From an uncultured Granulosicoccaceae bacterium (GTDB lineage Bacteria; Pseudomonadota; Gammaproteobacteria; Granulosicoccales; Granulosicoccaceae), in assembly GCA_938045275.1 (NCBI GenBank), contig CALIMV010000273.1:1-32370 (forward strand): DNA of 32,370 bases, written 5' to 3'. The notes beneath the pieces were generated by a model. It did not search any database. It was not told where the DNA came from and worked only from the letters and a program-made list of their open reading frames with translations. Position 1 is the stretch's first letter. The number at the start of each line of letters is the position of its first letter. Below, one piece after another: positions 1 through 32,370 of the stretch. A program made the position numbers and the translations under genes.

Positions 1-4
1 CCCA

Positions 5-571
5 TTGAGCGAATCAAATTTAAATCCCTGGAAAACGCACTCTGTAAAAGTGATGTACGACAACCCCTGGATTAGCGTTTCTCACCGAGAAGTCACCGCG
101 CCCACAGGCAACCCTGCTATCTACGGTTTGGTGCACTTTAAAAATACGGCCATTGGTGTTGTACCCATTGATAGCGATGGCAACACGTGGCTGGTTGGCC
201 AACACCGCTACACACTAGATCAGTACATGTGGGAAATACCTGAAGGAGGCGGTTTACCCAGTGAAGACAACATTGCTGTTGCCAAACGAGAGCTGCGTGA
301 AGAAACCGGTATAACCGCCAATCGGTGGACACAATTACTTGAGCTTCACACGTCGAACTCGGTTACCGATGAATATGCCGTAGGATTCGTGGCCCAGGAC
401 TTGATGTTTGGTGATTGCGAACCGGACGATACAGAAGCACTTCAAATAAAAAAACTACCATTGCAATCAGCCATCGATATGGCCATGGACGGACGTATAA
501 CAGACGGGCTTGCAATGGCTTGTTTGTTTAAAGTTCAGCTATTGATAAATAGCGGTGAACTGGTTGTTTGA
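5..571 (+). CDS. NUDIX hydrolase, ADP-ribose pyrophosphatase-like (start may lie outside window)
   Basis: A 188-residue protein with a complete Nudix box at residues 81-103 (G81, E87, R95-E-L, E99-E100, G102), the Mg2+-binding signature of hydrolases acting on nucleoside diphosphates linked to another moiety. The preceding strand pairs (VHFKNTAIGVVPID, TWLVGQHRYT) and the EIPEGG entry to the box resemble ADP-sugar/ADP-ribose pyrophosphatases, so cleavage of an ADP-sugar is the likely reaction; substrate is inferred, not shown. The reading frame begins with a TTG codon only four bases into the window, so the true start may be this TTG or an upstream codon that is not visible. The stop codon overlaps the first possible start codon of the next gene, suggesting translational coupling. 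Confidence 0.85.
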   Translation: MSESNLNPWKTHSVKVMYDNPWISVSHREVTAPTGNPAIYGLVHFKNTAIGVVPIDSDGNTWLVGQHRYTLDQYMWEIPEGGGLPSEDNIAVAKRELREETGITANRWTQLLELHTSNSVTDEYAVGFVAQDLMFGDCEPDDTEALQIKKLPLQSAIDMAMDGRITDGLAMACLFKVQLLINSGELVV

Positions 572-1656
572 CCAAAACACCTGGCATGAAAAATAGAGCC
601 GTATTTATTATAGCCGGCTCTGCCGTGCTGTTTGTCGCCGTCCTGGCCCCAGCTTTTACCCTTATAGCGTGGCTCTCTTCAAACACGGTTTGGCCATTTT
701 TGCTTGCCGCAGCATTACTCAGTGTTCCCGCGTTATATTCTTTTTGGTTCACATTAAATAACTCAAACAACATGACCTTACGTTGGCTATGGATGCAAAC
801 GCTTGGGCTTGGCACTGTTTTGATGTCGTTGGTTGTTTTCGCTTCGATTTTTACCGCAAAGGTCAGTTCACACAATGTTGGACAATTTGTGTTAATCGCC
901 TGGTTTATATTGTCTGTGCTGGCCATCTGGCAAGCAACCAACATAAAATCTCGCTATCTTGAATTTCCCGCCACTCAGTCACCCAAGCCGGTTCGGATAG
1001 TACAAATCAGCGATGTCCATGTGGGTTCACGTTCAGCTGCATTTTTAAGAAAAGTGGTTGTTCAAGTCAATCAGCATAATCCAGACATTGTTGTTATTAC
1101 CGGTGACTTACTTGACGCATCAACCGTCGGTACCGACGACCTCGCCGCACTTGGGCATTTGAAGTGCCCGGCCTATATGTGCATTGGCAATCATGAGCGT
1201 TACGTTGATCTGGATGCTGCGTTGGAATCCATAGCTACTCATGGGGTAACCATTTTACGCGATGAAGCACTCACGATCGATGGCGTTCAATTGATCGGTA
1301 TAGATGATCGAGATCGACCTGATGCACTGCCTTCGATTTTGGACAGCATGCACATAGATCCAACCATGTACTCCGTTCTGCTCTATCATCGCCCGGACGG
1401 TTGGCAGGCGGCATTGGACAAGAACATAAAGCTTACGCTGGCAGGCCATACACATGCAGGACAGATCTTTCCGTTCGGATTTCTGGTTAAAAGACAATAC
1501 CCGAACATGGCAGGCTTGTTTACCAAGAAAGGAAACTCACTTTACGTATCAATGGGTACGGGCACTTGGGGGCCTGTATTTCGACTCGGAACCCGGTGTG
1601 AGATGACAGTGATAGATCTACACAATGATGATAAAAAGATGATGATAAAAAAATGA
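568..1656 (+). CDS. membrane-anchored metallophosphoesterase (YkuE/YaeI-like)
   Basis: A 362-residue protein with about four N-terminal membrane segments (roughly residues 11-35, 42-62, 79-96, 105-122) followed by a calcineurin-like phosphoesterase domain. The metal ligands are visible in order: D149-x-H151, G-D180, GNHE at 207-210, H274 and GHTH at 293-296. This layout matches the YkuE/YaeI-type membrane phosphodiesterases, some of which act on UDP-diacylglucosamine or other phospholipid-linked substrates; the substrate here is unknown. The earliest start is TTG at 568, overlapping the NUDIX stop TGA; ATG at 586 (residue 7) is an equally possible start, and neither has a clear Shine-Dalgarno sequence. 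The last codons run into an A-rich GATGATAAAAA repeat. Confidence 0.85.
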   Translation: MTKTPGMKNRAVFIIAGSAVLFVAVLAPAFTLIAWLSSNTVWPFLLAAALLSVPALYSFWFTLNNSNNMTLRWLWMQTLGLGTVLMSLVVFASIFTAKVSSHNVGQFVLIAWFILSVLAIWQATNIKSRYLEFPATQSPKPVRIVQISDVHVGSRSAAFLRKVVVQVNQHNPDIVVITGDLLDASTVGTDDLAALGHLKCPAYMCIGNHERYVDLDAALESIATHGVTILRDEALTIDGVQLIGIDDRDRPDALPSILDSMHIDPTMYSVLLYHRPDGWQAALDKNIKLTLAGHTHAGQIFPFGFLVKRQYPNMAGLFTKKGNSLYVSMGTGTWGPVFRLGTRCEMTVIDLHNDDKKMMIKK

Positions 1657-1670
1657 TGACAAAAAAACAA
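1618..1670. repeat. A-rich imperfect repeat around the metallophosphoesterase stop
   Basis: Three near-copies of GATGATAAAAA separated by a few bases span the 3' end of the metallophosphoesterase gene and its stop codon. The gene's last residues (NDDKKMMIKK) are encoded by the repeat. It looks like a slippage-prone low-complexity tract that could move the stop codon between strains. Confidence 0.5.
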
Positions 1671-1738
1671 AGAACAATACGAGCGAACAAATGAGGCGTA
1701 GACCCTGGTATATCCGCCTTCATGGTTACCTACGGATA

Positions 1739-3616
1739 CTAGCCTAACGGAATATCGACCCATTCGTCGTCGTCTTCATCATCGTCATTGTTTTCGCGGA
1801 ATGTTTTATCATAACGATCGACATCATCTTCGTCGTCGTCCGGAAAGTAACCCAGCGGTGTATCGCTCAAAATATCAAGGTCATTATCGAGTTCATCGTG
1901 AAATTCTTCGAATGTTTGCACTACCGGCTCAAGTTCGTTATCAGTTTCGGTTGTTTCGCTGGTGACCTGCAAGGTGCTGTCCATGTCCACAAACTCATTC
2001 TTTGTGGTGTCTAAGGTATTGTCACCGTTCTCTGACACATCATAATCACCAACGTCAACACTACTAATAAAATCACTCTCATCACCGCCAAGGTCTATAT
2101 CGGTTTCATCATCAAAGGCCAGCGCCAGTAATTTATTGGTTTCATCATCACTTGCCTCACCGATGTTTGTATTTCTTAATGTATCACCGCCAATGTCTGC
2201 ATCCAGCTGGTCGGCCGCAATACTGCCACCAGCCCCGATGAGTGCAGCCTCCTTTTGCGCCATTGGTCGCAACCATGGTTTATCAGCAGGGACGTCCGCG
2301 CGACCGGGCATACCAGAGGGTCCAATGGGATTACCATCAGCGAGCTCCTCATCTGTGACGTCAATGGATTTAAGGTTTATTTGCCGCAACATGCTGATAG
2401 GTAATGCAATAAAGAAAATCCAGTACAGCTCTCTGTTAACTAAAAATCGCGCTTCGGAGAAGTTACTGATCAAGTAAGCCACTACAAAAGCCAATACAAA
2501 TAGCACACCTACTTGTTGTCGCTCGTATTGACAGTAAAAGATCTCGATTAACTGCTGCGCCACCATAAGCAGCGCTATACAAGATAAGGGCAAACCAATC
2601 TCTGAAGCCACTTGTAAAAAGCCATTGTGAGCGTGGTACACAACCCAGGTAAAATCAGTCAGGCTTTGCTGAATCCACAGGGTGGCATCGTTAGGAAACC
2701 AAATAGAGCCATATCCGTAACCTGTCAGCGGTTTAGCCATGATGAGCTTCCAGGTTTGTCTCCAGACTTCACCTCGACCCGTTAAGTCACCCGAGCGACC
2801 CAATATCTGTGCTGTATCGATGTTCGACAATGCAAAGCCGAGCAAGCCACCAAACAAGATAGCCAGTACCACCATGCGTACAAATCCGAGCTGAAAGCGA
2901 AAGGCTATGTACAAATACAATGACAATGAGCCAGCGATCAACATGGCCAGTAAAGAAGTGGCTGAATCACTTTGAATTAATAAGTACAGCGATATTCCAG
3001 CGAACAGATAGCACACTAACCTCAGGAAGAAACTTTGCGTTGACGCACTTAAAGTAACAAACAACAGTGCCGCCATTGAGGCCCAAAAACCGAGCGCATT
3101 TTTAGAATTGAGTATTCCGCTCCAAACCACCGCTCCTTCGTATTCCTGCCTGCCAACCGACGGCATTAACATGGCAGCAGCCAGACTTGCCAGCATTATC
3201 ACCCCAAGAACTACGGCACTGACTCTCAAGGTAGTCAGCAGCGGAATCATAAATCCCAGATAGATTGCCAGCACGGAGCAACCAATCAGGTGCACTACTC
3301 GCTCTGCTGAAATAACAGCGTCTAGCGACCAGGTAACTGAAAGAATGGTGCCCAGTAGCAGGATGACAAGCAATATTCGGTATCGCGATAACCATGAAAC
3401 CCAGTTAATGCCATGACCAAACATCAAGCCCATAAATGCAACAAGATAAGTGATGAGCCACAGCAATGCGATAGCACTGTGAAGTTGTGGTGCAAAGTGC
3501 GTCATGAGCGTGTGCAAAGCACTCGTACCCAGTATTACGGTAAGTGCGAGCACAAACATCGCAAAGACCGAACCGCGCGGAGCAATACTTGGCTGTGTGT
3601 ACGTCGCTAAACGCAC
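1739..3616 (-). CDS. O-antigen ligase/polymerase family membrane protein with acidic C-terminal extension
   Basis: A 625-residue protein. Residues 1 to about 410 contain around ten hydrophobic segments and the Wzy/WaaL-type periplasmic loop, including GYGYGSIWFPND and the histidine-bearing HAHNGFLQVASEIGLP. This is the O-antigen ligase domain, which joins or polymerises undecaprenol-linked glycans at the periplasmic face of the inner membrane. The remaining roughly 210 residues are not membrane-like: they are very rich in Asp, Glu, Thr and Ser, with runs such as DDDEDDVD and DDDEDDDEW, and end in VDIPLG. This tail is unusual for the family. The earliest start is GTG at 3616; ATG at 3559 is an alternative that would shorten the N-terminus by 19 residues. 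No other glycan-assembly genes lie nearby, so the substrate is open. Confidence 0.85.
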   Translation of the reverse strand: MRLATYTQPSIAPRGSVFAMFVLALTVILGTSALHTLMTHFAPQLHSAIALLWLITYLVAFMGLMFGHGINWVSWLSRYRILLVILLLGTILSVTWSLDAVISAERVVHLIGCSVLAIYLGFMIPLLTTLRVSAVVLGVIMLASLAAAMLMPSVGRQEYEGAVVWSGILNSKNALGFWASMAALLFVTLSASTQSFFLRLVCYLFAGISLYLLIQSDSATSLLAMLIAGSLSLYLYIAFRFQLGFVRMVVLAILFGGLLGFALSNIDTAQILGRSGDLTGRGEVWRQTWKLIMAKPLTGYGYGSIWFPNDATLWIQQSLTDFTWVVYHAHNGFLQVASEIGLPLSCIALLMVAQQLIEIFYCQYERQQVGVLFVLAFVVAYLISNFSEARFLVNRELYWIFFIALPISMLRQINLKSIDVTDEELADGNPIGPSGMPGRADVPADKPWLRPMAQKEAALIGAGGSIAADQLDADIGGDTLRNTNIGEASDDETNKLLALAFDDETDIDLGGDESDFISSVDVGDYDVSENGDNTLDTTKNEFVDMDSTLQVTSETTETDNELEPVVQTFEEFHDELDNDLDILSDTPLGYFPDDDEDDVDRYDKTFRENNDDDEDDDEWVDIPLG

Positions 3617-3845
3617 TTCGGCAGACTAGCCTGTTTGAGCAATACTGTAAAATTCATTGTGTAATGATAGCTAATGCTGTGTTCACGTGCTCAATAGTAT
3701 GGGGTGAAATTGTGCAACATTCTACCGCGTCGCTTTATGCTCTTTATTTTGCAAATATCTTTAATGTTGCAAATAATGATGCACACGGCATACGATTCCT
3801 TATCAGTATCGCTGAACTATAGATTTGAACAGAGATTTGGGGGCT

Positions 3846-5156
3846 TTATGAGCCTGCAGAACCCGAAACACGCCACACAACATTACCTACATCGTCGGCT
3901 ACCAACAAACAGTTTTCAGGCCCAATCGCCACACCAACTGGTCGTCCATAAGAGACTTTCTCGTCTGGGGCTAAAAATCCGGTGAGTATGTCTCGCGGCG
4001 GACCATCCGGGCGTCCATTGGAAAAAGGTACAAAAACCACCTTATAACCACTTAGCGTGCTTCGATTCCATGAGCCGTGCTGACCAATAACCATGCCATC
4101 AGTATCAAACCCTGGCAGCACACCAGCTGGCATCCAACACAGTCCCAACGATGCAGTGTGTCCGCCCAAAGCGTAATCAGGCGCTATTGCTTTGGCAACC
4201 ATTTCCGGGTTCTGTGGGACGCGATCATCAACGGTTTGATGCCAATAGCAATAGGGCCAGCCATAAAAGCCACCATCCTGTACTGAGGTAAGGTAGTCAG
4301 GTGGCACTTCATCGCCAAGACCATCCCGCTCGTTAACCACAGTCCAAAGTACATCGGTATTGGGTTCCCACGCAACGCCCACAGCATTACGCAACCCGGA
4401 TGCAAATATGCGCGATTCGCCGGTTTTAAGATCAAGCTCATAGATGGCTGCCCTGCCCTCTTCTTCCGCCAAGCCGTTGTCGGCAATATTGGTGTTGGAT
4501 CCAACACCAGCATAAAGCTTGGTACCCTCTTTATTAGCAATGAGGCTACGAGTCCAATGACCACCCGGTTTAAACTCGACCAATTTTCGACCTTCACCGC
4601 TAATACTTGTCGCACCATCGGTGTACTCAAAAGCCACCACACCATCGGTGTTGCCAACATAAAAGGTGTTGTTCACCATTGCCATACCGAAGGGCTTATT
4701 CTGATTTTCCAAAAAAGCGCTACGCTGATCACCCACACCATCACCGTTGGTATCTCGAAACAGGGTAATTCGATTTGCTGATTCTCCAAGCGCGGCGGCG
4801 CGCCTCATGGTACTAACAATGGCATAGTCGAATGCTGACTTCACTGGCCCTGCGTCCGGCAGTGCCTCTGCAACTAAAACGTCATTATTGGGTAGCACAT
4901 GAATCCAACGAGGATGGATTAAGTCGCCGGCAAATTTGTTTACCTGCAACCCAGTTGCCACTGTTGGCTTGTGCCCATCTTCCCAGCCTTTAGCAGTTGG
5001 CATCTTCAAGGTTGGAATATTTTGCGCACGGGCCTCCGGGATGACAGGCTTACTGCCCAAAACAGGCGCGTCACTCTCCTTGCCCCAACGGCGCATCAAA
5101 ATTGCCGCGGCGCCAATCATTGCTACAAGGCGAGAAAATAAGTTTGCGTTGCTAAT
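3846..5156 (-). CDS. PQQ-type sugar/sorbosone dehydrogenase-like beta-propeller protein
   Basis: A glucose/sorbosone dehydrogenase-like six-bladed propeller. Propeller repeats read WIHVLPNNDVLVAE, GNTDGVVAFEYTDG, VGVAWEPNTDVLWTVVNE, GMVIGQHGSWNR and GVAIGPENCLLVADDVGN; the family oxidises sugars or sugar-like alcohols in the periplasm using PQQ, though many members have no tested activity. From ATG 5120 the protein has 424 residues and starts with a very short hydrophobic stretch. The frame stays open upstream to a TAA at 5181-5183 and contains no ATG, GTG or TTG, but has an ATT codon at 5154-5156 preceded by GGAGA at six-base spacing. Starting there gives 436 residues and a fuller N-terminal anchor (LFSRLVAMIGAAAILMRRW). 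I give the longer form; the start is uncertain. No PQQ biosynthesis genes are in the window. Confidence 0.75.
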   Translation of the reverse strand: MSNANLFSRLVAMIGAAAILMRRWGKESDAPVLGSKPVIPEARAQNIPTLKMPTAKGWEDGHKPTVATGLQVNKFAGDLIHPRWIHVLPNNDVLVAEALPDAGPVKSAFDYAIVSTMRRAAALGESANRITLFRDTNGDGVGDQRSAFLENQNKPFGMAMVNNTFYVGNTDGVVAFEYTDGATSISGEGRKLVEFKPGGHWTRSLIANKEGTKLYAGVGSNTNIADNGLAEEEGRAAIYELDLKTGESRIFASGLRNAVGVAWEPNTDVLWTVVNERDGLGDEVPPDYLTSVQDGGFYGWPYCYWHQTVDDRVPQNPEMVAKAIAPDYALGGHTASLGLCWMPAGVLPGFDTDGMVIGQHGSWNRSTLSGYKVVFVPFSNGRPDGPPRDILTGFLAPDEKVSYGRPVGVAIGPENCLLVADDVGNVVWRVSGSAGS

Positions 5157-5234
5157 GTGATTTCTCCAGAGCTTGCGTTTTTAGAAAAGCTTAACCGCAA
5201 TACGTAGTTGACTAAAATTTAACTTGAAACCAAT

Positions 5235-6176
5235 TTACATCTTTCGCATTTTAACGCCTTCAATGGCATGATCTGCGCCCTTGTGCAAAATGAGTTTTGC
5301 GCGATTCTTGGTAGGCAAAATATTCTCAACTAAATTCACATCGTTGATCGTATTCCAGATATTGTTCGCTGTCTCGGTTGCCTCTTCAGTATTTAATTTA
5401 GCATAGTGGCTGAAGTAGGCGCCGGGTAAGTTAAATACCGTTGAGCGAAGTGATAAAAAACGATCAACATACCATTGGCGAATATCGTCTGACTTAGCAT
5501 CAACATACATAGTGAAATCGAAATAGTCAGAGACGAACACATTTTGCTCGCCCAGTTTAGCACCACGAGTTTGCAGTACATTCAAGCCTTCAACAATGAG
5601 TATATCTGGCTGGTCAACTTCGATAAACTCATCAGGAACAATATCGTAATGTAAATGAGAGTACACAGGCGCTTTTAAGTTTCGCTTACCGCTTTTTACA
5701 TCAGATAGAAACTGCAACAACCCAGCCCGGTCAAAACTCTCTGGAAAGCCTTTGCGATGCATGATGCCTCGCTCTTCAAGGGTGGCAGTCGGTAGTAAAA
5801 AACCATCTGTCGAGACTAGATCAACCTTTGGATGCTCTGGCCATCGGGCTAACAAAGAGCGCAGGACTCTGGCAACAGTGCTCTTACCTACTGCAACTGA
5901 GCCCGCAATACCAATAATATAAGGCACCTTGCCCGCGTCAATTTCAAGAAATTCTCGAATCCCGATATTGAGTTCTTGCGTCGACGCAACATGAAAACTG
6001 AGCAATCGAGACAATGGTAGATAAATCTGCTCCACTTCTACAAGTGAAACACACTCATTCATACCACGCATCTGCGCCAATTCAGATTCGGTTAACGGTT
6101 GCGGTGTATTGCGCCGTAAGGCGGCCCATTCCTCGATAGAAAAGTGCTGATAGGGTGATTGGTTTAGATCGTCCAT
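5235..6176 (-). CDS. coaA: type I pantothenate kinase
   Basis: A 313-residue cytosolic enzyme that phosphorylates pantothenate with ATP, the first step of coenzyme A synthesis. It has the P-loop GSVAVGKST at residues 92-100, STDGFL at 122-127 (the conserved Asp), and the family landmarks [19 protein letters not shown] and [12 protein letters not shown]. Length is close to E. coli CoaA (316 aa) and it aligns end to end, with no sign of damage. The start ATG at 6176 has no strong Shine-Dalgarno sequence. It lies downstream of the TMEM220-like gene on the same strand (109-bp gap) and upstream of the beta-propeller gene. CoaA enzymes are normally controlled by CoA feedback rather than transcription. 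Confidence 0.95.
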
Positions 6177-6285
6177 AGGTATTGCTAATGAGGCAGGGTT
6201 GCTTTGTTAACCGATCCGACCTGGATGACCGGCACAGTATACCGAATAGGTTGTTCTGATGGACAGAAAGTCGCTAATCAATTCT

Positions 6286-6654
6286 TCAAGGTGTGAACGA
6301 CAACTTCTTACGCAATTGGCGTTGTGCAGCAAAAATTATCACCAATACCACCACGGTGATCATAAGGCCCATTCCCTCGCGGGCTGTTTCAACTTCCCAC
6401 CAGATCTCCTGAGTCCACCATTTATCGCTCTTTGGCCAGTAGTAGATCATGCCGCCGACAGCCACCAGTATGCTGACCAACAGCAATCCTCGAAGCACTG
6501 CGGACTGATACACTTCAGGGCGAAAACAACACACTAAGGCAAGTAATGCTGGTATCCCGTATATGATCATCCATTTGAGTCCATCAGGGTCATTGAACTG
6601 AACCGCTGCAAACAGCATCATCAGCAAGGCCAGAACAAAGCAGAGTACACGCAT
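6286..6654 (-). CDS. TMEM220-like small membrane protein
   Basis: A 122-residue protein with four hydrophobic segments. The opening MLFAAVQFNDPDGLKWMIIYG carries the N-D-P-D motif typical of the transmembrane 220 family, found in many proteobacteria and in eukaryotes with no established function. The start ATG at 6654 is well supported: GGAG lies nine bases upstream. It is probably an independent gene or shares a transcript with coaA. Confidence 0.75.
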   Translation of the reverse strand: MRVLCFVLALLMMLFAAVQFNDPDGLKWMIIYGIPALLALVCCFRPEVYQSAVLRGLLLVSILVAVGGMIYYWPKSDKWWTQEIWWEVETAREGMGLMITVVVLVIIFAAQRQLRKKLSFTP

Positions 6655-7188
6655 AAACTTATTCTCCGAAATTGCAATCCATCAGCATACCAAAGACAAG
6701 CTGGTCGAATGACGAACCTACAAAATATACGCCGAGTCGCACATATCAACCAAGCAAATTGATTTGGACATAAACACCGGTGCTGTGTGACGTACCGCAG
6801 AAATGTATTTGCAACCGTGCATCATGGGCAGTTGAGCATGACAGTTTCCAGCCCTTGGTGTGTCCACTGTGCTATTCACGCTATAGATTTACAGTTGGCT
6901 AATTGAGCTGCTCAAAGTTAGTTTTTATTTCTATAAACGTCATGTTCGTAACAGCGCAAAAACGATTTTCTCACATCATATCTGCGCTTCTGTATCCCCG
7001 TTGGCCGCAAGTACCTCATGAGAAACGATTACCCCATGTCCGCACTCCGTCACCTCCAATCCATGACCACCAATCCATGACCACCAATCCAAAAGCTACT
7101 CACTTTAATCTCAACAGGGTTTAATCTTTCAGCGCTAACCCAATATGCAGTAAGATACACATAGCATCTAAGATTTTCATGTATTTAC
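6655..7188. other. gene-poor intergenic region upstream of ycaO
   Basis: No convincing gene lies here. A 73-codon open frame at 6903-7124 has no Shine-Dalgarno sequence, ambiguous composition and runs through the tandem repeat, so I do not call it. The region is divergent between the TMEM220-like gene (minus) and ycaO (plus), so it must hold both promoters. The only structured element seen is the 14-bp tandem repeat at 7056-7090. Confidence 0.6.
7056..7090. repeat. 14-bp tandem repeat, 2.5 copies
   Basis: Exact period-14 repeat with unit CCAATCCATGACCA: copies at 7056-7069 and 7070-7083, and a partial copy CCAATCC at 7084-7090. It lies about 100 bp upstream of the predicted ycaO -10 element. 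Confidence 0.9.
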
Positions 7189-7194
7189 TATAAT
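7189..7194 (+). promoter_or_regulatory. candidate -10 element for ycaO operon
   Basis: A perfect TATAAT 48 bp upstream of the GTG at 7243. No good -35 hexamer is seen at 16-18 bp spacing, which would fit a promoter needing an activator such as the neighbouring BTAD or LuxR-type protein. The sequence is AT-rich, so a chance match is possible. Confidence 0.35.
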
Positions 7195-7214
7195 TGACTG
7201 GTGGCAGGGCATCC

Positions 7215-7250
7215 ATGGAAAACACGTCAATAACATTGATTTGTGATTAA
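7215..7250 (+). CDS. possible 11-residue leader peptide upstream of ycaO
   Basis: ATG at 7215 opens an 11-codon frame (MENTSITLICD) ending in TAA at 7248-7250, one base before the ATG at 7252 that can start YcaO. GGCAGGG lies just upstream at normal spacing, while the YcaO starts themselves have no Shine-Dalgarno sequence. The arrangement suggests translational coupling: ribosomes ending the mini-frame could restart on ycaO. Such a short frame can arise by chance. Confidence 0.3.
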   Translation: MENTSITLICD

Positions 7251-8637
7251 CATGATCACGCCGTGGCAGGAATTTTCTGGTAAAGAAGTCAGTCTATTTG
7301 CAGCAGCAATTGACCAACATCTCAACTCATCAACTAAAGCCGAATTTCATTGTAAAACTCAATTTGAATCCAGATTCCTGTCACTTTTTAATGGAAATAG
7401 GCCTGATAGAAATGGGCTTGATAGAACTGGGCTTGATAAAAAAGAGCTTGACGGAATTGACGTTTTCAACCGCGAAGACATCAACCTTCTTTGCTCTGCA
7501 AGAAACCTCGACCGTATCTTTACTTTGCCCAACGATCATTCTAATGGATTGTATTTTTTCGGCGCCCAAGGCGATAGCGTCAGCGCCAACGGCGCAGCTG
7601 ATTCAGCAATAGCTGCAATAAGGTCTTGTCTTGGGGAGGCTCTGGAGCGGTGGATTCATAAGAACACTTCACTTGCCAATGAAAAAAGTGCAAACGCTCG
7701 TAATTACCCTTTCTCTACACCAACGGATACACACCTGCGATGGTTCGCAGATCAACAGGGTTGTGACGAAACACACTACAAGAACGCCACAGAATGGGTT
7801 GCAGCAAAATCTTTGGTGTCAGACAACGTTCTTCTGGTGCCCACTGATTTCGCTTTTCGTTCGAACAAATCGACCGCTGATTTATTCCCATCCGAAACCA
7901 GCGGATTATCCACTGGACCGGATACAAGCTCTGCAATCTCATCGGCTTTGTTGGAATTAGTAGAAAGAGACACCGTGGCCTTGTGGTGGTACGGCGGTGG
8001 TTCGGCTTCTCAATTGAATCTCGAACCAGAGTCCAGCTTCAATCTAATTTCCTACGCAAACCTGGCTAGAAGAAACAGTACTCGTCCATTCTGGTTGGTA
8101 AACATTGAAAACGAATTTCAGATTCCGGTTATTGCTGCATTTTCAGCAGACAGAAACGGGCAGCAGGTCATTGCCGGGTTTAGTGCAAATACAGATATTT
8201 ACCGAGCTTGCTGCTCAGCTATTTGCGAACTAGGACAAATGGAGTTAGGACTGCACCTTGTTCAATTAAAAATTAAAGAACAAGGAATACAGGGCCTGAA
8301 CGAGAATGATTATCGACAAATTAACAGAGCACAACAACTTAGTCTGGCATCTTATCCAGAACTGTACCCACCTTTATCGACCAATGCAGTAACATCTCAA
8401 TCAGGCGTTTCAGGAGAATTGCAGATGAATGTCCTATTGGACAGGATAACCAAGGCTGGGTATGCACCTTTTGCAATAGATATGACGGACACGAACATCG
8501 GCGTACCGTGCTATCGAGCTGTAATTCCAGGTCTTGAGTCCTGCAGCATAAATAGAGCCAGTACACGATTGAAAAATCGGTTAGGTCAGTTGAAAACCAC
8601 TATCAACAATGTGCGCGCCAAGCCTGCTTTGCTATGA
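7243..8637 (+). CDS. stand-alone YcaO-family ATP-dependent enzyme
   Basis: A 464-residue YcaO-domain protein. YcaO enzymes use ATP to activate a peptide amide, forming azolines, thioamides or amidines in ribosomal peptides, or modifying ribosomal protein S12. Visible family motifs: SCLGEALERW (128-137) and ELVERD (238-243), the acidic ATP/Mg2+-binding helices; ICELGQMEL (327-335); and the C-terminal DMTDTNIGVPCYRAVIPGLE (413-432). The proline-rich C-terminus (PxPxP) common in azoline-forming YcaOs is absent; it ends NNVRAKPALL. Residues 53-72 are encoded by a 15-bp tandem repeat and look like an insertion. Start may be GTG 7243 or ATG 7252; the latter abuts the stop of a leader frame. A BTAD regulator follows 25 bp downstream. 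No E1-like/ocin-ThiF partner, TfuA, dehydrogenase or transporter is nearby, so the substrate is unknown. Confidence 0.85.
   Translation: MINMITPWQEFSGKEVSLFAAAIDQHLNSSTKAEFHCKTQFESRFLSLFNGNRPDRNGLDRTGLDKKELDGIDVFNREDINLLCSARNLDRIFTLPNDHSNGLYFFGAQGDSVSANGAADSAIAAIRSCLGEALERWIHKNTSLANEKSANARNYPFSTPTDTHLRWFADQQGCDETHYKNATEWVAAKSLVSDNVLLVPTDFAFRSNKSTADLFPSETSGLSTGPDTSSAISSALLELVERDTVALWWYGGGSASQLNLEPESSFNLISYANLARRNSTRPFWLVNIENEFQIPVIAAFSADRNGQQVIAGFSANTDIYRACCSAICELGQMELGLHLVQLKIKEQGIQGLNENDYRQINRAQQLSLASYPELYPPLSTNAVTSQSGVSGELQMNVLLDRITKAGYAPFAIDMTDTNIGVPCYRAVIPGLESCSINRASTRLKNRLGQLKTTINNVRAKPALL
7400..7459 (+). repeat. 15-bp tandem repeat inside ycaO, 4 copies
   Basis: Four consecutive 15-mers: GGCCTGATAGAAATG, GGCTTGATAGAACTG, GGCTTGATAAAAAAG, AGCTTGACGGAATTG. 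In the ycaO frame they encode RPDRN-GLDRT-GLDKK-ELDGI. The unit length is a multiple of three, so copy-number change keeps the frame. Confidence 0.9.
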
Positions 8638-8662
8638 TGCCGCCGAATAAAGCCCAACCATA

Positions 8663-10663
8663 ATGCAAAATATCGAAGGAAAAGGTGCTCACCTTTCGAT
8701 ACAGGTTATCGGCTCTGTACGTGCGTCTGTAAAAAACAGCGAATCTCTACAGTTGCCAAATAAAGCCATGGCGCTATTGATCTATTTCGCGCTCACCCGC
8801 AAAGAAACAGAATCAAAGGAATTCATCAAAGGCCTTCTTTGGAGCGAAAGCTCTCAAAAACGCGCCAGCGGTTCACTCAGGCAGTGCTTGAAAAAATTAA
8901 ATGACACGTTTAGCTTGGTTGATTTTCGCGGATTCACTTCCAGTGGAAACGAGATACGCTTGAACGACGATTCAATAAGCGTGGATATTATCGATTTGCA
9001 TGAGGGGCTGCAGTGCGATCAATTGACTAACGAAATGACTTACGAAAATCTTAATATGCAAGATTTTTTAAACGATCTTGATATTCGCGATCATTCATTC
9101 GAAACCTGGGTTCACGTTCAACGTCAGAACTGGTCGAGTAAGTTACTCGGCGTATTAGAAGAAAAACTCAGAGCCGATACAAGCAAGCACGAAACAAAAC
9201 TTGTTCATGCTCGATTGCTGTATGCGCTAGACCAAACCCATGAAGAAGCGTGTAGATTTCTAATGGAATATTATGCTCGCAGAGATAATCTAGGGCCGGT
9301 TATGGAAATGTACTCCAAACTTTGTTCTGAACTAGACGAAAAATACGGTGCCGAACCCTCTCCTGAAACCATCGAATTGTATTTATCGATCCAAACTGGA
9401 AATTTTATTAGAAACACCCAGTCAAAACCCCAGAATGCAGTATCAGATGATAGGAAAAGTGCGCCGGTTATTGGTATTAATGCTTTTCAGTGGTCGGGTA
9501 CAAGCAGTGAAAAAGAAGCGCTGCACGCAAATTTTTTCAGAAATGAATTAATGGCCGCGCTGTCGAAATTTCGGGAGTGGGTAGTTGTTGACACAAAAAA
9601 AAGAACTCAAGCAGACTTAGATGCCACCGATATCGACTACTTGTTAGACGGAACATGTTATCAGATCGATAATTTCACCGATGTACTGATCACGCTTACA
9701 GATTCGGTTTCCGGACAAGTGTGGAGCGAAAACTCACACATAGAAACAAAAACATGGATATCTACCCAGCGTTCCATAGTGAGCAAAATAGCCGTTGCTT
9801 TGAATGTGTATTTGTCTACAGCACGACTGGCTAACACCATTTCACAAAAGGATTTTTCTAGCACGACGCATGAAGAATGGCTAAAAGGTTATCAAAATAT
9901 GCTGGTCTGGGATCCAATTTCTAATCAAAATGCTGAACGCATATTTAGAAATATCATCGAGCAATCACCGCAATATGCTCCAGCATACAGCAGTCTGGCC
10001 ACCGTGTTGAATACTCGACAATTTAAGCACATTGGCATTAGCAGTGTAATGAGTGACGTGAAACAAGCACTTGATTATGCACAAACCGCTGTAGAACTGG
10101 ATCCATTAGAATCCCGAACCCAGCTTGCGCTTGGTTTTTCACTTGCCATGAATGACCAGTTTGAACAGGCACAATTGCACCTTACGCTGGCCCGAGAATT
10201 AAATCCTTATAGTCCGGTTTCGGTGGTACCGTGCGCGCATGGGTTGTCTTTATGTGGGCTTCATAATGAAGCTGTTGAGTTAGTGGACTGGGCGGAAAAC
10301 GTGAATTGGCGATGGATGCCACAGTTTCATTGGGGCTACATTTCATGCGTGCGATTTTTCGCCAAAGACTTCAAAAAGGCAATTTCGGCAGCAAAATTAG
10401 CCAATGGCGTCATTATTGACCTGCACGCCTGGCATGCTGCAGCGCTGGCACTAGACGGGCAAATTGATGCAGCGTCCCAGGAACTTGATAAATTTGTCAG
10501 GCTGGTAAAAGAAAACTGGTATGGAACAAATTCACCAGATGACAGCAATATTGCCAATTGGTTTTTAAACAGTTTTCCAATTAAATTGACTGAAGATCTG
10601 GACTTACTGAAGGAAGGGCTGGCGTTGGCAGGTTTAGCCAACGCCTCCTCGAGTGTGAGCTAA
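8663..10663 (+). CDS. SARP-like transcriptional regulator: winged HTH + BTAD + TolB-like + TPR
   Basis: A 666-residue protein. Residues about 10-105 look like an OmpR-type winged helix (KAMALLIYFALTR; LRQCLKKLN), about 106-245 like a bacterial transcriptional activator domain (ARLLYALDQTHEEACRFLMEYYARRDNL; EKYGAEPSPET), about 268-390 like the TolB/FlgO-like domain of CadC- and adenylate-cyclase-type regulators (LLDGTCYQIDNFTDVLITLTDSVSGQVW), and about 395-660 helical TPR-like repeats (YSSLATVLN; ALDYAQTAVELDP; AQLHLTLARELNP). SARP proteins activate secondary-metabolite and peptide clusters; the TPR part probably senses a ligand or partner. It is 25 bp downstream of ycaO on the same strand, with no terminator between, so they are probably co-transcribed. 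No membrane segment or ATPase domain is seen. Its stop overlaps the stop of the convergent 126-aa gene by four bases. Confidence 0.8.
   Translation: MQNIEGKGAHLSIQVIGSVRASVKNSESLQLPNKAMALLIYFALTRKETESKEFIKGLLWSESSQKRASGSLRQCLKKLNDTFSLVDFRGFTSSGNEIRLNDDSISVDIIDLHEGLQCDQLTNEMTYENLNMQDFLNDLDIRDHSFETWVHVQRQNWSSKLLGVLEEKLRADTSKHETKLVHARLLYALDQTHEEACRFLMEYYARRDNLGPVMEMYSKLCSELDEKYGAEPSPETIELYLSIQTGNFIRNTQSKPQNAVSDDRKSAPVIGINAFQWSGTSSEKEALHANFFRNELMAALSKFREWVVVDTKKRTQADLDATDIDYLLDGTCYQIDNFTDVLITLTDSVSGQVWSENSHIETKTWISTQRSIVSKIAVALNVYLSTARLANTISQKDFSSTTHEEWLKGYQNMLVWDPISNQNAERIFRNIIEQSPQYAPAYSSLATVLNTRQFKHIGISSVMSDVKQALDYAQTAVELDPLESRTQLALGFSLAMNDQFEQAQLHLTLARELNPYSPVSVVPCAHGLSLCGLHNEAVELVDWAENVNWRWMPQFHWGYISCVRFFAKDFKKAISAAKLANGVIIDLHAWHAAALALDGQIDAASQELDKFVRLVKENWYGTNSPDDSNIANWFLNSFPIKLTEDLDLLKEGLALAGLANASSSVS
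10621..10645. terminator. 9-bp perfect hairpin at the convergent gene ends (weak terminator candidate)
   Basis: GGCGTTGGC / GCCAACGCC with a 7-base loop, inside the 3' coding end of the BTAD regulator and just beyond the stop of the convergent 126-aa gene. There is no U-run on either strand, so a classical intrinsic terminator is not established; the stem is GC-rich and could still block readthrough from the minus strand. Confidence 0.35.
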
Positions 10664-11040
10664 CCGCAATGCGAAATTGTATAGTCTCCAATGCGGAACT
10701 GATAAGTTTCTTCTTTTGATAGCTTTGAATTACCATTGACTATATTTTTGTAGGTTTCAGGGACTTCATACTCGCCTACATTGTAGTACCGATCTTTAAC
10801 CGCCTGTCGAGGAGGTACTGCAATGTGCATAATGCCATTGGCATCATTCTCTAGAAATAAGACACCGCTAACTTCACCCTCAAAAAATGATTCATCTTTA
10901 TCCCCAATAATACTGTTGAGAACTTGCTTTCCTTCTTCGGCCGTCTTTGGAAACTCACCATCAGCCATTATCGTATCGATAATGTACTTTCCCACTTTTA
11001 TTTTATCTTCTTCGTCCATGCGCCAAGCTTTGTTCGACAT
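10660..11040 (-). CDS. unrecognised 126-aa protein next to YcaO/BTAD genes
   Basis: I do not recognise the family. The gene is real on translation signals: ATG at 11040 is preceded by AGGAGAGG at ideal spacing. The product is soluble, charged and acidic near the N-terminus (MDEEDK; ADGEFPKTAEEG), has a middle segment GVLFLENDANGIMHIAVPPRQAV, and ends ISHCG with its only cysteine at residue 125. There is no signal peptide or membrane segment. It lies 80 bp downstream of the 171-aa gene on the same strand and converges on the BTAD regulator. A long N-terminal region with a Cys/Gly tail could suit a precursor for the neighbouring YcaO, but it lacks a recognisable double-Gly or nitrile-hydratase-type leader, so this is only a hypothesis. 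Confidence 0.7.
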   Translation of the reverse strand: MSNKAWRMDEEDKIKVGKYIIDTIMADGEFPKTAEEGKQVLNSIIGDKDESFFEGEVSGVLFLENDANGIMHIAVPPRQAVKDRYYNVGEYEVPETYKNIVNGNSKLSKEETYQFRIGDYTISHCG

Positions 11041-11120
11041 ATCATCCTCTCCTGATTAAATATTTATGTGATTACAACAATGCTCGTACTGCGTACGGCA
11101 AACTCTAAATCATTTGTGTT

Positions 11121-11612
11121 TCATCCGAACCAAAAGCCAATAATCGTTCCATCAGGGCTGGATTCGATATTGACTCTATTTGGGTCAATTGAACAATCGA
11201 GACTGTCACCTGTTTGATAGGCTCGATACTTCTTTCCAACAAGTTCTCTTATTAACACCGGCATGTCTTCAATTGGTGATCGACTGATCGGTCCCATTAT
11301 CAGCCCATTTGGCAAATCAAGTTCGGGATATTTTGTACCAACCCACTCTCGAAAACCAAATGCACCTCTTACCTTACTCTTTAAGTTTGTCCAGTCGTCA
11401 CTCGAAATTGCGAATACGTTAGCGATCATCGGTGTACCATCCGCATTTTCATGCTTTGACCAATGCGTACAACAAGATCCATAGATTTCATTAACACCAA
11501 AATGATTGAGCTCAGCAACATGAGCTTTTAAAGGCACTGGTTTGTTGACCTTTCCGCGCTCCACGATCGCAGGCTTAAAAACTATGCTTACTTCAACCCC
11601 TTCAGCTGACAC
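11121..11612 (-). CDS. unrecognised ~163-aa protein next to YcaO/BTAD genes
   Basis: I do not recognise the family. The frame is open from a TAG at 11652-11654 and has TTG candidates at 11636 and 11624 and GTG at 11612; I chose GTG 11612 because GGGGAG precedes it by four bases. The 11636 start would give 171 residues. The product is soluble with no signal peptide. It has a Cys-Cys pair in EIYGSCCTHWSKH, a third Cys in DSLDCSID, and ends PDGTIIGFWFG. A strand-rich first half with KAHVAELNHFGVNEIY suggests a small folded domain rather than a pure leader. It is first of two minus-strand genes (the 126-aa gene follows after 80 bp) and is divergent from the LuxR-type gene. Confidence 0.6.
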   Translation of the reverse strand: MSAEGVEVSIVFKPAIVERGKVNKPVPLKAHVAELNHFGVNEIYGSCCTHWSKHENADGTPMIANVFAISSDDWTNLKSKVRGAFGFREWVGTKYPELDLPNGLIMGPISRSPIEDMPVLIRELVGKKYRAYQTGDSLDCSIDPNRVNIESSPDGTIIGFWFG

Positions 11613-11636
11613 TCTGCTCCCCAACTCGATCCCCAA

Positions 11637-11957
11637 ATCACTTAAACCGTTCTAATGAGCACTCAATGCTTGGCCCTTACACATAAATTCTCCATATTCA
11701 GTGTTATCGAGGCGTTAACGTGCAATATATATCATCTTCATAACGCGAATGGGCTAGACAAAAGCACTATATGCTGCCAATTTTTGCCAATTAAATTAAT
11801 GCGAGCCAACTACACAGATTTTCACTACACATTCAAATTACACGCATTAACACCTGATTAACGCCCGCCAGGTAGAGTTCTCCACAGAGCGGAGATTTGG
11901 AAGTCAGTTTTTCATACCAGAATCAGAATTTAAATGGTCTATTGAGAGGGGAAAACT
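11637..11957. other. divergent intergenic region between the 163-aa gene and luxR-type gene
   Basis: About 320 bp, visibly AT-rich, with no supported gene; a 68-codon open frame at 11655-11861 has no Shine-Dalgarno sequence and unremarkable content. It must carry the promoters of both flanking genes. I see only a small TCTCC/GGAGA stem at 11879-11895, too weak to call, and no clear operator palindrome. Confidence 0.5.
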
Positions 11958-12332
11958 ATGGAACAATTAATGGCTAATCCGGAGGCAGACGTATCAAAAA
12001 GTTCCTTAGATAATTTTGTGGACAACGTTTACTCGTATTACAGCAACCTGGATTTTCAGGAGCAAAAACTATTGCTGTTAAACCTGTACGCGCAACTAAG
12101 ACACAAGGACGACAAAGATTTCCGCAGTGGGCAATGCGAGAATCTTACCAACCGAGAGAAAGAAGTTTTGGTACTCATAGCGCATGGATACTGCCGTAGA
12201 GAGATTGCATCCAGTCTGCACATTAGTAGAAATACCGCTGCACGACACATTTCAAATATCTATTCGAAATTGGACATCAATACGGTTGCAGAGGCAACGC
12301 GCATTGCGATAGCAAACCGTTTAACTGCGTAG
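11958..12332 (+). CDS. small LuxR/GerE-type HTH transcriptional regulator
   Basis: A 124-residue protein with a complete LuxR-type helix-turn-helix at residues 62-124: LTNREKEVLVLIAHG, then REIASSLHISRNTAARHISNIYSKLDI, then an AEATRIAI helix. The N-terminal 60 residues are helical and carry no receiver or autoinducer-binding domain, so it is a DNA-binding protein with no visible sensor, similar in size to GerE-like regulators. GAGGGG seven bases before the ATG makes the start secure. It is transcribed away from the two small-protein genes and may control them or the ycaO operon; this is inferred from position only. Confidence 0.85.
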   Translation: MEQLMANPEADVSKSSLDNFVDNVYSYYSNLDFQEQKLLLLNLYAQLRHKDDKDFRSGQCENLTNREKEVLVLIAHGYCRREIASSLHISRNTAARHISNIYSKLDINTVAEATRIAIANRLTA

Positions 12333-12386
12333 AAACTGGCTGTTTTCTCATAGAGAGAGAATGAGACAGAAAGAAAGAGAACTGAT

Positions 12387-12421
12387 TTGATCGGCTACCG
12401 ATTTTTATCGTGGCCGGTCAG
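12387..12421. terminator. hairpin downstream of luxR-type gene
   Basis: Interrupted inverted repeat: TTGATCGGC...CGAT, loop TTTT, ATCG...GCCGGTCAG, with a small TAC/TG internal loop. It lies 55 bp after the luxR-type stop in otherwise non-coding DNA before the convergent hydrolase gene. No U-run follows, so it is a possible terminator or another RNA structure. Confidence 0.4.
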
Positions 12422-12577
12422 ATCAAGCATAACGCAAATACCAATTCTTCAGTAGTGTAAACGCCAAGCCAAGGCAGTGGGCAATGCACAATAATATTGC
12501 CGACATTCTTATCCGAATTACCGTTAACTGATTGGAAAAATTAAAACTACGATTCATGTACATCCTTGTAAGCAGAA

Positions 12578-13336
12578 CTACAGCTGCTCATCCAACCACT
12601 GCGCTATAACGTCTAGCAATTGATTTTCATGATCTGTGTTGTCAAAAAAATGATAGGCAGAATCAATAACAACTTGCTTGTAGGTTTTGTTGTGTGCCGC
12701 GCCTTGTTGACGAGCGTCCGCCGTTTCGAGAACAGTCGGGAAATCGCGGCTACCGTAGATATCCAGCACCGGGATGCTAATCTGCTTGAGTGATTCAGCA
12801 CTGTTCACCGATGTTTCCTTATGCTGAGCGCTCATGCCAATGGCCACAAGTGCTTTAATGTCGTGTTCGTTGTTGGCCAAGTAATAACTGGCCATAGTCG
12901 CACCCTGGCTGTGAGCCACCACAACGATAGTATCAATGCTTTGGTTTTTTAAAAAAGCTATTGCCGCTTGCATTCGAGCCGGTACTTCCGGATAGAGCGG
13001 GATGTAGTCTTCATAGGCTGCACTTTTTTCAAGTATTGGGAGTTGAATCGAAAGGGTATTCCAGCCATGTGTCGCCATTTCCACCCGAACGGGTTGGACC
13101 ACCTGCTCCCAGTCCGGATGAAAACCTGTGCCGTGCAGCACAACCATGCCTTTGTTGGACGTGGTTTCAGATTCAGTGAAAATACTCAAAAAACGATGTC
13201 CATCAGCATCAAGGAACACCGGTTCTCCGTCAAAAATTATATCCAGCGTCTGATCTACCCAACGCTGTTCTCGCTCCGCATTGGTAGCGTTCAGGGGGGA
13301 CGCGACGATAAGGCACAATAGTATTAAAAATCTCAT
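12578..13336 (-). CDS. alpha/beta hydrolase, DUF3530-like, exported
   Basis: About 252 residues starting at ATG 13336 with an evident signal peptide (MRFLILLCLIVASPLNATNA). After LHGTGFHPDW (oxyanion-hole region) comes the nucleophile elbow VVAHSQGA with the catalytic Ser, then a later Asp in DIYGSRDFPT and His in DSAYHFFDN, completing a Ser-Asp-His triad. The arrangement resembles DUF3530 hydrolases, whose substrates are not known. A TTG at 13354 would extend the protein by six residues but looks worse than the ATG. The hxlR-type gene lies 65 bp upstream on the same strand, so the two probably form an operon and the regulator may control it. Confidence 0.8.
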   Translation of the reverse strand: MRFLILLCLIVASPLNATNAEREQRWVDQTLDIIFDGEPVFLDADGHRFLSIFTESETTSNKGMVVLHGTGFHPDWEQVVQPVRVEMATHGWNTLSIQLPILEKSAAYEDYIPLYPEVPARMQAAIAFLKNQSIDTIVVVAHSQGATMASYYLANNEHDIKALVAIGMSAQHKETSVNSAESLKQISIPVLDIYGSRDFPTVLETADARQQGAAHNKTYKQVVIDSAYHFFDNTDHENQLLDVIAQWLDEQL

Positions 13337-13401
13337 AAATAGCTGTGCAGTCAACTCGTTATTGAATCGTATAGTTATAGCGATACCACATAAAGGCGAG
13401 C

Positions 13402-13776
13402 CTACACCTTTTTCATGCTGTCGTTAAATTCTTTCAGATAAGTTTGAGCCCATTCCACATACGCTTGTAATATTGGTTCCAGCGCCCGCCCGCTTTTTGT
13501 TAGCTGGTAAGCATTACCCCGATTGGCGCCATCGGGATTGACACGCTCGATCAGACGAAGTTTGGACAGGTGTTTTAGTCGAGCCGCCAAAACATTGGTT
13601 GATATTTTTTCTGGTGATTCACAAAAATCTGAATAGGTTCGTGAACCATGAATGATAAGGTCTCGCACGATGAGCAGTGTCCATTTGTCACCCAGCACAT
13701 CCAGTGCGCAGCTGACAGGGCAATGGGATCGCCACTCGCCAGATTGCGAAATAGACGTAGTTGCTTTTGTACTCAT
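13402..13776 (-). CDS. HxlR-family transcriptional regulator
   Basis: A 124-residue winged-helix regulator with the HxlR hallmarks: CPVSCALDVLGDKWTLLIVRDLIIHGSRTYSDF near the N-terminus, ISTNVLAARLKHL as recognition helix, then the wing VNPDGANRGNAYQLTKSGRALEPIL. Members are typically dimeric regulators that respond to aldehydes, quinones or redox signals through cysteines; here Cys residues are in HCPVSCALD and FCESPE. It sits immediately downstream of a perfect palindrome (13802-13820), a likely autoregulatory operator, and upstream of the hydrolase gene. The iorAB-type oxidoreductase ends 110 bp upstream of its start on the same strand. Confidence 0.9.
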   Translation of the reverse strand: MSTKATTSISQSGEWRSHCPVSCALDVLGDKWTLLIVRDLIIHGSRTYSDFCESPEKISTNVLAARLKHLSKLRLIERVNPDGANRGNAYQLTKSGRALEPILQAYVEWAQTYLKEFNDSMKKV

Positions 13777-13801
13777 TTGATCTTGCTATCGCACACCGTA
13801 A

Positions 13802-13820
13802 ATGCAACTAGCAGTTGCAT
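13802..13820. promoter_or_regulatory. perfect palindrome, candidate HxlR operator
   Basis: ATGCAACT-agc-AGTTGCAT, 8-bp perfect arms with a 3-bp spacer, 25 bp upstream of the hxlR-type start codon. Position and symmetry suit binding of a dimeric winged-helix repressor to its own promoter. Confidence 0.5.
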
Positions 13821-13821
13821 A

Positions 13822-13857
13822 TAGCCATGTTCGGACTGGTGAAACCGAACATGGCTA
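13822..13857 (-). terminator. 13-bp perfect hairpin downstream of iorB-type gene
   Basis: TAGCCATGTTCGG / CCGAACATGGCTA with a 10-base loop, 29 bp past the iorB-type stop on the minus strand. It separates that operon from hxlR. No U-run follows, but the stem is long and perfect, so it probably ends or processes the transcript. Confidence 0.55.
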
Positions 13858-13885
13858 CAAACTTATTGCTACAGTGTGCTCGACA

Positions 13886-16090
13886 TCAAGCGAACTTAAC
13901 GCCATTACTGGCCATGGGCAATTTAGTCACTCGATTGCCCGTTGCCGCATAAATAGCATTGGCAAGCGCCGCCCCGGCTGGTGGCAAGCCAGGCTCCCCG
14001 ACACCGGTAGGCTCTTTGTCAGATTGTACAATATGTACTTCTACCTCTGGCATGTCGGTTATTCGCAGTGGCTCGTATTGAGGGAAGTTGGATTGTTCAA
14101 CCACACCGTCTTTAAGCGTGATTTCGTTTCGCATAACAGCACCCAATCCAAAACCGATACCGCCTTCCATTTGTGCACGAACAACGTCAGGGTTCACTGC
14201 AATACCACAATCAACGGCACAGACAACTTTATCAATGGAAATAGCACCATCAGCATCAACTGACACATCCATAACCTGGGCAACATAGCTGTTAAACGAT
14301 TTGTGTACTGCCACACCACGACCCTTGCCTTTCATAGGTTTACCATCCCAACCGGCTTTTTCCGCGGCAAGCTTCAGGACTCCGGCAAACCGTGCCTGAT
14401 TATCATCGGACTCATCCAGGTGAGCAAGACGAAACTCGACAGGATCTGCTTCGGCTGCCTCGGCCGCCATATCCATCAGTACTTCCATGGTGTAGCCAGA
14501 TTGACTGTGGCCAACCGAGCGCCACCAAAGCACAGGCATTGGGGATTCGTAGTCGGTTAAACCCAGTGCCATGGGTAGCTGATAAGGTGTGTCAACAATG
14601 CCTTCTACCGAAAAGTGATCTACGCCGTTATGCACGGCAATGCTTTCCATTGGGCCGCCTTTGAAAATAGACTGCGCAACAGAACGATGCCCCCAGGCTG
14701 CAATTTTTCCATCGTCTCCAATACCAATATGAGCCCGTTGAGCAAACATGGGACGATAGTAGCCACCGGCTAAATCATCTTCGCGGGTCCAAACCAATTT
14801 TACGGCCGTTTTTCCACCCAGCGCAGCAAAAGCTAAAGCTGCTTCAACATGATAGTCGGAGCCGCCGTTTGCACGCCGTCCGAATGATCCACCCGCGTAA
14901 TAAGTCACAATATCTACCTTTTCAGGCGGAATTTGCAAAATGGCTGCGACGGTTGGATGCGTAATCATATGAAACTGACATCCATCGTGTAAGCGCACAC
15001 CACCATCTTCGGTGGGTTCAATCACGCAATTGAGAGGCTCCATTGGCGCATGAGCCAACAGCGGAAAGTGAAAATCGGCAGAAACAGACTTTGCAGCCGC
15101 TTTTGCTGCCGTTTCTGTTTCGGCCAAATTGCCCTTACCCGTAGCATCGTACGTTGGCTCAGCATCAAGCATTGCGTTGTATTCGCTTAGCATCTCAGCA
15201 GACCCACGTTCCTCAGCGGCAGCGTTATCCCATTCGGCTGTGATGGCGCGCCGCGCTTTGATGGCAGCCCAGGTGGATTCCGCGTAAATTGCAACACCGG
15301 CTTTGTTTGGCAATACCTTGGCATCCACAAAACCGCTGACTTTATCAGCATCACCCAATTCAAAGCTTTTTACTGTGCCGCCAAACAAGGGCGAACGCAA
15401 AACGGTGACATAGACCATGTTAGGGACTTTGACATCCATTGCAAACACAGCGGTGCCGTTGGTCTTGGCTTCACTGTCTTTTCTAGGGAGTTTATTTTTA
15501 CCAATCAAATTGAATTTGCTGGCATCTTTCAGCACAGGCTCAGCATTTGGTTCAAGTTTAGAAGCCGGTTCAACAAAATCACTGAACGAACCTTTGTTAT
15601 CGCCACTGCTGAGCTCACCCTCTTTAACCATAATGGTGGATGCGTCGACACCCCATTTTTCTGCTGCGGCGCGCACTAACATGTCGCGAGCCACCGCGCC
15701 TGCCTGCCGATATTGCATAAAGGAATTGGCAATGGCGGTTGAGCCACCCGTTCCCTGCCCACCAAAAGCCAGGTTTTTGTAGTTGTCGTGCGACGGTGCG
15801 AACTCCACTGCGACCTTATCCCAAGCGACATCCAATTCTTCTGCCACCAGTGTTGTCAAACCTGTGGAGGTTCCCTGGCCCATTTCAAAATGCTTTATGA
15901 CGACAGCGACGGTGCCATCAGGCCCAATTTTGACAAACGGATTAAAACCAACTGAGGCGCCAGAGGCAGATTCTGACGTGGCTGCCAGTACACCGCTTAC
16001 ATTAAATCCAACGGCCATTGCACCGCCTACAACTGCTGTACTCTTTAAAAACGAGCGACGATTCATTGGTACTTTATTTGTAGCACTCAT
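13886..16090 (-). CDS. molybdopterin-binding subunit of isoquinoline 1-oxidoreductase-like aldehyde/xanthine dehydrogenase
   Basis: A 734-residue subunit of a xanthine-oxidase-family hydroxylase. The chosen ATG at 16090 gives a twin-arginine signal (MNRRSFLKSTAVVGGAMAVG), so the enzyme is exported folded to the periplasm, as is known for IorB-type proteins. Family features: GFNPFVKIGPDGTVAVVIKHFEMGQG, GGQGTGGSTAIANSF, AGGSFGRRANGG (cofactor loop), and GVGEPGLPPAGAALANAI with the catalytic Glu region. It binds Mo-molybdopterin and hydroxylates N-heterocycles or aldehydes. The 2Fe-2S subunit gene lies 2 bp upstream; together they make the minimal IorAB pair. No c-type cytochrome electron acceptor or Mo-cofactor insertion factor (XdhC-like) is adjacent. 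Confidence 0.9.
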   Translation of the reverse strand: MSATNKVPMNRRSFLKSTAVVGGAMAVGFNVSGVLAATSESASGASVGFNPFVKIGPDGTVAVVIKHFEMGQGTSTGLTTLVAEELDVAWDKVAVEFAPSHDNYKNLAFGGQGTGGSTAIANSFMQYRQAGAVARDMLVRAAAEKWGVDASTIMVKEGELSSGDNKGSFSDFVEPASKLEPNAEPVLKDASKFNLIGKNKLPRKDSEAKTNGTAVFAMDVKVPNMVYVTVLRSPLFGGTVKSFELGDADKVSGFVDAKVLPNKAGVAIYAESTWAAIKARRAITAEWDNAAAEERGSAEMLSEYNAMLDAEPTYDATGKGNLAETETAAKAAAKSVSADFHFPLLAHAPMEPLNCVIEPTEDGGVRLHDGCQFHMITHPTVAAILQIPPEKVDIVTYYAGGSFGRRANGGSDYHVEAALAFAALGGKTAVKLVWTREDDLAGGYYRPMFAQRAHIGIGDDGKIAAWGHRSVAQSIFKGGPMESIAVHNGVDHFSVEGIVDTPYQLPMALGLTDYESPMPVLWWRSVGHSQSGYTMEVLMDMAAEAAEADPVEFRLAHLDESDDNQARFAGVLKLAAEKAGWDGKPMKGKGRGVAVHKSFNSYVAQVMDVSVDADGAISIDKVVCAVDCGIAVNPDVVRAQMEGGIGFGLGAVMRNEITLKDGVVEQSNFPQYEPLRITDMPEVEVHIVQSDKEPTGVGEPGLPPAGAALANAIYAATGNRVTKLPMASNGVKFA

Positions 16091-16092
16091 GA

Positions 16093-16554
16093 CTAGCCCT
16101 CCAGTATGTCTGATGCGCGATGGATTGCTGCGCGAATTCGATGATAGGTAGCGCACCTGCATGCGTTTCCTTTCATATAAGTATCGATATCTTCATCTGA
16201 CGGTTTGGCATTGCTGGTCAAAAGACCTGCTGCCGACATAATTTGCCCTGACTGACAATAACCACACTGAACCACATCTAGTTCCCGCCAGGCGGCCTGA
16301 ACAGCCTTGCCCTGTGGGGTATCAATGGCATCAATAGTGGTTACTTCACTATCACCTACGGCACTGATTGGTAAGACACATGAGCGTTGTGGCTCCCCAT
16401 CAACATGAACCGTACAAGATCCACAGGATGCAACACCACAACCGAATTTTGTCCCTGTGAGATTAAGCTCATCTCGAATAACCCATAACAAAGGAGTATC
16501 GGCATCCGCGGTTATCTCCCGGGTCGCACCATTTATCTTTAACGTAATTGACAT
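16093..16554 (-). CDS. 2Fe-2S subunit of isoquinoline 1-oxidoreductase-like enzyme
   Basis: 153 residues from ATG 16554, which has GGAGAG at good spacing; the open frame continues upstream but that extension has no family similarity. It contains the plant-ferredoxin-type cluster loop (FGCGVASCGSCTVHVDGEPQRSC) and the C-terminal second cluster (QCGYCQSGQIM ... GNACRCATYHRI), the standard two-cluster electron-transfer subunit. It passes electrons from the Mo centre of the next gene's product. It is the first gene of a two-gene operon with 2-bp spacing. It has no signal peptide, consistent with export in complex with the Tat-bearing large subunit. Confidence 0.9.
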   Translation of the reverse strand: MSITLKINGATREITADADTPLLWVIRDELNLTGTKFGCGVASCGSCTVHVDGEPQRSCVLPISAVGDSEVTTIDAIDTPQGKAVQAAWRELDVVQCGYCQSGQIMSAAGLLTSNAKPSDEDIDTYMKGNACRCATYHRIRAAIHRASDILEG

Positions 16555-16816
16555 ACTGTCTCTCCGTTTCTGTTTAAAAAAATTTGCATTCTGTTTTACA
16601 CATTCACAATAAAAGAAGGGCACTTGCGCACTGAACGACAATGTATTCAATGCGTAATGAATAAAAGCTTTTAATTTAGTCTGACTGGAGTGTAAAGCGC
16701 CAACTTGCAAAACACAAGTTAAGGATTATTGACAACGTCATTACCGACAACATCGGTTCGACGAACTGGGTCATTGGTATAAGGCAACAACAAATTCAAA
16801 TTGAGACGATAACCGA
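16555..16816. other. divergent intergenic region iorA-type / host-attachment gene
   Basis: About 260 bp before the FNR-like site. It contains the minus-strand promoter of the molybdenum-hydroxylase operon, but no clear -35/-10 pair could be picked. A modest inverted repeat AACTTG-N7-CAAGTT lies at 16702-16720. No gene is supported. Confidence 0.4.
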
Positions 16817-16830
16817 TTGATCCAGGTCAA
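16817..16830. promoter_or_regulatory. FNR/Anr-like box upstream of host-attachment gene
   Basis: TTGATCCAGGTCAA matches the FNR/Anr consensus TTGAT-N4-ATCAA with one mismatch. Its centre is 68 bp upstream of the ATG at 16892. A weak -10 (TAAGCT, 16853-16858) falls where a class II site at -41.5 would place it. Confidence 0.6.
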
Positions 16831-16891
16831 CAAGAAATTGCAGTGCAGAAACTAAGCTGAGTCTGTCATCAATAACGCAAACACCTGAACC

Positions 16892-17329
16892 ATGAAACAT
16901 CCTATTACCTGGGTAGTGCTTGCCGATGCAAACTTTGCTCGAATTCTTGAAAATACGCATCCCGGTGAGGGATTGCATCAAATTCCGGCAGGAACATTCA
17001 AATCACCAGAAAAAAATTCCTGGTCAGATGATGAAGGGAGAACACAGAGTAATATCCGCAACGCGCGTCTGCGCCTAGACAAACACACTGAACAAGCTCC
17101 CGAAACGGTACAGTTCGCTCGCACACTGATTCGCACTCTCGAGAAGCATCATAGATGCAGTCATTTCGACAAATTGGCCATTAGCGCACCCCCGCAAATG
17201 CTCGGTTTGCTTAGGCCGATGTTATCCGCCGAACTCAAAGGCGTTCTGAAATGTGAACTGAACAAAGAGATTGCCCGAGTTCCGACAGATGAAGTAGCGA
17301 AGCACTTTAACGGCGCTATGCGGTTCTGA
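16892..17329 (+). CDS. host attachment family protein
   Basis: A 145-residue soluble protein of the 'host attachment protein' family: TWVVLADANFARILE at the start, a DEGR motif, FARTLIRTLEKHHRCSHFDKLAISAPPQMLGLLRPML in the middle and KEIARVPTDEVAKHF near the end. The name comes from one early genetic report in a plant-associated bacterium; the fold resembles archaeal release-factor-like domains and the biochemical role is not settled. In many proteobacteria it sits with usp and ppsA genes, as here. An FNR-like site precedes it, and the universal stress protein gene follows after 42 bp, probably in one transcript. Confidence 0.8.
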   Translation: MKHPITWVVLADANFARILENTHPGEGLHQIPAGTFKSPEKNSWSDDEGRTQSNIRNARLRLDKHTEQAPETVQFARTLIRTLEKHHRCSHFDKLAISAPPQMLGLLRPMLSAELKGVLKCELNKEIARVPTDEVAKHFNGAMRF

Positions 17330-17371
17330 TTCCATGCGCATTTTTAATTTAATCTAGGCAAGGAATTCCCC

Positions 17372-18196
17372 ATGAAGGACATACTAGTATCGATTGATGG
17401 CAGCAATGGCGATAAAGCCAGTATTGATGCAGCACTTTGTCTGGCAAGGAAATTTGACTCACACATCACCTGTGTTTATGAAGAGAAACTATATGGACAC
17501 AGTTCTTACGCAGATTTGTATGCTGATGTGATTACGGCTGCGTTTGATAAACAGCTATTTGAAGAAAATGCCGCTATCACTCGCCAGTTCAATGACAGCA
17601 CGAAATCAAGAAAGAACAAAAGCACATTAAAAATTGAGAAACCGCTCAATAACAAGATTATGCTCTCCTACGCCTATATCAATGACATAATCATTTGCGC
17701 ACAGCACGATACCGAGAAAGCGACATTTGGCGAGAGAAATCTCCCAGAGCACTTGGTCATGGGCTCTGGCAAGCCAGTATTGATCATTCCTTATATTGGT
17801 TTTCCAGAAACAATAGGGAAGAACGTCATTATTGCCTGGGATAAGAGCCGTGAAGCATCAAGAGCAATACATGATGCATTGCCACTGTTAAAGCAAGCAG
17901 ACAAGGTGCATATATTTTCTGTGATCAAAAAAGGCGGAGAAGAGAACGAATTGGCAGCATTGGCGGATATTACCACTCATCTATCTCGACACGATGTAGA
18001 CGTAGATAATAACGCTTGCGTATTTGATCGCGATATCAGCGTTGCCGAAATGCTCTTATCAAGAGCATCAGACTATGGAGCAGACTTGATTGTTATGGGT
18101 GCTTACGGACATTCCAGGCTTCGTGAGTACACGCTTGGTGGTACAACACGAACAATTCTTAACAGTATGACAACGCCGGTTTTAATGACCCACTAG
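17372..18196 (+). CDS. tandem-domain universal stress protein
   Basis: A 274-residue protein with two Usp folds. The first begins MKDILVSIDGSNGDKASIDAA and ends at SGKPVLIIPYI; the second begins GKNVIIAWDKSREASRAIHDALP and contains the ATP-binding loop GAYGHSRLREYTLGG near residues 240-257. The first domain lacks a clear G-x2-G-x9-G loop, so only the second probably binds nucleotide. Two-domain Usps of this kind support survival under oxygen limitation or stress and are FNR/Anr targets in other gammaproteobacteria. AAGGAA precedes the ATG. It is likely co-transcribed with the host-attachment gene. Confidence 0.9.
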   Translation: MKDILVSIDGSNGDKASIDAALCLARKFDSHITCVYEEKLYGHSSYADLYADVITAAFDKQLFEENAAITRQFNDSTKSRKNKSTLKIEKPLNNKIMLSYAYINDIIICAQHDTEKATFGERNLPEHLVMGSGKPVLIIPYIGFPETIGKNVIIAWDKSREASRAIHDALPLLKQADKVHIFSVIKKGGEENELAALADITTHLSRHDVDVDNNACVFDRDISVAEMLLSRASDYGADLIVMGAYGHSRLREYTLGGTTRTILNSMTTPVLMTH

Positions 18197-18242
18197 CGAA
18201 TTCATGTTGTATAAGCAGTGTGGACAAAATTCAATTCCTTTT

Positions 18243-18280
18243 GGTAAGCGCGGTAAGCGCGGGTAAGCGCGGGTAAGCGC
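18243..18280. repeat. GGTAAGCGC tandem repeat, 4 copies
   Basis: Four copies of GGTAAGCGC starting at 18243, 18252, 18262 and 18272; the last two carry an additional G. It lies between the converging ends of the usp and NQO-like genes. Confidence 0.9.
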
Positions 18281-18293
18281 AATAATCCGTCGA

Positions 18294-18328
18294 GTGGCAA
18301 GTGGCAAGCGGCAAGCGGCAAGCGGCAA
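18294..18328. repeat. 7-bp tandem repeat G(T/C)GGCAA, 5 copies
   Basis: Five exact-length heptamers: two GTGGCAA then three GCGGCAA. It is 13 bp after the neighbouring GGTAAGCGC array, in the same 200-bp gap between convergent genes. No hairpin terminator was found in this gap. Confidence 0.9.
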
Positions 18329-18397
18329 GGAATACCATAATGATCCAATGACTTCCGTTGGGTCACGTTCTATACATCAGAGCTATTAGATCACACT

Positions 18398-18988
18398 CTA
18401 TTTACCCTGAACCCCAAGTGCTCTAATTTCAGATAACCTGATTTTATTTTGTTCTTCCGTGCCACCATCAACGTTACCAAGCACAGTATGCCTGACAGGT
18501 TTAAAACCGGAGATACCGAACAGGCCTCGCTCTACTGCTTTGAGTGAGGCACCGGCAAAGAGTGTTTTATAAGCAATAGCAGGCATCCCCATCGTCACCA
18601 CAATACGAGCAGATTTTCCTTTCATCATCCGTTTCGGCCACTTGTGTCCAGCATCTTCATTCGCCTCCAGAAAGAACTCTCCCCTCGCCATCTGCTCAAA
18701 AAAGGCTCGCGTGGCCGCAGGCATACTTCCCAGCCACAATGGAAACATTAAAACGACATGTTCAGCCGTAATTAGCTTCGCACGTTCACGCTGTACTGTG
18801 GAATCGGGGTCGATGTCAAAATCAGACTTGTATTTGAGTGGTTTACAGTCAAGCCTGGCAATGTCAATACGACTGATTTCATGCCCACCTTTTGTAGCAC
18901 CAGCGCAATACTCGTCACACAGTGCATGAATTAATCGGGAATCATCAGGATCAGGATGACCATCAATGACGCATATTTTTTTTGGCAT
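18398..18988 (-). CDS. flavodoxin-fold NAD(P)H:quinone oxidoreductase-like protein
   Basis: A 196-residue Flavodoxin_2-family protein: KKICVIDGHPDPDDSRL at the N-terminus (FMN/FAD phosphate loop), VVLMFPLWLGSMPAATRAFFEQM in the middle (the W-x-G flavin-contact segment) and GISGFKPVRHTVLG near the C-terminus. Relatives (MdaB/KefF/NQO type) carry out two-electron reduction of quinones or act as potassium-efflux ancillary factors. The start ATG follows GAGAG. The DUF4389 gene lies 47 bp upstream on the same strand and the pair shares one FNR-like promoter, consistent with use under low oxygen. Confidence 0.85.
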   Translation of the reverse strand: MPKKICVIDGHPDPDDSRLIHALCDEYCAGATKGGHEISRIDIARLDCKPLKYKSDFDIDPDSTVQRERAKLITAEHVVLMFPLWLGSMPAATRAFFEQMARGEFFLEANEDAGHKWPKRMMKGKSARIVVTMGMPAIAYKTLFAGASLKAVERGLFGISGFKPVRHTVLGNVDGGTEEQNKIRLSEIRALGVQGK

Positions 18989-19035
18989 AGGGCTCTCTCA
19001 GTTACGGGTCCATTGGGTTACCACCGTTCCCGTTG

Positions 19036-19419
19036 CTAAACGTATGGGCGTGGTTCCTCTGCTTTTGACTGCGTATTGTCTGATTTCGCTTTAGATTGAA
19101 TGTCATTGGTAGATGATTTAATCGATTCACTCGCAGGCTTTTCATTACCTGGCCAGGTATCAAAAGGAAAAGGTGTTCGATCTGTATTAAAGGTCAGGTA
19201 GTTGGCGATTTGTTGAATATATCGTCCAAGCGAACCACCAAAAGTGACTATGTGCTGATTGTTTTCTCCTTTTATAACTCGATGAATCAGACTAATGATG
19301 GCAAGCAAATAGAGAATTGTCTCGCAAACACCAAAAACCACGGCTAATATGAGCATGTACAGTGCTCTCAACCATAAATTGTCGCCGCTACTGAGTTTTG
19401 CACCGGAGTTGGAATTCAT
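19036..19419 (-). CDS. DUF4389 membrane protein
   Basis: A 127-residue protein with one or two long hydrophobic segments (about residues 18-47, LYMLILAVVFGVCETILYLLAIISLIHRVI) followed by the DUF4389 signature FGGSLGRYIQQIANYLTFNTDRTPFPFDTWP. The C-terminal 35 residues are hydrophilic and rich in Ser, Lys and Glu. Function is unknown; the family tends to accompany microaerobic or stress genes. It is the first gene after an FNR-like box and well-placed -10, with the NQO-like gene behind it. Confidence 0.8.
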   Translation of the reverse strand: MNSNSGAKLSSGDNLWLRALYMLILAVVFGVCETILYLLAIISLIHRVIKGENNQHIVTFGGSLGRYIQQIANYLTFNTDRTPFPFDTWPGNEKPASESIKSSTNDIQSKAKSDNTQSKAEEPRPYV

Positions 19420-19452
19420 AATCGAATATTCTCGGTCGAGTATTTGAATTCC

Positions 19453-19458
19453 ATTTTA
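19453..19458 (-). promoter_or_regulatory. -10 element of class II FNR-type promoter for DUF4389/NQO operon
   Basis: Minus-strand TAAAAT. If it is positions -12 to -7, the start site is 19446 and the FNR-like box centre (19487.5) is exactly at -41.5, the class II geometry known for FNR/Anr. Confidence 0.6.
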
Positions 19459-19480
19459 AGAAAATAGCGTTCGAAGAATA

Positions 19481-19494
19481 CTGATCTGGATCAA
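19481..19494. promoter_or_regulatory. FNR/Anr-like box upstream of DUF4389/NQO operon
   Basis: CTGATCTGGATCAA, one mismatch to TTGAT-N4-ATCAA, centred 68 bp upstream of the DUF4389 start and 41.5 bp upstream of the inferred transcription start. Confidence 0.75.
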
Positions 19495-19649
19495 TCAACC
19501 GTGTGGACGTGTTTCAGACGATAACTGAATGAACAATTAGCATCGTTGAAATCCCTTGCCAACTTGTTTTTATCAATACGATAGAGTCAGGCTGGATGAG
19601 TATCAGCAAGCTCGGCAACGGGGTTTACTATTAGCTTTTTTATCACTTT

Positions 19650-20597
19650 TCATAGATTACCCTTTGGAATTACAACCACATTGGCAAGCATTTTATAGAT
19701 ATTTTCGGCCTCGCATAAATTGGTCCCGGTCGTCATAACGGCGGCAGCACCGGCAGCTATGCCGTATCTGAATGCCTCTTCCAATGTTTTACCACAAGCA
19801 AGCTGAGTAGTCATTCCCGCTACAAAACTGTCCCCTGCACCAACAGCCGAACGCACTTTGACTCGCACAGCCGGCGACCTTAACGTAATGTTCTCTGTGC
19901 AAACAAAAGCACCGTGTTTTCCCATTGATACCGCGACAATTGCAGCTTGCTTTTGTTGCACAATTGACTGTGCGAATCGGATTCCGGACGACTCATCAAG
20001 CTTTTTTCCAGCAAGTTGTTCCAGTTCACCAAAACTAGGTTTAACCATATAAATACTGGCACTTTCCAGCGCGCACCTTAACGCTTCACCGGAGCTGTCT
20101 AAAACAACCTTCATCCCCCTGCCCGTAGCTGACAATGCAATTTGAGCATAGGTATCCATCGGCGCATTAATCGGTAAACTGCCACTGAGTACGAGCGTGC
20201 CGCACGATATTGAGTCAACATGTGTTATTGCAGATTGCAGGTAGACTTCAGCAATTGCTGCCCCCCCAGAAACAAATCGGAATTCGCGTCCGGTTAGCTT
20301 TTCAAGAACGGTATATGAGATTCGCGTATCAGTATCAGTACAAATACAATGATTTGACAGGTTTAAGGCGTTAACGGCATTCTGCATCACTTGACCATAA
20401 GCACCACCGGCAAGATAAGTCAAACTGACACTCCCTTTGAGCGCATCCACCACCCGTGCAACGTTTATAGCTCCGCCCCCCGGGTATTCGTTTTGCTCTG
20501 AAACTCTGGTTTTATGAGTGGACTGTACCTTATCTGCAACGGATGCAATGTCAAGTGCAGGATTTAAAGACAGGCAGTGAATAGTCGTATTTGGCAT
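19650..20597 (-). CDS. PfkB-family hexose kinase (6-phosphofructokinase 2 / 1-phosphofructokinase type)
   Basis: A 315-residue ribokinase-fold sugar kinase. It has the substrate-binding start SLNPALDI, the PGGGAINVARV glycine motif (39-49), the MVKPSFGELEQL segment (184-195) and the catalytic GAGDSFVAGM at 253-262 with Asp256 as base. The sequence type is close to PfkB/FruK, which phosphorylate fructose 6-phosphate or fructose 1-phosphate (or tagatose 6-phosphate); reading alone does not decide the substrate. It lies 51 bp downstream of ppsA on the same strand and is very probably co-transcribed with it from the FNR-like promoter at 23123, joining a glycolytic kinase with a PEP-forming enzyme. 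Confidence 0.88.
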   Translation of the reverse strand: MPNTTIHCLSLNPALDIASVADKVQSTHKTRVSEQNEYPGGGAINVARVVDALKGSVSLTYLAGGAYGQVMQNAVNALNLSNHCICTDTDTRISYTVLEKLTGREFRFVSGGAAIAEVYLQSAITHVDSISCGTLVLSGSLPINAPMDTYAQIALSATGRGMKVVLDSSGEALRCALESASIYMVKPSFGELEQLAGKKLDESSGIRFAQSIVQQKQAAIVAVSMGKHGAFVCTENITLRSPAVRVKVRSAVGAGDSFVAGMTTQLACGKTLEEAFRYGIAAGAAAVMTTGTNLCEAENIYKMLANVVVIPKGNL

Positions 20598-20648
20598 TAC
20601 GTCAGTTGGCTGTAGTGTTCGCTATTTGAATTAAAACGATGTACCAAC

Positions 20649-23054
20649 TCAAACAACCGCACGTTTCGTTTCCTGGCGTAAACGCTTTTCTGCTATTGCG
20701 ATATGCTTTTTTACAGCGACAAAGCTGTCAGGAGTAACCGAAATGGAATCAATCCCTGACGCAACCAGAAATTCTGCAAATTCTGGATAATCGCTTGGCG
20801 CTTGTCCACACAATCCAATTGGAATCTTAGCCGCCTTGGCCGCTTTTATCGCACGCTTTATCATCCAGTTAACTGCTTCATTGCGCTCATCAAATACCGT
20901 TGATAGCAATGCTGAATCCCGATCAACGCCAAGTGTTAGCTGCGTTAAATCATTTGAACCTATCGAGAACCCGTCAAAGTGCTGCGCAAAAACATCAGCT
21001 AGAATGACATTGGAAGGAACCTCACACATCATATAGATTTGTAATCCGTCTACCCCTCGCCTCAGGCCTTCTTTTGCTAAAACGTCAATCACACAGTCAG
21101 CTTCGTGCACGGTTCTACAGAAAGGAATCATAATAATCACATTATCAAAACCCATCGTTGTGCGCAGTTGCTTCAGCGCCCGACACTCAAGGCGAAACCC
21201 GTCAATATAATGATCGGAGTAGTATCGTGACGCACCTCGAAATCCAATCATTGGGTTTGACTCAATAGGTTCAAACTCCTCACCACCGAGCAAATCTGCA
21301 TACTCATTGGATTTAAAATCACTCAGTCGTACGATAACTGGCTTTGGGTAGGCAACAGAGGCGATTCTACCCAGCCCCATTGAAAGCTCCCTGATGAAGA
21401 AGTCGGAAGCGTTTTCATAACCTTGGGTTAAGTTTTGAATTTGTGCTTTGGTTTTTTCATTGGTCAGCTGGTCTATCCGCGCCAGCGCCAATGGGTGAAC
21501 TTGAATATGATTACTGATTACAAATTCCATACGAGCTAAACCAATCCCATCAATGGGCAATCGCCAATTGCGAAAAGCAGCTCCTGGATTAGCCAAATTT
21601 AATTTAACCAGCGTTCTGGTACTGGGTAAGTCATCAAGATGAATCATGCTTGTCTTCACATCTGCTGCTCCAGCAAATACCTCCCCTTCGGCGCCCGCGG
21701 CACATGAGAGTGTCACCATTTGATTTGATTCCACCGTGGTCGTTGCATTGCCCGTACCCACAATAGTGGGTACGCCAAGCTCTCTGCTAACAATTGCGGC
21801 GTGAGAAGTGCGACCACCGTGGTCAGTAATAACACCAGCGGCTTGCTTCATGATGGGAACCCAATCGGGGTCGGTGTTGGCTGTGACCAAAATACTGCCT
21901 GGAACGAACTTGTCTCTGTCTGCAGGGTCGTCAATATGACACACAACTGCCGACACAACCTGCTCACCAATGCTGGTGCCCGATAACAATTTTTCGCCGG
22001 CTGAAACGATCTCTCTGGTGATGAATTCTGTAGTCGAATGATGGGATTGGACCGTTTCAGGGCGAGCTTGAACAATTGACAGCGTTTCGTCGATTCCATC
22101 CTTTGCCCATTCAATATCCATTGGGCATGCATAGTGGTCCTCGATGATAACGGCCCACTGAGCCAGTTGCATTATCTCATCGTCGCTTAAAACAAACGAG
22201 CTCGGTTCTTGTGTTGTTGTGGGAATGGTGCTGGTGGCCTGCTCATCATCGCCATAGACCATCTTGCATGCTTTAGCTCCAAGCCGTTTTTCAATAATAG
22301 GAACCGATCCAGTTTGATGTATTAAAGGTTTGAAAACCATATACTCATCGGGATTGACCACTCCCTTCACAACCGTTTCGCCCAAACCCCATGCGGCATT
22401 AATTAGAATAGATTTGTCAAATCCGGTTTCGGTATCGATTGTGAACATGACTCCTGAGCCACTCTTGTCCGATCTGACCATACGCTGAATGCCAACAGAT
22501 AACGCAATTTTTTGATGGTCATACCCTTTGGCTTTGCGATAGCTAATCGCTCTATCGGTAAAAAGCGAGGCATAACAATGTTTGCATGCATCCAACAGTG
22601 CCTTTTTACCCCTCACATTTAAATAGGATTCTTGCTGCCCGGCAAAACTGGCATCAGGTAAATCCTCGGCTGTAGCACTGGAACGAACTGCAACGCCTGC
22701 GTCTTCTCCCGCGCTGCACAAAGACTGATAATCAGCGCAAATCGCATCTGCTATTGCCGACGGCCAAGTACCCTTTAAAATAGCCTCTCGAATTGTGGTG
22801 CCGGTTTCCGCCAACGAGACAGACTCCGCCTCATACTTGGCCAATTCAATGGATATGAAATCGCGCAGGTAATTGTGATCAATGTACATCCAATAGGCAT
22901 CAACAGTTGTTGCAAATCCCGGCGGCACGTTAACCCCGCGCTTATCCAACGAGCTGACCATTTCTCCTAATGATGCATTTTTTCCACCAACGACTGAGAC
23001 ATGTGTTCGGCCACATTTATTGAAGTTAACGGTGTAATGAGTTGATATCGTCAT
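20649..23054 (-). CDS. ppsA: phosphoenolpyruvate synthase
   Basis: From ATG 23054 (GAGGG at good spacing) the protein has 801 residues, close to E. coli PpsA (792). It converts pyruvate and ATP to PEP, AMP and phosphate. Domains in order: N-terminal PPDK ATP-binding (VGGKNASLGEM at 22-32; SSATAEDLPDASFAGQ at 125-140; PMDIEWAKDG), the swivelling phosphohistidine domain with H418 in TDHGGRTSHAAIVSRELGVP, and the C-terminal PEP/pyruvate barrel (PMIGFRGASRY; SIGSNDLTQL; GLCGQAPSD). All key motifs are present. Upstream in-frame codons (to 23123) lack similarity. It is transcribed with pfkB and preceded by a perfect FNR-like box, which is not the usual control for this gluconeogenic enzyme in enterics. 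Confidence 0.95.
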   Translation of the reverse strand: MTISTHYTVNFNKCGRTHVSVVGGKNASLGEMVSSLDKRGVNVPPGFATTVDAYWMYIDHNYLRDFISIELAKYEAESVSLAETGTTIREAILKGTWPSAIADAICADYQSLCSAGEDAGVAVRSSATAEDLPDASFAGQQESYLNVRGKKALLDACKHCYASLFTDRAISYRKAKGYDHQKIALSVGIQRMVRSDKSGSGVMFTIDTETGFDKSILINAAWGLGETVVKGVVNPDEYMVFKPLIHQTGSVPIIEKRLGAKACKMVYGDDEQATSTIPTTTQEPSSFVLSDDEIMQLAQWAVIIEDHYACPMDIEWAKDGIDETLSIVQARPETVQSHHSTTEFITREIVSAGEKLLSGTSIGEQVVSAVVCHIDDPADRDKFVPGSILVTANTDPDWVPIMKQAAGVITDHGGRTSHAAIVSRELGVPTIVGTGNATTTVESNQMVTLSCAAGAEGEVFAGAADVKTSMIHLDDLPSTRTLVKLNLANPGAAFRNWRLPIDGIGLARMEFVISNHIQVHPLALARIDQLTNEKTKAQIQNLTQGYENASDFFIRELSMGLGRIASVAYPKPVIVRLSDFKSNEYADLLGGEEFEPIESNPMIGFRGASRYYSDHYIDGFRLECRALKQLRTTMGFDNVIIMIPFCRTVHEADCVIDVLAKEGLRRGVDGLQIYMMCEVPSNVILADVFAQHFDGFSIGSNDLTQLTLGVDRDSALLSTVFDERNEAVNWMIKRAIKAAKAAKIPIGLCGQAPSDYPEFAEFLVASGIDSISVTPDSFVAVKKHIAIAEKRLRQETKRAVV

Positions 23055-23122
23055 ACGGGCCCTCACACAAAAAACGCATCGCTGTCCTTTACTACACGGT
23101 GACACTGAAAGCATTTGATGCA

Positions 23123-23136
23123 TTGATCAATATCAA
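23123..23136. promoter_or_regulatory. perfect FNR/Anr box upstream of ppsA-pfkB
   Basis: TTGATCAATATCAA is an exact match to TTGAT-N4-ATCAA, centred 75 bp upstream of the ppsA start. A TAGTAA -10-like hexamer lies at 23089-23094 (minus strand), placing the box near -47 rather than the ideal -41.5, so either the -10 or the activation mode is uncertain. Confidence 0.75.
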
Positions 23137-23220
23137 TTAAATAACAGGCTGGCGAAAGTGAACACAAGAAAACCGGAGCAGTTTATATCTACAAATTAAT
23201 GACACTGCTAATCCTCCCTT

Positions 23221-23258
23221 GCGTTGGCGTTGGCGTTGGCGTTGGCGTTGGCGTTGGC
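23221..23258. repeat. GCGTTG hexanucleotide repeat, 6.3 copies
   Basis: Six exact GCGTTG units plus GC, in the divergent promoter region between ppsA and the APC permease. It ends three bases before the second FNR-like box, so copy-number change would alter the distance between the two boxes but not the distance from either box to its own promoter. Confidence 0.95.
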
Positions 23259-23261
23259 AAT

Positions 23262-23275
23262 TTAATCCAGATCAA
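23262..23275. promoter_or_regulatory. FNR/Anr-like box upstream of APC permease
   Basis: TTAATCCAGATCAA, one mismatch to consensus, centred 145 bp upstream of the permease start. A GATACT -10-like hexamer at 23297-23302 is close to class II spacing, implying a 5' untranslated region of about 100 nt. Confidence 0.5.
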
Positions 23276-23413
23276 TACGCACTCAATAGCAATCGCGATA
23301 CTGACGGCATCAGTTGGAGTGCTAATAAAGTCCTGACGATCAAATGCAATACCAATCCTTAAGAATTTGAGCTTTATGTTCAAACAATATAAAGAGATAA
23401 AGGATACAGACCA

Positions 23414-24670
23414 ATGAGAAAGTCGATGCCTGAAGTCACCGTCTCACACAATGCTCAAAAGGCAACACTTGCACGTGCACTGAACCTGCCATTGCTTGTG
23501 CTGTACGGACTGGGAACCACAATAGGCGCAGGAATATATGTCCTGGTGGGCAGCGCCGCCGGACAAGCAGGGTTTTACGCACCACTTGCATTTCTGGTAG
23601 CAGCAATCGGTACAGCACCATCAGCTGCTTCCTATGCCGAACTTGCCGGACGATACCCCGTGAGTGCTGCAGAAGCTGTGTATGTTGAAAACGGCTTCAA
23701 CTCGGCCACTATGGCAAGGTTATCCGGTTTACTCGTTATTTTCTCAGGCGTGGTCGCAGCCGCTGCTATTACAGTCGGTTGTGCCGGATATATTGGCGTC
23801 TTTGTTGACTGGCCGTTTTGGCTTGTTGTGTTGGGTATTGTTGTTTCTATGGGTGCCGTCGCCGTACTCGGAATACTGGAATCAGTACTACTGGCAGCCT
23901 TGTTTACTTTGATAGAAGTGGGCGGTTTACTCGTGATCGTTGTCGCCGGTTTTTACAGTGACGACGAAATTATCACCAGGATACCCAGACTGGTTTCAGA
24001 ACTAAATGACATAACAATCTGGAGCGGTATCGCCAGCGCAGGTTTACTTGCAGTATTTGCATTCATCGGGTTTGAGGATATGGTTAACGTAGTGGAAGAA
24101 ACCAAAAAACCTGCCGTCACCATGCCGTTAGCCATCGGTGCCACACTGATCATCACCACATTGTTGTATTTTCTAGTGACATTGGTTTCAGTGTCGGCAG
24201 TACCTCCGGCAGAACTCGCGCAATCAACAGCTCCATTAAGCGCAGTGTATGAAAAAGTCACTGGCAGATCTGCTGGCGTCATCAGCGCAATCGCTATATT
24301 CGCAACATTGAACACCATTCTGGTTCAGTTCATCATGGCATCACGTGTTATTTATGGCATGGCAGATCGATCAGCACTACCAGCCATATTTGCAACAGTA
24401 AATCAGGTGACGCGAACACCCGTAACGGCAACGGTACTTGTTGTAGCCATCACTACCCTATTTGCACTGGCAATACCACTGGACAATCTAGCTGAATACA
24501 CTTCAATGATCATTCTGATGATTTGGGGTTTATCCAATACAGCGTTACTGCTGATCAAAATTCGCAGAACACCAGCACCGGTTGACGCTTTTGTGGTGCC
24601 TGCCTGGGTGCCAATGCTGGGACTGGCATTTTGCTGCGCTTTCATTGGCATTGCCCTGGCCAGACTTTGA
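23414..24670 (+). CDS. APC-superfamily amino acid permease
   Basis: A 418-residue inner-membrane transporter with about 12 membrane segments. The first helix carries the APC substrate/ion-binding break GLGTTIGAGIYVLVG, and helix 6 has AVFAFIGFEDMVNVVEETKKP, the other half of the binding site. It most resembles the smaller APC members (roughly 400-450 aa) without the C-terminal extension of cationic amino acid transporters; the substrate is unknown. AGGA lies nine bases upstream of ATG 23414; ATG 23426 is an alternative. It is divergent from ppsA and may share its oxygen response through the box at 23262. Confidence 0.85.
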   Translation: MRKSMPEVTVSHNAQKATLARALNLPLLVLYGLGTTIGAGIYVLVGSAAGQAGFYAPLAFLVAAIGTAPSAASYAELAGRYPVSAAEAVYVENGFNSATMARLSGLLVIFSGVVAAAAITVGCAGYIGVFVDWPFWLVVLGIVVSMGAVAVLGILESVLLAALFTLIEVGGLLVIVVAGFYSDDEIITRIPRLVSELNDITIWSGIASAGLLAVFAFIGFEDMVNVVEETKKPAVTMPLAIGATLIITTLLYFLVTLVSVSAVPPAELAQSTAPLSAVYEKVTGRSAGVISAIAIFATLNTILVQFIMASRVIYGMADRSALPAIFATVNQVTRTPVTATVLVVAITTLFALAIPLDNLAEYTSMIILMIWGLSNTALLLIKIRRTPAPVDAFVVPAWVPMLGLAFCCAFIGIALARL

Positions 24671-24742
24671 GCTAACTGACTGACTTCGAGGTTATACATC
24701 CATAACACTCTCAGTCACCTTGACTATCGTCCATTTAGCTTT

Positions 24743-24786
24743 AGTCTGCCTGCGGCTCAGGCTGTGGAATCAGCGTGAGCCAGACT
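24743..24786. terminator. hairpin between convergent permease and VIT1-like genes
   Basis: GGCTCA / TGAGCC stem extended by AGTCT / AGACT with a six-base bulge, located in the short gap between the two gene ends. No U-run; a weak bidirectional terminator candidate. Confidence 0.35.
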
Positions 24787-24794
24787 GCATGTAA

Positions 24795-25580
24795 TCAAGT
24801 TATCAAACCCGAAAGAAAATAGCCGCAGCTATAGGCGATAAGCGCCGCTGATGAGCCAATCAATAAAGTTTCAAATCCTGAGCGCCACCATGGCCTTCGA
24901 GTCCACATTGTTTTGACCGCGCCGACTAGAAAGAACACCAATGCAGTCGCTATTGAAGACACGACAATCGCATTTTCCATGCGTAATAAAAAGGGCACCA
25001 GAGGAACCGAGCCGCACGCCACAAATGCAACAAACGTCGCCATCGCAGCAGCGGTGGGATTTGGGCGTAACGAACTAAGACCATACTCACCGAGTAACAT
25101 CAGATCGACCCACAGACGCTGCGAGCTATTGATTGTCTCAGTCGCATCATTAAGTTTAGACCCTTTAAATCCGTAACCTGCCAGAATTTGCCTCAGTTCA
25201 TCTACTTCCCCGGCTCTATAATGTTCCAAGTGATTGTTCTCGACATCAATCAAATATTCCAGTTTCTCTAAATCCGATTTTGTAGCGCTATAGTTGCCAA
25301 CAGCCATGGAGAATCCATCTGCTAACAAATTTGCAATACCCAAAACGAGTATGACGCCATGGGACATACCAGCACCACTCACACCGGATATGATCGCGAA
25401 GGTCGTTACCGTACCATCGATACCACCGAACACAGTGTCGCGAAGAAAATCACCAGACTTTCGAGCTGAAATTCTCTCTGCAATATCAGACTTTCCATGG
25501 CCATGATGCAAATGATCATTGTTTAGCAAGGAAGCACTCCTCATCGGTTGTGTTCGTGATGACACAGACTGAATCATCAA
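24795..25580 (-). CDS. VIT1/CCC1-family transporter (iron/manganese)
   Basis: A 261-residue membrane protein of the VIT1/CCC1 family, which moves Fe2+ or Mn2+ out of the cytosol. Features: FGGIDGTVTTFAIISGVSGAGMS in the first helix region, ANLLADGFSMAVGNYSATKS (helix 2 with metal-site Asp and Met), a charged cytoplasmic segment with ENNHLEHYRAGEVDELRQIL, and three further helices after residue 165. The N-terminus has a His-rich stretch (HLHHGHGK). The ORF starts at 25580; ATG 25544 would remove 12 residues, and neither has a good Shine-Dalgarno sequence. It is divergent from hsp20, and the FNR box between them could act on both. Confidence 0.85.
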   Translation of the reverse strand: MMIQSVSSRTQPMRSASLLNNDHLHHGHGKSDIAERISARKSGDFLRDTVFGGIDGTVTTFAIISGVSGAGMSHGVILVLGIANLLADGFSMAVGNYSATKSDLEKLEYLIDVENNHLEHYRAGEVDELRQILAGYGFKGSKLNDATETINSSQRLWVDLMLLGEYGLSSLRPNPTAAAMATFVAFVACGSVPLVPFLLRMENAIVVSSIATALVFFLVGAVKTMWTRRPWWRSGFETLLIGSSAALIAYSCGYFLSGLIT

Positions 25581-25755
25581 TTGGTAAATCTGAGTTTTAC
25601 AACAATGACTATACAGGCCGCAATTTTCAGACTACTGCCTCGATTGCCGATCATTGCAGTGTCTTATTAACACTGTCACATGTGCAGGAGCGCAACTGAT
25701 AACGGCTTTCGGCACATTACATTGTTATTTTTAATGGTGAAATCCCTCTGCGCTG

Positions 25756-25769
25756 TTGATGTAAATCAA
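25756..25769. promoter_or_regulatory. perfect FNR/Anr box upstream of hsp20
   Basis: TTGATGTAAATCAA is an exact match to TTGAT-N4-ATCAA, centred 88 bp upstream of the hsp20 ATG. An A-rich -10 (TAAAAA, 25791-25796) lies within one base of the class II position. Confidence 0.75.
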
Positions 25770-25850
25770 TGTTGGCATTATTGCTTGCAATAAAAATGTA
25801 ACCGGAAAAAGCAATTCCCTAAAACTAGCCAACTATCTGAGGTATTGAAA

Positions 25851-26342
25851 ATGAGCATTAGAAATTTGTTCCCAACTTTACTTTCCGATCAATCTACTCA
25901 TAACTTATTTTCTCGATTAAACAATGAAATGACGAGAATTCTGGATGACTTTGAATCCGGGAATGCTATGGACAAACGACCTGGAAACCTATCATTTCTC
26001 ACCACAAAAATGGACTGCAGTGAGACTGATAATTTTGTGGAGATTACGGTTGAAATACCCGGCGTTAAAGAAGAAGATATAAATGTAGAGCTCAATGGTC
26101 GGTTGCTATCAATCAGCGGCAAACGAGAAGCTCGGAAGGATGAAAAACAGAAAGAATATCAAATAATTGAGCGCGAAAGCGGTAGTTTTATACGTCGTCT
26201 CGATCTTGATTTCGATGCCGACCCAGACAAAGTCAGTGCTTCAGTCGATGCTGGTGTTCTCACTGTGACCATTGAAAAACCAGAACACACGAAATCCAAA
26301 AAACAGAAAATCAGCGTGAAATCAAAGAACGCCGTTGGCTAA
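25851..26342 (+). CDS. Hsp20/alpha-crystallin family small heat-shock protein
   Basis: 163 residues from ATG 25851; GAGG eight bases upstream makes this better than the TTG at 25845. The N-terminal region (LFSRLNNEMTRILDDF) is followed by the alpha-crystallin domain: VEITVEIPGVKEEDINVELNGRLLSISGKRE, SGSFIRRLDLDFDADPDKVSASVDAGVLTVTIEKPE, with the A-x-x-x-G-V-L motif, then a Lys-rich tail. It is an ATP-independent holdase. A perfect FNR box upstream suggests induction by low oxygen rather than by heat alone; no sigma-32 promoter was recognised. Confidence 0.92.
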   Translation: MSIRNLFPTLLSDQSTHNLFSRLNNEMTRILDDFESGNAMDKRPGNLSFLTTKMDCSETDNFVEITVEIPGVKEEDINVELNGRLLSISGKREARKDEKQKEYQIIERESGSFIRRLDLDFDADPDKVSASVDAGVLTVTIEKPEHTKSKKQKISVKSKNAVG

Positions 26343-26360
26343 ACTCATTAGCTACACTCA

Positions 26361-26390
26361 GAAAGACTTAAGCGTCGCCCCAAGTCTTTC
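26361..26390. terminator. hairpin terminator after hsp20
   Basis: GAAAGACTT / AAGTCTTTC, 9-bp perfect stem with a 12-base loop, 19 bp after the hsp20 stop. It lies between convergent hsp20 and ccoS, and the A/T-rich arms make it usable from either strand. No long U-run follows. Confidence 0.6.
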
Positions 26391-26401
26391 ATATTATCGT
26401 T

Positions 26402-26436
26402 CAGGTAGCCAGAATATTGCTGCGAATGGCTACCTG
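26402..26436. terminator. second hairpin overlapping the ccoS stop
   Basis: CAGGTAGCCA / TGGCTACCTG, 10-bp perfect stem with a 15-base loop. One arm covers the last bases and stop codon of ccoS. With the hairpin at 26361 it forms a tandem pair separating the cbb3 operon from hsp20. Confidence 0.55.
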
Positions 26437-26657
26437 GATTCCTGGTTTGCCGTGCTTTGTTCAACATCACATTGGTCAGGTTTCACGTTGACGTGCATTT
26501 GTTTATCGTGCAAGGGATAATCGTCGTTCTCCAATATGCGATACCGCGCGCCGTCAAGATCATCGTATTGATTTTTTCTCAGCGTCCACAGGAATGTGAC
26601 TAGCGCAAGAAGCCCTAACCCGATGGATATGGGCAGTAGGAATAAATAATTATTCAC
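26430..26657 (-). CDS. ccoS: cbb3 oxidase maturation protein CcoS
   Basis: A 75-residue single-span membrane protein: LFLLPISIGLGLLALVTFLWTLRKNQYDDLDGARYRILEND, the standard CcoS pattern of one helix followed by W-x-x-x-x-x-Q-Y-D-D-L-D-x-x-x-x-R-I-L. CcoS is needed to insert haem and copper cofactors into cbb3 oxidase. It starts with GTG overlapping the ccoI stop by four bases (GTGA), so it is translationally coupled, and it ends the operon. Confidence 0.92.
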   Translation of the reverse strand: MNNYLFLLPISIGLGLLALVTFLWTLRKNQYDDLDGARYRILENDDYPLHDKQMHVNVKPDQCDVEQSTANQESR

Positions 26658-28912
26658 GCAGCGACTCCAATCGCTTCTGGTTCATTATCCAACTCATCGC
26701 CTAGTTTCGACGCCGGGGGCACTATTCGCATTGCATTAGCTACCACCAATACTGATGATGTGGACATGGCAATCGCCGCGATCAATGGAGTAACAAGCCC
26801 GGCAAAAGCAAACGGCAATGCAACCAGGTTATACACTATTGCTATAGCAAAATTTTGTTGGATTAGTGTGTGGGCCTGACGAGCAACAGACAACGCTACC
26901 GGAACGGCCATTAAACTTGGGCGTAAAAACACAAAGTCTGCCACTGTTCGACTGACGCTTGCCGCTTTTGCCGGTGCCATGGACACCGTGGCTGCCGCCA
27001 TTGCTCCAGCATCGTTCAGTCCGTCGCCCACCATTAATACTCCGCGGCCTTGCTCAGCGTTGGACAGAATGTTGTTTTGTTTATCCGCCGGCAAGCAATG
27101 AGAGAAAGCGGTATCAATACCCAGCTTCGAGGCCATAGCCTGTACCGGTTGTGCTGAATCTCCGGATACAATAATAAGCTTGTCGATTTGTGTTTTTAAA
27201 TGCTCGATAGCCTGTGCCGCGTGACTTCTTAAGTGTTGTTCAAATTCAAAGCTGGCAATGATTCGACCATTGTCTGTCAGCACCGATTCGGTTCGACTGT
27301 TCTTACGTTGGCTCTCAACGCCGGCAAGTTCTGTCGCCCAACTGCGCTTTCCGAGTCGAATGATGCTAGGGCCTGACTTTGCCTCGATGCCAAACCCCGG
27401 CACTTCTTTTATATTTTCAAAATGCCGGTCATTATCCAATGTAGCCATTTCTTTACATGCTGATGGAGCGCAAACAATGGCTTTCGCAAACGGATGCTCT
27501 GAATGTGCAGCCAGTGTCTGCGCAATCCGAAGCGACCTGTCGCCAAAATTCGACCTGCTGGAAACCGTTGGAAATCCATCGGTTAACGTGCCCGTTTTGT
27601 CAAATACGACAGTGTTTATACTATTCATTTTTTCCAGCGCGGCACCGTTTTTCATAATAATGCCTGTGCTGAATAGTCGCTGTGCTGCCAGTGCCTGGAC
27701 CATTGGTACAGCTAACGCCAACGCACACGGACAGGTAATAATCAGCACTGAGATCGCAACAGTAATTGATCGATGTATGTCCCCACTCATTATGTACCAC
27801 CAAAAAAAGGCCAGTATGGCGGCAATGTGGACAACCGGTGTATACCACTGTGAGGCCCTGTCTGCCAGTCGTTGGTAAGCGCCTTTAGTCGCTTCACCGC
27901 TTCGCACAAGTTGCTGCATTGACGCCAGAAAAGACTCCGCAGCAACAGCAGTAACCTTGATTTCCAATGGTGCAGACAAATTCAAGCTACCAGACAAAAC
28001 AAGTTGATTCGCCGCTACGGTTCTAGGCAAACTTTCTCCATCGACCAGCTCACTATTAATATCGGATACCCCTGAAACAACAACGCCATCGGCCGGTATT
28101 CGGTCTCCTGGTGATACGACAATCCGATCACCTTCCACCAACGCGCTGGTTTTCACATGCTCGCAGGAACCATTAGACAGACATCGCTGCGCACTCAGCG
28201 GCTCCAAACTTTGCAATCCATCAACGGCACTGGCCGCTCTTTGTCGCATCAAGTGGTCTACTGTTCGACCAATAAGCAGGAAGAACACCAGCATGATTGC
28301 AGCTTCGAAGTAGACTTGATCTGCCTCCATGACAGTGTCATACAGGCTCATTGTGCAAGCGAGTGAGATACCCACACTGATGGGCACATCCATATTACTT
28401 TTGCCTGATTTAATTGCATACCAGGCAGATCGGAAGAAGAACCGGCCTGCATAGACAACTGCTGGAATGGCAATCAATGCTGATATCCAATGAAACAGCA
28501 AACGCGTTGAGTTGTCAGCTCCAGCCCAAACCGAGACCGATAGCAACATGATGTTACCAGTTGCAAATCCGGACACGGCCAATGCGCGAAGATACGCGCT
28601 AAACTGTACATCTTTTCGCTGAACCTGCACTGCAGGCAAAACCGGATGAAAACCCAGGCGTATAAGTTGTTCGACAAAAAGACCAGGATTGATGATTACC
28701 GACCAGCAAATAGTTACACTTTTATTGGTCAGATTAACCCTGACATCTTTCACGCCATCAATTTTAATGAGTGTCTTTTCAATGCGCGCCATACAGGCAC
28801 CGCAATGCATGTCTGGAACCGAAAGCGTTGTGCAACGAACATCATTTGACAACGACTGGCTAACAAGTTGCAACTCGTCATTTGATGGTGCATTCGCGGT
28901 TGCTGAGCTCAT
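26654..28912 (-). CDS. ccoI: copper-transporting P1B-type ATPase CcoI/FixI
   Basis: A 752-residue P-type ATPase. An N-terminal heavy-metal-associated domain has MHCGAC at 35-40; membrane helices follow; the ion-path motif TCPCALALAVP has CPC at 394-396; the phosphorylation site DKTGTLTDG has Asp438; VGDGLNDAGAMAAATV is the hinge motif near the C-terminus. This fits CcoI/FixI, which exports copper for assembly of the CuB site in cbb3 oxidase rather than for detoxification. It overlaps the DUF2189 gene's stop (ATGA) upstream and the ccoS start downstream, so all three are in one translationally coupled unit. Confidence 0.93.
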   Translation of the reverse strand: MSSATANAPSNDELQLVSQSLSNDVRCTTLSVPDMHCGACMARIEKTLIKIDGVKDVRVNLTNKSVTICWSVIINPGLFVEQLIRLGFHPVLPAVQVQRKDVQFSAYLRALAVSGFATGNIMLLSVSVWAGADNSTRLLFHWISALIAIPAVVYAGRFFFRSAWYAIKSGKSNMDVPISVGISLACTMSLYDTVMEADQVYFEAAIMLVFFLLIGRTVDHLMRQRAASAVDGLQSLEPLSAQRCLSNGSCEHVKTSALVEGDRIVVSPGDRIPADGVVVSGVSDINSELVDGESLPRTVAANQLVLSGSLNLSAPLEIKVTAVAAESFLASMQQLVRSGEATKGAYQRLADRASQWYTPVVHIAAILAFFWWYIMSGDIHRSITVAISVLIITCPCALALAVPMVQALAAQRLFSTGIIMKNGAALEKMNSINTVVFDKTGTLTDGFPTVSSRSNFGDRSLRIAQTLAAHSEHPFAKAIVCAPSACKEMATLDNDRHFENIKEVPGFGIEAKSGPSIIRLGKRSWATELAGVESQRKNSRTESVLTDNGRIIASFEFEQHLRSHAAQAIEHLKTQIDKLIIVSGDSAQPVQAMASKLGIDTAFSHCLPADKQNNILSNAEQGRGVLMVGDGLNDAGAMAAATVSMAPAKAASVSRTVADFVFLRPSLMAVPVALSVARQAHTLIQQNFAIAIVYNLVALPFAFAGLVTPLIAAIAMSTSSVLVVANAMRIVPPASKLGDELDNEPEAIGVAA

Positions 28913-29748
28913 GAAGATTCAGTTTGCTCAGTAATAGCGGGCCTGAATATCGGCTCCTCGATAGACTGTCTGATATCACGATACACATGCCAGGTAGCGT
29001 GTCCGAGCACAGGAAATACAATAATTAAACCAAGCAACCCTGTGAGTAAACTCAGCGCAGTTAATCCCATAACGATGCAACCCCAACCTAACATAACGGG
29101 TAAGTTATGCCAGGTAAGGACAATGCTAGAACCCATTGCCGTAAAAGCGTCAGTTTCTTCGTTCAACAGCATGGGCACGGAAAAAACACTCACGGCGAAA
29201 GCGAACGCTGCAAACAAAGCGCCTATGAAAATACCCGTTATCAACAGCAAATACCCCTTGGGTTCAGTGAATATCAACAAAAAAACACCGCCCAGATTGG
29301 GAAAGTCGTGCATACCAAAGAACAGTGCATATAAAAGCACACCTGCTCTGAGCCAAAGAAAAATCCATAGCGTTAGCATTAGCCCAATAAACAACAACTG
29401 ACCTTTGGACTTTGGCTGCACACGTAACATAGAGCCAATAGTCACTGGTTCGTCTGTTTGGATTCGACGACTTTTCTCATACAACCCGATAGCAAGCGTT
29501 GGACCGATAACCAGAAACGCCGCCAGAGCAGGCAATAAAATGTAGTCCAACTTGAATAAAAACAGTCCCACCACTATCACTATAGACAAAGCAGTTATAA
29601 CCACGCCATACAATAGACTTGCTTCCATATTATGGCGACGAAAATCTTCCCAACCATACTGCAACCACAAGTAGGGCATTGTCATCGGCAGACGCCGATT
29701 AAGATCAGCTTTGTGCCCCATGGGAGGACTTGGTTTTTTCAATGGCAT
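28909..29748 (-). CDS. DUF2189 membrane protein in the cbb3 operon
   Basis: 279 residues from ATG 29748, chosen because GGAG lies just upstream and because it clears the preceding gene; a longer frame to 29847 would overlap that gene. It has about six membrane helices after a Trp/Arg-rich opening (PYLWLQYGWEDFRRHNMEASLLYG), the DUF2189 signature, then ALAAFLVIGPTLAIGLYEKSRRI. The family often appears in cbb3 oxidase loci but its role is unknown; assembly or quinol/haem supply are guesses. It is coupled to ccoI by an ATGA overlap. Confidence 0.85.
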   Translation of the reverse strand: MPLKKPSPPMGHKADLNRRLPMTMPYLWLQYGWEDFRRHNMEASLLYGVVITALSIVIVVGLFLFKLDYILLPALAAFLVIGPTLAIGLYEKSRRIQTDEPVTIGSMLRVQPKSKGQLLFIGLMLTLWIFLWLRAGVLLYALFFGMHDFPNLGGVFLLIFTEPKGYLLLITGIFIGALFAAFAFAVSVFSVPMLLNEETDAFTAMGSSIVLTWHNLPVMLGWGCIVMGLTALSLLTGLLGLIIVFPVLGHATWHVYRDIRQSIEEPIFRPAITEQTESS

Positions 29749-29779
29749 AAGTTCGACTCCGCTGGATTCGATAAAAAAC

Positions 29780-30013
29780 CTAACATGACGATTTTGCTGC
29801 AAGGTAGTTAGACTCGCTTTTTTCATTGGCTTTACGATGTTGAACACATTCAGGTTGCGAGCTCACAGCGATGGTCACCATACGAACACTGGCGGTCAGC
29901 AGTAGCATAATAAGGAGACTGATAATCAGCAGAAAAAAAATCAACGCATGATTTTTCCATATTGCCAGAAGGCTATAAGATCGCTTGAATTTAGTTTGAT
30001 GCACGCTGTTCAT
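29780..30013 (-). CDS. small single-span membrane protein between ccoP and DUF2189 gene
   Basis: 77 residues from ATG 30013, immediately after the ccoP stop at 30015. One long hydrophobic segment (about residues 23-45, HALIFFLLIISLLIMLLLTASVR) is flanked by a basic N-terminus and a polar tail with two Cys (PECVQH and the final SSC). It takes the position where ccoG/ccoH (fixGH) usually stand. CcoH/FixH also begins with a short tail and one helix but is about twice as long, so this could be a shortened or diverged CcoH or an unrelated protein. The tight packing (1-bp gap before, 31-bp gap after) supports it as a real gene. Confidence 0.65.
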   Translation of the reverse strand: MNSVHQTKFKRSYSLLAIWKNHALIFFLLIISLLIMLLLTASVRMVTIAVSSQPECVQHRKANEKSESNYLAAKSSC

Positions 30014-30014
30014 G

Positions 30015-30899
30015 CTATTGTTTTGAAAGTCCGGCAACGTAAAGAGCCAGTATGCGTAGCTGAACATCACTTAGGCGATCTGACCACGCGGGCATATACC
30101 CGGCGCGCCCATCGCTAAGTGTTTGCATAATACTTTGAGTATCTGCACCGTATATCGAATAACTATCAGACAAATTGGGTGCACCCAACGCCGTATTGCC
30201 ACCGGCATCTGCACCATGGCAAGCTGCACAATTCTTTTCAAAAACAGACCGCCCCTTTCTCAACGCGGTGAGTTCTTCCACTCTGGACCCGTTGCCAATA
30301 CTCCGGTTGCTCAGCGATTGTATGTAGACTGATACATTGCCAAGACTCTCTGCATCAAGTAATTCGCTGGCACCGAAAGCTGGCATTTGCGCCACCCTCG
30401 AATCGGTTCCGCCGACATTGATTCCCACCTGAAGCGTTTTGAGTATGTCTTCAGCGCTTCCACCCCACAGCCAGGCATCGTCGTTAAGTCGCGGAAAGCC
30501 CGGACCACCCTCACCCTGCTGCCCATGGCACATAGCACAGTTGTCACTGAATAAAGCAGGACCGCTATGATTTACTATTTTCTGAAACTCAGAATCAGTA
30601 CTCGCCTCATTGATCGGTGTTGATAAAAATCGGATTGACCAAAGGGTCTGTTCGGCAGTTGCAAGTTTTAGCTGCTGTTCCACAATGGTGCGCTGATCGA
30701 CACCCAACTGACCGCGCGAATAATCTTCCTTGCTTGGCCAGGCAGGCATTAAGTACCAATAGCCTAAAGAGAACAACAACGTTACCGCTAAACAAAACAA
30801 TAAAAATCGCGGCACGCGCGTATTCAGTTCCGTTATTCCGTTCCATTCATGTCCTGTTGTCAGGTAACCGGTGTATTTATCACGCTTTTCTACTGACAC
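30015..30899 (-). CDS. ccoP: cbb3 cytochrome oxidase subunit CcoP (dihaem cytochrome c)
   Basis: A 294-residue membrane-anchored dihaem cytochrome c. One N-terminal helix (about 30-51, ending MPAWP) is followed by two cytochrome domains with haem-binding C121-AMCH and C224-AACH, and distal Met ligands in QMPAFG and GYMPAW. CcoP passes electrons from cytochrome c via CcoO to the catalytic CcoN. It starts with GTG, preceded by GAGGA, ten bases inside the end of ccoQ, so it is coupled to it. Length and domains are normal. Confidence 0.95.
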   Translation of the reverse strand: MSVEKRDKYTGYLTTGHEWNGITELNTRVPRFLLFCLAVTLLFSLGYWYLMPAWPSKEDYSRGQLGVDQRTIVEQQLKLATAEQTLWSIRFLSTPINEASTDSEFQKIVNHSGPALFSDNCAMCHGQQGEGGPGFPRLNDDAWLWGGSAEDILKTLQVGINVGGTDSRVAQMPAFGASELLDAESLGNVSVYIQSLSNRSIGNGSRVEELTALRKGRSVFEKNCAACHGADAGGNTALGAPNLSDSYSIYGADTQSIMQTLSDGRAGYMPAWSDRLSDVQLRILALYVAGLSKQ

Positions 30900-31060
30900 G
30901 GAGAATCCTCATCATCAATAATACGACTGGCAGCCTCATCAAATTTTTGTTTATTGGCCGGACGATAAACATAGATCAACACCGCCACGCAGCACACTAT
31001 TAGATAAATAAGCCCATGCGTTTTAGCGTAATAAACCAAATCAATATGTTCAAATTGCAT
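30890..31060 (-). CDS. ccoQ: cbb3 oxidase small subunit CcoQ
   Basis: A 56-residue protein obtained by translating the gap between ccoO and ccoP. It has one membrane helix (LIYLIVCCVAVLIYVYRP) followed by the CcoQ signature YRPANKQKFDEAASRIIDDED. CcoQ stabilises the CcoNO-CcoP assembly. ATG 31060 lies three bases past the ccoO stop; the 3' end overlaps the ccoP GTG start by ten bases. Confidence 0.9.
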   Translation of the reverse strand: MQFEHIDLVYYAKTHGLIYLIVCCVAVLIYVYRPANKQKFDEAASRIIDDEDSPCQ

Positions 31061-31063
31061 TTG

Positions 31064-31801
31064 TCAATCTCCGGTCGCGTCGGATGAGTCGCTGTAAGCA
31101 ATGTCAGTCAACCTGCCCAGTATTTGTAAATAACTGATCATTGCATCCATTTCAGTTAATTCATCATTGTTGCCGTCGAACATGCGCACCGTTGTTGCAT
31201 CACCGTATCGACTCATCAAACCCTGCACACCAACACTACCCGGATTGCCCTGCGCAACCATATCGGCAGCTGCATTGGCGATCATTTCATCGGTATAAGG
31301 AACACCAACTTTACGCAGTGCTTGTAAATGGGCTCCAATGTTATTGACATCCAGTGGATTACGATTAAGCCAACGATAAGCAGGCATAATCGATGCGGGT
31401 ACTACATCGCGCGGGTTAGTTAGATGCCGTTGATGCCACAGGTCAGAATACTTTTGCCCGATGCGAGCAAGATCAGGCCCGGTTCGTTTTGAACCCCATA
31501 ACATTGGATGATCGTATTTGGATTCAGCCGCAAGGGAATACGGGCCATAGCGATCAACATCATCACGAAGTGTGCGGATCATTTGTGAGTGGCACGCGTA
31601 ACAGCCTTCGCGTATGTAAAGGTTGCGACCCGCCAGCTCGAGCGGTGTGTAAACGCGCATATCAGGTGCAACCTCTACCGTGTCATCGATAGTAAACAGT
31701 GGTGCTATCTCTACAAATCCACCGATACCAGAAACAACGACAATGGCAAGCACCAATGCAATCGAATTTTTTTCCAGCTTGTAGTGAGAACCAAAAATCA
31801 T
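31064..31801 (-). CDS. ccoO: cbb3 cytochrome oxidase subunit CcoO (monohaem cytochrome c)
   Basis: A 245-residue subunit with one N-terminal helix (NSIALVLAIVVVSGIGGFVEIAPLF), the haem site C67-YACH in EGCYACHSQMIRTL, and the family segments GPYSLAAESKYDHPMLWGSKRTGPDLARIG and MPAYRWL with the Met ligand region. It conveys electrons from CcoP to CcoN. ATG overlaps the ccoN stop (ATGA) and follows GAGGA, so it is translationally coupled. Intact and typical. Confidence 0.96.
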   Translation of the reverse strand: MIFGSHYKLEKNSIALVLAIVVVSGIGGFVEIAPLFTIDDTVEVAPDMRVYTPLELAGRNLYIREGCYACHSQMIRTLRDDVDRYGPYSLAAESKYDHPMLWGSKRTGPDLARIGQKYSDLWHQRHLTNPRDVVPASIMPAYRWLNRNPLDVNNIGAHLQALRKVGVPYTDEMIANAAADMVAQGNPGSVGVQGLMSRYGDATTVRMFDGNNDELTEMDAMISYLQILGRLTDIAYSDSSDATGD

Positions 31802-32370
31802 GACTTATCCTCAACGGAAGGTGCGGTTAGCAACACTGGAGCCTGCGCTCGATCGAGCACTCTCTTATCTGGGCTAACAAACTCAACGTCAGAGTCGCTA
31901 CCCATACGAATGGTCATGACGATGTTGTAGAGCGCGATCAATGCCCCAGTCAGATACATCAGCCCGCCAATGCCTCGAGCGAAATAGTAGGGGTACATTG
32001 CTACCATCGAATCGTGAAACGAATGCGTTAAGGTTCCGCTCTCGTTATAAGTTCTCCACATTAATCCTTGTGTGATGCCAGCGTTCCACAAACTCACCAG
32101 ATAAATAACGATACCGGTGAGTGCAAACCAAAAATGTAATTCAACTAAAAACGTTGAATACATTTTTTCTCGCTTCCAAAGCCACGGCACCAAGCTGTAC
32201 ATCGCACCAAAGGTAACGAAGGCTACCCACCCCAACGCACCGGAATGCACATGGCCAATGGTCCAATCTGTGTAATGCGATAATGAATTAACTGGCCGAA
32301 TGGCCATAAAGGACCCTTCAAACGTAGACAATCCATAGAAAATGGCCGCCACCATCATGAAACGCAACGT
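31798..32370 (-). CDS. ccoN: cbb3 cytochrome oxidase catalytic subunit CcoN (C-terminal part; continues past window)
   Basis: The frame is open to the right edge, so only about the last 190 residues are seen. It includes FYGLSTFEGSFMAIRPVNSLSHYTDWTIGHVHSGALGWVAF (quoted as landmarks STFEGS and HVHSGALGW), with the haem-ligand histidines of the last catalytic helices, and ends in a soluble tail EDKS. CcoN holds haem b, haem b3 and CuB and reduces oxygen with high affinity. It is the first gene of the ccoNOQP operon; its promoter and N-terminus are outside the window. Confidence 0.95.
   Translation of the reverse strand, partial: TLRFMMVAAIFYGLSTFEGSFMAIRPVNSLSHYTDWTIGHVHSGALGWVAFVTFGAMYSLVPWLWKREKMYSTFLVELHFWFALTGIVIYLVSLWNAGITQGLMWRTYNESGTLTHSFHDSMVAMYPYYFARGIGGLMYLTGALIALYNIVMTIRMGSDSDVEFVSPDKRVLDRAQAPVLLTAPSVEDKS

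Follow-up and report, generated by a model that had tools for sequence, protein, structure and literature searches.

The window, a 32,370-nucleotide stretch of DNA from an uncultured Granulosicoccaceae bacterium, carries genes for a YcaO enzyme, a BTAD-TPR regulator, two small proteins, and a LuxR-type protein, all five being confirmed at the positions given in an earlier note made from the sequence alone (Table 1). The first of these proteins belongs to the YcaO superfamily: PF02624 spans the entire model in a Pfam search (E 1e-43), the ATP/Mg-binding Glu, Gln, and Arg residues (E132, E135, E238, E241, R242, E329, Q332, and E334, window numbering) are invariant in a 33-sequence YcaO alignment, and the AF2 model matches the fold of known YcaO structures (VIA-align Z 20-31). 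Against the M. jannaschii YcaO (6peu), 347 residues align with Z 30.8 and rmsd 3.2; MusD (7u58) is also among the nearest structures, with M. jannaschii YcaO and LynD fitting the model equally well or better. The N-terminus of the model consists of helices, partly of low confidence, with no clear RRE. When the YcaO was searched by itself, its relatives outside viral contigs showed 20-30% identity, and no close relatives were found in viral contigs.

Table 1 Features of the YcaO locus in the window
Feature	Position	Strand	Basis or remark
YcaO enzyme, 464 aa	7243-8637	+	starts at GTG (ATG 9 nt downstream); stand-alone
BTAD-TPR (SARP-like) regulator, 666 aa	8663-10663	+	PF03704 (E 5e-7) and TPR hits; 25 bp past YcaO stop
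126-aa small protein, candidate YcaO substrate	10660-11040	-	convergent with BTAD gene, stop codons overlap
Conserved tail RIGDYTISHCG at the C-terminus of the 126-aa protein	10663-10695	-	25-sequence alignment, 33 distinct tails
171-aa protein (163 aa from inner GTG)	11121-11636	-	accessory; slot elsewhere usually that of the peroxidase
GerE/LuxR HTH protein	11958-12332	+	Pfam search

The regulator shows a BTAD domain over cut-off at residues 147-243 with TPR after it, while no DNA-binding model passed the cut-off in its N-terminal part. At most of some 70 loci, YcaO adjoins a full-length relative of this regulator (about 24-37% identity), and a regulator-based scan found the trio of YcaO, BTAD-TPR regulator, and 126-aa protein at about 70 loci, nearly all in Alphaproteobacteria. 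This cassette lies on chromosomes as well as plasmids of plant-associated and marine bacteria, and is carried by 1 of 369 gammaproteobacterial genomes. YcaO, BTAD, the small protein, and a peroxidase occur together at 60 of 83 loci, and 14 more have three of them including YcaO and BTAD; these counts are not independent, as related Bradyrhizobium supply many of the loci and a few genomes were counted twice. The usual fourth gene encodes an animal-type haem peroxidase, whose distal HD and proximal RxGH motifs are present in 97-100% of the cassette peroxidases. It is missing from the window, as is an adjacent peroxidase from loci L017, L062, and L086, and at L075 it does not occupy the slot. In one genome (L103), the peroxidase carries the small protein as a C-terminal fusion. 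Other partners found beside the trio are a CxxCH protein (L062 and L075) and a subtilase (L017 and L176).

The conserved core is YcaO, the BTAD-TPR regulator, and the 126-aa protein, which stay together across dozens of bacteria only distantly related to one another. The random neighbourhood named in the earlier note as a refutation was not seen, but its five-gene unit shrinks to these three genes. The LuxR-type gene was dropped as a cassette member because it has dispersed paralogues without the cassette elsewhere in the genome (80% identical on C458); as to known defence systems, PADLOC matched nothing but the generic HTH of this protein. The 171-aa protein, which matches nothing in Pfam, NCBIfam, or PADLOC, has a sole relative (L096, 7772-8272; E 9e-19, 37% identity across 104 aa), whose gene adjoins the YcaO gene of another full cassette. 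This relative gave a weak match to the I78 inhibitor family below cut-off (E 0.038), and the C-terminal part of the 171-aa protein may possibly be protease-inhibitor-like. Nor is the YcaO the lone orphan previously supposed, given that a second, diverged YcaO-BTAD-small-protein locus exists elsewhere in the host genome, with the tail FRVGDYCSSQCA kept and a subtilase adjoining it; both YcaO copies of this genome sit on long tree branches. No conserved exporter or protease emerged from an all-against-all flank comparison, in which antisense shadows and the flanks of Bradyrhizobium loci were the sole hits.

In the YcaO tree, the cassette enzymes form one side of a branch (support 89/83), lying closer to the azoline-type than to the E. 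coli-type YcaOs and adjoining those of NHLP-type TOMMs. Grouping with the E. coli S12-type YcaO, the other outcome named beforehand as a refutation, did not occur: the E. coli-type clade (100/100) excludes the window YcaO, and joining the two was rejected by the AU test (p 0.016), which rules out an E. coli-type identity. Joining the window YcaO with TfuA-linked YcaOs was disfavoured, short of rejection (AU test, p 0.067), so that the tree alone leaves kinship possible; a TfuA-type identity was set aside since TfuA (PF07812) had no match in the host genome assembly (~82% complete), which widens to this assembly the absence previously reported for the window. These data suggest that the window YcaO is separate from the E. 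coli type and, less firmly, from the TfuA-linked enzymes. As had been observed before, the PxPxP end is missing from the window YcaO, but azoline-type YcaOs of its own genus lack PxPxP too, so its absence is not diagnostic.

The 126-aa protein had no Pfam, NCBIfam, or PADLOC match, and its family members likewise matched nothing in Pfam or NCBIfam, including known leader families (NHLP, Nif11, and others). With no PDB fold match (Foldseek, VIA-align) either, an NHLP or other known leader finds no support, although the missing match is not proof of a new fold. When the 126-aa and 171-aa proteins were queried alone, no relatives turned up among plasmids or in the 48 genomes covered from the order; the 126-aa family was recovered only via the neighbourhood of the regulator. 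The view that both small proteins belong to no recognised family holds for curated matches, and yet the 126-aa protein has 68 detected relatives. All 68 of these profile-detected relatives end in Cys-x-COOH, against a background of about 2% for a penultimate Cys (26 of 1280 ORFs at least 300 aa long). Their tail follows the consensus R-[IV]-[GA]-D-Y-[TS]-[IL]-x-x-C-x and is conserved far beyond the body, as the last 11 residues hold four of the seven positions (R116, D119, Y120, and C125) that are invariant in a 25-sequence alignment. Exactly one residue always follows the Cys, and its identity is free (A, R, S, G, K, D, Q, V, E, M, or T among 33 distinct tails). At several loci, the slot holds an unrelated protein that ends in C-x as well; eight such slot proteins, unmatched by the profile, were picked by position alone. 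AF2 places the tail in a helix.

The gene identities, synteny, invariant tail, and catalytic residues of YcaO and the peroxidases are computed; from them we infer the substrate status of the small protein, the site and chemistry of its modification, what the peroxidase does, and what purpose the system serves. The claim of a regulated YcaO peptide- or protein-modification system of an undescribed type gains support from the non-E. coli-type YcaO and the non-random neighbourhood. On balance, we favour a regulated YcaO-dependent cassette whose substrate is the 126-aa protein, the tail of which would be altered at the penultimate Cys or beside it; our first guess for the product is a thiazoline. 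The locus would be under the control of the BTAD-TPR regulator, and the 126-aa protein would be synthesised as a mostly helical, folded body whose short C-terminal tail ends in Cys-x-COOH. YcaO with ATP would then activate a backbone amide of this tail, most likely that before the penultimate Cys, so forming a thiazoline, or a related heterocycle, at the C-terminus. Most of the other bacteria encode a haem peroxidase next door, which may cooperate with this small protein or act on it; the host genome would represent a peroxidase-free version, having the 171-aa protein here and the subtilase by the second copy.

We counted for this proposal the four- and three-gene co-occurrence, the C-x tails, the stronger conservation of tail than body, the L103 fusion, the invariant YcaO catalytic residues, the retained peroxidase motifs, the tree position, and the second copy. 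Counted against it were the lack of a known leader-binding partner (TfuA missing from the genome assembly, no clear RRE in the YcaO model), of a conserved exporter or protease, and of a structural match for the small protein, as well as the non-independence of the locus counts and the helical tail of the AF2 model, which would need to open. The tail conservation could also reflect binding instead of modification. As for purpose, a possible though less probable reading is that the cassette builds a functional group at the tail, borne by the protein or derived from the peptide. This C-terminal prosthetic group or activated end would equip a partner enzyme (the peroxidase, CxxCH protein, or subtilase), rather than serve as a secreted antibiotic. 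PQQ and mycofactocin tails are conserved because their product is, and the cassette tail R-x-G-D-Y-T-I-x-x-C-x would likewise be conserved for its product.

The single residue of free identity after the Cys is also what would be expected if it were discarded. The YcaO might thus be an ATP-dependent, MusD-like C-terminal hydrolase, in which the amide by the penultimate Cys is activated and the last residue or residues are then removed by attack of water or a different nucleophile, leaving a defined C-terminus or conjugate. MusD, a near structural match, provides a precedent, as it takes off a C-terminal GV through ATP-dependent hydrolysis (PMC10885120); however, M. jannaschii YcaO and LynD fit as well or better, and the conserved RIGDY part is left unexplained. 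Sequence alone cannot tell hydrolysis from heterocycle formation, and we judge this reading unlikely. Similarly improbable is that the small protein serves as a docking or delivery protein replacing an RRE or TfuA, with its tail binding YcaO and the real target being the peroxidase or another partner. The fusion at L103, the varying partners of the trio, and the folded uL16 protein as the target of E. coli YcaO (PMC13063428) would agree with such a role, but the invariant Cys at a fixed C-terminal distance, even in unrelated bodies, is typical of a reactive site, and no obvious motif is common to the partners.

RiPP antibiotics usually keep the leader and vary the core. Here the pattern is reversed, with the tail kept and the body diverged, which leaves a conventional azoline RiPP (TOMM) antibiotic cluster, releasing a short C-terminal peptide from a long structured leader, as a poor candidate. 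Despite the adjoining NHLP-type YcaOs in the tree and the known binding of structured leaders by YcaO (PMC12455567), an NHLP match is absent, and, the Bradyrhizobium flanks apart, the loci share no recurring family of exporters, leader proteases, or FMN dehydrogenases. That the window copy is a relic, whose YcaO and small protein drifted after peroxidase loss and no longer work, would fit the long branches of both copies, the absent peroxidase, and the rarity in the class, but is very improbable given that every YcaO catalytic residue, the full tail consensus, and intact reading frames are kept, and that L062, L075, and L086 also lack an adjacent peroxidase.

Our preferred reading, modification of the tail, appears to describe a new way of chemically altering a protein tail, and no published description of the cassette was found in the open literature searched. 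Only a handful of YcaO chemistries are known, and stand-alone YcaOs with unknown substrates are hard to assign. Here, conservation across many genera names a substrate candidate, a residue (the penultimate Cys), and a recurring redox partner; if true, the making of such a C-terminal prosthetic group or activated end would give YcaO a previously undescribed role.

Among known systems, the rhizobial YcaO-TfuA pairs with BTAD (e.g., L177) share a BTAD regulator beside YcaO, but they contain TfuA, no Cys-x small protein was detected there by the profile, and their BTAD is only distantly related (192 bits versus more than 450 for most cassette BTADs). LynD, TruD, and MprC, azoline-forming YcaOs of cyanobactin and NHLP-type TOMM systems, have the YcaO fold, ATP-site residues, and tree neighbourhood in common with the cassette YcaO, and their substrates also carry Cys near the C-terminus; a long structured body of the candidate substrate is shared with NHLP/MprC (PMC12455567). 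Unlike in these systems, no fused or separate ocin-ThiF/E1-like domain, clear RRE, NHLP match, or FMN dehydrogenase was seen in the cassette, which has a conserved tail, a diverging body, and a haem peroxidase partner. MusD (muscoride) matches the cassette YcaO in structure and acts at the extreme C-terminus of a ribosomal peptide, but is a fused cyanobactin-type enzyme with unrelated cut-site sequences. E. coli YcaO, which performs uL16 thioamidation (PMC13063428), falls into a separate clade (100/100) and is longer, with a C-terminal extension absent from the window YcaO; if our proposal is right, however, both would be stand-alone enzymes acting on a folded protein instead of a short peptide.

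All five genes that the earlier note had proposed as a unit were found where it placed them. PF02624 aligns with the full length of the YcaO protein (464 aa; E 1e-43), the regulator encoded 25 bp downstream (666 aa) carries both BTAD and TPR domains, and the last gene encodes a GerE/LuxR HTH. The two small proteins (126 and 171 aa), said to belong to no recognised family, matched no Pfam or NCBIfam model. The BTAD and 126-aa genes are convergent, with stop codons overlapping at 10660-10663. The proposed neighbourhood is conserved in part: YcaO, BTAD and the small protein recur together, but the LuxR gene does not. The latter belongs to a set of four similar genes in this genome (5.75 Mb in 499 contigs, of which the window is C273). 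Its closest paralogue (80% identical) lies on the 4.7-kb contig C458 with no YcaO, BTAD, peroxidase or small-protein gene beside it, and the LuxR gene was therefore dropped from the cassette. Two further paralogues are on contigs C433 and C375.

Coordinates of the cassette genes in the window, of the second copy and of related features
Feature	Location	Strand	Remark
YcaO	window 7243-8637	+	
BTAD-TPR regulator	window 8663-10663	+	
126-aa small protein	window 10660-11040	-	
171-aa protein	window 11121-11636	-	
LuxR gene	window 11958-12332	+	
LuxR duplicate pair	window 11924-12332; L183 (G000:C458) 844-1252		84% DNA identity over 409 bp, start region included
Second locus (L017) with downstream genes	G000:C433 2560-12764		
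L017 YcaO	C433 2560-3867	+	same layout as window
L017 BTAD	C433 3895-5880	+	27% identity to window BTAD
L017 small protein	C433 5898-6485	-	convergent; C-terminal end FRVGDYCSSQCA
L017 further genes			behind small protein: 96-aa CarboxypepD-like protein, S8 subtilase with ricin-type repeats, LuxR gene, ABC transporter
YcaO pieces	L054 (G346) 10707-11394		
BTAD beside YcaO-TfuA	L177 (G103:C1127) 4294-8604		
Subtilase	L176 (G131) 11113-13209		predicted secreted; end PKCN
Peroxidase-small protein fusion	L103 12015-14006		
CxxCH protein	L062 12502-14271		
CxxCH protein	L075 12558-14498		
ORF	L108 1613-3289		end similar to CxxCH proteins

Relatives of the cassette were located with the BTAD regulator as the search key. 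Its best plasmid relatives, in Mesorhizobium huakuii, Rhodobacteraceae QY30, Paroceanicella, Paracoccus and Phaeobacter, adjoin a YcaO, a small protein and a "peroxidase family protein" or homologue, with the exception of one Paracoccus (SMMA_5_TC). Seven more strong orthologues were detected among 398 genomes of the window's phylum, six of them in a cassette, while only the window's own genome has one among 369 genomes of its class. One of these six cassettes (L054) has a disrupted YcaO, of which only pieces match, next to intact peroxidase, small-protein and BTAD genes. A scan of species-representative contigs yielded 67 loci. By record title almost all are alphaproteobacterial (Bradyrhizobium, Mesorhizobium, Belnapia, Roseomonas and kin, Stappia, Roseibium, Inquilinus and others), and one is labelled Mycobacterium sp. 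KBS0706. Usually, YcaO and BTAD occupy one strand, and the small protein and peroxidase converge on them from the other. Altogether, 60 of the 83 loci examined contain all four genes, 10 show all but the small protein, 4 all but the peroxidase, 4 all but YcaO (owing to a contig end in at least L082, L106 and L117), 1 has BTAD and YcaO, and 4 have BTAD alone; these counts are not independent events, because some loci are one genome fetched twice (e.g. L052/L072, L056/L111 and L057/L107) and Bradyrhizobium is over-represented. A distant BTAD also adjoins a YcaO-TfuA pair at three probably rhizobial loci (L177, G069:C6 and G167:C72), possibly a sister system.

The window's genome encodes two YcaOs by PF02624 search, and the second belongs to another copy of the cassette (L017). 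A profile search found exactly two members of the small-protein family in this genome, one at each locus.

In all 68 members of the small-protein family detected by profile, a cysteine and exactly one further residue form the C-terminus; the last 11 residues, in 33 distinct versions, fit R-[ILV]-[GA]-D-Y-x-x-x-x-C-x. A penultimate cysteine occurs in 26 of 1280 background ORFs of at least 300 aa, a rough yardstick only, as this set contains non-genes. In a 25-sequence alignment, P31, Y91, Y97, R116, D119, Y120 and C125 (window numbering) are invariant and the rest of the body is very diverged. Because the tail lies inside the profile and could bias membership, proteins were also picked by position only, taking the longest ORF that converges on the BTAD stop. 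This rule gave eight real proteins outside the profile, all with the Cys-x end (six GIY[AI]T[NE]MC[RDN], plus FKFLSRCF and KIFLSRCH); the ninth ORF it chose (L126) is an antisense shadow. Longer shadow ORFs or a different gene order (L013, L053) defeated the rule at some loci, and the Cys-x proteins found there by a targeted look are weaker evidence. At L176, a diverged Mesorhizobium-like locus, the protein in this position ends LFGCR and adjoins a predicted secreted subtilase, itself with a penultimate cysteine.

The peroxidases that usually accompany the cassette match PF03098 weakly, and are probably active haem enzymes, since 97-100% of 74 sequences retain the QFxxHD (distal) and RxGH (proximal) motifs. 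At L103 (Rhodobacteraceae DSL-40), the C-terminus of the haem peroxidase is itself the small protein, a natural fusion hinting that the two act together. Where no peroxidase accompanies the trio, other genes take its place: a subtilase at L017 and L176, a predicted secreted protein without Pfam match at L062 and L075 (one CxxCH motif each, conserved end GAFVxxRRxH), and the 171-aa protein in the window. The latter has one relative (37% identity over 104 aa). The relative's gene immediately precedes the YcaO gene in a complete cassette (L096), in divergent orientation; its product matches an I78 peptidase inhibitor below threshold, and shares a C-terminal ..P[ND]RVNIE..WFG with the window protein.

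The catalytic Glu, Gln and Arg are invariant in all 33 YcaO sequences. An AF2 model of the window YcaO (mean pLDDT 85) best matches the archaeal stand-alone 6peu (Z 30.8, rmsd 3.2, 347 residues). LynD and MusD (7u58) come next; these matches span residues 74-464, and E. coli YcaO ranks below them (Z about 20). Residues 1-73 are modelled as helices, partly at low confidence, and a cursory check of them showed no evident RRE. A branch (89/83, not starred) of a careful tree separates the 26 cassette YcaOs from the rest; in a quick tree, they adjoin NHLP-type fused TOMM YcaOs, apart from the E. coli-type (100/100) and TfuA-linked enzymes. The E. coli-type grouping, which the earlier note held would undo its proposal, was not obtained, and placing the window YcaO with that type was rejected (p 0.016); joining to the TfuA type was not formally rejected (p 0.067), and several branches, the window's among them, are long. 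Two loci of the window's genus (L021, L022) encode fused TOMM YcaOs (about 765 aa); a small NHLP-like precursor that ends CC is encoded a short way upstream, and an ABC-type protein of 1050 aa lies in the vicinity.

YcaO enzymes phosphorylate a backbone amide, and the nucleophile decides between azoline, amidine, thioamide or hydrolysis (PMC13063428), the last exemplified by MusD (PMC10885120). For azoline formation, a cysteine fixed one residue from the C-terminus is a natural nucleophile, and the last residue's freedom to vary would also suit its removal. We favour thiazoline formation, and infer that the small protein is the substrate and its penultimate cysteine the site; the peroxidase, where present, may act on or with the modified product.

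In the open-access library that was searched, no description turned up of a YcaO cassette with haem peroxidase or BTAD/SARP, or of a stand-alone YcaO with a C-terminal cysteine, so the cassette is only provisionally undescribed. A TOMM landscape paper mentions neither peroxidase nor BTAD (PMC4603692), and a genome survey of the Acetobacteraceae lists a YcaO cluster for Roseomonas mucosa only (PMC8776678), although related genera carry the cassette. Two findings argue against a secreted antibiotic as its product and for a conserved functional group: no exporter or protease recurs across the loci, and the pattern of conservation is the opposite of that of a usual RiPP, which has a variable core and a kept leader, whereas here the tail is kept while the body diverges.
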